Below, in pieces: positions 1 to 64,000 of a DNA stretch of 64,000 bases; position 1 is the stretch's first letter; every line of letters starts with the position of its first letter. Below the pieces are notes generated by a model that saw only the letters and a list, made by a program, of their open reading frames with translations, did not search any database and had not been told where the DNA came from. This DNA comes from Marivivens donghaensis (GTDB taxonomy: Bacteria > Pseudomonadota > Alphaproteobacteria > Rhodobacterales > Rhodobacteraceae). Both the position numbers and the translations under genes were made by a program. The stretch lies in NCBI RefSeq assembly GCF_011806565.1, contig NZ_JAATOP010000008.1, positions 62,001 to 126,000 of the forward strand. Direction: 5' to 3'.

Positions 1-11
1 AGGAGGTCGCC

Positions 12-989
12 ATGCTCTCTGCACTCGCCCAGCGCCGTCGGTTTAAGGATCTGACAGAACAGGAAATTCTGGCTCTCGCAATTTCGTCCGAGGAGGACGA
101 TGCGCGTATATACAGAATGTATGGCAAGAGCCTCCGCGCCGAATTCCCCGCCAGCGCGGCCGTTTTCGACGAGATGGCAGCAGAGGAAGACACGCACCGC
201 GAACGCCTGATTGCAGAGCACCAGCGCCGCTTTGGTGATGTGATTCCGCTGATCCGCCGCGAACACGTCAGCGGCTACTACACCCGCCGCCCCGTCTGGC
301 TGGTCGAAAACCTCGGCATCGAGCGTATCCGCGAAGAAGCCGCCAACATGGAGCGCGATGCGGAGCGGTTTTACCTTGCTGCGGCCAAGTCGACCTCGGA
401 TGCAGGCACCCGCAAACTGCTCGGCGATCTGGCTGCGGCGGAAGCGGGCCATAACCAGAAAGCCGTCGACCTCGAACACGAGCACCTGACCGACGAGCAC
501 ATCGACGACGAAGCAAAAGCCGCGCACCGTCAGTTCGTCCTGACCTACGTCCAGCCGGGTCTGGCGGGTTTGATGGACGGCTCGGTGTCGACCCTCGCCC
601 CTATCTTTGCAACCGCATTTGCGACCGAAGACCCGATGACCACGCTTCAGGTCGGCCTCGCCGCGTCGATCGGTGCGGGCATTTCCATGGGCTTTACCGA
701 GGCCGCTTCGGACGACGGTCAAATCTCGGGCCGCGGCTCGCCGGTCAAACGCGGTGTCGCAACGGGCGTGATGACCACGCTCGGCGGTCTGGGTCACGCC
801 CTGCCCTACCTCATCCCGCATTTCTGGACGGCGACCGTCATCGCGCTGATCATCGTCTTCGTTGAACTCTGGGCAATTACGTGGATCCAGAACAAATACA
901 TGGACACCCCGTTCTTCCGCGCCGCATTCCAAGTCGTCGTCGGCGGCGCACTGGTGTTTGCCGCAGGTGCCCTGATCGGGGCGGGCTAG
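12..989 (+). CDS. mbfA: Membrane-bound ferritin / VIT1-type iron transporter
   Basis: 325 aa. Residues 1-165 form a rubrerythrin-like four-helix domain with two ExxH diiron motifs visible (E59xxH62 and E144xxH147) and further acidic residues around E28 and E114. Residues about 180-325 are hydrophobic with several membrane segments and resemble the CCC1/VIT1 transporter family. This two-part architecture is that of MbfA, known in alphaproteobacteria as an inner-membrane iron exporter protecting against iron and peroxide stress. A strong AGGAGG Shine-Dalgarno lies at 1-6, fixing the ATG at 12. Any Irr-type operator would be left of the window. It reads towards gpmI with 115 bases between, so cotranscription is possible but not shown. 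Confidence 0.88.
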   Translation: MLSALAQRRRFKDLTEQEILALAISSEEDDARIYRMYGKSLRAEFPASAAVFDEMAAEEDTHRERLIAEHQRRFGDVIPLIRREHVSGYYTRRPVWLVENLGIERIREEAANMERDAERFYLAAAKSTSDAGTRKLLGDLAAAEAGHNQKAVDLEHEHLTDEHIDDEAKAAHRQFVLTYVQPGLAGLMDGSVSTLAPIFATAFATEDPMTTLQVGLAASIGAGISMGFTEAASDDGQISGRGSPVKRGVATGVMTTLGGLGHALPYLIPHFWTATVIALIIVFVELWAITWIQNKYMDTPFFRAAFQVVVGGALVFAAGALIGAG

Positions 990-1104
990 TCACGATCTGC
1001 GAAAAATCGCTGTTCCACGCAGTATTTTCATACCGCCGAAACCGTAGGGCTGTTCCTTGGCCCGACGGAACGCTAAGACTTGCCCGAGTATGAAGGAGCC
1101 GATT

Positions 1105-2625
1105 ATGAGCCGACCCAAACCCGTTGTCCTGTGTATTCTCGACGGTTGGGGTAAGCGCGCGGACAGCACCGCCAACGCGCCGACCCTTGCGAACACCCCC
1201 ACATTCGACCGTCTTCAGTCCGAATGCCCCACGGCAGAGCTGATTACGCACGGTCCGGACGTCGGCCTTCCTACCGGCCAGATGGGCAACTCCGAAGTCG
1301 GCCATACCAACATCGGCGCGGGCCGCGTCGTTGCCATGGACCTTGGCCAGATCGACCTGTCGATGGAAGACGGCAGCTTCGGTGAAAAAGAAGCGCTGGT
1401 CGACTTCATCGACAAGATCAAGGAAACCGGCGGCCGCGCGCACCTGATGGGCGTTGTGTCGGACGGCGGCGTTCACGGTCACATCGACCACATCGTCTCC
1501 GCCGCCAAGGTTCTGCGCGATGCTGGCCTGCCTGTCGTGCTGCACGCGATCACCGATGGTCGCGATGTCGCGCCGAAGTCGGCTGACGGTTTCATAAAAG
1601 ACCTGCTCGACCGTCTGCCGGAGGGCTGCGACGTCGTCACCGTGACAGGCCGCTACTACGCGATGGACCGCGACAACCGTTGGGAACGCGTTTCGACCGC
1701 CTACGAGGCAATGGTCGACGGCAAAGGCCAATTCACTGCCGACAACGCTGCGCAGGCCGTCGAAGATGCCTATGGTCGCGACGAAATGGACGAGTTCATC
1801 AAGGCGACTGTCATCGGCGATTATGATGGCGTGAAAGAGGGTGACGGCCTGTTCTGCCTGAACTTCCGCGCTGACCGTGCCCGCGAAATCCTCGCCGCAA
1901 TCGGCAACCCCGAGTTTGACGGCTTCGATCGTGGAGCGCTGCCGCCGTTCGCCGCGCTGCTCGGCATGGTGCAGTACTCGTCGGCCCACAACGAGTGGTA
2001 CGAGACCGTTTTCCCGAAGCGCGAAATCGTCAACACTCTTGGCGCTTGGGTTGCCAAGCACGGCCTGACCCAGTTCCGTCTGGCGGAGACCGAAAAATAC
2101 CCGCACGTCACGTTCTTCCTCAACGGCGGCAAAGAAGAGCCCGAGGAAGGCGAAGACCGTTACATGCCGAAATCGCCCAAGGTCGCGACCTATGACCTCC
2201 AGCCCGAAATGTCGGCGCCCGAAGTGACCGAGAAGTTCGTGGAAGCCATCGAAAAAGGGTACGATCTGATCGTCACCAACTACGCCAACCCCGACATGGT
2301 CGGTCACACCGGTGATCTGGATGCCGCGATCAAGGCTTGCGAAGCTGTCGATCAGGGCCTGACCAAGGTCGTTGCAGCGCTCGAAAAAGCTGGCGGCGCG
2401 ATGGTGATCACTGCCGACCACGGTAACTGCGAAACGATGATCGACCCTGAAACCGGCGGCGCACACACTGCGCACACGCTGAACCACGTTTCGGTAGCTG
2501 TATTCGGCGCGCCCGAAGGCACGACACTCCGCAACGGTCGCCTCGCGGATCTCGCTCCGACCATTTTGGACCTGATGGGACTGGAGAAACCGGAAGAGAT
2601 GACCGGGGAAAGCCTGATCAAGTGA
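1105..2625 (+). CDS. gpmI: 2,3-bisphosphoglycerate-independent phosphoglycerate mutase
   Basis: 506 aa, the usual family length. It interconverts 3- and 2-phosphoglycerate in glycolysis/gluconeogenesis using two Mn ions and a phosphoserine. The N terminus VVLCILDGWG carries the first metal aspartate, and GQMGNSEVGHTNIGAG (residues 58-73) contains the nucleophile S63. The C-terminal ITADHGNCE holds metal ligands. The frame is open upstream to 1057, but ATG 1105 has AAGGAG at 1093-1098 with ideal spacing and begins just before the conserved core. The stop overlaps the start of the next gene (TGATG), implying translational coupling with the EnvC-like gene and an operon running through ctpA. Confidence 0.95.
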   Translation: MSRPKPVVLCILDGWGKRADSTANAPTLANTPTFDRLQSECPTAELITHGPDVGLPTGQMGNSEVGHTNIGAGRVVAMDLGQIDLSMEDGSFGEKEALVDFIDKIKETGGRAHLMGVVSDGGVHGHIDHIVSAAKVLRDAGLPVVLHAITDGRDVAPKSADGFIKDLLDRLPEGCDVVTVTGRYYAMDRDNRWERVSTAYEAMVDGKGQFTADNAAQAVEDAYGRDEMDEFIKATVIGDYDGVKEGDGLFCLNFRADRAREILAAIGNPEFDGFDRGALPPFAALLGMVQYSSAHNEWYETVFPKREIVNTLGAWVAKHGLTQFRLAETEKYPHVTFFLNGGKEEPEEGEDRYMPKSPKVATYDLQPEMSAPEVTEKFVEAIEKGYDLIVTNYANPDMVGHTGDLDAAIKACEAVDQGLTKVVAALEKAGGAMVITADHGNCETMIDPETGGAHTAHTLNHVSVAVFGAPEGTTLRNGRLADLAPTILDLMGLEKPEEMTGESLIK

Positions 2626-3746
2626 TGATCCGCGCAGCGGCAATTGTATTTGCTCTCTGGTCCGGTGCCGCAATCGCGGAAACCGGTCCGGCAGAGGCTG
2701 CGCAGGCGGCGGTGCAGCGGATCGAGTCCGCTGCGCTTATGCTCGACGATGCGTCCTCGGCTGATGACCGCGTTGCGGCACTGACCGAGACTGTCCGAGC
2801 CTACGAGGAAGGCCTGATTTCGCTTCGCGAGGGGCTGCGCAGGGCATCAATCCGCCAGACCACCCTCGAACAGAAGCTCGAAGCGAAGTCGGACGAGATC
2901 GGCAACCTGCTGGGCGTGCTGCAATCCATGAGCCGCTCTCCCGCTCCTGTTCTGTTGCTACACCCCTCCGGTGCACTCGGCACGGCGCGGTCGGGTATGA
3001 TCGTGGCGGATGTGACACCTGCGCTTCAGGATCAGGCGAACGAGCTGAAGGCCGAGCTGGAAGAGGTCGCCACCCTCCGCGACATTCAGGCGAATGCTGC
3101 GGAAATGCTGTCGGAGGGCCTCGACGGAGCGCAAGCGGCGCGCACCGCGCTTTCGGAAGCCGTTTCCAAGCGCGAAGACATGCCCCAACGCTTCGTCGAA
3201 GATCAGGTGCAGATGGCTCTGCTGATCGCGTCCGTTGAAACGCTCGATGCGCTGGCAAGCGGGCTCGACGATACGATCAACGGTGACGTCACCGGCGTGG
3301 CCCCCGATGCGCTGGCGCTGCGCGGTGAAATCCCGCTGCCCGTACAGGGCCGCATCCTGCGCGGCTTCAACGAAGAAGACCTTGCCGGCATCGTCCGTCC
3401 GGGCACGCTGATTGCAACACAGCCTCGCACGATGGTGGTTACTCCGGTCGCGGCGACGCTCCGTTTTCGCGGACAATTGCTCGACTACGGTAACGTCGTG
3501 GTGACTGAGCCCGCTGCGGGCATCCTTTTCATTTACGCCGGACTGGCAGATGTGTTTGGTGAGGTCGGTGACGTGCTGCCAGCCGGAACGCCGGTCGGCC
3601 TGATGGGAGGCGATGCGCCTCTCGTTGACGAGATTTTGACCGATCTCGACGCAGGAGCGGGCGCACGCGCGACGGAGAGCCTTTATCTCGAAGTGCGAGA
3701 GGGGCAAACTCCGGTAGACCCCGCGACTTGGTTCGCGATCGAATAG
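2625..3746 (+). CDS. EnvC-like murein hydrolase activator (degenerate M23/LytM)
   Basis: 373 aa from ATG 2625; a GTG at 2622 is an alternative. Signal peptide MIRAAAIVFALWSGAAIA, then a long glutamate/arginine-rich coiled coil (about 30-210), then a LytM/M23-like beta domain at the C terminus (about 235-373). The zinc-binding HxxxD and HxH of active M23 peptidases are absent: GFNEED and LYLEVRE stand where they should be. Coiled coil plus dead LytM is the EnvC pattern, in which the protein does not cut murein but activates cell-division amidases in the periplasm. Position between gpmI and ctpA is a common alphaproteobacterial arrangement. Confidence 0.82.
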   Translation: MIRAAAIVFALWSGAAIAETGPAEAAQAAVQRIESAALMLDDASSADDRVAALTETVRAYEEGLISLREGLRRASIRQTTLEQKLEAKSDEIGNLLGVLQSMSRSPAPVLLLHPSGALGTARSGMIVADVTPALQDQANELKAELEEVATLRDIQANAAEMLSEGLDGAQAARTALSEAVSKREDMPQRFVEDQVQMALLIASVETLDALASGLDDTINGDVTGVAPDALALRGEIPLPVQGRILRGFNEEDLAGIVRPGTLIATQPRTMVVTPVAATLRFRGQLLDYGNVVVTEPAAGILFIYAGLADVFGEVGDVLPAGTPVGLMGGDAPLVDEILTDLDAGAGARATESLYLEVREGQTPVDPATWFAIE

Positions 3747-3756
3747 AGGTAGGAAT

Positions 3757-5091
3757 ATGAAAAAATTCGCTTTCGCCGCAGTGACCGGCACCGTGCTCGG
3801 TGTTCTGGCAACGACACAGCTGGCGGGGCCGCTGATCGCACAGGAAAACGACAGCAACGCTACCATCTACGAGCAAATGGATATGTTCGGCGACATCTTC
3901 GACCGTATCCGCGCACAATACGTCGAAGAAGTCGACGAGAAGGAACTGATCGACGCGGCGATCAACGGTATGTTGACCTCGCTCGACCCGCACTCCAGCT
4001 ATCTGTCGCCCGACGACGCTGCTGACATGCGCATCCAGACCACCGGTGAATTCGGCGGCCTCGGCATCGAAGTCACGCAGGAAGAAGGCTGGGTCAAAGT
4101 CGTTTCCCCGATGGACGGCACCCCTGCCGATGCAGCTGGCGTCATGTCCGGTGACTTCATCACCCACGTCGATGGCGAGAGCCTGCTTGGCCTGACGCTG
4201 GACGAGGCGGTCGAGTTGATGCGCGGTCCGGTCGGCTCCGAAACCATTCTGACGCTGGTGCGCGAAGACACTGCCGAGCCGTTCGATGTGTCGATCATCC
4301 GCGATACCATCAAGCTGACCGCCGTCCGCGCGCGTACCGAAGGCAAAGCCGTCGTCCTGCGTATCGCGACTTTCAGCGACCAGACTTTCTCCGACCTCGA
4401 AGCGGGTCTGCAAGAACAGGTCGAAGAGGCTGGCGGCATCGAGAACGTTAACGGTGTGATCCTAGACCTTCGCAACAACCCCGGCGGTCTGCTCAATCAG
4501 GCGATCTACGTTGCCGACGCGTTCCTTGACGCGGGCGAGATCGTTTCGACCCGTGGCCGTAGCGCCGAAGACGGTGATCGCTTCAACGCAACGCCGGGTG
4601 ACTTGGCCGAAGGTCTGCCGATCGTCGTGCTGATCAACGGTGGCTCGGCCTCTGCGTCCGAGATCGTGTCGGGCGCCCTTCAGGATCACCGCCGCGCTAT
4701 CGTCGTTGGCACCAAGTCCTTCGGTAAGGGCTCGGTTCAGACCCTGATGCCGCTGCGTGGTGACGGTGCGATCCGTCTGACGACCGCGCGCTATTACACG
4801 CCTTCGGGTCGCTCGATCCAGTCGCTCGGCATTCAGCCGGACATCATCGTCGAACAGCCGATGCCTGCCGATGTGAGCGAAGAGGACGAAGGCAACCAGC
4901 GCGCCCAGCGTTCCGAAGCCGATCTGCGCGGTGCTCTGGTCAACGACAGCCTGAGCGAAGACGAAATCCGTCAGATCGAGGAAGACGCTGCCGAAGCCGA
5001 AGCAACTGCGGCGCTTCGTGACGAGGATTACCAGCTGGCCTACGCCATCGACATTATCCGCGGCCTCAGCGCGCTGAACACCAAAGAGTAA
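3757..5091 (+). CDS. ctpA: Carboxy-terminal processing protease, S41 family
   Basis: 444 aa periplasmic serine protease. A signal/anchor segment covers residues 1-28 and a PDZ domain about 95-170 (FGGLGIEV, SPMDGTPADAAGV). In the S41 catalytic core, NGGSASASEIVSGALQD holds the likely nucleophile S299, followed by GTKSFGKGSVQ with general base K324 and Q328; the Ser-Lys spacing of 25 matches the CtpB type. The acidic tail is variable. It lies 10 bases after the EnvC-like gene and is almost certainly cotranscribed with it. Family members process envelope proteins and peptidoglycan hydrolases, which fits the neighbour. Confidence 0.93.
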   Translation: MKKFAFAAVTGTVLGVLATTQLAGPLIAQENDSNATIYEQMDMFGDIFDRIRAQYVEEVDEKELIDAAINGMLTSLDPHSSYLSPDDAADMRIQTTGEFGGLGIEVTQEEGWVKVVSPMDGTPADAAGVMSGDFITHVDGESLLGLTLDEAVELMRGPVGSETILTLVREDTAEPFDVSIIRDTIKLTAVRARTEGKAVVLRIATFSDQTFSDLEAGLQEQVEEAGGIENVNGVILDLRNNPGGLLNQAIYVADAFLDAGEIVSTRGRSAEDGDRFNATPGDLAEGLPIVVLINGGSASASEIVSGALQDHRRAIVVGTKSFGKGSVQTLMPLRGDGAIRLTTARYYTPSGRSIQSLGIQPDIIVEQPMPADVSEEDEGNQRAQRSEADLRGALVNDSLSEDEIRQIEEDAAEAEATAALRDEDYQLAYAIDIIRGLSALNTKE

Positions 5092-5097
5092 AGAAAC

Positions 5098-5122
5098 ACC
5101 GGCGGCGTTCTGCGCCGCCGGT
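5098..5122 (+). terminator. Perfect 10-bp hairpin between ctpA and rppH
   Basis: ACCGGCGGCG (5098-5107) and CGCCGCCGGT (5113-5122) are perfectly complementary around a 5-base loop. No run of T follows, so it may be a weak terminator, an RNA-end stabiliser after ctpA, or a structure upstream of the rppH GTG start 18 bases later. Confidence 0.5.
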
Positions 5123-5139
5123 TCGCCAAGGACGACACT

Positions 5140-5622
5140 GTGACACCCGAAGACATCGCCAAACTTCCTTACCGCCCCTGCGTTGGCGTGATGCTCGCCA
5201 ACAAAGAGGGCAAGGTGTTCGTCGGTCAGCGCAATGACCGCGATCATGATGCTTGGCAGATGCCCCAAGGCGGTATCGACGACGGCGAAGAGGCCAAAAC
5301 CGCTGCCATTCGCGAGCTCTGGGAAGAAACCGGCGTGACCGATGATCTTGTCGTTCTCGAAGCCGAAACCGAAGATTGGGTCGCCTACGATCTGCCACAT
5401 GACGTCGTTCCGCACATCTGGAAGGGCAAGTATCGCGGCCAGAAACAGAAGTGGTTCCTGTTCCGCTTCGAAGGCACCGACGACCAGATCGACATTCAGT
5501 CCGAACATCCCGAGTTCACCACTTGGAAGTGGATCGCTGTGGATGAGCTGGTGGATGCGATCGTGCCGTTCAAGCGCGCCGTTTACGAACAGGTCGTCGC
5601 GGAACTAGGCCCGAAGGTCTAA
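5140..5622 (+). CDS. rppH: RNA pyrophosphohydrolase, Nudix family
   Basis: 160 aa with a GTG start. The complete Nudix box GGxDxGE-x(4)-AAxREL-x-EETG is at residues 44-65, with Q43 and the aromatic-rich C-terminal half typical of RppH/NudH ([21 protein letters not shown]). RppH removes pyrophosphate from 5'-triphosphorylated mRNA and so starts RNase E-dependent decay; the YRGQKQKW stretch separates it from other Nudix enzymes. Its stop overlaps by four bases the stop of the convergent lytic transglycosylase gene. Confidence 0.92.
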
Positions 5623-6803
5623 CCCCTCAGGTACCTCAGCATCAGCAAGCTTGGCCGCCCGTCTGCGGGCAGGCCAACGTTGCGCTGCCAGTTGCGCAGC
5701 GCAGAACGTGTCTGGCTACCGGGCTTTCCATCGACGGGACCGGCATCATAACCCATTGCATTCAAACGTCTTTGCATGTCCGCCGCCTCTGCCGAGGTTA
5801 ACGAGCGGTCACCGCGCGGCCAGCTCGCCACAAACGGACCGCCACCCGCGATCCGGTCCGCAAGGTGCCCGACGCCCATCACGTAGGCTTCGGAATTGTT
5901 ATAGCGTTCAATGGTGCGGAAGTTGGCGAAGGTCATGAGAGCGACGCCGCTCGCACCCGCTGGCGTCAGAATGCCCGCGCTGCCGTAGTCCGGCACAGGC
6001 TGGCGGTTGGTGCCGACAACGCCCTGCTGCGCCCACTCGGACGGCATACGGCTGACGCTGCGGTCTGACTGGCTGAAATCGAACGTGCGCGGCAGCAGGA
6101 CCTCTACTGCCCACGGAACACCGCGCCGCCAGTTAAAACGGGACAGATAGGAAGCCGTAGATGCCAGCGCATCGGTCGGGTCGTCAGACCAGACATTGCG
6201 GCGGCCATCGCCGTCGAAATCAACGGCATAGGCTTCGAACGACGTTGGGATGAACTGCGTGTGACCCATCGCGCCTGCCCAGCTTCCGGTGAATTGCGCG
6301 GGGGCGACGTTGCCTGCCTGAAGAATACGAAGCGCGGCCATCAATTGCGTTTCAAAGAACCGCCCGCGCCGTCCGTCGTAAGCCAGCGTTGCCAGCGCCT
6401 CGATCACGGGGACATCGCCGCGACGGGTGCCGTAGGCGCTCTCCATCCCCCAGATCGCAGCGACGATATTGGCGGGCACGCCGTAGGTCGCCTCGATGCG
6501 GCCAAGAGTATTGAGCTGTCGGCGATAGGCTTCGCGCCCGTTGGACACACGACTGTCAGACACAACGAGGTCGAGGTACTCCCAGATCTGGCGATTGAAT
6601 TCAGCCTGATTACGGTCCCGCTCGACCACGTCCGAATTGTAGCGGACGTTGGCAAAGGCGACGTCTAGCCAGTCCTGCCGGATGCCACGCGACCGCGCGC
6701 GGGATTTGAACGCACTCACCCACGCATCGAACCCTGACTGGGCGTGAGCAAAGGTGGGAAAAACTGCTAGAGCTGCGAGGAGCGAGCGGCGGGAGAAGGG
6801 CAT
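5619..6803 (-). CDS. Lytic murein transglycosylase (MltB type) with peptidoglycan-binding domain
   Basis: 394 aa from ATG 6803; GTG 6812 in frame is possible. Signal [21 protein letters not shown] has a twin-arginine-like SRRSLL. Residues about 25-310 form the SLT_2 (MltB) domain, with the catalytic glutamate in [11 protein letters not shown] and the conserved [13 protein letters not shown] and [10 protein letters not shown] blocks. The C-terminal 60 residues are a peptidoglycan-binding repeat ([20 protein letters not shown]). It cleaves murein between MurNAc and GlcNAc to give 1,6-anhydro ends. No lipobox, so it is probably periplasmic and soluble. Convergent with rppH, with overlapping stops. 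Confidence 0.88.
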
Positions 6804-6873
6804 GATGGGCACCTAGTAAATTACTTTACACCGGAACTAGCCCGCACCCTCTGCCTGCCAAATCGGCCCGCGG

Positions 6874-6893
6874 AAAACCGCCGTTAACGGCGG
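6874..6893 (-). terminator. rnr terminator overlapping the stop codon
   Basis: CCGCCGTTAACGGCGG at 6878-6893 is a perfect 16-bp palindrome followed on the minus strand by TTTT (6877-6874). The rnr stop TAA lies at its centre, so the hairpin forms only after the terminating ribosome leaves. Confidence 0.7.
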
Positions 6894-9142
6894 GTCCGCT
6901 TCACCTTGCGCTCTTTGATCGCCGCTTTCTTCTTGGACGTTTTCAGCTTCTTCTTCATAGGCTTACCGCCGCGGCCACGTGCGCCGCCGCCATTGGCGAT
7001 CCGTTTTTCGTCAAGCGTCACGATCTCTGCCGTGATGCCGCCGGTGACGGGCAGCGCCTCGATCAGTTTGACCGTGACGCGCTGGCCCATCGCAACGACC
7101 ATGCCCGATCGGGTGCCGACCAGTTGTTGCGTGTCCTGATGATATTCGAAAAACTCCGTGCCAAGCGTGCGGATTGGAACCAGCGCGTCGGCGCCGCTTT
7201 CGTCCAGCTTCACAAAGACGCCGAATTTGGCGATCCCGTTGATGCGGCCGCCGATGATCTCGCCCACACGTTCGGACATGAACGCCGCGAGATAACGGTC
7301 GGTCGTGTCGCGCTCCGCCATCATGGAACGGCGCTCGGTGTTGGAAATCTGCTCTGCCGTGGCGTCGAGGTGTTCGACATCCCAATCCGACAGACCGTCG
7401 TTGCCCCACTTGTGCGCCTTGATCAGCGCGCGGTGGACAATGAGGTCCGAATAGCGGCGGATCGGCGAGGTGAAGTGCGCATAGTTGCGCAGCGCCAGAC
7501 CGAAGTGCCCGAAGTTTTCTGGGCTGTAATACGCCTGCGTCATCGACCGCAGCGTGGCGATGTTGATCAGTTCGTCGTTCGGCGTGCCCTCGGCCTGCTG
7601 GAGCAGTTGGTTCAAGTGACGGGTTTGCAGCACCTGCCCCTTCGCCAGCACCAGACCGCTGGCCTGCGCGACTTCGCGCAGGTTCTCCAGCTTTTCCTGA
7701 CCCGGTTCTTCGTGGACACGGAACAGCAGCGGGGTCTTGTGCTTCACCAGTTCTTCGGCAGCGGCGACGTTTGCCAGCACCATGAACTCTTCAATCAGCT
7801 TGTGCGCGTCATAGCGTTCCTTGAACTGGATCGAGGCGACCTGCCCTTCGTCGTTCAGAACGATCTGACGTTCGGGCAGATCGAGCTCCAGCGGCTGACG
7901 GGCTTCGCGGGCGCGTTTAAGCGCAGCGTAGGCACCCCAGAGCGGACGCAGAACGGTGTCGAGCAGCGGCTCAGTGCGTTCGTCAGGCTCGCCGTTGATG
8001 GCTTTCTGCGCGTCCTCATAGGCGAGCGACGCCTTCGACTGCATCAGGCCGCGGGTGAAACGATGGGACAGCTTACGGCCGTCCTTGTCGATCTTCATCT
8101 GCACAGCCATGCAGGCGCGCGGGACGTCTTCGTGCAGCGAACACAGGTCGCCCGACAGACGGTCGGGCAGCATCGGCACAACGCGGTCGGGGAAGTAGCT
8201 GGAGTTGCCGCGCTTGCGGGCTTCGCGGTCAAGCTCGGAACCCGGACGCACGTAGTGAGCCACATCAGCAATCGCGACCCAGAGCAGGAAGCCGCCCTTG
8301 TTATTCGGATCATCGTCAGGGATCGCCAGCACCGCGTCGTCGCGGTCACGCGCGTCTGGCGGGTCGATCGTGACCAGAGGCAGATCGCGCAGGTCTTCGC
8401 GGCCCTTCAGACCAGCGGGTTTGCACTTATCGGCCTCAGCGATCACCTCGTCGGGGAACTGATCGGGAATGCCGTGCTGGTGGATCGCGATAAGGCTCAC
8501 GGCCTTCGGCGCGCTGGGATCGCCCAGACGCGACACGATGCGGGCCTTCGGCAAACCGAGGCGGCCTTTCGGACCCGACTGCTCAGCCTCGACCAGTTCG
8601 CCGTCCTTGGCGCCGTGTTCGGCGCTCGCGGGGACGATCCACTGTTTGTCGGAGCCCTTGTCGACCGGAATGATCCGACCGCCTTCGTGAGCCTTGCGGT
8701 AAATGCCAACGATGCGCAGCGGGTTGGTGCCGACCTTGCGGATCAGGCGCGCCGTGTAGTCGTATTCCTCGCCGCCGACCTCGGTCATCCGCGCAAGGAT
8801 GCGGTCGCCTTGACCGAGCCCGTCTTCGTCATTCTGCATCATCAAAATGGTCGGCGCATCACCTTCGCCATGCCATTCGAGCGGTCGCGCCCAGAGGTCG
8901 CCATTGCTGTCAGGCGGCAGAACTTGCAGCAGCGACACAGGCGGCAGCTTCTCGCGGTCACGATAGGACGAACGGCGGCGGGTCAGCGTGCCGTCGTTCT
9001 CCATCTCGCGCAGGACGCGCTTGAGGTCGATACGCGCAGCACCTTTGATGCCAAAGGCTTTGGCGATGTCACGCTTCGCTGCGTGGGTGGGGTTGTCGGA
9101 AATCCACTGAAGGATTTCTTCTTTCGAAGGAATACGGGTCAT
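6884..9142 (-). CDS. rnr: Ribonuclease R
   Basis: 752 aa, a 3'-5' exoribonuclease able to degrade structured RNA. Order: N-terminal winged-helix region (1-75), cold-shock-type OB domains (to about 230), RNB catalytic domain with the aspartate cluster in DPPDARDRDDAV and the RCLS-like YAHFTSPIRRYSDLIVHR, an S1 domain (GRINGIAKFGVFVKLDESGADALVP) and a lysine/arginine-rich tail. All catalytic aspartates are present. ATG 9142 is supported by the conserved start of the helix-turn-helix. The gene stands alone, with its own terminator downstream and 77 bases separating it from dapE upstream. Confidence 0.95.
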   Translation of the reverse strand: MTRIPSKEEILQWISDNPTHAAKRDIAKAFGIKGAARIDLKRVLREMENDGTLTRRRSSYRDREKLPPVSLLQVLPPDSNGDLWARPLEWHGEGDAPTILMMQNDEDGLGQGDRILARMTEVGGEEYDYTARLIRKVGTNPLRIVGIYRKAHEGGRIIPVDKGSDKQWIVPASAEHGAKDGELVEAEQSGPKGRLGLPKARIVSRLGDPSAPKAVSLIAIHQHGIPDQFPDEVIAEADKCKPAGLKGREDLRDLPLVTIDPPDARDRDDAVLAIPDDDPNNKGGFLLWVAIADVAHYVRPGSELDREARKRGNSSYFPDRVVPMLPDRLSGDLCSLHEDVPRACMAVQMKIDKDGRKLSHRFTRGLMQSKASLAYEDAQKAINGEPDERTEPLLDTVLRPLWGAYAALKRAREARQPLELDLPERQIVLNDEGQVASIQFKERYDAHKLIEEFMVLANVAAAEELVKHKTPLLFRVHEEPGQEKLENLREVAQASGLVLAKGQVLQTRHLNQLLQQAEGTPNDELINIATLRSMTQAYYSPENFGHFGLALRNYAHFTSPIRRYSDLIVHRALIKAHKWGNDGLSDWDVEHLDATAEQISNTERRSMMAERDTTDRYLAAFMSERVGEIIGGRINGIAKFGVFVKLDESGADALVPIRTLGTEFFEYHQDTQQLVGTRSGMVVAMGQRVTVKLIEALPVTGGITAEIVTLDEKRIANGGGARGRGGKPMKKKLKTSKKKAAIKERKVKRTRR

Positions 9143-9219
9143 TCGGCAGCACTATCATCGGTGCGCAGGGAACGCACCGTCCAAATCATACTGCAAACCT
9201 AGTCCGTTTTGGCCCGCAA

Positions 9220-10365
9220 TCAGCCGAAATAGTCGGTGAGGATGCGTGTATAGATGGATTTGAGCTGTCCGATCTGCTCCACCGCGACTCGTTCGTCGAC
9301 TTGGTGCATGGTTTTGCCGACCAGACCGAACTCCACCACGGGGCAGTGGTTCTTGACGAAACGCGCATCCGAGGTGCCGCCCGACGTGGAGAGCACGGGC
9401 TTGCGGCCGGTCTCTGCCTCAACTGATTTCGCAATCAGATCAGACAGTTCACCCGGCGGGGTGATGAAGCTTTCGCCAGACACCTTCACCTTCATCTGGA
9501 CTTGGAGGCCGAATTCGGCGGCCACCTTATCGGCCTCGGCTTGCAGCCATTCAGTGAGGCTCTGCCCGCTGTGGAGGTCGTTGTAGCGGATGTTCACAGT
9601 CGCACGGCTCTGCGCAGGAATGACGTTCGTCGCAGCGTTTCCGGTGTCGATGGTGACAACGGCCAGCGTCGAGGCGTCGAAATGTTCGGTGCCCTGATCC
9701 AATTCGTGCGAAGACAAACGATCCATCAGGCGCGCCATGGCGGGCATCGGGTTGTTCGCGCGGTGCGGATAGGCGGCGTGGCCCTGAACACCGATCACGG
9801 TGAACCAAGCGGTCAGCGAACCACGGCGACCAATTTTCATCATCTCGCCCATCTCGTTGGGACACGTCGGCTCACCCACGAGACAAACGCTCATCGCCTC
9901 GCCTTCGGCAGCCATCCAATCGAGCAGCGCGGTCGTGCCGTCTTCAGCGTCGCCTTCTTCATCGCCCGTAATCGCAAGTGCGATCGAACCATCGGGCGGG
10001 GTCTGGCGCACGAAATCAATCGCAGCGGCAGCAAAAGCGGCCACGCCGGATTTCATGTCGGTGGTGCCGCGACCATACATAAAGCCGTTTTTGACCTCGG
10101 CCCCGAACGGATCGACGGTCCAGGCGTCCAGATCACCGACCGGCACGACATCCGTGTGACCGTTGAAACCGAACGTCCGGTTCGCGCCCTTGCGACCCCA
10201 GCGGGCATAGAGGTTCGAGGTGCCATTGCGGTCGACCCGCGTGCATTCAAAACCTGCTGCCGACAGTTCCGCTTCGAGCAGAACCAGCGCGCCGCCTTCT
10301 TCGGGGGTTACGGACGGGCAACGGACAAGGCGGGCAGTCAGATCGACGGGATCAATGGCGGTCAT
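9220..10365 (-). CDS. dapE: Succinyl-diaminopimelate desuccinylase
   Basis: 381 aa M20 zinc peptidase-fold enzyme that frees LL-diaminopimelate from its N-succinyl form in lysine and peptidoglycan synthesis. Visible motifs: metal histidine in [12 protein letters not shown], bridging aspartate in [11 protein letters not shown], catalytic glutamate in [11 protein letters not shown], and the C-terminal [11 protein letters not shown] and VEFGLVG. The frame is open to 10446, but ATG 10365 is preceded by AAGGAG at normal distance and begins at the conserved N terminus. dapD, the partner acylating enzyme, lies 3.6 kb away on the same strand with unrelated genes between. Confidence 0.95.
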
Positions 10366-10435
10366 GCGGGTCTCCTTTTCCGATGCGTAGCCCCACGCGC
10401 CGCGTGATGCAATCGGACCAGAAAGTGCATGTGTC

Positions 10436-10452
10436 GAGTCTGTCACAGACTC
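10436..10452. promoter_or_regulatory. Inverted repeat between dapE and the Hint operon
   Basis: GAGTCTG-TCA-CAGACTC is a perfect 7-bp inverted repeat in the 286-base divergent region 10366-10651. The rest of the interval is AT-rich for this genome, especially about 10500-10530 and 10603-10616, and should hold both promoters. No convincing -35/-10 pair could be assigned. The repeat could be an operator or part of an RNA leader for either gene. Confidence 0.35.
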
Positions 10453-10651
10453 CTGTGCGATTTTGCAACTCTGTCCAATAAGACTAGGTCAGAATGACCA
10501 TTCGTATATTCTTCATATTCATAAAAATGACCCGAGGCAGGGCGAGCCAGATTCGTGACGTGTGTTTGTTGTCACAACTCTGCGGTGTGTGCGTTAGCCG
10601 CCAATAAAAATAATTGGACGTACTGACCTTGGCTGAGGCTGAGGCGATCGA

Positions 10652-12229
10652 ATGGTTAAAGCACGTGAGTTGGGGTATGACTCCAACGCAAGCGCTGTGG
10701 ATATGGCGCAGACGATTTTCGGTGACGGCACCACTGTCCTTGACGCATCCTTCACCGGCGACGCGGGATCTTCCGCAATCTACAGCAACGGCTATCTGTC
10801 GGACGGCGTGGTTCCATCAGAAACCGGCCTGATCCTGTCGACGGGCGATGCGGAAGATTTCACCAACCGCCGCGGCCAAGCCAACCAGAACACGAACACG
10901 TCGACCGACCATTGGTGGAACAACGACAACGATGCGGGCTTCAACGAGCTTGCAGGGACCAACACCTATGACGCGTCCTACCTCGATGTGACATTCATTC
11001 CGGACGGCGATGTGATGACGATGACCTTCGTGTTCTCGTCCGAAGAATACCCCGAATACACCGGTTCGATTTACAACGACGTCGTCGGCGTCTGGGTGAA
11101 TGGAGAAAACATCCCCGTGTCTGTCGGCGACGGCAGCACCGCGATTTCTAACATCAACCAGTCGACCAACCTCAACCTCTTCGTTTCCAACACCGAAAGC
11201 CAGTACAACACCGAGATGGACGGCTTTACCGTCAAGATGACGCTCGTCATGCCGGTGAACAGCGGCGAGGTGAACACCATCCGCATCGGTATCGCCGACG
11301 TTGGTGACGCCCAGTATGACTCCAACCTGATCATCGCTGCGGACTCCGTGCAGACATCGCTCGTGGCGGGTCACGACCAGCTTGATATCGCGCCGGATCA
11401 GACAAAGACCTTCGACCTGCTAGCGAACGACTACAACGGCACGAACGGCGTGCTGCGCATCACGCACATCAACAATCAAGAGGTTGTTGCGGGCTCGGTC
11501 ATCAATCTGCAAACCGGACAGGTCATCACCGTCAACGGCGACGGCACGATCACCGTGCAGGCGGACGGCGACGAAGAGACCATCAACCTCACTTACGAGG
11601 TCGGTGCATTCGACGGTGATACGCTCATCAAGAGCGACGTCGGCATGGCGACCATCGACACCGTGCCGTGCTTTACCAAAGGCACACGCATCCAGACCAC
11701 GCGCGGCCTGATCGCGATCGAGGAACTGGAAGTCGGCGATCAGGTCATCACCTTCGACAACGGCCCGCAGCCGATCCGCTGGATCGGGTCCCGCACGGTC
11801 GCTGCGACCGGCAACCTTGCCCCGATCCGGATCAAGGCAAACACCTTCGGCGGACACGGCGAGATCACCGTTTCCCCGCAGCACCGCGTCTATCTGACCG
11901 ACGGTTTCGCGGCGCTCCTGTTCGGCCATGACGAAGTACTGATCAAGGCCAAAGATCTGGTGAATGACGACACGGTCCGCCGCCTCGAAGGCGGCGATGT
12001 CACCTACTTCCACCTGCTGTTTGACACCCATGAGATCGTTCTGGCCGAGGGGCTGCCGACCGAAAGCTTCCACCCCGGCTTCACGGTTCTCGCGTCTTTC
12101 GAAGAAGAAGTAAGAGAGGAACTCCTGACGCTCTTTCCAGAGCTGGCAGACAATTCCTCCTACGGCCCGACGGCGCGTATGTCCCTGAAACAACACGAAG
12201 TGACAGTACTTCTGGCAGGTGCGGCATGA
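10652..12229 (+). CDS. Choice-of-anchor L / cadherin-like / Hint domain protein
   Basis: 525 aa without a classical signal peptide. Residues about 20-235 resemble the choice-of-anchor L domain (LSTGDAEDF, FVFSSEEYPEYTGSIYNDVVGVWVNG, RIGIADVGDAQYDSNLII). Residues 240-335 look like a cadherin/Ig-like domain (FDLLANDYNGTNG). Residues 338-490 form a Hint domain with nucleophile C340 in VPCFTKGTRIQT, SPQHRVYL near 408-415 and the C-terminal YFHLLFDTHEIV. Such proteins are frequent in Rhodobacteraceae and are thought to be exported and self-cleaving, but no function is established. A stop at 10640 excludes a longer frame. It overlaps the next gene by ATGA. Confidence 0.8.
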   Translation: MVKARELGYDSNASAVDMAQTIFGDGTTVLDASFTGDAGSSAIYSNGYLSDGVVPSETGLILSTGDAEDFTNRRGQANQNTNTSTDHWWNNDNDAGFNELAGTNTYDASYLDVTFIPDGDVMTMTFVFSSEEYPEYTGSIYNDVVGVWVNGENIPVSVGDGSTAISNINQSTNLNLFVSNTESQYNTEMDGFTVKMTLVMPVNSGEVNTIRIGIADVGDAQYDSNLIIAADSVQTSLVAGHDQLDIAPDQTKTFDLLANDYNGTNGVLRITHINNQEVVAGSVINLQTGQVITVNGDGTITVQADGDEETINLTYEVGAFDGDTLIKSDVGMATIDTVPCFTKGTRIQTTRGLIAIEELEVGDQVITFDNGPQPIRWIGSRTVAATGNLAPIRIKANTFGGHGEITVSPQHRVYLTDGFAALLFGHDEVLIKAKDLVNDDTVRRLEGGDVTYFHLLFDTHEIVLAEGLPTESFHPGFTVLASFEEEVREELLTLFPELADNSSYGPTARMSLKQHEVTVLLAGAA

Positions 12230-13305
12230 GCTGGATCGGCGTCAGGGACCAACACGGACAGTGCTACTTCAAGCCCGAAGGGCTGGAGCAGAAGGCGAAG
12301 TCGAACCCGCTCAACACCCTGTCGCTGCTTCCGCGCGGCACCTTGGTCATGGAGTTCGAATACAGCCGCGAAACGAATGCACGCCGCCAGAACCTGCTGC
12401 GCTACATCTCGCGTGATCCGTGGCATTCGGTGTTCCGGCTGGTACTGGAGGCAGACGGCCTGATCACGCTCGTTTGCCAGCAGGGCGATAAGAAGATCGA
12501 ATTCCAACTGCCCACCGCGATGGAACAGGCCAAGGGCACGATCACGCTCTGGTACACGTGGGACGCCCCTGCGCGCCGCGGTCTGCTGGCCGCGATGGGT
12601 CCTGACGGAGAGATGTTCTACACCGAACTCACCGGCCCGTTCCCGCTGTCGGTCCTCGATGCGAAACGCATCTGCACGGACGGTCAGGTCGTGCGCAACG
12701 TGAAGGGCTTCACCTTCCTCGCCATCTCGGACGAGGTCGAACCTGTCGGTCCTTGGGCGACCATCGGCGCGAATGCCATGCTGCGCACAATCAACGGACA
12801 GCGCTTGATCAGCGACCTGAAACCCGGTGATCTGCTGCTGACCGAAGACGAAACGATCGTTCAGATCCGCTCTGTCGCGAAGCAGGTTCTGCCGGCTATG
12901 GGTCGATTCAAGCCGATGATGATCCGCAGCCCGTACTACGGCGCAAAGTCGGACCTAATGCTCGCGCAGAACCATCTGGTCGAACTGAACGGCCCGAAAA
13001 TCGAGTACCTCTTCAACGAAGAGCGCGTGCACACCCAGATCGGTTCGCTTGATGACGGGCGCGAAGCAGTGCGCCTTCGCGGAGCGATGACGGCGACTTA
13101 TTATCACCTGCTTCTGGACGAGGACGTGACGCTCTCGCTGTCGGGCGTTCCCGCAACTGCATCCCGCGCCGAGCTTCTGGCGCAGGATCGCGGACTGCAT
13201 CGTCACAGCATCCTGCGCGACACGCCCGAATTGCTGGTACCGTCGTTCAAATCCAAGCCGGTCAAGACGCTCGCCCCTTACGAGGCAATGTCGATCGGCT
13301 TCTGA
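12226..13305 (+). CDS. Hint-like protein lacking the catalytic cysteine
   Basis: 359 aa, translationally coupled to the preceding Hint gene (ATGA overlap). Residues about 30-165 look like a beta-sandwich of LamG/concanavalin type (LVMEFEYSRE, GTITLWYTWDAPARRG), a weak assignment. Residues 178-305 line up with the Hint fold: GANAMLRTINGQRLISDLKPGDLLLT matches the start of the Hint domain in the neighbour, AQNHLVEL matches PQHRVYL, and TYYHLLLDED matches TYFHLLFDTH. The position of the nucleophilic Cys is occupied by Ala/Asn (about 182-183), so self-cleavage is not expected. A role as a partner or regulator of the first protein is inference. Confidence 0.65.
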   Translation: MSWIGVRDQHGQCYFKPEGLEQKAKSNPLNTLSLLPRGTLVMEFEYSRETNARRQNLLRYISRDPWHSVFRLVLEADGLITLVCQQGDKKIEFQLPTAMEQAKGTITLWYTWDAPARRGLLAAMGPDGEMFYTELTGPFPLSVLDAKRICTDGQVVRNVKGFTFLAISDEVEPVGPWATIGANAMLRTINGQRLISDLKPGDLLLTEDETIVQIRSVAKQVLPAMGRFKPMMIRSPYYGAKSDLMLAQNHLVELNGPKIEYLFNEERVHTQIGSLDDGREAVRLRGAMTATYYHLLLDEDVTLSLSGVPATASRAELLAQDRGLHRHSILRDTPELLVPSFKSKPVKTLAPYEAMSIGF

Positions 13306-13653
13306 TCAGGCTTCGCCTGCCGTTTTCATATCACCGAAGAACGGCGTCATCTGAGCGACGATGACGCTGTTTTCTTCCAGCGCACGGTTCATCAACTCGA
13401 TTTCGTCAGCTTCGATGTCGTGGCCCATTTCCTGACGCTCTTCGAGCGTGCCGTAGCCGGTCACGTCGAGGGGATTGAGGTCGGCCTGCTTGAGGATCGC
13501 GACGGTTTCGCGGACGGCTTCTGCCTCATCCACACCGCTGGCATAGCACATCAGCGCGGCTCCGGTGCTGCCCTCGGGCAGACCGTCGTCCTGCTTACGG
13601 CCCACTTCGACAAGAAGCGTATATACTTTCTGCTTGTTGGGCTTGTTGGCCAT
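13306..13653 (-). CDS. Conserved-looking small protein, function unknown
   Basis: 115 aa from ATG 13653, preceded on its strand by GAGG. I do not recognise the family. The protein is acidic, soluble, and has no signal or membrane segment: a lysine-rich start (MANKPNKQKVYTLLVEV), a predicted alternating strand/helix body (DEAEAVRETVAILKQADLNPLDVTGYG) and an acidic helix (DIEADEIELMNRALEEN). Strong GC3 bias and regular coding composition support a real gene. Its stop sits immediately next to the stop of the convergent Hint-like gene, with no room for a terminator. Confidence 0.7.
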   Translation of the reverse strand: MANKPNKQKVYTLLVEVGRKQDDGLPEGSTGAALMCYASGVDEAEAVRETVAILKQADLNPLDVTGYGTLEERQEMGHDIEADEIELMNRALEENSVIVAQMTPFFGDMKTAGEA

Positions 13654-13769
13654 ATCGGTATCCTCGTTTGACGGTGCACTGTTTCGCGCAAAGCCAGCGC
13701 CGTTGCAATTCCCGAATCCGAAATTGCAGAAACGGGCGAACCTATACTTTTGCGCCAAATGCTAGACTT

Positions 13770-13944
13770 TCGCCTCTATGGATTCTGCGGTCGCATTATC
13801 CCACGCTACAGTTGATGTGGCCGGTCCGCGCTGGATGTCCCATTCCACACCATGCGGAGCGTCGCTTCAGTCTTTCATCTCCCCGGACCGTCGTCTGTCC
13901 TAGGGAAACTCTTCCCCCGCCCTTTGTGGCGGGGTTTCTTTTTT
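13770..13944 (+). ncRNA. Candidate small RNA ending in an intrinsic terminator
   Basis: The plus strand ends in a textbook intrinsic terminator (13915-13944) preceded by an imperfect bulged hairpin (13825-13858, TCCGC pairing with GCGGA at its base). The 5' end is a guess: TAGACT at 13763-13768, with TG two bases before, could be an extended -10, but no good -35 is seen. It does not match the SRP RNA, 6S, tmRNA or RNase P signatures I know. It may instead be read-through protection for dapD. Confidence 0.3.
13915..13944 (+). terminator. Intrinsic terminator (plus strand, orphan)
   Basis: CCCCGCC (13915-13921) pairs with GGCGGGG (13928-13934) around a 6-base loop, followed by TTTCTTTTTT. This is the clearest rho-independent terminator in this region, yet no recognised gene reads into it. 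Confidence 0.8.
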
Positions 13945-13953
13945 CCTGAAACG

Positions 13954-13975
13954 AAAAGGGCGCCCGAAGGCGCCC
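13954..13975 (-). terminator. dapD terminator
   Basis: On the minus strand GGGCGCC-TTCG-GGCGCCC (13975-13958) is followed by TTTT (13957-13954), 10 bases after the dapD stop. The UUCG tetraloop makes it very stable. Confidence 0.85.
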
Positions 13976-13985
13976 CGCAGTCCGC

Positions 13986-14813
13986 TTAGTCGCGGAGCAG
14001 CTCGTTGATGCCCGTCTTGGAACGGGTCTTTTCGTCGACGCGCTTCACGATGACGGCGCAGTACAGGTTGACGTTGTTCTTCGACGGCATCGAGCCTGCA
14101 ACAACGACCGAATACGGCGGCACTTCACCGTACATGACTTCGCCGGTTTCGCGGTCGACGATCTTGGTCGACTTGCCGATGAAGACGCCCATGCCGAGCA
14201 CCGAACCTTCGCGAACGATACAGCCTTCGACGACTTCCGAACGTGCACCGATGAAGCAGTTGTCTTCGATGATGGTCGGACCGGCCTGCATCGGCTCTAG
14301 AACGCCGCCGATACCGACGCCGCCCGAGAGGTGGACGTTCTTACCGATCTGCGCGCAGGAACCAACGGTGGCCCAAGTGTCGACCATGGTGCCTTCGTCA
14401 ACGTAAGCGCCGAGGTTGACGAACGACGGCATCAGGACAACGCCCTTGGCGATGTAGGCCGACTTGCGGACAACGGCGTTCGGCACAGCGCGGAAACCTG
14501 CGGCGCGGAACTGGTTGTCGCCCCAGCCTTTGAACTTGCTGTCAACCTTGTCCCACCAGTTATGACCCTGCGGGCCACCTTCGTGAAGCTCCATGTCCTT
14601 GATGCGGAAGCCGAGCAGTACAGCTTTCTTCGCCCACTGGTTCACATGCCAGTCGCCGTTTTCCAGCTTTTCGGCAACACGCAGGCTGCCGCTGTCGAGC
14701 GCGTTCAGCGTATCTTCGATAGCTTCACGGGTTTCGCCGGTGGTAGCGGGGGTGATGGTATCGCGGGCTTCCCACGCGGCTTCGATAGCTGCTTCGAGCT
14801 GGGCGTTAGACAT
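13986..14813 (-). CDS. dapD: 2,3,4,5-tetrahydropyridine-2,6-dicarboxylate N-succinyltransferase
   Basis: 275 aa, normal length. It succinylates tetrahydrodipicolinate in the succinylase branch of diaminopimelate/lysine synthesis, the substrate line later used by dapE. An N-terminal helical domain (1-100) is followed by a left-handed beta-helix of hexapeptide repeats (about 105-235: [43 protein letters not shown]). The frame is open to 14951, but ATG 14813 begins the standard [16 protein letters not shown] terminus. It is divergent from the LOG gene across 76 bases and ends at its own UUCG-loop terminator. Confidence 0.95.
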
Positions 14814-14889
14814 GTGGCCTCTCGGTGTTAAGTATGAGGGTGAACCTTCCGAGGGGCTATAGACCGAATACCCCCCGCAGAGCAACAAA

Positions 14890-15753
14890 ATGGACGACCC
14901 TATGACCAAGAGCCACCGCCGCCACCCCCTCCGTTTCAGCGGCGAGGACAAACAAACCGCGAAAACAGTCCCTGATACGGCCCAAACGCGGTCGCCGACC
15001 TACAAGCTCGCATTTGCCGATACCGATTTTCTTTTGCGCGAAGACATGCGTCCGCTCCGTTTCCAGCTCGAACTTCTGAAACCCGAGCTTGCGATGGACG
15101 AAGCAGGCGTGAATTCGACCGTCGTTCTGTTCGGCGGCGCACGCATCCCGTCGCCGGAGAAGCGCGAAACAGCGCGGACAAAGACGCTCGCCGACCTGAC
15201 GAAATACTACGCCGAAGCCCAGAAGTTCGCAGAGATCATCACGAAGCGTTCGATGGCCGACGGCGGCTCCGAGAACGTCATCGCAACGGGCGGCGGTCCC
15301 GGCGTGATGGAAGCAGGCAACAGAGGCGCTGCCGATGCGGGCGGTCGCTCGATTGGTCTGAACATCGTTCTGCCGCACGAGCAGGCTCCGAACCCCTACG
15401 TGACGCCAGAGCTGTGCTTCAACTTCCACTACTTCGCGATCCGCAAGATGCACTTCCTGATGCGCGCCAACGCGATCTGCGTCTTCCCTGGCGGTTTTGG
15501 CACGCTGGACGAGATGTTCGAAGCCCTGACCCTCATCCAGACCGGCCGCATGTCGAAAGTGCCGTTCCTGCTGTTCGGCAAGGAGTTCTGGGAAGGCATC
15601 ATCAACTGGGATGTGCTCGCCGACGCAGGCACCATCGCGGACGAAGACCTCAAGCTGTTCCAGTATGTCGAGACCGCGGAAGAGGCGATCCACGCACTTG
15701 ATAACTGGGAACACCCCGACGAACGCCGTCAGAACATTCCGGGCCGCGAATGA
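14890..15753 (+). CDS. LOG-family protein (nucleoside 5'-monophosphate phosphoribohydrolase type)
   Basis: 287 aa. The lysine-decarboxylase-like Rossmann fold carries both LOG signatures: [14 protein letters not shown] (about residues 138-151) and [15 protein letters not shown] (about 201-215). LOG enzymes hydrolyse AMP or cytokinin nucleotides to free base and ribose 5-phosphate; the bacterial physiological substrate is often unclear. Compared with the short (about 190 aa) LOGs it has an extra N-terminal region of about 100 residues containing [25 protein letters not shown]. It overlaps gluconokinase by ATGA, so the two are made together. Confidence 0.85.
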
Positions 15754-16241
15754 AACCTGCGTATGTAGTAATGGGTGTGTCCGGTTCGGGCAAATCGACG
15801 GTGGGCCGCGAACTTGCGGCTCACTTGGGCGCTGTTTTTATCGACGCGGACGATCTACACCCCGAGGAAAACGTTGCCCATATGGCTGCTGGTCACCCGC
15901 TGAACGACGAAATGCGCTGGCCGTGGCTGGATAAATGCGGACAGGAAATGGCTTCGCACCGCGAGGAAGGCCCCGTCGTGCTGGCGTGTTCGGCCCTCAA
16001 GCGGGTCTATCGTGACCGCCTGCGCAAATGGGTACCTGATCTGGTGATCGTGTATCCGGCGGCGGACGCTGTCGTGATTGCCGAACGCATGTCGCACCGC
16101 GCGAACCACTTCATGCCGGTATCGCTGCTGCAAAGCCAGTTCGCAACGCTGGAAGAGCCGAGCAGCGATGAGGACGTCATCCGCGTCAATGCCGAGGGCA
16201 CAGTTGAACAGACGGTCAAGGCCGTCATCAACGCCATATGA
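15750..16241 (+). CDS. gntK: Gluconokinase
   Basis: 163 aa, typical GntK/IdnK size. P-loop MGVSGSGKSTVG at residues 7-18, then DADDLHPEENVAHMAAGHPLNDEMRWPWL, the gluconate-kinase substrate block, and ACSALKRVYRDRLRK with the adenine-side arginines. It phosphorylates D-gluconate to 6-phosphogluconate for the Entner-Doudoroff/pentose phosphate routes. Start overlaps the LOG gene stop (ATGA). A bidirectional terminator follows at once. Confidence 0.92.
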   Translation: MKPAYVVMGVSGSGKSTVGRELAAHLGAVFIDADDLHPEENVAHMAAGHPLNDEMRWPWLDKCGQEMASHREEGPVVLACSALKRVYRDRLRKWVPDLVIVYPAADAVVIAERMSHRANHFMPVSLLQSQFATLEEPSSDEDVIRVNAEGTVEQTVKAVINAI

Positions 16242-16244
16242 AAA

Positions 16245-16264
16245 GGGCGGCCCGTTGGCCGCCC
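16245..16264. terminator. Bidirectional terminator (gntK / Gfo-Idh-MocA gene)
   Basis: GGGCGGCC (16245-16252) pairs with GGCCGCCC (16257-16264) across a 4-base loop. TCTTT follows on the plus strand and CTTTT on the minus strand, so one hairpin ends both convergent transcripts. Confidence 0.85.
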
Positions 16265-16271
16265 TCTTTGT

Positions 16272-17381
16272 TTACCGTGTGATCCACGTATTTCCGGCAT
16301 CCTGCGATTTAATGCAGGAGGCGATGAACCACATCCCGTCCATACCGGCGTCGATACCGGGGAGGAGGCTACCGTCGCCTTCGCCGCGGATCAGATCGGC
16401 CGCGTCGGAGTAGAGGTTGGCAAAGCCCTCAAGGTAGCCCTCGGGGTGGCCGGGCGGGATGCGGGTCCAGTCACCGCCACCCGAACCGAGGCCAGCGCCA
16501 CCACGGGTCAGCAACTGCTTCGGCTCGCCAAAGCGGGCAAAAGTCATGACGTTCGGATTTTCCTGGTTCCACTCGATGCCGCCCTTTTCGCCGTAGATGC
16601 GGAGCGACAGGTTGTTTTCCTGACCGATAGCAACCTGCGAAGCCCAGAGCATACCCTTCGCGCCGCCTTCGAGGCGAAGCAGGATGTGCGCGTTGTCGTC
16701 CACGCGGCGACCGTCAACCATGCTGTGCAGTTCGGCCAGCAGAGCCTCGGTTTTCAGACCCGAAACAAAGGACAGAAGGTTGAAAGCGTGGCTGCCGATG
16801 TCACCGATCGCGCCGCCACCAGCCTTGGCCGGATCGGTGCGCCATTCAGCTTGCTTGTTGTCCGGATCTGGCGCCTCTGCCAGCCAGTCCTGCGAGTAGG
16901 ACGCCTGAATGACGCGGATTTTGCCCAGATCGCCGCGCGCCACCATTTCGCGCGCCTGTCGGATCAGCGGGTAGCCGGTGTAGTTGTGGGTCAGGATAAA
17001 CCGCGCCTTGGACGACTTCACCGCCGCAGCCATTTCCTCTGCCTGTTCGGGCGTCGCGGCAAGCGGCTTGTCACAGATCACGTTGATCCCTGCGTTCAGA
17101 AACGCAATCGCGGGACCGGCGTGCATGTGGTTCGGGGTCACGATGGCAACAGCCTCGATACCGTCCTCGCGGGCGGCTTCCTCGCGGGCCATTTCTTCGT
17201 AGCTCGAATAGCTGCGCGCGATGCCCAGCTCCTTGGCCGAAGCGGCCGCGCGTTCGGGGTTGGACGACAGCGCGCCCGCGACAAGGTCGAACTTGCCGTC
17301 GATGCGCGATGCAATGCGGTGGACGCCGCCGATAAACGCGCCCTGTCCGCCGCCGACCATACCCAGTCGTACTTTATTCAT
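16272..17381 (-). CDS. Gfo/Idh/MocA-family oxidoreductase (leftward arm)
   Basis: 369 aa NAD(P)-dependent sugar dehydrogenase type. N-terminal Rossmann fold with GMVGGGQGAFIGGVHR, the EKP-type block as CDKPLAAT (about residues 99-106), and a C-terminal alpha/beta domain with GDIGSHAFNLLSFVSG, where G-D-x-x-x-H is the usual catalytic site. The family oxidises or isomerises sugars and inositols, often at C3. It is coupled by ATGA to the epimerase gene before it and lies in the lacI-epimerase-oxidoreductase operon, divergent from an ABC sugar transporter. The exact substrate is unknown. Confidence 0.85.
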   Translation of the reverse strand: MNKVRLGMVGGGQGAFIGGVHRIASRIDGKFDLVAGALSSNPERAAASAKELGIARSYSSYEEMAREEAAREDGIEAVAIVTPNHMHAGPAIAFLNAGINVICDKPLAATPEQAEEMAAAVKSSKARFILTHNYTGYPLIRQAREMVARGDLGKIRVIQASYSQDWLAEAPDPDNKQAEWRTDPAKAGGGAIGDIGSHAFNLLSFVSGLKTEALLAELHSMVDGRRVDDNAHILLRLEGGAKGMLWASQVAIGQENNLSLRIYGEKGGIEWNQENPNVMTFARFGEPKQLLTRGGAGLGSGGGDWTRIPPGHPEGYLEGFANLYSDAADLIRGEGDGSLLPGIDAGMDGMWFIASCIKSQDAGNTWITR

Positions 17382-18433
17382 AGTCCAAGCATCCTTTTAA
17401 TCTGTGCGTCATCCCGTTCGGCACCTGCGAAATCGTCAAAGGCTTTGCCCGTGACTTCGATCAGGTGCTTTTCAATAAACGGAGCGCCTTCGGCAGCGCC
17501 CTGTTCGGGAGATTTAATGCAACATTCCCACTCAAGTACGGCCCACGAGTCGTAGCCGTATTGGGTCATCTTACTGAAGATGCCCGAGAAATCGACCTGC
17601 CCGTCACCGAGTGAGCGGAAACGCCCCGCGCGGTTGGTCCAGCTCTGATAGCCCGAATAGACGCCCTGACGGCCGCTCGGATTGAACTCCGCATCCTTCA
17701 CGTGGAAGGCGTTGATACGGTCGTGGTAAATGTCGATGAACTCGAGGTAATCGAGCTGCTGAAGCAAGAAGTGCGAGGGATCGTAGTTGATCATCGCAGC
17801 TTCGTGGCCACCACAAGCGTCGACGAACATCTCGAAAGTCGCGCCGTCGAACACGTCCTCGCCGGGGTGGATTTCGTAGCCGATATCGACGCCGTTGTCT
17901 TTGTAGTGGTCAAGGATCGGGGTCCAACGACGGCCAAGTTCGGCAAACGCTTCCTCGATCAGACCTGCGGGGCGCTGCGGCCACGGATAGAGGTACGGAA
18001 ACGCCAGCGAGCCGGTGAAAGATACCGAATGCTCCAGACCAAGGCGGCGAGACGCGACTGCGGTTTTCTTGACCTGATCGATCGCCCACTCGGTGCGAGC
18101 CTTCGGGTTCTTGTGGACCGACGCCGGAGCGAACGCATCGAACGCTTCGTCGTAGGCGGGGTTCACGGCAACCAGCTGGCCCTGAAGGTGGGTCGAAAGT
18201 TCGGTAATCTCGACACCTGCGTCGGCACAAATGCCTTTGACTTCGTCACAATAGGTGTCGCTCTCGGCAGCTTTGTCGAGGTCGAACAGGTGGCCGACAA
18301 ACGTCGGGATCTGCACGCCTTTGTAGCCGAGGCCCGCAGCCCATTTCGTAATATTTTCAAGGGAGTCAAACGGAGCTTCCGACCCCGCGAACTGTGCCAG
18401 AAAAATACCTGGCCCCTCAATCTGTGTTGGCAT
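17378..18433 (-). CDS. Sugar phosphate isomerase/epimerase-like TIM barrel (leftward arm)
   Basis: 351 aa AP-endonuclease-2 (xylose isomerase-like) barrel. Candidate metal ligands: glutamate in EIHPGEDVFDG, aspartate and histidine in NYDPSHFLLQ, histidine in AFHVKDAEF, and glutamate in VLEWECC. It is longer than usual for the family, with an insertion GRQGVYSGYQSWTNRAGRFRSLGDG before the last strands. ATG 18433 is chosen over an upstream in-frame start because GGAGGAGG precedes it. Paired with the Gfo/Idh/MocA enzyme, it may work on keto-sugar intermediates. That is inference from the frequent pairing of these families. Confidence 0.82.
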   Translation of the reverse strand: MPTQIEGPGIFLAQFAGSEAPFDSLENITKWAAGLGYKGVQIPTFVGHLFDLDKAAESDTYCDEVKGICADAGVEITELSTHLQGQLVAVNPAYDEAFDAFAPASVHKNPKARTEWAIDQVKKTAVASRRLGLEHSVSFTGSLAFPYLYPWPQRPAGLIEEAFAELGRRWTPILDHYKDNGVDIGYEIHPGEDVFDGATFEMFVDACGGHEAAMINYDPSHFLLQQLDYLEFIDIYHDRINAFHVKDAEFNPSGRQGVYSGYQSWTNRAGRFRSLGDGQVDFSGIFSKMTQYGYDSWAVLEWECCIKSPEQGAAEGAPFIEKHLIEVTGKAFDDFAGAERDDAQIKRMLGL

Positions 18434-18451
18434 GAACGCCTCCTCCACTCG

Positions 18452-19489
18452 TCATTTGTTAAGTTTCGCCGGATCGGGGACTTCCAGCGCCTGAAGCGGC
18501 GGAAGATCCGGCTCGTTGATTGCTTGCATGACCGCTCTGGCCAAAAACTCGCCAGCCTGGCTGACGTTTTCGGGCATCACGATAATCTCTTTTCGAAACA
18601 GTTTGAGGAACGGGACAGCCTCCTTGCCGAAGATGTCGATGTCCGCCCCGACGGCACGCCCCATCTGTTCGGCAGCCGCTACCGAGCCCATCGCCGCAGT
18701 GGGCGAGCTACAGATAATGCCATCGACCTCGGGTTCGTGCTCAAGGATGTTCTGGACGATGGCGCGCACGCCTTCGCCGCTTTCGTCACTGTTCGTTCGT
18801 CTGACCGTGCGCAGGTACACGCCAGCGGCCTCGGCAGCAGCGCTCGCACCTTCGATCGTATTCTTGGCGTAATACTGGCTCTGCGGCGGCGCGATGAGGA
18901 TAAGGTGTTTGCGGCCGCGCCTGACCAGCTCCTCAACCCCGATCCGGCCGAATTCTACGTTGTCGAAGTCGAAATACGCGTGCTTCTCGCTTCCCGTCCG
19001 TCCGTGGGTCGCAAAGGGGAATTTCTTTTCCATCAGATAGGCAACGCGCGGATCGTTCGGTTCGGTCTGGTTCATGATGATCGCATCGGCAGAGCCAGTC
19101 TCGACAATATACCGGACGGGTTTGAGCTTATCCTCGTCCTGAAACATATGCGTAATGATGAGATGGTACTGCGTTCCGCGCAACGTTTCGGCGATCGCGT
19201 TTATCAACCTTGCCGTGTGGTTCATCATGTCCGACTCGGGGGCGAGGATCAGGCTGATCACGTTCGTTTTACCGGTCCGAAGACGCACCCCCGCACGGTT
19301 CGGGACGTAGCCTATTTCATCAGCGATTCGCCTGACGAGTTTCTTGGTTGCGGCACCGATATCGGGCGCGCCGGAGAGGGCACGGGACACTGTGGGCACC
19401 GCGAGGCCGCTCAGCCTTGCGATGGTTTTGAGCGTCGGCTTTTCGCCCTTTTCGAGAACGTAGCCCGACGCTGTTTTTTCGTTTGTCAT
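18452..19489 (-). CDS. LacI-family transcriptional regulator of the sugar locus
   Basis: 345 aa. The N-terminal helix-turn-helix TLKTIARLSGLAVPTVSRALSGAPDIGAATKKLV (about 19-52) is followed by the hinge helix region and a periplasmic-binding-protein-like effector domain. It is first in the leftward operon (18 bases before the epimerase gene) and divergent from the ABC operon, so it probably represses both. The inducer is presumably the transported sugar or a product. The candidate palindromes at 19565-19578 and 19657-19668 lie in the shared control region. Confidence 0.9.
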   Translation of the reverse strand: MTNEKTASGYVLEKGEKPTLKTIARLSGLAVPTVSRALSGAPDIGAATKKLVRRIADEIGYVPNRAGVRLRTGKTNVISLILAPESDMMNHTARLINAIAETLRGTQYHLIITHMFQDEDKLKPVRYIVETGSADAIIMNQTEPNDPRVAYLMEKKFPFATHGRTGSEKHAYFDFDNVEFGRIGVEELVRRGRKHLILIAPPQSQYYAKNTIEGASAAAEAAGVYLRTVRRTNSDESGEGVRAIVQNILEHEPEVDGIICSSPTAAMGSVAAAEQMGRAVGADIDIFGKEAVPFLKLFRKEIIVMPENVSQAGEFLARAVMQAINEPDLPPLQALEVPDPAKLNK

Positions 19490-19564
19490 GAACGTGTTCC
19501 CTCAGTTCTCCGTTCCAGCAGACAGCCTACCTGCCATTCTCCCTACGCACCACACTCCCTTAAC

Positions 19565-19578
19565 CGATATCGATAACG
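19565..19578. promoter_or_regulatory. Candidate LacI-type operator 1
   Basis: CGATATCGATAACG is an imperfect 14-bp palindrome centred on TATCGATA (mismatch at positions 3/12), with a CpG at the centre as in most LacI-family operators. It sits 76 bases upstream of the lacI start and 30 bases upstream of the proposed -35 of the rightward promoter. Confidence 0.45.
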
Positions 19579-19607
19579 CCGCAGCGCCGCAGCGCCGCGC
19601 ACGAATA

Positions 19608-19637
19608 TTGCGACCGCAGCAAATAACTTTCTAGAAT
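19608..19637 (+). promoter_or_regulatory. Candidate promoter of the ABC transporter operon
   Basis: TTGCGA (19608-19613) and TAGAAT (19632-19637) form a -35/-10 pair with an 18-base spacer; transcription would begin near 19644, leaving a leader of about 65 bases. The leader holds candidate operator 2 and the GGGAGGAG Shine-Dalgarno of the binding-protein gene. Confidence 0.5.
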
Positions 19638-19656
19638 ATTTCTTGCTCCATCCATC

Positions 19657-19668
19657 TAAAACGTTATA
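19657..19668. promoter_or_regulatory. Candidate LacI-type operator 2
   Basis: TAAAACGTTATA is a near-perfect 12-bp palindrome around AACGTT (mismatch at positions 3/10), just downstream of the proposed start point of the ABC operon: a classical roadblock position for a LacI-family repressor. Confidence 0.45.
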
Positions 19669-19708
19669 GGACTTTCTGCAACGATTTAGAACCAGGGAGG
19701 AGAGAATC

Positions 19709-20932
19709 GTGAAACTGACCACCAAACTGCTGGCCGCGACCGCAATTGTCAGCGCGACCGGCGCATCGGCCACTGATCTTGAAGTCACCCATTGGTGGAC
19801 TTCGGGCGGCGAAGCTGCCGCTGTGGCTGAACTCGCGAAAGCATTCGACGCATCGGGCGATCACTGGGTCGACGGCGCAATTGCAGGTTCCGGCGGCACC
19901 GCACGTCCGATCATGATCAGCCGAATCACCGGCGGTGATCCGATGGGTGCGACTCAGTTCAACCACGGCCAACAGGCACTCGAACTCGTCGAAGCCGGCC
20001 TGATGCTCGACCTCACTGACGTTGCCGAAGAAAACAACTGGGAGGAGGTCATCTTCCCGAAGTCGCTGCTCGACGCATGTACCGTTGACGGCCGCGTTTA
20101 CTGTGCTCCGGTGAACATCCACTCGCCCGAATGGCTCTGGATTTCGAACAAAGTTTACGAAGACCTCGGTCTGCCGGTTCCGCAGAACTGGAACGAGTTC
20201 GTCGAAAGCGCACCGGCGGTTCGCGAAGCAGGCAAAGTGCCGCTCGCGCTGGGTAACCAGCCGTGGCAGGCAAACACCGCATTCGGCGCCATTCAGGTTG
20301 CCGTTGCCGGTCTTGAGAACTGGCAAGCCGTCAACATGGATCAGGACCTCGACGTTGCTGCCGGTGACGCCTACGCCGCTGTCTTCGAAGCCGCTGCCGC
20401 TGCTCGCGAGCTCGCTGTCGGCTCGAACGTTCAGGACTGGAACCAGGCTACCAACCTCGTGATCACCGATCAGGCCGCTGGCCAGATCATGGGTGACTGG
20501 GCGCAGGGTGAATTCGCTGTCGCAGGCGAAGTTGCCGGTGAAGACTACACCTGTCTGCCGGGTCTGGGCCTCAACGCCTACCTGTCGACCGGTGGTGACG
20601 CCTTCTACTTCCCGAAGCTGGATGATCCGGAACAGGAAGCCGCGCAGAAGCGCCTCGCAGCTCTGCTCGTTTCGCCGGAAGTCCAGGTTGCCTTCAACCT
20701 GAAGAAAGGCTCGCTGCCGATCCGTGGCGACGTAGACCTCTCGGAAGCCAACGACTGTATGCAGAAGGGCCTTGAGCTGCTCGCTTCGGGCAACGTGATG
20801 CCGTCGGGCGACATGCTGTGGACTCCGGACACTCAGAAGCAGGTCGAAGACCTCATGGTCGAGTTCTGGATGAGCGACATGCCGGCTGCCGAAGCGCACG
20901 AGCGTTGGGTCGAAATCCTGAGCATGGACTAA
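19709..20932 (+). CDS. Carbohydrate ABC transporter, substrate-binding protein
   Basis: 407 aa with GTG start and a strong GGGAGGAGAG ribosome site. Signal peptide of about 22 residues ending TGASA, then a mature start LEVTHWWTSGGEAAAVAELAKAFD typical of family 1 (CUT1) sugar-binding proteins, including the glucose/mannose-type group. Two cysteine pairs are possible (LLDACTVDGRVYCAP; DYTCLPG and NDCMQ). It delivers sugar to the two permeases downstream. The adjacent GH2 enzyme suggests a beta-mannoside or similar oligosaccharide. A stable hairpin after the stop likely keeps its mRNA more abundant than that of the permeases. Confidence 0.92.
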   Translation: MKLTTKLLAATAIVSATGASATDLEVTHWWTSGGEAAAVAELAKAFDASGDHWVDGAIAGSGGTARPIMISRITGGDPMGATQFNHGQQALELVEAGLMLDLTDVAEENNWEEVIFPKSLLDACTVDGRVYCAPVNIHSPEWLWISNKVYEDLGLPVPQNWNEFVESAPAVREAGKVPLALGNQPWQANTAFGAIQVAVAGLENWQAVNMDQDLDVAAGDAYAAVFEAAAAARELAVGSNVQDWNQATNLVITDQAAGQIMGDWAQGEFAVAGEVAGEDYTCLPGLGLNAYLSTGGDAFYFPKLDDPEQEAAQKRLAALLVSPEVQVAFNLKKGSLPIRGDVDLSEANDCMQKGLELLASGNVMPSGDMLWTPDTQKQVEDLMVEFWMSDMPAAEAHERWVEILSMD

Positions 20933-20949
20933 TCGTCCGGCTCTAAGTG

Positions 20950-20980
20950 CGGGCCGCCCTGACTCCCAAGGGGCGGCCCG
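20950..20980 (+). terminator. Intra-operon hairpin after the binding-protein gene
   Basis: CGGGCCGCCC (20950-20959) and GGGCGGCCCG (20971-20980) pair perfectly over 10 bp with an 11-base loop, followed by ATTTGTCTTT. Partial terminator or 3'-end stabiliser, giving excess binding protein over permease. Confidence 0.7.
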
Positions 20981-21018
20981 ATTTGTCTTTAGCGTTCCGA
21001 AACGGCGAGGGGATCGGG

Positions 21019-21912
21019 ATGGCATCAAAACCGTTGAGCGCACGGCTTACGCGCAATTTAAACGCCAAGATCGCGGCACTACCGATGATTATCACCACAC
21101 TTGTGGTCTTTCTCGGGGGGACGATCTGGTCCGTAGTTTACTCATTCACAGGCTCGAAACTTCTGCCCAAGCTCAAGTGGGTCGGCCTCAAGCAATATGA
21201 CCGTTTGTGGAGCAACAGCCGCTGGGAAATCTCGATCGAGAACCTTTTCTGGTACGGCATTTTCGCTCTGGTCCTGACGATCGCAATCGGCTTCCTGCTG
21301 GCCGTCCTTCTGGATCAGAAGATCCGCTTCGAGGACACGTTCCGCACCATTCTTCTTTATCCGTTTGCACTTAGCTTCATCGTGACCGGCCTTGTGTGGC
21401 AGTGGCTGCTGAACCCCGAGATGGGTATCCAGCACATCGTCCGCAGCATGGGCTGGGAGAGTTTCACCTTCGATCCGTTATACAATCCGGACTTGGTGCT
21501 CATAGGTCTGCTGATGGCGGGGCTCTGGCAGGGCACGGGCTTTGTCATGTGCATCATGCTCGCCGGTCTGCGCGGTATCGACGAAGATATCTGGAAAGCA
21601 GCGCGTGTGGACGGCATCCCTGCGTGGAAGACCTACCTCCGCGTCGTCATTCCGATGATGCGTCCGGTGTTCATCACCACGCTGGTGATCGTCGCTGCCG
21701 GCATCATCAAACTCTACGACCTCGTCGTCGCTATGACGTCCGGCGGTCCCGGCAACGCCAGCCAGGTGCCCGCGATGTACGTTTACGACTACCTTTTCCA
21801 AGCACAGAACCTCGGCCAGGGCCTTGCCGCATCGACCATGATGCTGCTCAGCGTTCTGATCGTTCTGATCCCTTGGGCTTACCTCGAATTCGGAGGCAAA
21901 AAGCATGCTTGA
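21019..21912 (+). CDS. Carbohydrate ABC transporter permease 1
   Basis: 297 aa from ATG 21019; an upstream in-frame start at 20947 would run through the hairpin and is unlikely. About six membrane segments, and the EAA coupling loop EDIWKAARVDGIPAWKTYLRVVIPMMRP that contacts the ATPase. MalF-type CUT1 permease of the inner membrane. It overlaps the next permease by eight bases, so the two are coupled as expected for an obligate heterodimer. Confidence 0.9.
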   Translation: MASKPLSARLTRNLNAKIAALPMIITTLVVFLGGTIWSVVYSFTGSKLLPKLKWVGLKQYDRLWSNSRWEISIENLFWYGIFALVLTIAIGFLLAVLLDQKIRFEDTFRTILLYPFALSFIVTGLVWQWLLNPEMGIQHIVRSMGWESFTFDPLYNPDLVLIGLLMAGLWQGTGFVMCIMLAGLRGIDEDIWKAARVDGIPAWKTYLRVVIPMMRPVFITTLVIVAAGIIKLYDLVVAMTSGGPGNASQVPAMYVYDYLFQAQNLGQGLAASTMMLLSVLIVLIPWAYLEFGGKKHA

Positions 21913-22828
21913 GGCCTCGAAAATGGTCGATCGCACTGTCGACGCAATGTCCGGTCCGCGTGGCAAAAAGCCGAAAAAGGCGCTCTCCGGCCGCAATATC
22001 ATGATCTACGGCATTCTGCTGATGGTCAGCCTTTACTACATCCTGCCGCTCTGGGTGATGGTCATGACCTCGCTCAAAGGGATGCCGGAAATCCGCATGG
22101 GCAACATCTTTGCCCCGCCGGTCGAGATCACCTTCGAGCCGTGGGTCAAAGCATGGTCGAGCGCCTGTACCGGCCTCAACTGTGACGGCCTGAGCCGCGG
22201 CTTCTGGAATTCGGTGCAGATCCTCATTCCGTCGGTCTTCCTGTCCATCGCAATCGCGTCGGTCAACGGCTACGCGCTGGTGAACTGGAAGTTCAAAGGG
22301 TCGGAGCTGTTCTTCACCATCCTGATCTTCGGCAGCTTCATTCCCTACCAGATCATGCTCTACCCGATCGTGATCATGTTGCGGGAACTGGGTCTATACG
22401 GCAAGCTCGGCGGTCTGGTGCTCGTGCACTCGGTCTTCGGTATGCCGATCCTGACGCTGCTCTTCCGCAACTATTTCACTTCCGTCCCCGAAGAACTGTT
22501 CAAGGCCGCACGCGTGGATGGCGCAGGCTTCTGGGGTATCTACTTCCGGATCATGCTGCCGATGTCGCTGCCCATCTTCGTGGTTGCCGTCATCTTGCAG
22601 GTCACGGGTATCTGGAACGACTTCCTCTTCGGTGTCGTCTTCACCAAACCCTCGATCTATCCGATGACCGTCCAGCTCAATAACATCGTGAACTCGGTGC
22701 AGGGCGTGAAGGAATACAACGTCAATATGGCCGCGACCATGCTGACGGGCCTCGTTCCTCTGGTCATCTACTTCATCTCCGGAAAACTCTTTGTCCGCGG
22801 TATTGCCGCCGGCGCCGTGAAAGGCTGA
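21905..22828 (+). CDS. Carbohydrate ABC transporter permease 2
   Basis: 307 aa MalG-type CUT1 permease. A cytosolic basic N terminus (GPRGKKPKKALSG) is followed by six predicted helices and the EAA loop EELFKAARVDGAGFWGIYFRIMLPMSLP. The loop between helices 1 and 2 includes a two-cysteine stretch (SACTGLNCDGLSRG) that would face the periplasm. The ATPase gene follows after seven bases. Confidence 0.9.
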   Translation: MLEASKMVDRTVDAMSGPRGKKPKKALSGRNIMIYGILLMVSLYYILPLWVMVMTSLKGMPEIRMGNIFAPPVEITFEPWVKAWSSACTGLNCDGLSRGFWNSVQILIPSVFLSIAIASVNGYALVNWKFKGSELFFTILIFGSFIPYQIMLYPIVIMLRELGLYGKLGGLVLVHSVFGMPILTLLFRNYFTSVPEELFKAARVDGAGFWGIYFRIMLPMSLPIFVVAVILQVTGIWNDFLFGVVFTKPSIYPMTVQLNNIVNSVQGVKEYNVNMAATMLTGLVPLVIYFISGKLFVRGIAAGAVKG

Positions 22829-22835
22829 CGACGCT

Positions 22836-23911
<1,076 letters not shown>

Positions 23912-23915
<4 letters not shown>

Positions 23916-26275
23916 TTCAACTATCGGGTCTTTGGACCCTTACCGATGCATCGGGCGAGTTTACTTGCCCGATCACCCTTCCCGGCGATGGTGTTTCGGC
24001 CCTCTATGACGCCGGCCTGGTCCCTGACCCGTATTGGGGTCGCAACGAATATGACCTGCGTTGGATCGCAGACCGTGACTGGACCGCAAAACGCACGATC
24101 GACCTGACCGATACCGACGTAGATCTGGTGATCGGCGATCTCGATACCGTGGCAACGATCCGCTGGAACGGTCAGGAGGTGCATTCCTCCAAAAATATGT
24201 TCCGCGACTACCGCGTGTCGCTGGCCGATGTGGCCCGTGCAGGCGAAAACGAGGTCGAGATCGTCTTCCATTCAAGCACCAAAGCCGGTGCCGAAGAGCA
24301 GGCCCGCCAGCCGTTCTTTGTGCCGTGGCATGAACAGAACTCGCCCATCGCGAACGGCAACATGCTGCGCAAGGTGCAGTGCGATTTCGGGTGGGACTGG
24401 AACATCGCGCTAGCGCCTTTCGGCCAGTACGGCACGCTCGCCGTGCAATCCCGCAAGGCCGCGAGGATCGAAGACCTCTACATCACGCAGACCCACGAGA
24501 ACGGCACCGTATCAGTGTCTATCTCGGCCAAAACGGTCAATCACGAGGGCCCGTTTACTGTCACTCTCGATGGTCAAACGGTCGAGGCGGATGGCACCGC
24601 GACGATCACCATCGACCAGCCGAAGCTGTGGTGGCCTGCGGGCTTGGGAAAACAGCCGCTATATGATCTGACCGTGCAGGCAGGTGACGCGACCGAGACC
24701 CGCCGCATCGGTCTTCGCAAAATGGAGCTCATCACCGACAAGGACGACACGGGCTCCATGTTCAAGTTCCGCGTCAATGATGTCGACGTCTTTGCGAAAG
24801 GTGCCAACTGGATTCCCGCCGACGCTCTGGCTGGCCGCATCACCGACGCCGCGACCCGCGATCTGCTGCAATCCGCGCTCGACGCAAACATGAACATGAT
24901 CCGCGTTTGGGGTGGTGGCCGCTACGAGCCGACTTCGTTCTACGACACCTGTGACGAGATGGGCCTGATGGTCTGGCAGGACTTCATGTTCGCCTGCAAC
25001 CTCTATCCCTCGACCGAGGATTACCTGTCCGAAGTGAAGGCCGAAGTCCGCGACAACGTCTCGCGGATGCACCACCACGCCTGTATCGCCGTCTGGTGCG
25101 GCGACAACGAACTGGTGGGTGCCTTCGACTGGTTCGAGGTCAGCCGCAAGAACCGCGACACCTATCTCGTCAGCTATGACCGCCTGAACCGCACTATCGA
25201 ACAGGAACTCAAAGCGACCGATCCGAATGCGATCTGGTGGCCGTCTTCGCCCTGTGCCGGCCCGATGAACTACGGTGATGCGTGGCACGACGACAGCAAA
25301 GGCGACATGCACTTCTGGTCGGTCTGGCACGAAGGCCGCGACTTCGACCACTACCGCGACGTTTCTCCGCGCTTCTGTTCGGAGTTCGGCTTCCAGTCCT
25401 ATCCGTCGATGAACATTATCAAGACCTTCGCCGATCCGAAGGACTGGAACATCGCGGCCCCCGTCTTTGAAAGCCACCAGAAGAACAAGGGCGGCAATGC
25501 GCGCATCGCCGAAACCATGTTCCGCTATTTCCGCTGGCCCGAGAAGTTCGAGGACTTTGTCTGGCTCTCGCAAATCCAGCAGGCCATGGCGATCAAGACC
25601 GCCGTTACCCATTGGCGCGGCCTGAAACCGCACTGCATGGGTACGCTGATCTGGCAACTCAATGACACGTGGCCGGTCTGTTCGTGGTCATCGCTCGACT
25701 ACGGCGGCGGCTGGAAGATGCTGCACTACATGATCCAGCGTTTCTACGCGCCGGTGACTGTGATCTGCGCACCGACCGACAGCGGCTACCAGCTCAAGGG
25801 CGTCAACGATCACCTCGATCCGGTCGAGTTGACCGTCAGTGCCCGCACGCTCGACATGCAGGGCGAAAGCCGCGCACTCGGCAAGACCAAGATGACCATC
25901 GGCGCTCAGTCCGAAGTCATGCTCGATATCTCCGCCGATCAGGTCAAGGAAGGCGAGATCATCGTCTTTATCTGGCACGCCGAAGACGGCGAGGCGGGGG
26001 GCGATCACTTCGCGCCTTGGCCCTACAAAACCTACGACCTGCCCGACAGCGGGCTGGAGATGAAGCAGGACGGAAACAAGCTCACGATCACGGCCAAGCA
26101 GCTCTCGCTCTTCGCCAGCGTCGAAGCCGACGTGCCTGGGCGTTTCTCGAACAACGCCTTCGCCGTTTTCCCCGGCCTGCCTGTCACCGTCACCTTCACA
26201 CCGCAGGACGAGAACGCGACGCCCACGTTCTCTCTGCGTGACCTCTACAGCGCCACAGTAGCCCGTAACGGCTGA
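23912..26275 (+). CDS. Glycoside hydrolase family 2, beta-mannosidase-like
   Basis: 787 aa with GTG start. No signal peptide, so cytoplasmic, acting on sugar already imported. Order: jelly-roll sugar-binding domain (1-180, LSGLWTLTDASGEF), Ig-like domain (185-275), TIM barrel (280-600) and C-terminal beta domains. Acid/base E400 lies in AVWCGDNE and nucleophile E491 in RFCSEFGFQS. RVWGGGRYEP and MVWQDFMFACNLYP are the beta-mannosidase form of these blocks rather than the beta-galactosidase or glucuronidase form. It releases mannose or a related sugar from the non-reducing end; the true linkage is not shown by sequence alone. Confidence 0.85.
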
Positions 26276-26287
26276 AAGGATTCCACA

Positions 26288-27028
26288 ATGCCCGGCATTT
26301 CCTACCAGATGTACTGCTCCCGCGACCACGGGATCGAAGAAACCCTCAAAATGCTGGCCGAGGCCGGTTATGACGCCGTCGAAGGCTACGGCCCGATGTA
26401 CGAAGACCTCGACGCGACCAAGGCCATGCTGGACGCCAACGGCCTGTCCATGCCCACCGGCCATTTTGCCATCGAAGTCGCCGAGGACACCGCCAAGACA
26501 CTCGAAATTTGCGAAAAGCTCGGCATCAAGACCGTCATCGTGCCGTTCATCATGCCCGACGACCGCCCGACCGACAGCGCAGGCTGGGCCGCGTTCGGCG
26601 AACGCCTCGCCGCTGCTGGCAAGCCCATCGTCGATGCTGGTCTGAAGTTCGGCTGGCATAACCACGACTTCGAATTCGACGCACAGTCCGACGGCAAACT
26701 GCCGCTCGATCTGATCATGGACGGCGGCGATGTCGTCGGCCTCGAACTTGACCTCGGTTGGACGATCCGCGCGGGCAAGGACCCTGTCGAGTGGATCAAC
26801 AAATACGCCGACCGCCTCGTCGCCGTTCACATCAAGGACCGCGCTCCCGAAGGCGAAAACACCCAATACGACGGCTGGGCCGACGTGGGTGACGGCACCG
26901 TCGATTGGGCACCGATCCATGCTGCCCTGCAATCTGCTGGCGTTGACCGCTACGTCATCGAAAACGACCACCCCGCCGACCACGCAGTCTTTGCCAAGCG
27001 GTCGCTGGACGCAGTCAAGAAATTCTAA
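26288..27028 (+). CDS. Sugar phosphate isomerase/epimerase-like TIM barrel (rightward arm)
   Basis: 246 aa, compact AP-endonuclease-2 barrel. Candidate metal/catalytic residues: H in GWHNHDFEF (with E following), E and D in GLELDLGWT, H in AVHIKDRAP, and E in YVIENDHPAD. The set resembles the small epimerases often found with Gfo/Idh/MocA genes. AAAGGA precedes the ATG. It sits between the GH2 enzyme and an oxidoreductase, so it probably handles the sugar released by hydrolysis or its keto form. It is about 100 residues shorter than its counterpart at 17378-18433 and not a recent duplicate. Confidence 0.82.
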   Translation: MPGISYQMYCSRDHGIEETLKMLAEAGYDAVEGYGPMYEDLDATKAMLDANGLSMPTGHFAIEVAEDTAKTLEICEKLGIKTVIVPFIMPDDRPTDSAGWAAFGERLAAAGKPIVDAGLKFGWHNHDFEFDAQSDGKLPLDLIMDGGDVVGLELDLGWTIRAGKDPVEWINKYADRLVAVHIKDRAPEGENTQYDGWADVGDGTVDWAPIHAALQSAGVDRYVIENDHPADHAVFAKRSLDAVKKF

Positions 27029-27039
27029 GGACAATCACC

Positions 27040-28173
27040 ATGGAAAATATGGGTGTTGGCATCATTGGATGCGGCAATATCTCGACCACCTACCTCCAGT
27101 ATGCCCCGCTGTTTAAGGGCATCGAGGTCCGTGCAGTCGCCGATATCAACATGGATACCGCCAAAGCGCAGGCCGAGAAATTCGGCGTGCGCGCCGAGAC
27201 GGTCGAGGACCTGCTGGCTGCCGACGACATCGGCGTTGTGGTCAATCTGACCATTCCGGCGGTCCACTACGAGATCACCAAGCGCATCCTCGAAGCAGGC
27301 AAGCACGCCTATTCGGAAAAACCGCTGGTCCTCACGCTCGAAGAAGGCGAGTCGCTGCGTGCGCTCGCTAAGTCGAAGAACCTGCGCGTCGGCTCTGCGC
27401 CTGACACGTTCCTTGGCGGCTCGCACCAAGCAGCCCGCGCGGCCATCGACAGCGGCGAAACCGGCCGCATCATCGGCGGTACGTGTCACTTCATGGGTCA
27501 CGGTATGGAAGGCTGGCACCCGAATCCGGACTTCTTCTTCCAGCCTGGCGCGGGTCCGGTGCTCGACATGGGTCCGTACTACATCACCAACCTCGTCCAG
27601 CTGCTTGGTCCGGTAAAGGCCGTGAGCGCGATGACCGCGATCACCTTCCCGACCCGAACCATCGGCAATGGTGCCCGCAATGGCGAGGTTATCCCCGTCA
27701 GCACCCCGACCAACATCAACGCTCTGATGGAGTTCGAGAACGGCGCGATCGTCACGCTGGGCATGTCGTGGGATGTGTGGGCGCACCGTCACCCGAACAT
27801 GGATCTCTATGGCGAGAAGGCTTCGCTCTACGTGCCGGATCCGAACTTCTTCAGCGGTGATGTGAAGCTGGTTGGCGAAAGCGGCGAGGAAAAGACTCTC
27901 GACCACGGCGACCATCCGTACTCCAAGCCGAACCAGGAAGACCATCTGGGCAACCCGATTGCGAACTACCGCTGTGCGGGCCTTGCCGACATGGTCGCGG
28001 CCATTGGCGAAGACCGTCAGCACCGCTGTAACCTCGACCTCGCGGTTCACGTCGTCGAAGTGATGACCTCGATTCTCAAGTCGGGCGAACAGCAGCAGCG
28101 CGTTGAGATGACGACCACCTGTGAACGACCCGATGCCCTGCCACCCGAAGCGGCCAAGGCACTGATGGTCTAA
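27040..28173 (+). CDS. Gfo/Idh/MocA-family oxidoreductase (rightward arm)
   Basis: 377 aa. Rossmann motif VGIIGCGNISTTYLQ, then the EKP block YSEKPLVLTLEEG (about 91-103) with the typical catalytic lysine, and GPVLDMGPYYITNLVQLLG (D-x-G-x-Y form instead of the G-D-x-x-x-H of its counterpart at 16272-17381). NAD(P)-dependent sugar dehydrogenase of unknown substrate. It is last in the rightward sugar operon, 11 bases after the epimerase gene, and ends in a shared terminator. Confidence 0.87.
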   Translation: MENMGVGIIGCGNISTTYLQYAPLFKGIEVRAVADINMDTAKAQAEKFGVRAETVEDLLAADDIGVVVNLTIPAVHYEITKRILEAGKHAYSEKPLVLTLEEGESLRALAKSKNLRVGSAPDTFLGGSHQAARAAIDSGETGRIIGGTCHFMGHGMEGWHPNPDFFFQPGAGPVLDMGPYYITNLVQLLGPVKAVSAMTAITFPTRTIGNGARNGEVIPVSTPTNINALMEFENGAIVTLGMSWDVWAHRHPNMDLYGEKASLYVPDPNFFSGDVKLVGESGEEKTLDHGDHPYSKPNQEDHLGNPIANYRCAGLADMVAAIGEDRQHRCNLDLAVHVVEVMTSILKSGEQQQRVEMTTTCERPDALPPEAAKALMV

Positions 28174-28180
28174 AAGAAAA

Positions 28181-28199
28181 GGGCGGTCACTGACCGCCC
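28181..28199. terminator. Bidirectional terminator (sugar operon / HVA1 gene)
   Basis: GGGCGGTC (28181-28188) pairs with GACCGCCC (28192-28199). On the minus strand the hairpin is followed by TTTTCTTTT, a strong terminator for the HVA1 gene, whose stop codon abuts it; on the plus strand only TTACGCTTT follows. Confidence 0.8.
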
Positions 28200-28418
28200 T
28201 TACGCTTTCTTGACTTCGCTATGCGATTTGAGCACCGCGTCGCCGTCATTCTGTTTGATGTAGTACGCGGGTTCGTCCTTCGACGCTTTGCGCGTGATCT
28301 CCGAACCGTCGATCTTGCGCGTCACCTTCTTGGTATAGACCTTGTCGATCTTGCCCGTTCCGGTGCCGTTGCCCCACTCCCACTTGACTTTATCGCCTTC
28401 GTTGTAGCCTGCTGACAT
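28200..28418 (-). CDS. HVA1/DUF2945 Tudor-like small protein
   Basis: 72 aa, hydrophilic and basic. MSAGYNEGDKVKWEWGNGTGTGKI followed by KVTRKIDGSEITRKASKDEPAYYIKQNDGDAVLKSHSEV matches the Hypervirulence-associated (HVA1) Tudor domain family, small proteins common in bacteria with no settled bacterial role. A strong AAGGAGG precedes the ATG. It stands alone, upstream of its terminator. Confidence 0.85.
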   Translation of the reverse strand: MSAGYNEGDKVKWEWGNGTGTGKIDKVYTKKVTRKIDGSEITRKASKDEPAYYIKQNDGDAVLKSHSEVKKA

Positions 28419-28469
28419 GATGTCCTCCTTGGTTGGGAAGACAACAGGCCAGAGCCGAAAGCGTTCCGA

Positions 28470-29651
28470 TCAGAGACCGGCCTCGGCAGCGATCTGCGCA
28501 CGCGACTTGCGCTCACGCTCGGTCGCGGACTTCAACTGACCACAGGCGGCCATGATGTCCTCGCCGCGCGGAGTGCGGATCGGCGAGGCGTAACCGGCTT
28601 CCATCAGGATGGTCGCAAACGCACGGATACGGTTGTTCGACGACCGCTTGTAAGGTGCTCCCGGCCATTCGTTGAACGGGATCAGGTTCACCTTGGCGGG
28701 GATACCTTCGAGCAGCTTCACCAGACGGTGCGCGTCTTCGAATGTGTCGTTCACACCTTCCAGCATCACATATTCAAACGTGATACGTTCCGAGTTCGTC
28801 GCCTTGGGATATTCGCGCAGCGCGGCCAGCAGCTGTTCGATATTCCACTTCTTGTTCACCGGAACGAGCTTGTCGCGCACCTCGTCGGTGGTGGCGTGGA
28901 ACGAGACAGCCAGCAGACAGCCGATTTCCTCGGCGGTGCGGGCGATTTCCGGCACAACGCCCGAAGTCGACAGCGTGATACGGCGGCGACCCAGCGCGAT
29001 GCCTTCGCCGTCCATGCAGACCTTCATCGCGTCGCGCACGTTCTCGAAGTTATAGAGCGGCTCGCCCATGCCCATCAGAACGATGTTCGACAGCAGACGC
29101 GGGCCGTCTTCGCCAGTGCCGGTGCCCGGTTCCGGCCATTCACCCAGATCGTCACGGGCCAGCATGACCTGACCGACGATCTCTGCGGCAGTGAGGTTGC
29201 GCACCAGCTTCTGCGTGCCAGTGTGGCAGAACGAACAGGTCAGCGTACAGCCCACCTGCGACGACACGCAGAGCGTACCGCGGCCTTCTTCGGGGATATA
29301 CACGATTTCGACCTCATGGCCGCCTGCGATGCGGACAAGGTATTTGCGGGTGCCGTCTTCGGACACGAGCTTGGTCACAAGCTCCGGTCGCTCGATCACG
29401 AAGTTATCGGAGAGCAGCTTGCGGTAATCCTTGGACAGGTTGGTCATCACGTCGAAATCGGTGACGCCCCAGTGGTAAATCCACTGCCACACCTGATTGA
29501 GGCGCATCTTCGCCTGCTTTTCGGCGGTGCCGGCTTCGATCAGCGCCTCGCGCATCTGGTCGCGGGTCATGCCCACAAGGTTCTTGGCCCCTTCCGGCGC
29601 TTTGCGCGGAATGGTCAGGACGTCTTGGGTAATCGGTGCGGTCGCAGTCAT
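28470..29651 (-). CDS. rlmN: 23S rRNA (adenine2503-C2)-methyltransferase, radical SAM
   Basis: 393 aa. The radical-SAM CxxxCxxC motif is seen as [11 protein letters not shown], with the upstream catalytic cysteine within [10 protein letters not shown] and the C-terminal cysteine in [23 protein letters not shown] and [10 protein letters not shown] are RlmN blocks. It methylates C2 of A2503 in 23S rRNA and A37 in some tRNAs through a methyl-cysteine intermediate. ATG 29651 is chosen because the protein from here ([17 protein letters not shown]) has the usual alphaproteobacterial length; an in-frame start at 29693 lacks a ribosome site. Confidence 0.94.
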
Positions 29652-29754
29652 GGCAGCCTCCGGAATCGAATGAGATGGGCGCTCATATAGCATTCGGGGC
29701 CGAATTCAAAAGAATTCCGCCCCTAAATTCCATTATCACGCTTTTTTGGTTGCG

Positions 29755-30285
29755 TCAGCCGCCGCAGCGACGTGCAGCCTCTTCAACAGACGCGGTGAAG
29801 CCGAGCAGCGAGAACGTGTCGGTCGTCACGGTGCCGCGGCCCGAACGGCCAACGACAGTCGCGCTGGCGCCAGCCTTGAGTGCGTTGACGATCTGTGCGT
29901 CTGCCTCGGCGTTGGTCGGCCAAGCGAATTCGCCGTCGACGAAGAGCTCGAACTTGGTGCCGCCGACGTCCAGTTCGACGGTCGAGTCAGTCGCGAACGG
30001 GTAACCACCGTTAAACGCGACCTGACCCCGAACGTTGGCTTCGGGACGGTAGAAAACGTAAAGCAGGATATCGCCACGGCGGGCTTCGACTACTTCGCCG
30101 TCACGGCTGTTTACGGTTTCCTTCGGAGCGGAGACGGCCCAGCAATCATGCGGGGTCGCAACTTCGAAAACGCTCCAGTCGGTGTTTGCTGCTACACGTT
30201 GCGGCTCGCTGCTCTGAGCAAAAGCCGAAGTACCGGCCCCGAGGGCCAGAGCAACGCAAGCGGCGCGCATCATTCCTGAAATCAT
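29755..30285 (-). CDS. Invasion-associated locus B (IalB) family periplasmic protein
   Basis: 176 aa. Signal peptide MISGMMRAACVALALGAGTSAFAQ, then NTDWSVFEVATPHDCWAVSAPKETVNSRDG, characteristic of the IalB family, and one more cysteine near the C terminus (ARRCGG) that could pair with the first. GGAGG precedes the ATG. The family was named for a Bartonella invasion factor but is widespread in free-living alphaproteobacteria, where its role is unknown, so pathogenicity should not be inferred. Confidence 0.85.
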   Translation of the reverse strand: MISGMMRAACVALALGAGTSAFAQSSEPQRVAANTDWSVFEVATPHDCWAVSAPKETVNSRDGEVVEARRGDILLYVFYRPEANVRGQVAFNGGYPFATDSTVELDVGGTKFELFVDGEFAWPTNAEADAQIVNALKAGASATVVGRSGRGTVTTDTFSLLGFTASVEEAARRCGG

Positions 30286-30464
30286 CTTACAGCCTCCAAG
30301 CTGTCATTGCCTCTGCCCCAGCGTTCCTGCGCGTTCTCCGGCGCAATAGGATCAGCGGAGCGGTGTTCACCCGATATCTCAGACCTAGCAAGAAAGATGC
30401 CGGATTGGAAAGCCCGTGCCTACCATGATTATAGGTAGTTTTCCGCTGTCCTCACGGGATCGTG

Positions 30465-31232
30465 TCAGAGTCCCATGGCATCCGCGATCAGTTTGAGAGC
30501 CATGCCCGTCGACGCGATGACCAGCACCGGCTTGATGACACGGCTGCCGATCGACATGGCGAGGCGCGATCCGACGTAGGCTCCCGCCATCTGCGCAGCG
30601 CCCATGCAAAGGCCCGTGATCCACAGCGGCTTGGCCGTCGTCGCAAAGACGAGGACTGCGCCCACGTTGGATGCGAAGTTCAGCAGCTTGGTGTGCGCGG
30701 TCGCTTTCAGAATGCCGTAGCCACCCAGCGCCACGAACCCAAGCATGAAGAACGCGCCAGTTCCCGGCCCCAGAAGGCCGTCATAAAAGCCCACAAATGG
30801 AACGAGCGTAAACATGAATACGGTCGGAGAGATCCGCTGCTCGCGGTCGATGTCATCGAGGCCGGGGCGGAACGCGAAAAACGCCGCCACCGCGATCAGC
30901 AGGACAGGCAGGCCAAGGCGGATCACGTCGACGGGCAGGCTGCTCGCCAGCCACGCACCGACACCGGCAGCAGCGCCGGACACCAGCGCGGCAGGCAACT
31001 GGCGGCGCAGGTTTACATGGCCCGCGCGGGCATAATTGAATGCGGCCATCCCTGCGCCGAACAGTCCTTGAACCTTGTTCGTCGCTAGAGCGGCGACGGG
31101 ATTGATCCCTGCGATCATCAGCGCGGGAACGGTAATCAGACCGCCGCCTCCGGCAATGGAGTCGACGAAACCGGCAGCGAATGCGGCCAGCATGAGCAAC
31201 GCCAAAACGTCGCCGGCAATTTCAATAGGCAT
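30465..31232 (-). CDS. TSUP-family (TauE/SafE) anion permease
   Basis: 255 aa, eight or so hydrophobic segments. Two copies of the TSUP signature are recognisable: AGFVDSIAGGGGLITVPALMIAG and VGFYDGLLGPGTGAFFMLGF. The family exports or imports sulfite, organosulfonates and similar anions; substrate unknown here. ATG 31232 overlaps the serB stop (TAATG), indicating coupling to serB, although no functional link between them is evident. Confidence 0.88.
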   Translation of the reverse strand: MPIEIAGDVLALLMLAAFAAGFVDSIAGGGGLITVPALMIAGINPVAALATNKVQGLFGAGMAAFNYARAGHVNLRRQLPAALVSGAAAGVGAWLASSLPVDVIRLGLPVLLIAVAAFFAFRPGLDDIDREQRISPTVFMFTLVPFVGFYDGLLGPGTGAFFMLGFVALGGYGILKATAHTKLLNFASNVGAVLVFATTAKPLWITGLCMGAAQMAGAYVGSRLAMSIGSRVIKPVLVIASTGMALKLIADAMGL

Positions 31233-32107
31233 TATGAGGTGAACTCGGAGCGGGCGTACCCTTGGATAAAGAGAAGAGCGGTCAGGTCGCCGTGGTTGAT
31301 GCGGACATCGCACTGGGCCTGAACACTCGGTTTGGCATGCAGCGCGACGCCCGTACCGGCGCGGCCCAACATACCCAGATCGTTGGCACCGTCGCCGACA
31401 GCAATCACGTCGGCTTCCTCGATGCCAAGCTTGGCGGTAATTTCTTCAAGCGCCTGAACCTTCGCCTCGCGGCCAAGGATGGGACGGCCCACCTCGCCGG
31501 TAAGCTTGCCGTCTTCGGCGATCAGCGTGTTGGCGCGGTTTTCATCAAAACCGATGGCCTCGGCCACGCGGCCGGTAAAGGCAGTGAAACCACCCGACAC
31601 GAGCGCAGCATAGCCGCCGTTGGCCTTCATCGTAGCGACCAGTTCGTGACCGCCGGGCATGAAGGTGATGCGGGTTTCCAGAACGTGCGGGATGACGGAT
31701 TCGTCGAGCCCCTTGAGCAGTCCGACCCGCTCTGTCAGCGCACCTTCAAAGTCCAGCTCGCCATTCATAGCGCGGGCGGTAATGTCGGCCACCCGTTCAC
31801 CGACACCGGCCTCGGCAGCCAGTTCGTCGATGCATTCCTGACGGATCATGGTCGAATCCATGTCCGCGAGGAGCATCTTTTTCTTACGGTTTTTGGTCTC
31901 TTGAATGACGAGGTCAATCGCCGACGACTGGAGGCTTTCCCAGACCTGCCAGAAGTTCGTCGGCATCGTCGGAACGCGGAATTCGGCGGCCTCTTCGACG
32001 GCCAGCCACTGCGCTTCACCGCCACCCCACGCATTTCTGAGGTTCTCGACCAGCGCGGCTTCCAGTCGGCCCTCGGCGGGCGCGCAAAGCAGGGTGACGA
32101 CGTACAT
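31232..32107 (-). CDS. serB: Phosphoserine phosphatase
   Basis: 291 aa. N-terminal ACT-like region, then the HAD phosphatase core: motif I ADMDSTMI (nucleophile D82, acid D84), motif II SGGFTAF, and motif IV GDGANDLGML. It performs the last step of serine synthesis, 3-phosphoserine to serine. ATG 32107 is chosen from the normal SerB N terminus MYVVTLLCAP. It is divergent from serC-serA across about 230 bases, so the whole pathway is encoded around one control region. Confidence 0.94.
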   Translation of the reverse strand: MYVVTLLCAPAEGRLEAALVENLRNAWGGGEAQWLAVEEAAEFRVPTMPTNFWQVWESLQSSAIDLVIQETKNRKKKMLLADMDSTMIRQECIDELAAEAGVGERVADITARAMNGELDFEGALTERVGLLKGLDESVIPHVLETRITFMPGGHELVATMKANGGYAALVSGGFTAFTGRVAEAIGFDENRANTLIAEDGKLTGEVGRPILGREAKVQALEEITAKLGIEEADVIAVGDGANDLGMLGRAGTGVALHAKPSVQAQCDVRINHGDLTALLFIQGYARSEFTS

Positions 32108-32260
32108 ATCAAGGCTCCGAGCGTTGTTACTAAGGCGATGTCGCACATCCCCGAAGCGGTGCCAAGTACAACCGAAGTTTCCGCGTGTTTCCTATCGTGA
32201 ACCGGGATCGTCTGTTTGCGACCATTTGTCGGAAAATGCCGTCACTTTCCTCATTGCCTT

Positions 32261-32337
32261 CCTCCCGACTCGGCTCTATCTCGGTCGGCGGGACACTCCT
32301 CCCCAACGAGGAGCGTATATCTGAGAGGGTAACACCG
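32261..32337 (+). ncRNA. serC leader: serC leader RNA motif (candidate)
   Basis: Upstream of serC are two short hairpins: CCGAC (32265-32269) with GTCGG (32284-32288), and CTCCTC (32296-32301) with GAGGAG (32308-32313, 6-base loop), followed by the GAGAGGG ribosome site and ATG 32338. A structured serC leader upstream of serC-serA operons in alphaproteobacteria is an established Rfam family, and the gene order here is exactly that. Assignment is from context and hairpins, not a covariance-model match. Its ligand, if any, is unknown. Confidence 0.6.
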
Positions 32338-33483
32338 ATGACTACCGCACAACCGGCTACGCGGCCGGCAAACCCGCGTTTTTCCTCTGGCCCCTGCGCC
32401 AAAATCCCCACCTATGCACTGGAAAAGCTTGCTGACGCGCCGCTGGGCCGCTCGCACCGTGCTGCTGTGGGCAAGGCGAAGCTGAAAGCCGCCATCGAGG
32501 AAACCCGCGAGCTTCTGAACATCCCCGCAGACTACCGCATCGGCATCGTTCCGGCGTCGGACACCGGCGCTGTCGAAATGGCCATGTGGTCGATGCTCGG
32601 CGCACGCCACGTCGAAATGCTGGCATGGGAATCCTTCGGCTCCGGCTGGGTCACCGACGTCGTCAAGCAGCTCAAGCTCGACGCTACCGTGAAGACCGCC
32701 GACTACGGCCAGATCGTCGATTTCAACACCGTCGACTTCAACAACGACGTCGTGTTCACTTGGAATGGCACCACCTCGGGCTGCCGCCTGCCGAACGGCG
32801 ACGCGATCCCCGCTGACCGCGAAGGCATCACCATCTGCGACGCGACCTCGGCTGCATTCGCGCAGGACCTGCCGTGGGACAAGCTCGATGTGACCACCTT
32901 CTCGTGGCAGAAAGTCATGGGCGGCGAAGCTGCTCACGGCATGATCGTTCTGTCGCCGCGCGCCGTAGAGCGTCTCGAAAGCTACACCCCCGCTTGGCCG
33001 CTGCCGAAGATTTTCCGCATGACCAAGGGCGGCAAGCTGATCGAAGGCATCTTCGTCGGCGAGACCATCAATACCCCGTCGATGCTGGCAGTCGAAGACT
33101 ACCTCGTCGCGCTGGACTGGGCCCGTTCGATCGGTGGCCTCAAGGCTCTGTTCGCCCGCGCTGACGCCAACGCCAAAGCCATCTGGGACTTCTGCGCGCA
33201 GAAAGACTGGATCGCCAACCTCGCAGAGGACGATGCGACCCGTTCCAACACTTCGGTCTGCCTGAAGTTCACCGACGACCGCATCAAGGACGGCGCAACC
33301 TTCGCCAAGGCCGTTGCAAAGCGCCTCGAAAAAGAAGGCGTTGCGCTGGACATCGGCGCGTACCGCGATGCGCCTGCCGGTCTGCGTATCTGGTGTGGTG
33401 CGACGGTCGAAACCGCCGACATCGAAGCTCTGCTGCCGTGGCTCGAATGGGCCTTCGAAGCCGAAATCGAAGCACAAGCGTGA
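32338..33483 (+). CDS. serC: Phosphoserine aminotransferase
   Basis: 381 aa, the longer class V aminotransferase form found in alphaproteobacteria. [17 protein letters not shown] at the N terminus, and PLP lysine in [17 protein letters not shown]. It converts 3-phosphohydroxypyruvate plus glutamate to 3-phosphoserine. The frame is open to 32185, but ATG 32338 follows GAGAGGG and the leader hairpins. Operon with serA; a hairpin in the 76-base gap may lower serA expression. Confidence 0.95.
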
Positions 33484-33489
33484 TCTGAC

Positions 33490-33509
33490 GGGGCGCCCTG
33501 ACGCGCCCC
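33490..33509 (+). terminator. Hairpin between serC and serA
   Basis: GGGGCGC (33490-33496) pairs with GCGCCCC (33503-33509), 6-base loop, then TCCTTT. It lies right after the serC stop and before the serA AAAGGAG; a partial terminator or processing site rather than the operon end. Confidence 0.6.
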
Positions 33510-33559
33510 TCCTTTCCCCATTCCACGGGCGAAGTGCCCGCCAGTTAAAGGAGCCCATC

Positions 33560-35155
33560 ATGGCCCCCAAAGTCCTCATTTCCGATAAGCTTTCCCCCGC
33601 TGCCGTCCAGATCTTCAAGGACCGCGGTATTGACGTCGATTTCCAGCCCGACCTTGGCAAAGACAAGGACAAGCTGGCCGAGATCATCGGCAACTACGAC
33701 GGCCTCGCCATCCGTTCGGCCACCAAAGTGACCGAGAAGATCATCGAAGCCGCCACCAACCTCAAAGTCGTCGGCCGCGCCGGTATCGGTGTCGACAACG
33801 TGGACATCCCGAATGCCTCGAAAAAAGGTATCATCGTGATGAACACCCCGTTCGGCAACATGATCACCACCGCCGAGCACGCCATCGCCATGATGTTCGC
33901 CGTTGCCCGCCAGATTCCCGAAGCATCGGCATCGACCCACGCAGGTAAGTGGGAAAAGTCGAAGTTCATGGGCGTCGAGCTCACCGGCAAGACCCTCGGC
34001 GTGATCGGCGCAGGTAACATCGGCGGTATCGTCTGCCAGCGTGCTGTCGGCCTGAAGATGAAGGTTGTGGCTTACGATCCCTTCCTTTCGGACGAACGCG
34101 CAACCGAACTGGGCGTGACCAAGGTCGAACTCGACGAGCTGTTCGCGCGCGCCGACTTCATCACCCTGCACGTTCCGCTAACCGACACGACCCGCAACGT
34201 CATCTCGGCCGAAGCCATCGCCAAGATGAAAGACGGCGTCCGCATCATCAACTGTGCCCGTGGTGGCCTCGTTGACGAAGCCGCACTGGCCGAAGCCCTG
34301 AAGTCGGGCAAGGTCGCAGGCGCTGCATTCGACGTGTTCGAAACCGAACCGGCCAAGGATTCGCCGCTGTTCAACCTGTCGAACGTCGTCTGCACCCCGC
34401 ACCTCGGCGCGTCGACCACCGAAGCGCAGGAAAACGTCGCCCTTCAGGTTGCCGAGCAGATCTCGGACTACCTGCTGACCGGTGCAGTCACCAACGCGCT
34501 GAACATGCCGTCGGTCACCGCCGAAGAAGCAAAGGTCATGGGTCCGTGGATCAAGCTGGCCGGTCACCTCGGTAACTTCATCGGTCAGATGACCGACGAG
34601 CCGATCAAGGCGATCAACGTCCTCTATGACGGTGTTTCGTCGACCATGAACCTCAAGGCGCTCGATTGCGCCGTCGTCGCCGGCATCATGAAAAAAGCCA
34701 ACCCCGACGTGAACATGGTTTCGGCTCCGGTCATCGCCAAAGAGCGCGGCGTGAAGATCTCGACCACCACGCAGGACCAGTCGGGTGCGTTCGAAGGTTA
34801 TATCAAAGTGACCGTCGTCACCGAAAAGAAAGAGCGTTCGGTTGCAGGCACCGTCTTCTCGGATGGCAAGCCGCGCTTCATCCAGATCAAGGGCATCAAC
34901 GTCGACGCCGAAGTCGGCGAGCACATGCTCTACACCACCAACGAAGACGTTCCGGGCATCATCGGTACCCTCGGCGGCACCCTTGGCGATCACGGCGTGA
35001 ACATCGCGAACTTTACCCTCGGCCGTTCGAACTCGGGCGGTGAGGCGATCGCGCTGCTCTACGTCGACGATGCGCTTTCGACCGACGTGCTGAAGGCTCT
35101 CGAAGCGACCGGCAAGTTCAAGCAGGTCAAACCGCTGACCTTCGACATCGCCTGA
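33560..35155 (+). CDS. serA: D-3-phosphoglycerate dehydrogenase
   Basis: 531 aa, the long form. Catalytic/NAD domains with GVIGAGNIGGIVCQRAVGLKMKVVAYDP, INCARGGLVDE (arginine), and PHLGASTTEAQENVA (histidine); then the intervening ASB domain (about 320-450) and a C-terminal ACT domain (YTTNEDVPGIIGTLGGTLGDHGVNIANF) expected to sense serine. First committed step of serine synthesis, drawing 3-phosphoglycerate from glycolysis. ATG 33560 has AAAGGAG seven bases upstream; the open frame further upstream runs inside serC and is not coding. Confidence 0.96.
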   Translation: MAPKVLISDKLSPAAVQIFKDRGIDVDFQPDLGKDKDKLAEIIGNYDGLAIRSATKVTEKIIEAATNLKVVGRAGIGVDNVDIPNASKKGIIVMNTPFGNMITTAEHAIAMMFAVARQIPEASASTHAGKWEKSKFMGVELTGKTLGVIGAGNIGGIVCQRAVGLKMKVVAYDPFLSDERATELGVTKVELDELFARADFITLHVPLTDTTRNVISAEAIAKMKDGVRIINCARGGLVDEAALAEALKSGKVAGAAFDVFETEPAKDSPLFNLSNVVCTPHLGASTTEAQENVALQVAEQISDYLLTGAVTNALNMPSVTAEEAKVMGPWIKLAGHLGNFIGQMTDEPIKAINVLYDGVSSTMNLKALDCAVVAGIMKKANPDVNMVSAPVIAKERGVKISTTTQDQSGAFEGYIKVTVVTEKKERSVAGTVFSDGKPRFIQIKGINVDAEVGEHMLYTTNEDVPGIIGTLGGTLGDHGVNIANFTLGRSNSGGEAIALLYVDDALSTDVLKALEATGKFKQVKPLTFDIA

Positions 35156-35180
35156 TCAATTCAGCGACACAGTGACCGAA

Positions 35181-35205
35181 AGGGGCGGACAATCCGCCCC
35201 TTTTT
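35181..35205 (+). terminator. serCA operon terminator
   Basis: AGGGGCGGA (35181-35189) and TCCGCCCCT (35193-35201) pair perfectly with a 3-base loop, followed by a run of T to 35205. Strong intrinsic terminator. Confidence 0.9.
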
Positions 35206-35269
35206 CATGTTGCGGACGTGACATTGTTACCCTCCGCGACATATCCCTCTCCTGCAAACGGAGCACATT

Positions 35270-35983
35270 ATGATTTATGCTATTGGTGATATTCACGGGC
35301 AATTGGTCGAACTGGACCGCGTTCTCAGCCTGATCGAGGCGGACGGCGGCGCGGATGCCCACATCGTTTTTCTCGGTGACTACACGGACCGTGGCCCCGA
35401 CAGCCGCGGCGTTCTCGACCGTCTGATCAACGGCGTCAGCCAAGGCCGCCGCTGGACCGTCCTGCGCGGCAACCACGACCGCATGTTCTGCCGCTACCTC
35501 ACCGACGGCAATGAACACGACGAGCGTATCAAATCCGGCAAAGGCTGGCTGAACCCCTCACTTGGCGGCCCGACGACCCTTGCCAGCTACGGCGTTAACA
35601 TCGAAGAGGGCGACATCCTCAAGCGTGCACAGGCCGCCGTCCCGCCCGAGCACCTCGCGTTCCTCGAAAGCCGTTCGCTCTGGTACGAAACCGACGATCT
35701 GCTGTTCGTCCATGCAGGTATCAAACCTGGCGTGCCGATGGACGAACAGGACGAAGACGACCTGATCTGGATTCGCGAAGGTTTCCTTGACCACGAAGAG
35801 CCCTTCGAGAAGCTCATCGTGCATGGCCACACCGCGCTCGAGCAGCCGACCCACTTCGGCAACCGCATCGACATCGATAGCGGCGCGGGCTATGGTCGGC
35901 CGCTGACCGCTGCCGTCTTTGAAGGAACCGACTGTTTCATCCTGACCGAGACTAGACGCGTGCCACTGCTACCCACAGTCTGA
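35270..35983 (+). CDS. PPP-type metallophosphoesterase (serine/threonine or ApaH-like)
   Basis: 237 aa. All metallophosphoesterase motifs are in order: GDIHG (6-10), GDYTDRGPDS (about 37-46), GNHD (about 67-70), FVHAGI, and VHGHT. The GDxTDRG form and short length match the bacterial PrpA/ApaH-like subgroup, acting on phosphoproteins or dinucleoside polyphosphates; which of these cannot be decided. It is probably cotranscribed with mnmH, which begins 9 bases after its stop. Confidence 0.87.
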   Translation: MIYAIGDIHGQLVELDRVLSLIEADGGADAHIVFLGDYTDRGPDSRGVLDRLINGVSQGRRWTVLRGNHDRMFCRYLTDGNEHDERIKSGKGWLNPSLGGPTTLASYGVNIEEGDILKRAQAAVPPEHLAFLESRSLWYETDDLLFVHAGIKPGVPMDEQDEDDLIWIREGFLDHEEPFEKLIVHGHTALEQPTHFGNRIDIDSGAGYGRPLTAAVFEGTDCFILTETRRVPLLPTV

Positions 35984-35992
35984 TCAGAGAAA

Positions 35993-37042
35993 ATGCCGCA
36001 GGAATTCAAGACACTGGCCGACCTTCTGGCGCACGGCTTCGACACCGTTATCGACGTGCGCTCGCCTGCCGAATATGCCGAGGATCACATCCCCGGCGCT
36101 GTCAGTATGCCGGCAATGTCGAACGACGAACGCGCGCGTGTGGGCACGATCTACAAACAGATCAGCCCATTTGAGGCCAAAAAGGTCGGCGCCTCTATCG
36201 TTGCCCGCAACGTAGCTAGCCACATCGACCGCCACATGCAGCAGAAAAATGGCAGCTGGAAGCCGCTCGTCTACTGCTGGCGCGGCGGTCAGCGGTCTGG
36301 TTCTGTGGCAATTATTCTCAAGCAGATCGGCTGGCGCACGGACACCATTCAGGGCGGCTATCAGACCTACCGCCGTCTGGTGCATCACGCGCTTTATGAC
36401 AACGAAGTCGCGCACCGTTTCATCCTGCTGGACGGCAACACCGGCACGGCAAAGACCGACGTCCTGAAGAAGCTCGCCGCAATGGGCGTGCAGACGCTCG
36501 ACCTCGAAGGCATGGCAAATCACCGTGGTTCGATGCTCGGCGCGATGGGCGATCAGCCCAGCCAGAAGATGTTCGAATCCCGCATTGCCTGTGCCCTCGC
36601 CCAGCTTGACCCCGCAAAGCCCGTTCTGGTCGAGGCCGAGAGCAGCAAGATCGGCAAGATGATCGTTCCGCCGATGGTCTGGAAAGCGATGTGCGCCGCG
36701 CCGCGCATTGACATTTCAGCCCCGCTGGAGGCCCGCGTCGAGTATCTGACACGCGCCTATGACGACGTCACTGCCGCTCCGCGCCGCTTGAAAACGCTGA
36801 TCCAGCCGCTCCGCACATTCCGTGGCAACGAGACCGTCGATCAGTGGGAAAAGCTGCTGGAGGCCGAGGATTTCCCCGCCCTCGCCGCGTCGCTGATCAT
36901 CGATCACTACGATCCGGCCTACAACAAATCGCGCAGCGTCCACGACTTTGCGCTGCTTGCGACCGTCGAGGCCGACAAGCTGGACGATGCAGGGCAGACC
37001 CTCCTTGCGGAGCAGATCGCAGAGATCGTCAACTCACTGTAA
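35993..37042 (+). CDS. mnmH: tRNA 2-selenouridine synthase
   Basis: 349 aa. N-terminal rhodanese domain with the active cysteine C95 in VYCWRGGQRSGS, then a P-loop domain with GNTGTAKTDVL (148-158) and the tRNA-binding C-terminal part (GVQTLDLEGMANHRGSMLGAMG). It replaces sulfur by selenium at U34 of certain tRNAs via a geranylated intermediate, using selenophosphate made by SelD. The convergent selD gene overlaps its 3' end by 14 bases. Confidence 0.94.
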   Translation: MPQEFKTLADLLAHGFDTVIDVRSPAEYAEDHIPGAVSMPAMSNDERARVGTIYKQISPFEAKKVGASIVARNVASHIDRHMQQKNGSWKPLVYCWRGGQRSGSVAIILKQIGWRTDTIQGGYQTYRRLVHHALYDNEVAHRFILLDGNTGTAKTDVLKKLAAMGVQTLDLEGMANHRGSMLGAMGDQPSQKMFESRIACALAQLDPAKPVLVEAESSKIGKMIVPPMVWKAMCAAPRIDISAPLEARVEYLTRAYDDVTAAPRRLKTLIQPLRTFRGNETVDQWEKLLEAEDFPALAASLIIDHYDPAYNKSRSVHDFALLATVEADKLDDAGQTLLAEQIAEIVNSL

Positions 37043-39179
37043 TCCCGTCAGACTTGGTCATTTTCCCAATGATCGCAGCCTTGTAACCGCTCAGGAGGAG
37101 CTGTTCGTGCAACTCTTCCGCCTTTTCGACAGGCACAACAGCCATCAAGCCGCCCGCCGTCTGGGGATCGAACAGCAGGTCGAACTTCGGGCTGCGGTTG
37201 CCATAGATTGCACCCGCGCCGCCTCGGTTCTCGGCCCAGATAGTCGAGCGAACGCCTTGCTCTGACAGCTCCTCCGCACCCGCCAGAGTCGGCACATCTA
37301 TCAGCTTGATCTGCGCGCCAAGGCCGCTGGCTTCGCAGATGTTGGCGAGGTGCCCTGCCAACCCGAAACCCGTAATATCCGTCATCGCGCGGGCATCAGG
37401 CGTGAGGATACGGCTCGCCTCCGCCTGCGTCTGTAGCATCGCTTCATAGGTCGCAACGACATCCCGCCCTTTGGCGAGCCCGCGCATCTCTCCCGCCATC
37501 ACAACACCCGCGCCAATGGGCTGCGTGATGATGATCTCATCGCCCGCCTCCGCCCCTTCGAGGGTGACCGGACGGTCGCAAATGCCCGTAATCGTAAAGC
37601 CGATGGTCAGCTCGCTGCCGATGGAGGAATGCCCGCCGACAATCGCCGCACCGGCTTGGCCGAGGACATCGGCAGCAGCGCCCATAATCTCTGCCATCGT
37701 GCGCCGTTGCAGCGCGTCCGACATGCGCGGCAGAATAATCTGGACCGTCGCGGCAGAGGGTTTTCCGCCCATGCCCCAGACGTCGCCCAGCGCATGAATG
37801 GCAGCGATGCGTGTCATCAAAACTGGATCTTCGGTGAAAGCCCGCAGGTGGTCAGTGGTCATCACCTGTTTCTGGCCGTTCACATCCATGATTGCGGCAT
37901 CATCGCCTTTGACGGACTGGATGTCGGGGCGGTCGTTCTGCGGCAGATCGGCCAGCGCCTCTTTCAAAGCGGACCGCCCGACCTTCGCCCCGCAACCACC
38001 GCATAGCGGCGCATCACCAAGTTCCTCGCGCACGCCCTTGGCCACCTGAGAGGGCAGCTTCGCGAGGCCCATCTGCGGCAGCTCACTGAATTTGCGCATG
38101 AATTTGGTATCGATGTGGTTCTTCCACTTCCACAAAAGCGGCCCCTTGAACGACTGGCCCATCTTTTCGGCCAGCGCCGACTGACCACCCAAGGACACGA
38201 GTTTCAGGTAGTCTTTCTGCGGCTGGTAGCCCTTCAGCGGCTCGCCGGACAGTTCGGCTTTCAGGTTATGGAACAGCGTCTTGGCCGAGCGCACCGCGAA
38301 CACGCCCGCCTTGGGGCGCGGCGCGTGGCGCATGTAGCAACAGTCCCCCGCCGCAAAGACGTGGGGATCGCTGGATTGCAGCGTCGGCCCGACACTGACG
38401 AACCCGTCATAGAGCGTCAGGCCCGTCTTTTTCAGCCACTCATGCGGACGCGCCCCCGCCGCACCGCAGACGAAATCCGCAGGGATGGGTGTCCCGCCTT
38501 CCAGCAGAACCGCGTCAGAGGTGATCCGGTCGACCTTTGCATCCGCGACAACCTCGACGCCGTTCTCCTCCAGCGCCTCCAGCAAGTGCTTGCGGGCATC
38601 ATCGCCAAATTGGGACACCACCTTGCCGCTGTCGATCAGCGTCACGCGGTGATCCTTGTGCCGCAGCGCATGAGCCATCGCCATCGCAAGTTCAGCCCCC
38701 GCGACACCGCCGCCGATCAGCGCCACACGCGGACGGGATGCGGATTTGCGGTAGCCGTCCCAACGTTCGGCGAACCGGTCGAGCGGTTTTGCAGGCACGG
38801 CGTGATCGGCAAAGCCGTCCATATCGGGCATTTCGGACGTGATCCCGACGTCGATGGACGCCACATCATAGGCGACCTTGCGATCCCCGACGGTGATCGC
38901 CTTTGCCTTCGTATCAATCGCGCTGGCCTTACCGGTAATGATCCGCGCACCTGCGAAACGGGCGAGCTTGATGAGGTCGATGTCCAGCTCGTCCTTGGTG
39001 TAGTGCCCTGCCACGAACCCCGGCAGCATCCCCGAATAGGGCGCCGTCGGCGCGGGGTTGATGACGGTGACGCGCACGCCAGCCAGAGGCTTCATTCCCC
39101 ACATCCGCAGGACCAGAGCGTGGGTATGCCCGCCACCGATCAGCACCAGATCGCGGGTCAGGGGAATGGTGGTCTGCAT
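37029..39179 (-). CDS. selD: Selenide, water dikinase fused to an FAD/NAD oxidoreductase
   Basis: 716 aa, two proteins in one. Residues 1-380 are an NDH-2-like FAD/NAD(P) oxidoreductase: LVLIGGGHTHALVL at the start, VALIGGGVAGAELAMAMAHAL (152-172) as the second dinucleotide fold, and HVFAAGDCCYM as the FAD-binding block. Residues 385-716 are SelD: CGGCGAKVG (393-401) with catalytic Cys/Lys, GDDAAIM, TTDHLRAFTEDP and VGGHSSIGSELTIGF. SelD makes selenophosphate from selenide and ATP; the oxidoreductase may supply reduced selenium. Here it serves mnmH; no selA/selB or Sec-decoding gene is in the window. Start is 12 bases after the AttH-like gene. Confidence 0.93.
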   Translation of the reverse strand: MQTTIPLTRDLVLIGGGHTHALVLRMWGMKPLAGVRVTVINPAPTAPYSGMLPGFVAGHYTKDELDIDLIKLARFAGARIITGKASAIDTKAKAITVGDRKVAYDVASIDVGITSEMPDMDGFADHAVPAKPLDRFAERWDGYRKSASRPRVALIGGGVAGAELAMAMAHALRHKDHRVTLIDSGKVVSQFGDDARKHLLEALEENGVEVVADAKVDRITSDAVLLEGGTPIPADFVCGAAGARPHEWLKKTGLTLYDGFVSVGPTLQSSDPHVFAAGDCCYMRHAPRPKAGVFAVRSAKTLFHNLKAELSGEPLKGYQPQKDYLKLVSLGGQSALAEKMGQSFKGPLLWKWKNHIDTKFMRKFSELPQMGLAKLPSQVAKGVREELGDAPLCGGCGAKVGRSALKEALADLPQNDRPDIQSVKGDDAAIMDVNGQKQVMTTDHLRAFTEDPVLMTRIAAIHALGDVWGMGGKPSAATVQIILPRMSDALQRRTMAEIMGAAADVLGQAGAAIVGGHSSIGSELTIGFTITGICDRPVTLEGAEAGDEIIITQPIGAGVVMAGEMRGLAKGRDVVATYEAMLQTQAEASRILTPDARAMTDITGFGLAGHLANICEASGLGAQIKLIDVPTLAGAEELSEQGVRSTIWAENRGGAGAIYGNRSPKFDLLFDPQTAGGLMAVVPVEKAEELHEQLLLSGYKAAIIGKMTKSDGITVS

Positions 39180-39191
39180 ACTCTGCCTCGG

Positions 39192-40211
39192 TTATTCGTA
39201 GCCCGTCATTTCCAGATAACCGCGGCCCGTATGGGTTCCCGTCACAGTAACGGGACCTTCCCAATACTGGGTCGTCAGCGGCATCCATGAATCCGGATTA
39301 ATAGCGGATACAGTGACATCCAAGCCCCGCTCAGGCAACTGGACTTGCCACAGCACAGGCACCTCCGGACCGCTCGTCGGACTGTTTTCGAGCGGCTCTG
39401 CCATAAAGGCACCGTCGGTATATGCTGTCGTCCCGCCATCCGCATCGATCCAGGTGGCCGAGGTGTAGGTATCGGCCCCGCGCAGGCGGAACCCCATCAG
39501 CTTGTCGCCGTCATCAAAAGACAGCGAAAACCAGTCCCACCCGCTTTGATCCTCAGCGAGCGGCTGGGACGACCACTCGCGATCGAGCCACGCGTTGCCG
39601 GTGACGTGGATGTCTTCGTTGCCAATAGTAAGGGTCCCGTCGACCGCAAGGAACGGCTGGGAATAGTAGTAAGACGCCTGCCCGCCCGCCGATTTGACGG
39701 AGTAGCCCTCGGCCCCATGAAACACGAGCGGCCCCGTTTCGCTCAGTGAAAGGTCATAGCGCCAATCGGTGCCCGAGGCCGTCATGTGGCTGAAGTCCAG
39801 TTCCCAGTCGTCGATCCAAGCGGAGAGCTGCTGATCCGACGCGCCCGCCTGCCCGATCCCGCCGCGCCCGAACCGCTCTGCGGTGAAGTGCGCATCCTCC
39901 GTTGTCAGCGCGGCGTGACCCATCCAGACCTGCGGAGAGGACCACCCCGCCGCCTCTTCTGGGGCGAGGGCGCTTCGGAACAGCGTCCACTGGACCCCAT
40001 ACTCCGCACCGTCATCGCCTGTCAGGTTTGCGGTCACATACCACCACTCGATCCGGTACTCTGGATGCGCACCGTGGTCGGTCGGAAAGTCAAAGGTGTA
40101 CCCCCTCTGAGGCAACGCAAAACCGTCCGCATCGGAGCCTAATCCAGCGAAACCTTGTCCAAACGCTGCGAGCGGCCAGAGCAGGAGAAGGGCGAGCACT
40201 CTAGCGTTCAT
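39192..40211 (-). CDS. AttH/CrtC lipocalin-like secreted protein
   Basis: 339 aa. Signal peptide MNARVLALLLLWPLAAFGQ. The body shows the AttH/carotenoid 1,2-hydratase-like lipocalin pattern: HPEYRIEWWYVTANLTGDDG, HAALTTEDAHF, YYYSQPFLAVDGTL, GNAWLDREWSSQPLAEDQSGWDWFSLSFDDGDKLMGFRLR. Such proteins sit with LolD-like ATPases and FtsX permeases and are thought to bind lipids or hydrophobic compounds in the periplasm. It overlaps the permease gene by 11 bases, so the three genes form one system. A true CrtC carotenoid enzyme is unlikely since no other crt gene is near. Confidence 0.85.
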   Translation of the reverse strand: MNARVLALLLLWPLAAFGQGFAGLGSDADGFALPQRGYTFDFPTDHGAHPEYRIEWWYVTANLTGDDGAEYGVQWTLFRSALAPEEAAGWSSPQVWMGHAALTTEDAHFTAERFGRGGIGQAGASDQQLSAWIDDWELDFSHMTASGTDWRYDLSLSETGPLVFHGAEGYSVKSAGGQASYYYSQPFLAVDGTLTIGNEDIHVTGNAWLDREWSSQPLAEDQSGWDWFSLSFDDGDKLMGFRLRGADTYTSATWIDADGGTTAYTDGAFMAEPLENSPTSGPEVPVLWQVQLPERGLDVTVSAINPDSWMPLTTQYWEGPVTVTGTHTGRGYLEMTGYE

Positions 40212-42564
40212 TGGCGAAAACCTTCAGCAAATGGCTCGTCGGCGTGCGCCCGAGTTTCAGCGCGGGCCATAGCGCAGCCGCTCCCGCAGCAATCAGCGCC
40301 TGCACGAGCAGGAACACGTAGCTCGTCGGGAAAACGAACATCGGCAGCCGCCAACCGAAGGCCGCCACATTGACCACCGCGAGCAGCACCCACGCCAGCG
40401 CCAGCCCCAAAGGCAGCGCAAAGACGAACGTCCACGCGGTCAGCATGACGGTCCGCAGGATCTCCAACCGCTCCAGCCGCCCGCGCGTCAGCCCTAGCGC
40501 CCAGAGCGGCGCAAGTTGCGGGATGCGCATTCCCGACAGCGTCAGCAAGCTCATCAGGATCGCAAACCCCGCCACCCCCAGCGTCAGCCAATTCAGCGCG
40601 CCAGTGACAGTGAACGTCCGCTCGAAGATATCGAGCGAGTACGCCTTGATCCCCGCCTGATTGATGACGTTCGCCTCGGGCAGACCGTATTCACTCACAA
40701 GCTGATCGGTTAGCGCGGCCACATCCTCGGGCAGGACGCGGACACCGTATCGCAGCGCCTGACTATCGGGATACAGCTCCTTGAACACCTCGCGCCCGAT
40801 GATGACCTGTCCGATGGGGTTCCCGTAGTCGCCGTAGATCCCGACGACGGGCAGAGTGATCCCCGGAAGCTCCAGCATGTCGCCGAGCTGAAGGTCGCCG
40901 CGATACGATAGCTGTTCGTTGATCGCCACGCCCTCGCCCGCCTGCACGATGTCCCACATCTGCGGGACTTGGCTGAGGAACCGCCAGTTATCGCGGTAAG
41001 TACGGTCGTCAATCGGGCCGTAGAGTTCGGCAGGCAGACCGTTGGCCTCCACGTCGATCTGCTCGATCGGTAAAACCGACTCCACCTTACCCGCGAGGAA
41101 TTGCTCAAGCGCGACGGCGTCCTCTTCGTCGCGGGCAGTCACATAAAGCTCCGCCGCGAGCCGTTGATCGAGAAAACCGACAAAGGTCTGCCGGAACGAC
41201 GACACCATCGTCGACACGCCGATATTCGCAGCCATCGCCAGTAGCAGCGCCGCCAAGGCGAGAGACAATCCGGGCAATTGCTGGCGCGTATCGGCCCAGA
41301 ACCACTCCCACACCGGCCCTTTGGCGAGCCGCTGGCCCAATGCCAGCGCCGCGTTGAGCACCATCGGCAACAAGAGCGCAGCGCCCAGCAGCAGGGTGCC
41401 TAGCAAGGCAAAACCAGTGACTAATCCGTCAGCAATCAGGGCAAAGATGCCAGCCGCCGCCAACATGAATAGCCCCGCTATGGTCTGGATGACCCGCCCG
41501 CGTCCCGCCTGCATGGACCACGCGCGCGGCTGAGCGCCCGCCAGCAACGGCATCCGCGACAACTTCCATAAGGCAGAGGCAGACGCCGCCATCCCGCCGA
41601 GCAGCGCGATGCCCAGACCCGACAGCCACCACACCGGCCTGATCGCCAGAGTGCCGCCGACATCCGCACCGTAGAGGCCCTGCAACGTCGCCGCCACGTC
41701 AGGCAGCAACGCCGCCGCGATGAAGTACCCAATGACCACGCCGATCACACCGCCGAGCAGCGAAAGCACCGCCATTTCGGCCGCCATAATCGCGATGACG
41801 GTCCTGAGCGGCACGCCGAGCGCCCGCAGGGTGCGGACCAATGGCCTGCGCTGTTCGAACGCCAGACCGACAGCGCCGTTGACGATGAAGATGCCGACGA
41901 CGAAGGACAGAAAACCGAAGGCTGTGAGGTTGAGGTGGAAGCTATCGGTCAGCCGCCCGATGTCCGACCCACCCTGCGGCGTCTGGACGTTGAGGCCCTG
42001 AACAACGCTTTCCAAGGGCGGTTGGCGCACCGGCTGGTCAGATAGGACCAGCAGCCGCGAAATCCCTTGGGCCCCGAGCAAATCAGAGACGAGCCCGATG
42101 TCGCCAATCGCGGTGTTCGGCGCAAGCTCGGGCGTCTCGACCGTCGTCACGCCGTCCACAGACACGCCTGAGGACACCCACAGCGTCGGCTCGCTCGGCA
42201 ATTCCGCCTCAATCGACAGGGCCGTCGTTCCGATCCCTTGCGGCGCGGTCAGCGGCTCGACCCCGATCAGCCGCACGCCATCCAAGCGCCCCTCGACCAC
42301 CGGCGACACCAGCCAACCCACGCGTCGCAGCGCCACGTAGTCCTCGACCGCGATCGGCAGTCCGTTGTTCGCCGTGATCTGCGTGTACTGCCCTTCGCCC
42401 AAGGTCGCGGCGGCGGCATCGTAGCTTGCCCGCGCTTCGGCGTTGATCGCCTGCACGCCGGACCACAGCGCGGTCGCCAACGCCAATCCCGCCAGCAGCG
42501 TGAAAAACTGAAGCCAGTTGCGCCGCCAGTAAGAAAGCAGCGCGATGAGGGCCTGCCGCCTCAC
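40201..42564 (-). CDS. FtsX-like ABC transporter permease
   Basis: 787 aa, about 10 membrane segments. First helix at 17-37, large periplasmic domain (40-230), FtsX core near 240-360, a second hydrophobic block around 370-440, a second periplasmic domain, and three C-terminal helices. Two FtsX-like units in one chain make this the DevC/AttFG-type fused permease, so one polypeptide may form the whole channel. It overlaps the ATPase gene by four bases and the AttH gene by eleven. Likely mechanotransmission or lipoprotein/lipid extraction rather than solute uptake. Confidence 0.88.
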   Translation of the reverse strand: MRRQALIALLSYWRRNWLQFFTLLAGLALATALWSGVQAINAEARASYDAAAATLGEGQYTQITANNGLPIAVEDYVALRRVGWLVSPVVEGRLDGVRLIGVEPLTAPQGIGTTALSIEAELPSEPTLWVSSGVSVDGVTTVETPELAPNTAIGDIGLVSDLLGAQGISRLLVLSDQPVRQPPLESVVQGLNVQTPQGGSDIGRLTDSFHLNLTAFGFLSFVVGIFIVNGAVGLAFEQRRPLVRTLRALGVPLRTVIAIMAAEMAVLSLLGGVIGVVIGYFIAAALLPDVAATLQGLYGADVGGTLAIRPVWWLSGLGIALLGGMAASASALWKLSRMPLLAGAQPRAWSMQAGRGRVIQTIAGLFMLAAAGIFALIADGLVTGFALLGTLLLGAALLLPMVLNAALALGQRLAKGPVWEWFWADTRQQLPGLSLALAALLLAMAANIGVSTMVSSFRQTFVGFLDQRLAAELYVTARDEEDAVALEQFLAGKVESVLPIEQIDVEANGLPAELYGPIDDRTYRDNWRFLSQVPQMWDIVQAGEGVAINEQLSYRGDLQLGDMLELPGITLPVVGIYGDYGNPIGQVIIGREVFKELYPDSQALRYGVRVLPEDVAALTDQLVSEYGLPEANVINQAGIKAYSLDIFERTFTVTGALNWLTLGVAGFAILMSLLTLSGMRIPQLAPLWALGLTRGRLERLEILRTVMLTAWTFVFALPLGLALAWVLLAVVNVAAFGWRLPMFVFPTSYVFLLVQALIAAGAAALWPALKLGRTPTSHLLKVFANER

Positions 42565-43214
42565 GCGACCTGTCCCGCCCGAAGATGGAGCCGCCGATCC
42601 AGCATCGCGGCCAGCGCGCTCGAATGGGTCACCATGAGCAGCGCGGCACCCGTTTCGCTGACAAGCTCCAGCATCAGCGCGATCACCTGCGCGGCGGTTT
42701 CTTCGTCGAGGTTGCCAGTCGGCTCGTCCGCCAGCACCAGCGCGGGCTTCGCTGCAAGCGTCCGCGCAATCGCGACGCGTTGCTGCTGCCCGCCCGAAAG
42801 CTGCTCTGGATACTTACCGAGCTGTTCCGTCAGCCCGATCCGGTCCGCCAGACGCTTGCACCAATCGGCATCGTATTTCCCCGCCAGCCGCGCATGGAAC
42901 GCGATGTTCGCTTCGACGGTCAGCGAGGGGATCAGGTTGAACTGCTGGAAGATGACGCCGACCACATCGCGGCGCAGATGGGCGCGCCCCGCCTCGTTGA
43001 GTTTGCCGACATTCGTCTCGCCGACAAACACGTCACCCGCGTCGACCACATCCAGCCCCGCAGCCAGATGGAGCAGCGTGCTTTTCCCGCTACCGGATTC
43101 GCCCGTGAGCGCCAAAGTCTCAGCGCCAGCAAGGTCCAGAGAGACGCCTTTGAGCACCTGAACGGTCTGGCCCGCGCTCACGTAACTCTTTTGCAGGTCG
43201 CGAATTTTCAGCAC
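42561..43214 (-). CDS. LolD/MacB-type ABC transporter ATP-binding protein
   Basis: 217 aa. Walker A GESGSGKST (about 38-46), Q-loop GVIFQQFNLIPSLTVEAN, signature LSGGQQQRVAIARTLA, Walker B ALVLADEPTGNLDEE, H-switch MVTHS. Short, with no TOBE domain, as expected for the LolD/FtsE group that pairs with FtsX permeases. First gene of the ATPase-permease-AttH operon, which may continue into selD. Confidence 0.9.
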   Translation of the reverse strand: MLKIRDLQKSYVSAGQTVQVLKGVSLDLAGAETLALTGESGSGKSTLLHLAAGLDVVDAGDVFVGETNVGKLNEAGRAHLRRDVVGVIFQQFNLIPSLTVEANIAFHARLAGKYDADWCKRLADRIGLTEQLGKYPEQLSGGQQQRVAIARTLAAKPALVLADEPTGNLDEETAAQVIALMLELVSETGAALLMVTHSSALAAMLDRRLHLRAGQVA

Positions 43215-43278
43215 ATCGGCCTCCGGCAGTCAGGGTTGCTGCAAAACTAGCACCCCCTGCCGGACAGTCTATGACCTG

Positions 43279-43431
43279 TCAGGGATTTGCCGCTGCAAGA
43301 CAGGCCGCCATCGCCAGAAATAGCAGCGTCAGCCCGTGGAAAGCATTACGCAGCGGCACCTCCTTCGGATCGTTCATCCAGTTCTTGGCCGTGAACGCGA
43401 GCTTGAGGGGGATGTCCGAGCCACGGCTCAT
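43279..43431 (-). CDS. Possible 50-aa single-helix membrane protein
   Basis: ATG 43431 to TGA 43279 encodes 50 residues: a polar N-terminal half (MSRGSDIPLKLAFTAKNW...PKEVPLRN) and one hydrophobic helix LTLLFLAMAACLAAA near the C terminus. Codon third positions are strongly GC, as in neighbouring genes. It lies 64 bases upstream of the LolD-like gene on the same strand and could be the first gene of that operon. The ribosome site is weak (ACCGAGCG), and no family is recognised. Confidence 0.5.
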   Translation of the reverse strand: MSRGSDIPLKLAFTAKNWMNDPKEVPLRNAFHGLTLLFLAMAACLAAANP

Positions 43432-43505
43432 ACGCTCGGTGACGGGACGTTCCGCTTCTCTGCCTTGTTCGGGCGCAATATCGTCCCCTCAACAGGAGGA
43501 ACCCC

Positions 43506-44681
43506 ATGAGCGATATCGTAATTCTGTCCGGCGCACGCACCGCCATCGGCACTTTCGGCGGGACCCTCGCGCAAACGCCGCCGATCGAACTGGGCACAGT
43601 CGCCGCGAACGCCGCCATCGAACGCGCTGGGATAGAGCCTGATCGGATCGGCAGCACCGTCTTCGGTCACATCATCAACACCGAGCCGCGCGACATGTAC
43701 CTCAGCCGCGTCGTCGCGATGCAGGCTGGCGTGCCGCAGGAAACTCCCGCGATGAACGTGAACCGCCTCTGCGGGTCCGGCGTGCAGGCGATTGTCTCTG
43801 CGGTTCAAGGTCTCATGCTGGGCGATGCCGACTTCGCGCTTGCCGGTGGGGCCGAGAACATGACCCGCTCTCCCTACATCCTCCCCGACGCGCGATGGGG
43901 TGCGAAGATGGGCGATGTCCGCGCGCTCGACATGATGCTCGGCGCGCTGAACTGCCCCTTCGGCACCGGCCACATGGGTGTCACCGCCGAGAACGTCGCC
44001 GCCCGCTACGGCCTGACCCGCGAAGATCAGGACGCCTTCGCGCTGGAAAGCCAGAGGCGCGCCGCAGCCGCGATTGAGGCAGGCCACTTCGACAGCCAGA
44101 TCGTCCCTGTGGATGTGAAGGTCAAACGGGACACCGTCGCCTTTGCCCGCGACGAACACCCCAAGGCGACGGACGCGGCGGGCCTCGCGAAACTGCGCCC
44201 CGCTTTCCAGAAGGATGGCACGGTCACCGCAGGCAATGCGAGCGGGATCAACGATGGTGCCGCCGCGCTGGTCCTCGCCCGCGCCGATGCGGCCGAAGCC
44301 GCTGGCCTCACGCCGAAGTTCCGCGTGGTCGGCTACGCACACGCTGGCGTCGATCCGACCGTCATGGGTCTGGGCCCGATCCCCGCCGTCCGCAACCTGC
44401 TCAAGCGCACCGGACTCAGCATTGCCGACTTCGATGTCATTGAATCGAACGAAGCTTTCGCGTCCCAAGCCCTCGCCGTGAGCAAGGAACTGGACCTCGA
44501 CCCCGCCAAGGTGAACCCCAACGGCGGCGCCATCGCGCTCGGGCATCCGGTCGGCGCATCGGGCGCGATCATCACGGTCAAGGCGATGTACGAACTAGAG
44601 CGCACGGGAAAACGCCTCGGCCTCGTCACCATGTGCATCGGCGGCGGTCAGGGCATCGCGCTGGCGATCGAAAGGCTCTAA
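43506..44681 (+). CDS. Acetyl-CoA C-acyltransferase (thiolase)
   Basis: 391 aa, standard thiolase. Nucleophile cysteine in [13 protein letters not shown] (about residue 89), histidine in [18 protein letters not shown], second cysteine in [14 protein letters not shown] near the C terminus, and NEAFA. It condenses two acetyl-CoA or cleaves 3-ketoacyl-CoA; biosynthetic (phaA-like) and degradative roles cannot be separated by motif, and no pha or fad partner is adjacent. AGGAGG precedes the ATG. Its stop overlaps the convergent pbpC stop by four bases. Confidence 0.93.
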
Positions 44682-46702
44682 CGCAGCTCGATTTCGGTGC
44701 GGGCCGACTGGCCCGCGCTGTCGATCACGGTGAGCGTCTGAAAGCCCAAGCCGAGGTCGAATTGCATCTCCCTCTCGCGGGAGGTCAGCACCACATCGCC
44801 GTTCGCGAGCCACGTGAACGGCGGCGCGCCTTCGTTCACGCGCGCAAAGACAGAGCGCCCTTCGACGATGGCTCCGGACGGAGGAAAGGCGAACTCCGGC
44901 CCCGTCTCGATCACGACCTCTCCACGCGGACGGAACCGTTGCAGCGGACGCGGGAGGTCTGACGTCCCGACGATCAACGTCGCCTCGGGCGGCGCTGAAA
45001 TAGGGTCTATTCTGGCTTTAACCCGCGCGAATGCCTCGAACATTGCGGGTGCGGCCAGCTCTCCACCAAAGGCCCCCGGCACGGGCGTTCCGTCCGCGCG
45101 GCCCATCCAGACGCCAACCACATGCCGCCCGTCAAACCCGATCGCCCATGCATCGCGGTGGCCGTAGCTCGTCCCTGTTTTGTAGGCGATGCCCTCGGAC
45201 AGATAGCCGGCAGGGCGCGGCACTTCGCGCAGAATATCGGCCAGTTCCCACGCGGCGACGTCACCCATGATCCGGCGCGGCGCAAAGCCCTTGGTCGGGC
45301 TGGCAAAGTGGCGCAGGTCAACCTGCGTGCCCCCGTGCGCGATGCTGGCGTAGACCCGCATCAGATCCTCCAGCGACACACCCAGACCGCCCAGCGCAAT
45401 CGCGAGGCCGGGTTTGCCGCCGGGAATGTCAGGCTGCACTCCGGTCCGCCTCAGCCCCCAGACAAGGTGCTGCGGCCCCATGCTATCAAGCAGGGACACC
45501 ACGGGGATATTCAGAGACAGTTGCAGCGCGGCGCGCACCCGCAATTCACCGCGAAACATGCCGTCAAAGTTCTGCGGCGCGTAGCCGTCAAAATCGACGG
45601 GGCGGTCGGCAACCAGCGTCTCGGGATGGACCATGCCCTGATCGAAGGCGAGGCCGTAGATCAGCGGTTTCAGCGTCGAACCTGGCGAGCGAACCGACTG
45701 CGTGAGGTCGACGAAACCCGCCGACTGGTTCGCCTCGTATCCCGCAGACCCGACCGAGGCGAGCACTTCGCCCGTCGTGTGGTCCGCCACCATGATTGCC
45801 ACCTGCACGCGGTCGCTGCGGTTCATCACCGTCTCGGAGGCCAGACTCTCCAGCCGCCGCTGCATATCGCCGTCAATGGTCAGCCAATAGCGCTGCGCCG
45901 TGCCGTCCGTCACACGGTCCGCGAGGTGGGGCGCTAGCGCGGGAAAATCCTGCCTTTCGCTCGGAATAGGCTCTGTTTGGACCGCCGCGATGGTGTCTGC
46001 ATCCACCACCTCCTGCCCGAGCATCCTCTCCAGAACCCGTGCCCGCGCGGCTTCGGCATTCTGCGGATGCCGGTCTGGCCTGCGCACCTCGGGCGACTGC
46101 GGCAGAGCTACCAGCAGAGCCGCCTCAGCCGTCGTCAAACGGCGCGGGGGCTTTCCGAAATACGCCAAAGACGCCGCACGGACGCCCTCCAAATTGCCCC
46201 CGAATGGCGCGCGGTTGAGGTAGAGCGTCAGGAGCTGCTCTTTGTCCAGAACGCGCTCCAACGCCAGCGCAACGCGCACTTGCCGCAGCTTGCCTTGCCA
46301 CGATCCTGTCCCGCTATCCTCCAGCAGACGTGCGACCTGCATCGTGATGGTGGAGCCGCCCGATACGACCTCTCCGTTCATCGCAGCCTGTCCCGCAGCA
46401 CGTGCAGCCGCGATCCAGTCGACGCCGTGATGGCGCATGAACCGCTGGTCCTCGTAGGCGATGAGCATGGCGATGTAGTCGGGGTCCACATCCCTGATCG
46501 CCGCCTCCAGCCGCCAGCGCCCGTCCGCGACCGTATAGGCGCGCAGCAGGTCACCGTCGCGGTCCAGCACTTCGACCGAGGTTTCCGCCAGCAGGCTCGG
46601 CAGCTCGGTCGTGTCGATCCAGCGATCAAGCGCAGCGCGACCCTCGGCAAAGGCCAGAAGCCCCGCCGACAGGCAGATCAGCGCTGCGCCGAGCCGTTTC
46701 AC
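44678..46702 (-). CDS. pbpC: Penicillin-binding protein 1C
   Basis: 674 aa from GTG 46702, which overlaps the upstream stop (GTGA); a longer frame to 46735 lies inside the macroglobulin gene. Membrane anchor at 6-22; glycosyltransferase domain with the catalytic glutamate in [15 protein letters not shown] and [13 protein letters not shown]; transpeptidase domain with [13 protein letters not shown] (SxxK) and [17 protein letters not shown] (KTG); C-terminal PBP1C domain (about 580-674). Bifunctional murein polymerase/cross-linker whose E. coli counterpart also sits next to the alpha-2-macroglobulin gene. Confidence 0.94.
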
Positions 46703-49700
46703 TCGATAACCGCGACAGTGCCCGCATCGCTCCATGCACGGTGGTCGGGGCGGTACATATCCTCGACGCTCGCGGCGGGATGATGGTACGCGCCGGGGGT
46801 CGTCGCACGGACGATGTAGGCCAGCGTGAACGGATCGTCAGAGCGCCAGTCGACCGCCGCAAGGAAACGGTCGGCGAGGAACTGCGACGACTCCGCATCA
46901 ACCGACTCCAGCCAGTTCAGGTTCGCAATCGCACCGCCACTCACGAGGTTGGGGTTGTCGATCTCGAAACCGGCGGGCAGCGGATCGTTGACCATGAGGC
47001 GGCCCTCCTGATCACCCAGCGGATCAACGCGAACGACAGCCACGAGGCGCGCTCCGGCGGCGACAGGTTCGCTCAGATCGACCGCATTGCCGTCCAGATC
47101 ATAGTAGGCACGGCTGATCGCATAGGCTTTGCCGCCAGCGAGTTCCGGCTGCTCCGGCACTCCATAGGTCGTGACCGTCAGCGCGGTGCCCTGCTTGCCA
47201 TTGTTCGCGACAAGCACGGGGTTCGCCGCCGCGCTCTCCAGCATATGCACCAGCGGGCCGTCAGGCACCTCGCCGTTTAGCGTGATCCCCGCATCGGCAA
47301 AGCTGTTCGTCAGCGCATTGGCGGCAAGCAGGGTCCAGACGGCCTCTTGCGTCGAGGCACGCTCGCCCACGCCGACCAGACGCGACACCATCGCATCCTC
47401 ATCCACCGCATCGCTATTCGCCTCGCTCGCGAGGGTCAGCACGGCAGCGGTATCGCGGCGGTAGGTACCGTAGTCGCTCCGCCACGTATTCGGCTCTGCT
47501 CCGGCGTCACGGGCGACAATCCGGTCCTCCGCCATGCCGAACAGACGGTCAGCGCGCTGCTGCTCACCGTAGCTCGCCAGCGCCGCACCAAGCTGCGCGA
47601 GCGCCAGCGGAGAGCCGAAATCGGCGGCTTTCTGGTCCGCATAGTACCGCAGATCACCGACTGGAGCGGCATTCTCGCGGGCCAACACATAGAGCGCATA
47701 GGCAAGGTCGGTCGCGCCACCATCGAAGTCGGGATAGTAGTTCACCGCGTTCCGCAGGTTATCGACGGCGCTTCCGAACGCGCGGTCGGGCACGTCGTAA
47801 CCCAGCTCACGCGCGCGGCTGAGGAAGTCGGTCACGTATGCATCCAGCCACAGATCGCCCGACGACGGGTTCCAGAGGCCGAAGGCCCCGTTGCTATCCT
47901 GATTGCCGAGCACCTCGGTGATCGCCTGTCCGATCCGCTCGTCCAGATCGCCCGCCGTATCCAGCCCCATCACCTTGGCCAGCGCACCCATGTAGAGCAG
48001 CGGCATGGCGCGGGATGTGATCTGTTCGGTGCAGCCGTAGGGATACTGGTCGAGCGCAAGCAAGAGACCAGGCGCATCAAGCCGCGCCAGTGCACCGACC
48101 GACAGCGTCGCCTCGCCCGTGCCGTCCATCAGGCCGTCAAAGACCGAGCGGTCGAACATGAAGGTATCGCCGGCCGCCAGCGTCATCCGCGACTGGCGGA
48201 CGATGGCGGGATCGTTGACTTCGACAGGGATGGTGATGACCTTGTCCAGTGTCTCACCGTCGGGCGTCGTCAGCGTGAAAGTCACATGATGCAGCCCGAC
48301 CTCTTCGGCAAAAACAGGCAGGGATAGGGTCACATTTTCGCCTTTCGGAAGATTGACCGAGGACGGAATGGCGCTGGCGTCGATGACCACGCCATCCGCG
48401 CTGACGGCGACGCCCAACTCCCCCGCAGGGCCGTCGGTATGCGTGATCTCCATCAGGATGCGAGAGGTATCCTCGGGCGACATGAAGCGCGGTGCCGAGA
48501 CCGTCAGGACTACCGGATCGCGGACGATCACGTCCTGCGACGCCTCGCCGACGCCGGTGTCAGACCACGCGACCGCCATGACTTTGACCGTGCCGTTGAA
48601 GGCGGGCAGATCGAAGCTCACACGCGCTTTGCCGTCCGCGCCGACCGCGACAGGACCGGAGAAATAGGCGACGAGCTCTTCGGTCGGCGGCGGCGCTTCC
48701 ATCCCCATCGGAGAGATCCCGTCACCACCCGACCGCACATTGCCGAGGCTACCATTCAGCCCGTCGATCAGATCGCCATAGATGTCCCGCAGTTCGATAC
48801 CGAGGCGCCGCTGACCGAAGTAGTAATCGGTCGGCTCGGGCGCTTTGAAATTGGTGAGGTTGAGGATGCCGACATCGACAGCGGCAACAGTTACCCATGC
48901 TTCGTCCCCTTCGACCAGACCGTCCACATCGACCGTGATATCCATCGGACCGCGCGGGCGCATTTGCTCGGGCAGGTCCAGCGATACGGCAAGTTCCCGA
49001 TCTCCGGGCGCGATGGCGGCATAGGCAAGCCCCATGCTCCGCGCCGGATTATGACCCGCCGCCACGTCCATCGGGCGGATGACCGATGCGGTGACATATG
49101 CCCCCGCGCCCCATTCGTCGGTGACGCTCAGCGGAATCAGGTTCTCGCCCTCGCTGACCTCGACGGCTTCCATGTGGATGACGTGGTTCGACAGGACGCT
49201 CACCAGAGCAGTGCCTGCATAGCGAGGCACGATGCGAAGGGTTGCAGTGTCGCCCACGGCGTAGGCTTCGGCGTCCAGCGAAACGTCCAGGACGTCCGGC
49301 GTTTTCTGACTATCGGCGGGCACGTACCAGCCCGCGTAATAGCTCACCGAGGACGCGATTTCCGCGTCTTCGCGGCTCTCCACCACCAGTTCATATTCCC
49401 CCCACGTCGTCGGTGCCTCAACGGACACCGCGCCGTTGCCGAGCGTGATGTGACCCGAGGCCACCCGTTCGCGCGTGGTCACGAGGTTCCAGTCCCAGCG
49501 GCCGTCGATCGAGTACCACTGATAGCGGTTGGTCAGACGGTTAACGGTCCAGTCGGCCTCCATCGCGGTTTCCCGAAGGTCGGAGCCGACGCCGACGACC
49601 TCGAACGAGGCGGTCGCGTTCTCGGCCACGTCGGCGTCGAACAGCGGTTTGATCCCGATGAGGTTCTCGCCCGACAGCACCGTCGCACTCGCGCGGCGCT

Positions 49701-52131
49701 CGACCGGACGGCCCGAGCCTTCCACCAGACGCACGTTCAGCGCCATCGACAACGGGCGGGTCACGCGTTCGTAAATCGGCAGGTCGAGTTCGACCAGCGT
49801 GGAGCCGTCATCGCCCGTCGCATCGCCGTAGACGTAACCTGTGCGGGTGTTGAAACGTTCGTTGTAGCGACCAAACTTGTAGCCCTCCCAGCCCGCGACC
49901 GAAGCCTGCGCGCTGAGGATCGCTTCGCCCTCGACATCGAGGCCCGCAGCGGGTGCACCGAACAGGTAGTTCGCGGTGACAGGTACATCGGCAATGTCAT
50001 CGAGGTTGATGACCTCCGGCAGGTCGATGTCAAAGTCGATCCGCTCGGGCAGGAAATCCTCGACCAGCACGCGGGCGCTCGCCAAAGGCGCTGCATTAGT
50101 GTCTGCTTTGACCTCCAGACGCCACGCGCCGCGCGGAGCAGTTCCGGCAATCGGCAGGTCGTAGACATAGCCGCCCGAGTGGTCCTCGGTCAGCGTGGAG
50201 CGGCTGTATTCGACACCATCGGGGCGGCGCAGGATCGCCGTCAGCGGCACGCCCGTGAGTGCCGTGACATCCTCGTCCCTCAGCAAAGCGGTGGCGTGGA
50301 TGGTTTCGCCCGCACGGTAGGCCCCGCGGTCGGTGGTCAGAAACACGTCGATGGGTCCGGCGGGCTCGCGCCCCTCGACACCGCGGTCGGACAGATCGAA
50401 CGCAGGCCCGTCCAGAGACAGAAACGCCATGTCCGTGTCATTGCGCACAGTCACTAACGCAGGCGCAGACGTGCCAGTGCCGCGCGTCAGTCCCGCGTCG
50501 AACTTGGCCACACCCACCGCGTCCGCAGTCGCCGTGCCGAGCACGGCATTACCGACGGAGACCAGCTGCACCTCCGCCCCTTCGAGCGCACTGCTATCGG
50601 CCAGCGAACGGGTCACGACGGTCAGGCCGTCTGACCCCAGCATCGTCGAGATGCCCACATCGGACAGAATGAACCACTGCGTTGCGGGCGCTTCCCATTC
50701 GGTATCGCTTCCGGGGATCATCGCGGTCAGCAAGTAGACACCGGCAGGCTGATCGCCCAGCGCCTCTGCCAGCGGAATGCGGCTTAGGCTATCGGCGTTC
50801 AGATCGCCCGAGACCTCGACCGTGCCGTCCCAGACATCGGTCAGCACAGTGTCATCAAGGTACTCGTCGTTCCACGGATAGACCGGCTGGCCGAAAGTGC
50901 GCTCCTGCATCATTTGCCGCAGATTACGGTCGCTCATCCGGCGCAGTCGCAGGTCGACCTCATTCAGGTTCACCGTCTCAATCGGGATCGCCACGTCGCC
51001 CAGACGCGGCAGCACATAGGCGTTCGACATGAAGCGGACAGAGGCGGAACGGTCGCGCACATAGAGCGCAAGCTCCGTGTTCCGTGCCAGCGTCTCACCG
51101 GACTCCGCCGGCATCCCTTCGCGGAGGGTGAAGGTGTAGCGCTGGCCATGCTCTGCACCGTCGAGGCAGAGGCGGTCATCACTCACTTCGACCGTCATCG
51201 CCTGATCGGGCAACTGAACGAACGGCGCGTAATCGACACCGGTTTTCACCAGCGGTTCGTTGAAGATCGCGCAGATGCGGGGCGTTTCGCTGTCGCTCTC
51301 GACCTCGGTGTCGACAACGCGAAACCCGTATTCGTTGATTGCGTCCTCAAGCAACGCCTCGACCTCGCGGTCGGGCGACACCTCCATCGCGAGGCGCAGC
51401 GCGGGGATCATCTGGCGGCCGCGATCCTCGTTCTCGAAGGCTTGCGCTAATGCCACCAGCGAGCGGCGGCGGTCCACGTTCGAGGACGCACGGAGATACG
51501 CGTTGATCGCCGCAAGGTCGGCGCGGCGCTTGATCTCCCGCTGCTCGTCTCGCGCGTTCTGCGGCATCCGCCGCGCGGCAAACGCGTAGGACAGCCACGT
51601 ATCGACGTCCTCGGCGATGGAGAGGGCAGCGCCGTAATTTCGCGCTGCCGTCAGATAGTCGCCCTCACCAGAGGCTTTCTGAGCCGACCCCAGCAGCGCA
51701 TCGCGGTCAAAGCCGTTCGCAACGTGGTATTTACCGATATCACGCGACAGGGTCTGCACCTGACCCAGCAGGCTGTCGCTGACGAAGAGCGTCAGATCCT
51801 GCGCCCGCATCGCGCCCAGCGCCTGCGCCGCATCGGTGGTCTCGCGGATATGGGCCGAATAGGCGCCCGCGAAATATTCCTCCTCCAGATCACCCGCCTT
51901 GAGGAAACAGGCAGCGGAGCGCTGGTTGAACGTGAACGCCTCGCAGGAGGTATCGGACAGACAGGAGGACTCGCAGACTTGCAGCGTCGTGTCGCGGATC
52001 GACTGGATATCACCGCCGGGCAGATCGTTATTCAGCGTGTATTCGAGCCGCCTCTCTGGAACGAAGCTTTGATCCTGAGCGAGTACCGGCGTCGCTGCCA
52101 GCACGGCAGCCGCAACCCACATGATACGCAT
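46699..52131 (-). CDS. yfhM: Alpha-2-macroglobulin family protein with PAN domain
   Basis: 1810 aa. Signal peptide MRIMWVAAAVLAATPVLAQ with no lipobox cysteine, so soluble periplasmic rather than lipid-anchored like E. coli YfhM. Near the N terminus, CESSCLSDTSCEAFTFNQRSAACFLK is a PAN/Apple-type disulfide domain. Many macroglobulin (MG) beta domains follow, then the thioester motif GCTEQ with C1367 and Q1370, and the helical toroid domain. Bacterial macroglobulins are thought to trap proteases that breach the outer membrane while PBP1C repairs the wall; the GTGA coupling to pbpC supports this. ATG 52131 has GGAGG upstream. Confidence 0.92.
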   Translation of the reverse strand: MRIMWVAAAVLAATPVLAQDQSFVPERRLEYTLNNDLPGGDIQSIRDTTLQVCESSCLSDTSCEAFTFNQRSAACFLKAGDLEEEYFAGAYSAHIRETTDAAQALGAMRAQDLTLFVSDSLLGQVQTLSRDIGKYHVANGFDRDALLGSAQKASGEGDYLTAARNYGAALSIAEDVDTWLSYAFAARRMPQNARDEQREIKRRADLAAINAYLRASSNVDRRRSLVALAQAFENEDRGRQMIPALRLAMEVSPDREVEALLEDAINEYGFRVVDTEVESDSETPRICAIFNEPLVKTGVDYAPFVQLPDQAMTVEVSDDRLCLDGAEHGQRYTFTLREGMPAESGETLARNTELALYVRDRSASVRFMSNAYVLPRLGDVAIPIETVNLNEVDLRLRRMSDRNLRQMMQERTFGQPVYPWNDEYLDDTVLTDVWDGTVEVSGDLNADSLSRIPLAEALGDQPAGVYLLTAMIPGSDTEWEAPATQWFILSDVGISTMLGSDGLTVVTRSLADSSALEGAEVQLVSVGNAVLGTATADAVGVAKFDAGLTRGTGTSAPALVTVRNDTDMAFLSLDGPAFDLSDRGVEGREPAGPIDVFLTTDRGAYRAGETIHATALLRDEDVTALTGVPLTAILRRPDGVEYSRSTLTEDHSGGYVYDLPIAGTAPRGAWRLEVKADTNAAPLASARVLVEDFLPERIDFDIDLPEVINLDDIADVPVTANYLFGAPAAGLDVEGEAILSAQASVAGWEGYKFGRYNERFNTRTGYVYGDATGDDGSTLVELDLPIYERVTRPLSMALNVRLVEGSGRPVERRASATVLSGENLIGIKPLFDADVAENATASFEVVGVGSDLRETAMEADWTVNRLTNRYQWYSIDGRWDWNLVTTRERVASGHITLGNGAVSVEAPTTWGEYELVVESREDAEIASSVSYYAGWYVPADSQKTPDVLDVSLDAEAYAVGDTATLRIVPRYAGTALVSVLSNHVIHMEAVEVSEGENLIPLSVTDEWGAGAYVTASVIRPMDVAAGHNPARSMGLAYAAIAPGDRELAVSLDLPEQMRPRGPMDITVDVDGLVEGDEAWVTVAAVDVGILNLTNFKAPEPTDYYFGQRRLGIELRDIYGDLIDGLNGSLGNVRSGGDGISPMGMEAPPPTEELVAYFSGPVAVGADGKARVSFDLPAFNGTVKVMAVAWSDTGVGEASQDVIVRDPVVLTVSAPRFMSPEDTSRILMEITHTDGPAGELGVAVSADGVVIDASAIPSSVNLPKGENVTLSLPVFAEEVGLHHVTFTLTTPDGETLDKVITIPVEVNDPAIVRQSRMTLAAGDTFMFDRSVFDGLMDGTGEATLSVGALARLDAPGLLLALDQYPYGCTEQITSRAMPLLYMGALAKVMGLDTAGDLDERIGQAITEVLGNQDSNGAFGLWNPSSGDLWLDAYVTDFLSRARELGYDVPDRAFGSAVDNLRNAVNYYPDFDGGATDLAYALYVLARENAAPVGDLRYYADQKAADFGSPLALAQLGAALASYGEQQRADRLFGMAEDRIVARDAGAEPNTWRSDYGTYRRDTAAVLTLASEANSDAVDEDAMVSRLVGVGERASTQEAVWTLLAANALTNSFADAGITLNGEVPDGPLVHMLESAAANPVLVANNGKQGTALTVTTYGVPEQPELAGGKAYAISRAYYDLDGNAVDLSEPVAAGARLVAVVRVDPLGDQEGRLMVNDPLPAGFEIDNPNLVSGGAIANLNWLESVDAESSQFLADRFLAAVDWRSDDPFTLAYIVRATTPGAYHHPAASVEDMYRPDHRAWSDAGTVAVIE

Positions 52132-52218
52132 GTCTGTTCCTCCATGACCCACGGTCAGGCTGACACAGGCTCTGCTGCTCCCGCAACAAGGGACTGGAAA
52201 TGCTCCGCGCGGAAATCC

Positions 52219-52992
52219 TTACCCTTCGGGGTAAGCCCTTGTGAACGCGAGGTTATCGCCTTCGCTCATTTCCTCGTTATAGGCATACCTGCCCAAGTCG
52301 AACGCCTTCAAATCCCCGACGTCGAGGGGGCGGTTCTCCATGACGAAACGCGCCATCGCACCGCGTGCGCGCTTGGCAAAGAAGCTCACCATCTGCGGCT
52401 TGTCGTTCTTGATCTCGTAGAACTGGGGCGTGACCACGCGCAGCTTCAGCGCTTTGGTCTGCGCCGCACCGAAGTATTCCTGACTGGCGCAGTTCACCAG
52501 AACATCAGTGTCTATTTCGGCAGCTTGCGCGTTCAGCGCCTTCGCGATCTGGTCGCCCCAGTAGTCATAGAGGTTCTTACCGCGGCGCGTTTTCAGGCGG
52601 CTGCCCATCTCCAGACGGTACGGCTGCATCGCGTCCAAGGGGCGCAGCACACCGTAAAGGCCCGACAGAATACGCAGATGGTCCTGCGCATAGCGGATCG
52701 CGTCCTCGGACAGCGTTTTCGCCTCCAGCCCTTTGTACGTGTCACCATCGAACGCATAGATCGCGGGCTTTACCTTGTCGGCAGCGGGCTCCGCCTCGAA
52801 CGCCTTGAAACGGTCGCGGTTCAGCTTGGCGAGGTTATCCGACAGGCTCATCAGCCCCTTCAGATCGCCAAGCGTCAGGTTTCGCATTGTTTTGGCCAGA
52901 CGCACGGCATCGGCCTGAAACGCAGGCTCGGTCGGGGCCACGTCAACGGGATCGAAATCGAGCGATTTTGCGGGGGAAACGACGACTAGCAT
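52219..52992 (-). CDS. yaaA: Peroxide stress protein YaaA
   Basis: 257 aa of the DUF328/YaaA family: starts MLVVVSPAKSLDFD, with YAFDGDTYKGL, LRILSGLYGVLRPLDAMQPYRLEMG and VNCASQEYF as family blocks. In E. coli YaaA limits free iron and DNA damage during peroxide stress and binds DNA. ATG 52992 is seven bases after the recQ stop, so it is probably cotranscribed with the helicase, both serving genome protection. Confidence 0.93.
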   Translation of the reverse strand: MLVVVSPAKSLDFDPVDVAPTEPAFQADAVRLAKTMRNLTLGDLKGLMSLSDNLAKLNRDRFKAFEAEPAADKVKPAIYAFDGDTYKGLEAKTLSEDAIRYAQDHLRILSGLYGVLRPLDAMQPYRLEMGSRLKTRRGKNLYDYWGDQIAKALNAQAAEIDTDVLVNCASQEYFGAAQTKALKLRVVTPQFYEIKNDKPQMVSFFAKRARGAMARFVMENRPLDVGDLKAFDLGRYAYNEEMSEGDNLAFTRAYPEG

Positions 52993-52999
52993 TTTGTCC

Positions 53000-55036
53000 T
53001 CACGAGGCTTCCTGCAACACGTCGAGGAACGCGGCGCCGAAGCGTTCGGCATAGCGCTCACCCAGCAGCCGTTGCAGGGCATTCATATCATTCGGCCGCG
53101 ACTGGGCCACTTTCGCCAGCAAGGACGCAGAGCAGCTCATCGGCTTGCCCGTCCCGTCCTCGCCACGTTGCAGATCAGCCTGAGCCGCCAGCAGACGATC
53201 ATAAAGATCACCCTCGGACCGCCCCGCCATCTTGCGCCGTGCAGGGTGTACGTGCGCCACCTCGCCAGCGATCACAGAAAGAAACGCATCGCCGTAGCTT
53301 TGCAGTTTCTTGGCACCGACACCGCTGATCTTCGCCATCGCATCCAGCGTGGTGGGTCGCTGCTGCGCCATTTCGATCAGCGTTGAATCGTTGAAGATGA
53401 TGTAAGCCGGAACGCCAGCCGCTTCCGCGAGCCCGCGCCGCTTGGCCTTGAGCGCAGACATCAGCGGCGCGTCTTCCTCGCTCACCAACATCTTGATCTT
53501 GTTTCCAGATTTCGCCGCTTTGATTGTGTCGCGGCGCAGGCGGATACTTTCCTCGTCGCGCAGGATCGGCCTCGCGCGCTCGGTCATCCGCAGCCCGCCA
53601 TGGCGTTCGGGATCGGGCCGCAGCAGATCGTGACCCATCATCTGACGGAAGATCGCCTGCCATTCGCGACGGCTGTATTCCTTGCCCACCCCGAAGGTCG
53701 GCAACTGGTCGTGCCCCCGCTCGCGGATCTTGTCGAGGTCACTCCCCAGCAGGATCTCGATCAGATGCCCCGCGCCGTAGCTCTCCCCCGTGCGCAGCGC
53801 CGCCGACAGTGCCATCCTCACCGGTGTCGTCCCGTCAAACACATCGGCTGGCTTGTCACATAGGTCACAATGACCGCAGGGCTCCGACTGCTCACCGAAA
53901 TACCCCAGCAAGGTCTGACGGCGGCAATCCAGCGCCTCGCAGAGCCCCAGCAACGCGTTCAGACGCGCATGATCCGCCATCCGCCGTTCGGGCGGAGCAA
54001 GCCCCTCGTCGATCTGCTGACGGCGATAGCGGATGTCGTCCGGCCCAAACAGGGTCAGTGTCTCCGCAGGCGCACCATCACGCCCCGCGCGTCCGATTTC
54101 CTGATAGTAGGCCTCGATCGACTTAGGCAGATCGGCGTGCGCGACCCAGCGGATATCCGGCTTGTCGATGCCCATGCCAAAGGCCACGGTCGCGACCACA
54201 ATCAGCCCGTCCTCACGCTGGAAACGCGCCTCGACCTCGCGCCGGTCGTCAGCTTCCATCCCGCCGTGATAATGACAGGCCAGATGCCCCGCCTCGCCCA
54301 GCGCCTTGGCCAGCCCTTCGGTCTTCGCCCGTGTCCCGCAATAAACGATGCCGGACTGTCCCTTGCGCGCATTGGCAAAGTTCAGGATCTGCTTGCGCGG
54401 CTGGTCCTTCACCGCAAACGCCAGATGGATGTTCGGACGGTCAAAGCCTCGCAGGAACGTCTGCGGTTGCTCCGAGCCGAACAGTTTTTCGACGATCTCG
54501 ACCTGCGTCTCGGCATCAGCCGTCGCGGTGAACGCGGCCAGCGGCACGTCCAGCGCCCGTCGCAGCTCTCCGATCCGCAGATAATCGGGGCGGAAATCAT
54601 GGCCCCATTGGCTGACGCAATGCGCCTCGTCCACAGCGATCAGCGACACGCCAACGCGGCGCAGCATCTGCGGAATTCCGCCAGAGGCCAGACGCTCCGG
54701 CGCCATGTAGAGCAGTTTGAGCCGCCCCTCTTCGAGCGCCTGCCAAACCGCGTCGGTCTCTTCCTGCGTATTGCCCGATGTCAGCGCACCCGCTTCGACC
54801 CCCGCTTCGCGCAGTCCCCGCACCTGATCGCGCATCAACGCAATGAGCGGAGAAATAACGACCGTCACCCCGTCACGCACCAGCGCAGGCAATTGATAAC
54901 ACAAGGATTTACCGCCGCCCGTCGGCATGATGGCCAGCGTATTCCGCCCCGCAACAACAGCCTCGACGATCTCCTCCTGCCCGGGGCGGAAGCCGTCGAA
55001 TCCGAATACGTCGCGCAAATATGCTGCCGCGGTCAT
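53000..55036 (-). CDS. recQ: ATP-dependent DNA helicase RecQ
   Basis: 678 aa. Helicase motifs: MPTGGGKSLCYQLPAL (Walker A), AVDEAHCVSQWGHDFRPDY (DEAH), TATAD, and QEIGRAGRDG (motif VI). Then the RQC zinc site with four cysteines (CEALDCRRQ...CGHCDLCDKP), winged helix, and a C-terminal HRDC region (MAKISGVGAKKLQSYGDAFLSVI). Complete and of usual length. A 3'-5' helicase of recombination repair. Downstream yaaA follows after seven bases. Confidence 0.95.
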   Translation of the reverse strand: MTAAAYLRDVFGFDGFRPGQEEIVEAVVAGRNTLAIMPTGGGKSLCYQLPALVRDGVTVVISPLIALMRDQVRGLREAGVEAGALTSGNTQEETDAVWQALEEGRLKLLYMAPERLASGGIPQMLRRVGVSLIAVDEAHCVSQWGHDFRPDYLRIGELRRALDVPLAAFTATADAETQVEIVEKLFGSEQPQTFLRGFDRPNIHLAFAVKDQPRKQILNFANARKGQSGIVYCGTRAKTEGLAKALGEAGHLACHYHGGMEADDRREVEARFQREDGLIVVATVAFGMGIDKPDIRWVAHADLPKSIEAYYQEIGRAGRDGAPAETLTLFGPDDIRYRRQQIDEGLAPPERRMADHARLNALLGLCEALDCRRQTLLGYFGEQSEPCGHCDLCDKPADVFDGTTPVRMALSAALRTGESYGAGHLIEILLGSDLDKIRERGHDQLPTFGVGKEYSRREWQAIFRQMMGHDLLRPDPERHGGLRMTERARPILRDEESIRLRRDTIKAAKSGNKIKMLVSEEDAPLMSALKAKRRGLAEAAGVPAYIIFNDSTLIEMAQQRPTTLDAMAKISGVGAKKLQSYGDAFLSVIAGEVAHVHPARRKMAGRSEGDLYDRLLAAQADLQRGEDGTGKPMSCSASLLAKVAQSRPNDMNALQRLLGERYAERFGAAFLDVLQEAS

Positions 55037-55171
55037 TTGTGTCCTAGAAGTCTGCTCGTTTGCGCAAAAGAATCACAGCAAACAGAGCGGAGCAACCCCG
55101 CCCTGCCTTTGTGCTCTAAATATCCCGGGGTGAATTGGCCGCAGGCCAAGAGGGGCAGCGCCCCTCCCCGA

Positions 55172-55459
55172 TCACATGAACGCGTAGTAGTTGTTCATCA
55201 GGATGATGCGGATCGCCTCAAGCGCGAGAAGCGCAACGATCGGCGACAAATCCAGACCGCCCAGGTTCGGCAGGATGCGGCGGATCGGATTGTAGAGCGG
55301 GTCCAAAATACGCTGGAGACCGTACCAGATCTGCGCCACGATCGGCTGGCGGATGTTCAGCACTTGCAGGCTGATGAGCCAGCTCATGATGAAGTGGGCA
55401 AAGATGATGAATCGGGCGACGCCAATCAGCATCAGGAGGATTTGAAAAACCGAAGCCAT
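55172..55459 (-). CDS. YggT-family membrane protein
   Basis: 95 aa with two hydrophobic segments (about 3-25 and 66-90) joined by a loop containing LQRILDPLYNPIRRILPNLGGLDLSPIVALLALE, the YggT signature. The family is linked to cell division/osmotic adaptation and is distantly related to chloroplast CCB3; biochemical function is unsettled. A small GC hairpin AGGGGC/GCCCCT at 55151-55165 follows the stop but has no T run. Confidence 0.88.
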   Translation of the reverse strand: MASVFQILLMLIGVARFIIFAHFIMSWLISLQVLNIRQPIVAQIWYGLQRILDPLYNPIRRILPNLGGLDLSPIVALLALEAIRIILMNNYYAFM

Positions 55460-55586
55460 GCGATGTCCTTTCGTTGGCTCTCAGGTAATGCCACAGGCCC
55501 GCTGACACAAGACTGTGCCCTCACGTTACAATTGACGCCGTGTCACATGGGGGTATTCCGGTCCCATAGAACCGGAAAATTTGCGC

Positions 55587-56120
55587 ATGTATCCCTTTGT
55601 CCGCCTCATCTGGCAAACCTTCAAACACCGGAATGACGGCCCCGTCGCCTTCGGTGATGTCTACACGACCTATCACTATTGCCTGCCGTGGGACCTCGAT
55701 CTCTGGGTCGAGCTGAACAACGGCCGCACGCTGACGCTCTACGACATGGGCCGCATCCCCCTCGGGCATGCCTCTGGGCTGACCGATGCGCTGCGTCGCC
55801 GCAAATGGGGCCTGACGGTCGCAGGCTCCTGCCCGCGCTATCGCCGCCGTATCCGCATGATGGAAAAGATCGAGATGCGCTCCCGTGCGCTCGGTTGGGA
55901 CGACAAGTTCATCTATATCGAGCAAAGCATGTGGAAGAACGGCGAGTGCGCCAACCACGTCCTGATCCGCTCCGCCGTCACGAGCCGCAAGGGCATCGTC
56001 CCGCCGTCCGAGGTCGCCAAGGAGATGGGTAACGACCCTGTTTCGCCCGAACTGCCCGATTGGGTCCACGCATGGATCGCCGCCGAGGGACAGCGCCCTT
56101 GGCCGCCCATGTCGGAATAA
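55587..56120 (+). CDS. Hotdog-fold acyl-CoA thioesterase (4HBT/THEM6-like)
   Basis: 177 aa from ATG 55587; an upstream in-frame TTG at 55581 is less likely. DVYTTYHYCLPWDLDLWVELNNGRTLTLYDMGRIPLGHASGL is the 4HBT/THEM6 pattern with the D-x-W/L-x-x-x-N-NG site, followed by KWGLTVAGSCPRYRRRI and ALGWDDKFIYIEQSMW strands. Probably hydrolyses acyl-CoA or acyl-carrier thioesters; substrate unknown. Divergent from yggT. Confidence 0.8.
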   Translation: MYPFVRLIWQTFKHRNDGPVAFGDVYTTYHYCLPWDLDLWVELNNGRTLTLYDMGRIPLGHASGLTDALRRRKWGLTVAGSCPRYRRRIRMMEKIEMRSRALGWDDKFIYIEQSMWKNGECANHVLIRSAVTSRKGIVPPSEVAKEMGNDPVSPELPDWVHAWIAAEGQRPWPPMSE

Positions 56121-56155
56121 AAACTACCCTCGGTCATCTCGAAACTTGCCAGTCT

Positions 56156-56190
56156 CCTGTTCTTGCTGCTCTAAGAAAGCCAAGAACAGG
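56156..56190 (+). promoter_or_regulatory. 10-bp perfect hairpin over the UMF1 Shine-Dalgarno
   Basis: CCTGTTCTTG (56156-56165) and CAAGAACAGG (56181-56190) are perfectly complementary, 15-base loop. The right arm contains the AGG of the Shine-Dalgarno AGGGA (56188-56192), six bases before ATG 56199. No T run follows, so it is not a typical terminator for the thioesterase gene. Translation control or a DNA operator are both possible. Confidence 0.6.
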
Positions 56191-56198
56191 GATGAACT

Positions 56199-57575
56199 AT
56201 GACGACCGCCAAGAAACGCATTTGGGGCTGGATGACCTTTGATTGGGCACAGCAGCCATTCTACACGCTCGGCCTTACCTTTATTTTCGGACCATACTTC
56301 GCCGCCGTTGCGGCCGACTGGTTCATGGCGCAGGGGCATCTGTCACCGCAGGCAGACGCCCAGTCGCTCTGGTCCGCAGGCCAGACGGTCGCGGGTCTGA
56401 TCATCGCCATTTCCGCGCCGTTCCTTGGCGCGTGGGCCGACCTTTCGGGGCGCAAAGTCCCATGGATCGCGTTTTTCTCGGTCATCTATTTCGTCGCGAC
56501 TTGGATGATGTGGGGGTTACTGCCAGACGGCACGAACCTCATCCTTGTGCTGATCGTATTCTATGTCGGTTTCATCGCGTCCGAGTCCTCGCTGAACTTC
56601 GTCAACGCGATCCTCCCGTCGCTCGGCAACGACCGCGAGGTCGGCAAGATTTCCGGTTCGGGCGCTGCCTTCGGCTATTGGGGCGGCCTTGTTTCGCTGA
56701 TCATCATCCTTACGCTATTCGAAGACGGCGCGGGCCAGACGATCCTCGGCCTCCAGCCCGCATTCGGCCTGCTTGACCCCGCAACCAACGAAGGCACCCG
56801 CGCTGTCGGGCCATTCATCGCGCTCTGGTACGCGATCTTCATGATCCCGTTCTTCCTGTGGGTCCGCGATGACCGCAGCACGCCGAAGGGCCGCGTGAAC
56901 CCGTCGCTAGTGACCAAGGAACTCGTCCGCTCGGTCAAATCCATCAGCCGCAGCAAGAGCCTCAGCTACTTCCTGATCGGCTCCATGCTGTACCGTGACG
57001 CGCTGAACGCGCTCTATGCATTCGGCGGTGTCTACGCCAAGCTCGTGCTCGGCTGGGAGACGATGCAGATCGGCGTCTTTGGCATCCTCGGCGTTATTAC
57101 CGCAGCGGTTGTGACGTGGCTCGGCGGTCTGGCTGATAAACGCTACGGTCCCAAGCCGGTGATCTACTCCGCCGTGATCGCGCTGATCTTCGTGTCGACC
57201 ATCATCGTCAGCATGTCCCGCGACCGCATTGGCCCCATCACGCTGGCCGACGGCTCGTCGCTCCCCGATATCCTGTTCTACATCTGCGGCGCTGTGATCG
57301 GCGGCGCGGGCGGTGCGCTTTATGCGGCGTCCCGTTCGCTGATGGTGCGCCACACAAATCCTGAACGCCCCGCCGAGGCTTTCGGCCTCTTTGCCCTCAC
57401 CGGCAAGGCAACGGCGTTCCTCGCTCCGATGCTGATCGGCATCACGACCTACATGACCGGCAGTAATCAGCTTGGTTTCATACCTGTGATCATCCTTTTC
57501 CTCATTGGTCTGGTAATGCTACGCTCGGTTAACAAAAACGGAGATCGGGCAGCATGGGGTACAAGTTTGGATTGA
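56199..57575 (+). CDS. UMF1-family MFS transporter (Atg22-like)
   Basis: 458 aa, about 12 membrane helices. Starts KKRIWGWMTFDWAQQPFYTLGLTFIFGPYF, the UMF1/Atg22 signature (W-x-x-x-D-W-A-x-x-x-F), with APFLGAWADLSGRKVPWI as the MFS loop. The yeast relative exports amino acids from the vacuole; bacterial substrates are unknown. The ribosome site is buried in a hairpin. The 3' end overlaps mepA by 22 bases. Confidence 0.87.
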   Translation: MTTAKKRIWGWMTFDWAQQPFYTLGLTFIFGPYFAAVAADWFMAQGHLSPQADAQSLWSAGQTVAGLIIAISAPFLGAWADLSGRKVPWIAFFSVIYFVATWMMWGLLPDGTNLILVLIVFYVGFIASESSLNFVNAILPSLGNDREVGKISGSGAAFGYWGGLVSLIIILTLFEDGAGQTILGLQPAFGLLDPATNEGTRAVGPFIALWYAIFMIPFFLWVRDDRSTPKGRVNPSLVTKELVRSVKSISRSKSLSYFLIGSMLYRDALNALYAFGGVYAKLVLGWETMQIGVFGILGVITAAVVTWLGGLADKRYGPKPVIYSAVIALIFVSTIIVSMSRDRIGPITLADGSSLPDILFYICGAVIGGAGGALYAASRSLMVRHTNPERPAEAFGLFALTGKATAFLAPMLIGITTYMTGSNQLGFIPVIILFLIGLVMLRSVNKNGDRAAWGTSLD

Positions 57576-58462
57576 TTGCACTGGCGCTGACGGCGCTGGT
57601 TGCATGTAAGTCGGAGAACGGCGCGCCGCCCACGCGCGCCGCTGTGTCGACGCAAACGATCGACGATCCGCGCGTCGCAAAGCAGGTGTTCGGCCACATC
57701 GATGCGCCGAACGCAGGCGCGTCGCAGGCTATTGGCTCCTATGCGCGCGGCTGTTCCAGCGGCGCTGTCGAGCTGGCCGAAAACGGCCCGACGTGGCAGG
57801 CCATGCGCCTGAGCCGCAATCGCAACTGGGCCCAGCCCGAGATGGTCGAGTTCGTGCAGGACCTCAGCGCCTATGCCGCGACCCTGCCAGGGTGGGAAGG
57901 GCTTTATGTCGGTGACATGAGCCAGCCGCGCGGCGGCCCCATGCTCACCGGTCACGCCAGCCACCAGATCGGCCTCGACGCCGATATCTGGCTGCGCGCA
58001 CCTGATCGCCTGAACCTGACCGTCACCGAGCGAGAAAACATCTCCTCCATCCGTATGGACCGCACCAGCGGCGCTTACACCAACGACAATTGGACCCCGC
58101 AGCACGAAGCGCTTCTGCGCCGCGCTGCCTCCGATCCACGTGTGGCCCGCATCTTCATCTTCCCTGGTGCGAAGGTGGAAATGTGCAAAAACGCGACGGG
58201 AGACCGCTCGTGGCTCAACAAAATCCGTCCGTGGTGGGGTCACAACTATCACTTCCACGTCCGTCTGAATTGCCAGCCGGGTGACCCGAGCTGCGTCCCG
58301 CAGGACCCGCCGCCCGCAGGTGACGGTTGCGCCGATGCGCAGGTCTGGGTGGACAACATCCTGAACCCGCCGCCTCCGAGTGGCGGTGGTGGCGGCACTC
58401 CGCGTGGTCCGCTGCTGATGGAGCAGCTTCCCGCCACCTGTCAGGCTGTGGCTGCGAACTAA
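57554..58462 (+). CDS. mepA: Penicillin-insensitive murein endopeptidase
   Basis: 302 aa lipoprotein: lipobox LTALVACKS puts the anchored cysteine near residue 18. LAS-type metallopeptidase core with zinc ligands in GHASHQIGLDADIWL and WGHNYHFHVRL, and PLLTGHxSH-like PMLTGHASH. It cuts D-alanyl-meso-DAP cross-links. The C-terminal 50 residues are a proline/glycine-rich low-complexity stretch (PPPPSGGGGG), not part of the catalytic fold. The start lies inside the UMF1 gene, indicating coupling. Confidence 0.93.
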   Translation: MGYKFGLIALALTALVACKSENGAPPTRAAVSTQTIDDPRVAKQVFGHIDAPNAGASQAIGSYARGCSSGAVELAENGPTWQAMRLSRNRNWAQPEMVEFVQDLSAYAATLPGWEGLYVGDMSQPRGGPMLTGHASHQIGLDADIWLRAPDRLNLTVTERENISSIRMDRTSGAYTNDNWTPQHEALLRRAASDPRVARIFIFPGAKVEMCKNATGDRSWLNKIRPWWGHNYHFHVRLNCQPGDPSCVPQDPPPAGDGCADAQVWVDNILNPPPPSGGGGGTPRGPLLMEQLPATCQAVAAN

Positions 58463-58465
58463 ACG

Positions 58466-59305
58466 ATGCGATTTTTGCCTTTGCTGCTGGCCCTTTGGGC
58501 CAGCACTACCCATGCCGACGCGCACCTGTCGTCCGAGATCACCCTACCCATGGGGATCAAGGGCGGCCTGTCCGCGATCGAGGTGCAGAACAGCGGCAAC
58601 TCCGCCGTCCTGCTGTCAGACCGCGGGGTGATCCTGACGCTTGATCTGGTGCGTGAAAACGGCGTCCTGAAGGGCCTGCGCCATACGGGGCAAGCCGACC
58701 TTCACAACCCGCAGGGGCGTGTTTTGCAACGGCCCGCCTACGACTCCGAGGGGCTTTCGATCACGCCCGACGGTCGCCTGATCGTCAGTTTCGAGTCCAC
58801 GCCCCGCGTCTGGTCCTACACCGATCCCGCCGGTCCTGCCGCGCCTTACGCCCGCAATCCGGCCTTTGCGGACCTCCAGCCGAACTCCGGCCTCGAAGCC
58901 TTGGCGACTGGCCCTGACGGCACGATCTACACGGTGCCCGAACGCTCGGGCCGCTACGACCGCCCGTTTCCCGTCTACCGCTACCGCAACGACTGGGACG
59001 TCGCGTTCGAGATCCCCCGCCGCGGCAAGTTCCTCGTGACAGGCGCCGACATTGGCCCCGACGGCCTTTTTTATCTACTCGAACGCGATTTCGTCGGCCT
59101 CGGCTTCAAAACCAGAGTCCGCCGTTTCGATATGAATGGTGGGTCGGAGGAGACGTTGATCGAGACCACCACCGGAACGCATTCGAACCTCGAAGGGATC
59201 TCGGTCTGGGAGGACGATCAGGGGCGGATAAGGCTCACGATGGTGTCCGACAACAACGAAAATCTGTTCATCGGGACCTATATCACCGAATATATCCTCG
59301 ATTGA
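58466..59305 (+). CDS. Phytase-esterase-like secreted beta-propeller protein
   Basis: 279 aa. Signal peptide MRFLPLLLALWASTTHADA. The rest matches the esterase-like activity of phytase family: GLSAIEVQNSGNSAVLLSDRG, YDSEGLSITPDGRLIVSFE, SGLEALATGPDGTIYTVPE, NLEGISVWEDDQGRIRLTMVSDNNEN. Repeated acidic E-G/E-A blocks suggest calcium-binding propeller blades. Function undefined; phosphoesterase activity is known for some relatives. Three bases after mepA, so one operon (UMF1-mepA-this gene). Confidence 0.85.
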   Translation: MRFLPLLLALWASTTHADAHLSSEITLPMGIKGGLSAIEVQNSGNSAVLLSDRGVILTLDLVRENGVLKGLRHTGQADLHNPQGRVLQRPAYDSEGLSITPDGRLIVSFESTPRVWSYTDPAGPAAPYARNPAFADLQPNSGLEALATGPDGTIYTVPERSGRYDRPFPVYRYRNDWDVAFEIPRRGKFLVTGADIGPDGLFYLLERDFVGLGFKTRVRRFDMNGGSEETLIETTTGTHSNLEGISVWEDDQGRIRLTMVSDNNENLFIGTYITEYILD

Positions 59306-59399
59306 GGCAGCCCCTGTATTGCTTGCCTACAGCCTGTGCGACCGGCGAACTCCTCCGCGAAATTTGTGAAAACTGTTACAACCAGTAGCGATTTTTATT

Positions 59400-59405
59400 T
59401 TGACA
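59400..59405 (+). promoter_or_regulatory. Consensus -35 box for the micro-transcription unit
   Basis: TTGACA is a perfect sigma-70 -35 hexamer. The -10 is unclear: 17 bases downstream is ACCCTT, poor. Transcription would begin near 59435, giving an RNA of about 185 bases ending at the terminator. Confidence 0.4.
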
Positions 59406-59465
59406 TATACGACATCTGTGCCACCCTTCAGGTACAGGCGAAACTCATTGAAAGGAGGTGATCCA

Positions 59466-59522
59466 GTGTCGAGAAAGGTATTGGAGAAAGTGGTCGGGAC
59501 AGCTTGGGGGGCGGTAGTCTAA
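59466..59522 (+). CDS. 18-residue leader-type peptide with extreme Shine-Dalgarno
   Basis: GTG start, TAA stop, predicted peptide MSRKVLEKVVGTAWGAVV (basic then amphipathic). AAAGGAGGTGATCCA (59451-59465) immediately precedes it and is complementary to the 3' end of 16S rRNA over 15 bases; its core AGGAGG is seven bases from the start. The stop lies inside an 8-bp hairpin. Such a ribosome site makes translation very likely, but the peptide itself may matter less than the act of translating it. Confidence 0.5.
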   Translation: MSRKVLEKVVGTAWGAVV

Positions 59523-59575
59523 GGCAGCCCTTAGACGGCTCAAACCTCAGGTGGGACAGCCTAACCGGCCCACCT
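59517..59575 (+). promoter_or_regulatory. Two hairpins, stop codon in the first, anti-SD in the second
   Basis: Hairpin 1: GTCTAAGG (59517-59524) with CCTTAGAC (59529-59536), enclosing the TAA of the small ORF. Hairpin 2: AGGTGGG (59549-59555) with CCCACCT (59569-59575). CACCTCCT (59571-59578), partly in hairpin 2, is also the exact complement of the Shine-Dalgarno AGGAGGTG at 59453-59460, so two exclusive folds are possible. Confidence 0.55.
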
Positions 59576-59587
59576 CCTGGACTTTCG

Positions 59588-59618
59588 AAGGGTCGCCGAT
59601 CGCCTCGGCGGCCCTTTT
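59588..59618 (+). terminator. Strong intrinsic terminator upstream of arfB
   Basis: AAGGGTCGCCGA (59588-59599) pairs with TCGGCGGCCCTT (59605-59616), 12 bp with one G-T wobble and a 5-base loop; the T run is 59615-59618. It ends the micro-unit, or acts as an attenuator for arfB 171 bases further on. Confidence 0.85.
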
Positions 59619-59640
59619 AATTCGCACCCGAACGGGCCGC

Positions 59641-59674
59641 TGCGCACCCTTTTGACGGGAATAAAGGGTGCGCA
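59641..59674. repeat. 12-bp perfect inverted repeat
   Basis: TGCGCACCCTTT (59641-59652) and AAAGGGTGCGCA (59663-59674) are exact reverse complements with a 10-base spacer. The right half contains AAAGGGTGCG, which recurs twice downstream. Confidence 0.85.
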
Positions 59675-59727
59675 ATCCGGCGCGGCACATGCGAAAATTC
59701 GGACCGATTTAGCCCGCAAACGCGCGA

Positions 59728-59737
59728 AAAGGGTGCG
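59728..59737 (+). repeat. AAAGGGTGCG direct repeat, copy 2
   Basis: Exact copy of the core of the inverted repeat at 59663-59672, 65 bases downstream. Confidence 0.8.
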
Positions 59738-59769
59738 GGATGCCCACTTCGCACTAGTTTCAGGGCATA

Positions 59770-59779
59770 AAAGGGTGCG
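59770..59779 (+). repeat. AAAGGGTGCG direct repeat, copy 3
   Basis: Third exact copy, 42 bases after copy 2 and ending 10 bases before the arfB ATG, where a bound protein or RNA partner would block initiation. Confidence 0.8.
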
Positions 59780-59789
59780 ATTGGAAACT

Positions 59790-60203
59790 ATGTTAAAAGT
59801 GAATGACCAGATCACCATTCAGGACTGGGAACTGACCGAGCAATTCGTCCGCTCGTCCGGCCCCGGCGGTCAGAATGTGAACAAAGTCTCAACGGCTGTC
59901 GAACTGCGCTTCGAGGCCGAACGCAGCCCTTCGCTCCCCGATCCGGTCAAGCGCCGCCTGAAGCGCATCGCGGGCAGCAAGTGGACGCAGGACGGCGCGC
60001 TGATCCTGTTCGTGCAAGACACCCGCAGCCAGCCCCGCAACCGAGAGATCGCCCGCGAACGGCTCGCCGAAATGATCCTCAAAGCCACCCACGTCCCCAA
60101 ACGCCGCATCGCCACCAAACCCACCAAGGGATCGGTAAGGCGGCGTCTGGACGAGAAGAAGAAACGTGGGGAGGTTAAGGCGCTCAGGGGGAAAGTAGAT
60201 TAG
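59790..60203 (+). CDS. arfB: Alternative ribosome-rescue factor, peptidyl-tRNA hydrolase
   Basis: 137 aa, the usual ArfB size. GGQ motif in RSSGPGGQNVNKVSTAVELRF (about residues 22-42), release-factor domain III, then a basic C-terminal tail (RRIATKPTKGSVRRRLDEKKKRGEVKALRGK) that threads into the empty mRNA channel of stalled ribosomes. It releases peptides from non-stop ribosomes without mRNA. ATG 59790 gives the canonical start; the frame is open further left but crosses the repeat array. The ribosome site is poor (TTGGAAAC), hinting at low or controlled expression. Confidence 0.92.
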   Translation: MLKVNDQITIQDWELTEQFVRSSGPGGQNVNKVSTAVELRFEAERSPSLPDPVKRRLKRIAGSKWTQDGALILFVQDTRSQPRNREIARERLAEMILKATHVPKRRIATKPTKGSVRRRLDEKKKRGEVKALRGKVD

Positions 60204-60262
60204 TAGTTTCATTCTCAAAATTCTCTCGCTATGACTGCATACGGAAGAAGTGGAGGCTGGAA

Positions 60263-61735
60263 TTGGAAAAATTCAAAAATCTGTGGTTCGGTGATTATTC
60301 AGGTCTGAAGGAGTACAACCGAGACCCTGAGGCCTTTATCAAATCATTCATTGATCCAGATGGATTTTCAATGAATTCACTCCGGAATTCCCAGAATTTC
60401 GTTCTGATTGGCAGGAAAGGAACAGGAAAGTCCTCCTGTTGCCTCTCTCTGTCACACGCAAAGCGACTCAAAGGATACAACACCACTTTCTACAATTTCT
60501 CAGAAGAAGTTGGCAGATCCGAACTCAAGGAAGCTGTACACACTCAAAACATTGACCTCAAGTCAATCGATACGACAAAACTATTCGAGTCAATTTTAGA
60601 GGCCTACGACTTTCGCGATATGTGGAAAAGAAAGGTACTCCACCGAATTGCACTAGACCTACCAGGAAGCTCGACATTCAAGAGCTGGGTAACCAGCATT
60701 GACCTTTCCGAAAATGGGATTGCTGATGGGCTAGAACGTGGCCTCAACTTGCCACTCCCAGAACCGGCAAAGTCAATCCTTGGTACCGTCTGGCACGGCG
60801 CAAACAAAATCAAAGCTAATTCCAAAATCTCACTTAAAGACTTTGTCTCTATCGGCTTTGATCTCCTTTTCCAATGCCATCCAGACGTGCGGCATTACTT
60901 CTTCTTTGACGAACTAAACCTGAGTCATTCGAAGTCCAAGACTGATGAGTATAATACTTACTTAGCGCTGATTTACGATATAGTCAGGGCTACCGATGAG
61001 TTAAATGATCTCTTTGTAAGAAAAAAAGTGGACGTGCATGTTATATGTTCACTCCGTCCGGAAATTCGCAATGCAATAATTCGGCGCGACAGTGAGATGC
61101 AGAAAGTTATAGAGTCATGTCATGTGAATTTGAGTTGGCCATCTCGTGAGGGTGTTGACAATCCATTAATGACCCTTCTACGAAAAAAGATGGAAAATTC
61201 TGGTTATGGTGAGGATTTTTTGCAAGCACTACCGGAAGAGGTTTACTCTTTAGTTGCAAAGAAGAAAATAGAATTCCACAAATTTTTCCTAAACATCACG
61301 TGGTACCGGCCTCGAGATGTTATTCGGATTCTCAAGACCTATCAGACCACCAACGGCGGACAGACAATTCTTTTTAATAAAGGCGATGACCAAGTACGCT
61401 TCTTGAAAGAGTATTCACGAATCTCCATCCAAGATATTTCCGCCGAACTTGAGGTTAAATACTCAAGATCGGAAATTGATAGAGTTACCTCGTTAATTCG
61501 ACAACCGAATTACGAAAATGCCGACGATTTGAAAGATTCATTTGCCGTTCTTGAGCGGAAATTTGACCTTGATGAATTGTTGAAAGACCTATTCGAAGCT
61601 GGTGTAATCTTTAATTATGAAGTGATCAATGGTCATCCAAGAGTCTTTGCATCATACCGAGACGATGCAAATCTCATTCCTGATATGGGCATAACGATAC
61701 ATCGTGGACTTCAACAAAGTTTAGGAATTTTCTAA
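60263..61735 (+). CDS. P-loop ATPase, Sll1717-like, probably horizontally acquired
   Basis: 490 aa with TTG start and GGAGG six bases upstream. Walker A GRKGTGKS (50-57), Walker B HYFFFDE (211-217), a sensor-like [10 protein letters not shown] (261-270), and [11 protein letters not shown] (347-357), an arginine motif typical of the Sll1717 P-loop ATPase group. The C-terminal 130 residues look like a helical/winged-helix segment. No nuclease or membrane motif seen. About 40-45% GC with AT-ending codons, in sharp contrast to its neighbours. Single gene, its stop overlapping the pncB stop. Related ATPases may occur in defence settings, but no activity is established here. Confidence 0.75.
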
Positions 61736-63024
61736 ACCCTAACCTCCAGCGCCTCCTGCTCGCCCACCCCGAACACGCGTTTGTAGCGGGCGATTTCCTC
61801 TGAGGGGCCCATGGCTTTGTTGGGGTTGTCGCTGAGTTTGACTGTGGGGTGGCCGTTGGCCTCGACGGCTTTGCACACGAGGCTAAAGGGGGCGAGGGTA
61901 TTGCCGGGGGTGAGGCCGATGAAGTCGTTGGTCAGCATCGTCCCCCAGCCGAAGGACACCTTGACCCGACCGCGGAATTGCGCGGCGAGTTCGTGGATTT
62001 TCTGCGTGTCCAGACCGTCCGAGAAGATGACGAGCTTCTGCGTGGGGTCCTCTCCGCGGTCCTTCCACCATTTGATCGCGGTCTCGGCTCCGGCGGCGGG
62101 ATCACCGCTGTCGATGCGCATCCCCGTCCACCCCGCGAGCCAGTCGGGGGCGTTGCGCAAAAAGCCCTCGGTCCCGTAGGTGTCGGGCAGGATCATGCGC
62201 AGGTTGCCCTCGTGCTCCTCGTGCCAGTCGGCGAGGACGTCATAGGGCGCGCGGCGGAGTTCCTCGTCGGTCCGGGCCAGCGCGGCGTAGACCATGGGCA
62301 GCTCGTGGGCGTTGGTGCCGATCGCTTCGAGGTCGCGCTTCATCGCGATGGAGCAATTGGAGGTGCCGGTGAATTTGTCGCCGAGGCCCTCTTCGAGCGC
62401 CTGCACACAGAAATCCTGCCACAGATAGGAGTGGCGGCGGCGGGTGCCGAAGTCCGCGAGCTTGAGGTCGGGAATTTCGCGCAGGCTTTCCACCTTTTCC
62501 CACAGCTTGGTCATGGCGCGGGCGTAGAGCACCTGTAGCTCGAACTTGCCCATGGTGTTGAGCACGGCGCGGGAGCGGAGCTCCATCAGGATGGCGAGCG
62601 CGGGAATTTCCCAGAGCATAACCTCGGGCCATTTGCCTTCGAAGGTGAGCTCGAACTGTCCGTCGCGTTTTTCGAGGTGATAGGCGGGGAGGCGCAGGTT
62701 CTCGAACCACTCCATAAAGTCGGGACGGAACATCTGGCGCTTGCCGTAGAAGGTGTTGCCGCGCAGCCATGTGGACTCGCCGCGCGAGAGCGAGAGGGAG
62801 CGCACATGGTCCAGCTGTTCGCGCAGTTCGCCCTCGTCGATCATCTCGGCCAGACGGATGTGCTTGGCGCGGTTGATCAGGCTGAAGGTGACGGTAGTGT
62901 CCGGCTTGTTGCGGAATACCGACTGACACATGAGCAGCTTGTAGAAATCCGTGTCGATCAGAGAGCGGACAATCGGGTCGATTTTCCACTTGTGGTTATA
63001 GACGCGGGTGGCGAGGTCGACCAT
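61732..63024 (-). CDS. pncB: Nicotinate phosphoribosyltransferase
   Basis: 430 aa. [26 protein letters not shown] at the N terminus, FGTRRRHSY with the substrate-phosphorylated histidine region, [28 protein letters not shown] and [10 protein letters not shown] as phosphate/PRPP sites. It makes nicotinate mononucleotide from nicotinate in the Preiss-Handler NAD salvage route. It is last in a pncA-MrcB_N-pncB operon, 14 bases after the middle gene. Its TAG overlaps the TAA of the foreign ATPase gene. Confidence 0.95.
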
Positions 63025-63038
63025 GTCAGGTCCTTTGT

Positions 63039-63659
63039 TCAGCGCAGTTCCGAGCGAGTAGACGCTGTACTGCCCTGTTTTTCAAGCAGGATGAATGCGT
63101 TGTATGCATCGAGGAGCGCGTTCAGGTCGCCAGTGAGATCAGTCGTGGCGAGATCGGAAAGCGTGTAGGTGCGGCCCATCGCATGACCTGCTTCGTAGTT
63201 CAGCGGCGTATCGGCATCCGATCCCAGCGTGATCGGCGCGGTGCTGAAACGGGCGTGGAATTGCGGGAGGCTGTCGGCGATGGCGGCGGCACGTTCGCGG
63301 AGCATCCGGCGGCCTTCGGTCGGGCCGTGCAGGCGGTAGAGCGTTTCGGTGCCGTGGACGAGCGACAGAGTGATGGTGCCGAGGTCGGGAGCGAGAAGGT
63401 AGACGACATAGACGCCATCGCGGGCGGTCAGCGTGGCGCGTTCGTCGAAAAAGCCGATCCACGGGATCGACGTCCATTGGCCGATGCCGGCGCTGGCCTT
63501 GATCCTGAGCGGCTCGTCGCGGAGCGAAATCAGGTCGCGGGCGGCAATGGCCAGATCATGCCTGATCCAGTGGGCAAAATCGTTGCCCTTGAACGGATCG
63601 GTCCGCCGTGCGGGATAGTCGAGCGCCCAGCGGACCAGCATATCGGCGAAAGGGGTCAC
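63039..63659 (-). CDS. Stand-alone McrB N-terminal-like (MrcB_N/DUF3578) protein
   Basis: 206 aa. [48 protein letters not shown] (53-100) follows the MrcB_N pattern of G-x-W-x-x-x-P-W-I, and [37 protein letters not shown] (154-190) matches its C-terminal Y-E-x-G and D-L-x-x-L-x-x-x-Y part. The domain normally opens McrB-type GTPases or restriction enzymes and reads DNA modification. Here it is alone, with no AAA+ GTPase or nuclease. Its ATG overlaps the pncA stop (ATGA), so it is translated with the NAD-salvage enzymes. Function unknown. Confidence 0.7.
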
Positions 63660-64000
63660 TCCACCGTGACGCCTGCGCCTTTCATGGCGTCGATGGCGGC
63701 GGAGAGGGAGCCGTCGAAGTCGATGGCGCGACAGTGGTCCAAGGACACGGTGACTTTGTAGCCGAGGTTGGCGGCGTCGATGGCGGAGTAGTTCACGCAG
63801 AAATCGGTGGCGAGGCCGACGATGGTGAGCGTGTCGATGCCCTTTTCCTTGAGGTAGCCGTGCAGGCCCGTGGGGGTCTCGTGGTCGTTCTCGAAGAAGG
63901 CGGAGTAGCTGTCGATCTCGGGGTTGGTGCCTTTGCGGATGATGATGTTGCCGCCGTCGCGCAGCACGGCGTGAAGGTCCGCGCCCTTGGTGTTCTGGAC
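63656..64000 (-). CDS. pncA: Nicotinamidase (partial, 5' end outside window)
   Basis: The C-terminal 114 residues are present; the frame remains open at 64000. VQNTKGADLH at the edge is the region after the metal histidine of the family, and TIVGLATDFCVNYSAIDAANLGYKVTVSLDHCRAI holds the catalytic cysteine of the D-K-C triad in TDFCVNYSA. It deamidates nicotinamide to nicotinate, the substrate of PncB in the same operon. The catalytic aspartate and metal site lie beyond the edge. Confidence 0.92.
   Translation of the reverse strand, partial: VQNTKGADLHAVLRDGGNIIIRKGTNPEIDSYSAFFENDHETPTGLHGYLKEKGIDTLTIVGLATDFCVNYSAIDAANLGYKVTVSLDHCRAIDFDGSLSAAIDAMKGAGVTVE

Follow-up and report, generated by a model that had tools for sequence, protein, structure and literature searches.

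A putative self-terminating micro-mRNA ahead of arfB in Marivivens donghaensis, related to the alphaproteobacterial RNA CC2171

Components of the unit and its surroundings

In the 64-kb window, the whole stretch of Marivivens donghaensis DNA that was analysed, a compact unit lies on the plus strand at 59400–59618. It begins with a −35-like TTGACA (59400–59405), which is kept in most Rhodobacteraceae copies inside a block of about 30 nt; no consensus −10 was seen after it, and a promoter scanner returned no promoter at the locus. The extended Shine–Dalgarno (SD) sequence GAAAGGAGGTGATCCAG (plus strand, 59450–59466) is complementary to the 3′ end of 16S rRNA. Its class-wide core is GAAAGGAGGTGATCC, and the alphaproteobacterial 16S tail has been printed as GGCUGGAUCACCUCCUUUCU for S. 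meliloti (Sinorhizobium) (PMC6943124). No second complement of at least 12 nt to this tail was found elsewhere in the window, and the genome assembly has a single copy of AAAGGAGGTGATCC, the 16S sequence itself being apparently masked or absent there. An open reading frame (ORF) of 18 codons, VSRKVLEKVVGTAWGAVV, occupies 59466–59522 on the same strand, with a GTG start at 59466 and a TAA stop at 59520–59522; its length and stop are fixed in the family. A hairpin, TCCAGTGTC/GGTATTGGA (59462–59485), encloses the start codon; this conserved fold accounts for the invariant TTGGA of codons 6–7. The stop codon is contained in the 5′ arm of hairpin 1 (59517–59536), in which 59517–59524 and 59529–59536 form 8 bp and the flanking pairs covary in the family. 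Further downstream are an alternative hairpin 2, GGTGGG/CCCACC (59550–59574), which is weaker than the SD pairing and absent from some copies; the motif CCTAAC (59560–59565), whose CTAA is invariant in 28 aligned copies; and a built-in anti-SD, CACCTCC (59571–59577), which pairs with SD positions 59454–59460 and of which CTCC is invariant. The unit closes with an intrinsic terminator, a 12-bp stem followed by TTTT (59588–59618); with no more than TTTT for a tail, it escaped a simple scanner. All of these features are on the plus strand, as is the next gene, arfB (59790–60203), which carries the RF-1 domain PF00472 and is syntenic at the family level only. The first-pass annotation had named a consensus −35, the ORF with its TAA inside an 8-bp hairpin, the 12-bp terminator and the neighbouring arfB, all of which are present, as well as a 16S complement of 15 bases, which does exist and in fact extends over 17 nt (59450–59466).

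The surroundings of arfB are less stable. In the gap between terminator and gene, positions 59637–59779 contain three copies of AAAAGGGTGCG and an inverted copy, which gives a perfect 12-nt inverted repeat (59641–59652/59663–59674). Relatives have other short repeats in this gap (GTGCACCGGG-like at locus L009, CGTATGGAAA-like at L016), so the region upstream of arfB is probably repeat-rich and fast-changing. Directly after arfB, 60263–61735 encodes a 490-residue P-loop ATPase with weak ORC-CDC6-like/AAA matches; no homologous ORF is found at that place in locus L002, whose unit is 98% identical, and the ATPase ORF is therefore a probable island. Elsewhere in the window, 32286–32337 is a strong match to the serC leader RNA (RF00517).

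Distribution of the unit and evidence for translation of its ORF

Conservation in relatives, which the first-pass annotation had left to be checked, goes beyond chance. A nucleotide search matched the unit in 49 of 101 related genomes, one copy each and, save for one marginal match, all in the same family; GTG, 18 codons and a stop are found in 30 of 30 aligned loci. At the gathering cut-off (75 bits) an Rfam scan gave nothing at the locus. Under an E-value threshold the sole hit at the unit was RF01867, aligned over model positions 1–159 of 159 (E = 1.8e-6, 36.5 bits), and Rhodobacteraceae copies score 32–43 bits against this model, below the cut-off of 75. The SD/start block and the terminator align with both ends of RF01867, and the same block occurs in loci across the class. 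Matches to the model were obtained in 61 of 289 class genomes, with Caulobacter as the positive control; three genomes (G072, G331 and G338) have two or three matches each, which suggests that the unit may sometimes be duplicated. In a collection covering 84,980 species, at least 119 records contain the pattern GAAAGGAGGTGATCCNRTGTC. Among the matches listed, every title naming a class, order or genus is alphaproteobacterial (a few go no further than 'Proteobacteria' or 'Pseudomonadota'), and the orders represented are Rhodobacterales, Hyphomicrobiales, Sphingomonadales, Caulobacterales, Rhodospirillales and Acetobacterales. With two mismatches allowed, the pattern occurs in 66 of 241 class genomes, nearly always once, and the reversed pattern gave one match. 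Common to the relatives are a 16S complement of 15–17 nt, an ATG, GTG or TTG at a fixed place, an ORF of 14–31 codons and an intrinsic terminator. Judged by these alignments, the unit represents a diverged branch of RF01867 (CC2171), which Rfam lists as a non-coding sRNA of Caulobacter. The earlier remark that no such leader was known is thus partly wrong, since this divergent relative exists. The experimental source of CC2171 is reportedly the work of Landt et al. in 2008; neither Rfam 15 nor a Mesorhizobium sRNA list (MH_s33) gives a function for it.

The stop codons speak for translation. Among 63 unique 18-codon ORFs of Rhodobacteraceae the stop is TAG in 29, TGA in 26, TAA in eight and TGG in none, and the chance of zero TGG is 5e-11 when the two variable columns are taken as independent and relatedness is ignored; two further family members have 20 codons. 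The start, too, has a fixed place: of 194 elements, 121 have GTG and 73 have ATG there, and a few elements in the 241-genome pattern scan have TTG at that offset. In the five main lineage groups the standard deviation of the stop position is 0.3–2.4 codons in frame, compared with 19–41 in the other two frames. The 18-codon ORF is therefore almost certainly translated and under selection for frame and length. Schrader 2014 (PMC4117421) describes Caulobacter intergenic ncRNAs as untranslated, with two translated exceptions.

Its product is another matter. Codons 13–18 are variable at most positions, the third bases of Val10 and Thr12 are invariant or nearly so, and family peptides share an N-terminal Ser and LE...VGT; between orders the peptides are unlike one another, and codon-4 changes (UGU/GGU/CGU) in other orders are mirrored by the pairing strand. 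Since the peptide is poorly conserved and the RNA pairing is conserved, being translated outweighs the product: ribosome recruitment, start and stop at fixed places, and folding are selected, and the peptide is not the main target. A small-protein gene, with the 18-residue peptide as the product and the RNA merely its mRNA, would explain the selected frame and length and the Ser and LE...VGT kept in the family. It is nevertheless decidedly improbable, as residues 13–18 are hardly constrained, the peptide changes from order to order, and the conserved codons are also fixed at synonymous positions, largely explained by RNA pairing. The adaptiveness of the ORF is 0.34, below 99% of internal genome segments (AGA occurs at 1.1 per 1000). 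Its coding part (59466–59519) carries the genome's rare codons AGA, GTA, TTG and ACA, and sister clades retain AGA, ATA, TTG, AGA and ACA in the ORF; such codons might serve to make ribosomes pause, or might merely follow from the RNA pairing.

RNA folding and gene linkage

For the RNA of the window, the fold with SD:CACCTCC has a minimum free energy (MFE) of −58.0 kcal/mol and the hairpin 2 fold −51.1 kcal/mol, a gap of 6.9 kcal/mol. CACCTCC can enter either pairing, as had been proposed for it, and the SD pairing is the conserved family fold. The Rhodobacteraceae consensus comprises GGAGGUG:CACCUCC, UCCAGU:AUUGGA in the start region, and UCGG (codons 10–11):CCGA. The last of these helices has two double changes, and the SD:anti-SD helix has one-sided changes only, because the ribosome fixes the SD. 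Pair counts exceeded all 500 shuffles and the pairing and covariation score exceeded all slid versions, the counts being inflated by relatedness and the structure being derived from the same alignment. Ensemble folding of 59 sequences gave an SD:anti-SD probability with a mean of 0.83 and a median of 0.99; the Rhodobacteraceae SD is open at 4%, versus 33% with the downstream part shuffled. The finished Rhodobacteraceae RNA is predicted by these models to be closed, with CACCTCC paired to the SD and a hairpin enclosing the start codon. For the stop-codon hairpin, 62 sequences gave a mean z of −2.2, and the pairs beside the stop alternate among G-C, C-G, U-A and A-U, which argues that this hairpin is real in Rhodobacteraceae.

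The closed fold bears on two other explanations. The RNA might be an abundant decoy: its 17-nt SD would detain 30S subunits at a closed start site, and general initiation would fall as a result. The near-complete SD and the hairpin around the start codon suit such a role, and the rare codons (adaptiveness in the lowest 1% of genome segments) could slow clearance; however, the full-length RNA conceals its SD in Rhodobacteraceae, and a pure decoy needs neither a fixed ORF length nor a stop, which makes this account quite unlikely. Barely credible is a type I toxin-like (hok-like) mRNA inhibited by 5′–3′ fold-back. A 3′ element does close the SD of a small ORF at long range, but the peptide is short, poorly conserved and, by inspection, devoid of a hydrophobic stretch, and the unit is a single chromosomal copy with fixed synteny in the family.

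Outside the family the folding differs. In other orders, codons 3–5 (CAUUGUC) pair with GACAAUG immediately 5′ of the terminator, a long-range helix that belongs to RF01867. The fourth pair of this helix, which was not used as an anchor, is U-A in 21 sequences, G-C in five and C-G in four, and is canonical in 32 of 35; shuffles gave a mean of 21.9 and a maximum of 28. For a P1-type helix in Rhodobacteraceae, each sequence's own pairing was no better than pairing swapped within the family, with failed-duplex artefacts in one group, and only a different candidate pairing could be seen by eye in place of CAUUGUC:GACAAUG. Whole-RNA folding revealed no SD occlusion beyond shuffles in Sphingomonadales and other groups. 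In Bradyrhizobium occlusion perhaps exceeds shuffles, less clearly (seven sequences); here UCACCUC within the ORF pairs with the SD, apparently an independent route to SD occlusion. The Bradyrhizobium variant (L132, L142, L146, L150, L168, L188 and L193) has a 14-codon ORF, VSxxKRCHLAGIAR. RNAalifold on large mixed alignments was uninformative save for Bradyrhizobium. The idea that a mimic of the 16S tail (e.g. ACCTGGATCnTCGCCTC in the Rhizobiales ORF) sequesters the SD of its own RNA throughout the class was considered and rejected, as excess occlusion is found only in Rhodobacteraceae and perhaps Bradyrhizobium; a local duplex test of such mimics in the ORF gave a suggestive mean z of −0.6 to −2.1. 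With occlusion restricted to Rhodobacteraceae and the small Bradyrhizobium sample, the bistable part is not the class-wide function.

The first-pass annotation had suggested that the unit may attenuate arfB. In such a leader, whether the 18-codon ORF is being translated or terminated would set read-through of the terminator into that gene. Within Rhodobacteraceae there is much to favour such a leader: arfB lies within 500 nt downstream on the same strand at 50 of 63 loci, a conserved hairpin holds the stop codon, and in several genomes the arfB ATG is just 18–35 nt past the terminator T-run, which leaves no room for a promoter and makes read-through likely at these loci. However, none of the roughly 123 loci from outside Rhodobacteraceae has this linkage; the single arfB-linked match labelled 'other' (L077) comes from a Rhodobacteraceae genome and has an ATG start. 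Five family genomes keep the unit intact with arfB not adjacent but 1.8–16 kb distant or on a different contig, and no neighbour common to lineages outside Rhodobacteraceae was found. Moreover, the upstream gene Vut_1 (YhhQ-like, of the queuosine-precursor transporter type) is linked more often still, at 57 of 62 family loci, about 60–95 nt upstream of the SD at L004–L030; in M. donghaensis a phytase-like gene takes its place. When RNA up to 59532 was masked in the window's own sequence, as by a ribosome parked at the stop, the terminator helix was still in the MFE structure, and no antitermination switch was therefore found. An antiterminator between the hairpin-1 3′ arm (CCCTT) and AAGGG of the terminator is not favoured, since masking region 1 leaves the terminator able to form. 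Because the linkage is confined to one family, some members of which have lost it but retain the RNA, the unit is probably not primarily an arfB attenuator, and that reading as a whole is unlikely; some coupling to arfB is likely at loci with the 18–35 nt gap, yet it would not be the reason for the unit's existence.

Proposed mechanism and comparison with known systems

The unit is old, mostly single-copy and probably trans-acting; it is selected to recruit ribosomes through a near-complete 16S complement, and would translate a counted number of codons and end its own transcription. The reading that we prefer, to which we give about an even chance, is a self-terminating micro-mRNA or dual-function small RNA that represents, in Rhodobacteraceae, an RNA found in most alphaproteobacterial orders; it would be engaged by ribosomes, bistable and active in trans. 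The label of dual-function small RNA, already proposed in the first pass, would fit an ORF under selection for translation within a conserved RNA fold. Some 115 nt of transcription separate the anti-SD from the SD, so capture by a ribosome before the lock can close would decide the state: a 30S subunit caught by the SD in this interval would keep the RNA open and translated, and without early capture the RNA would snap shut. As the choice would be set by 30S capture, the state of the RNA may read the supply of free ribosomes or the status of translation. More tentatively, the output could be exerted in trans, either by the exposed anti-SD/CUAAC region or by the retention of 30S subunits, for which the lack of a conserved neighbour outside the family is a point in favour, and read-through into arfB may be a later by-product at the family level. 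A bolder version is unlikely: that the RNA of most alphaproteobacterial orders senses free-ribosome supply through its complement of the 16S tail, that in Rhodobacteraceae a self-copy of the tail makes conformation and trans output report the arrival of a ribosome, and that the 'non-coding' CC2171 is the founding member.

By its substitution pattern, a widespread alphaproteobacterial 'sRNA' would be an mRNA in which the start, a fixed codon count and the stop are selected and the peptide hardly so. If the RNA does read ribosome availability, it would reveal a new means by which a small RNA can sense translation capacity. Such units should not be read as leaders of whichever gene comes next. 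The idea is testable in Caulobacter, Cereibacter/Rhodobacter and Sinorhizobium, with partly existing data.

Several known RNAs resemble the unit in part. The first is CC2171, which shares the GAAAGGAGGUGAUCCAGUGUC block (identical), the position of the start codon and the terminator. Its middle part and ORF sequence, and apparently its P1 helix, are unlike those of the Rhodobacteraceae unit, which adds the stop-codon hairpin and the CACCTCC anti-SD, and Rfam types CC2171 as an sRNA gene, not as coding. The second is the hok type of mRNA, which is inhibited by fold-back. As in the unit, a 3′ element shuts the SD of a small ORF over a long range; the unit, however, has no toxin-like peptide and no known antitoxin RNA. 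The third is rnTrpL/peTrpL of Sinorhizobium, likewise a dual-function alphaproteobacterial sRNA with a short translated ORF (PMC10117765). It is leaderless, derives from the trpE attenuator and encodes a functional 14-residue peptide (PMC10117765), whereas the unit has an extended SD and no conserved downstream gene in the class. Finally, CcsR/SmelA075 and the Caulobacter SisA–D sRNAs also carry an anti-SD in a structured RNA (PMC3927594, PMC12559287); theirs is presumed to act in trans by pairing with target mRNAs (PMC3927594, PMC12559287), whereas that of the unit is predicted to pair with its own SD.
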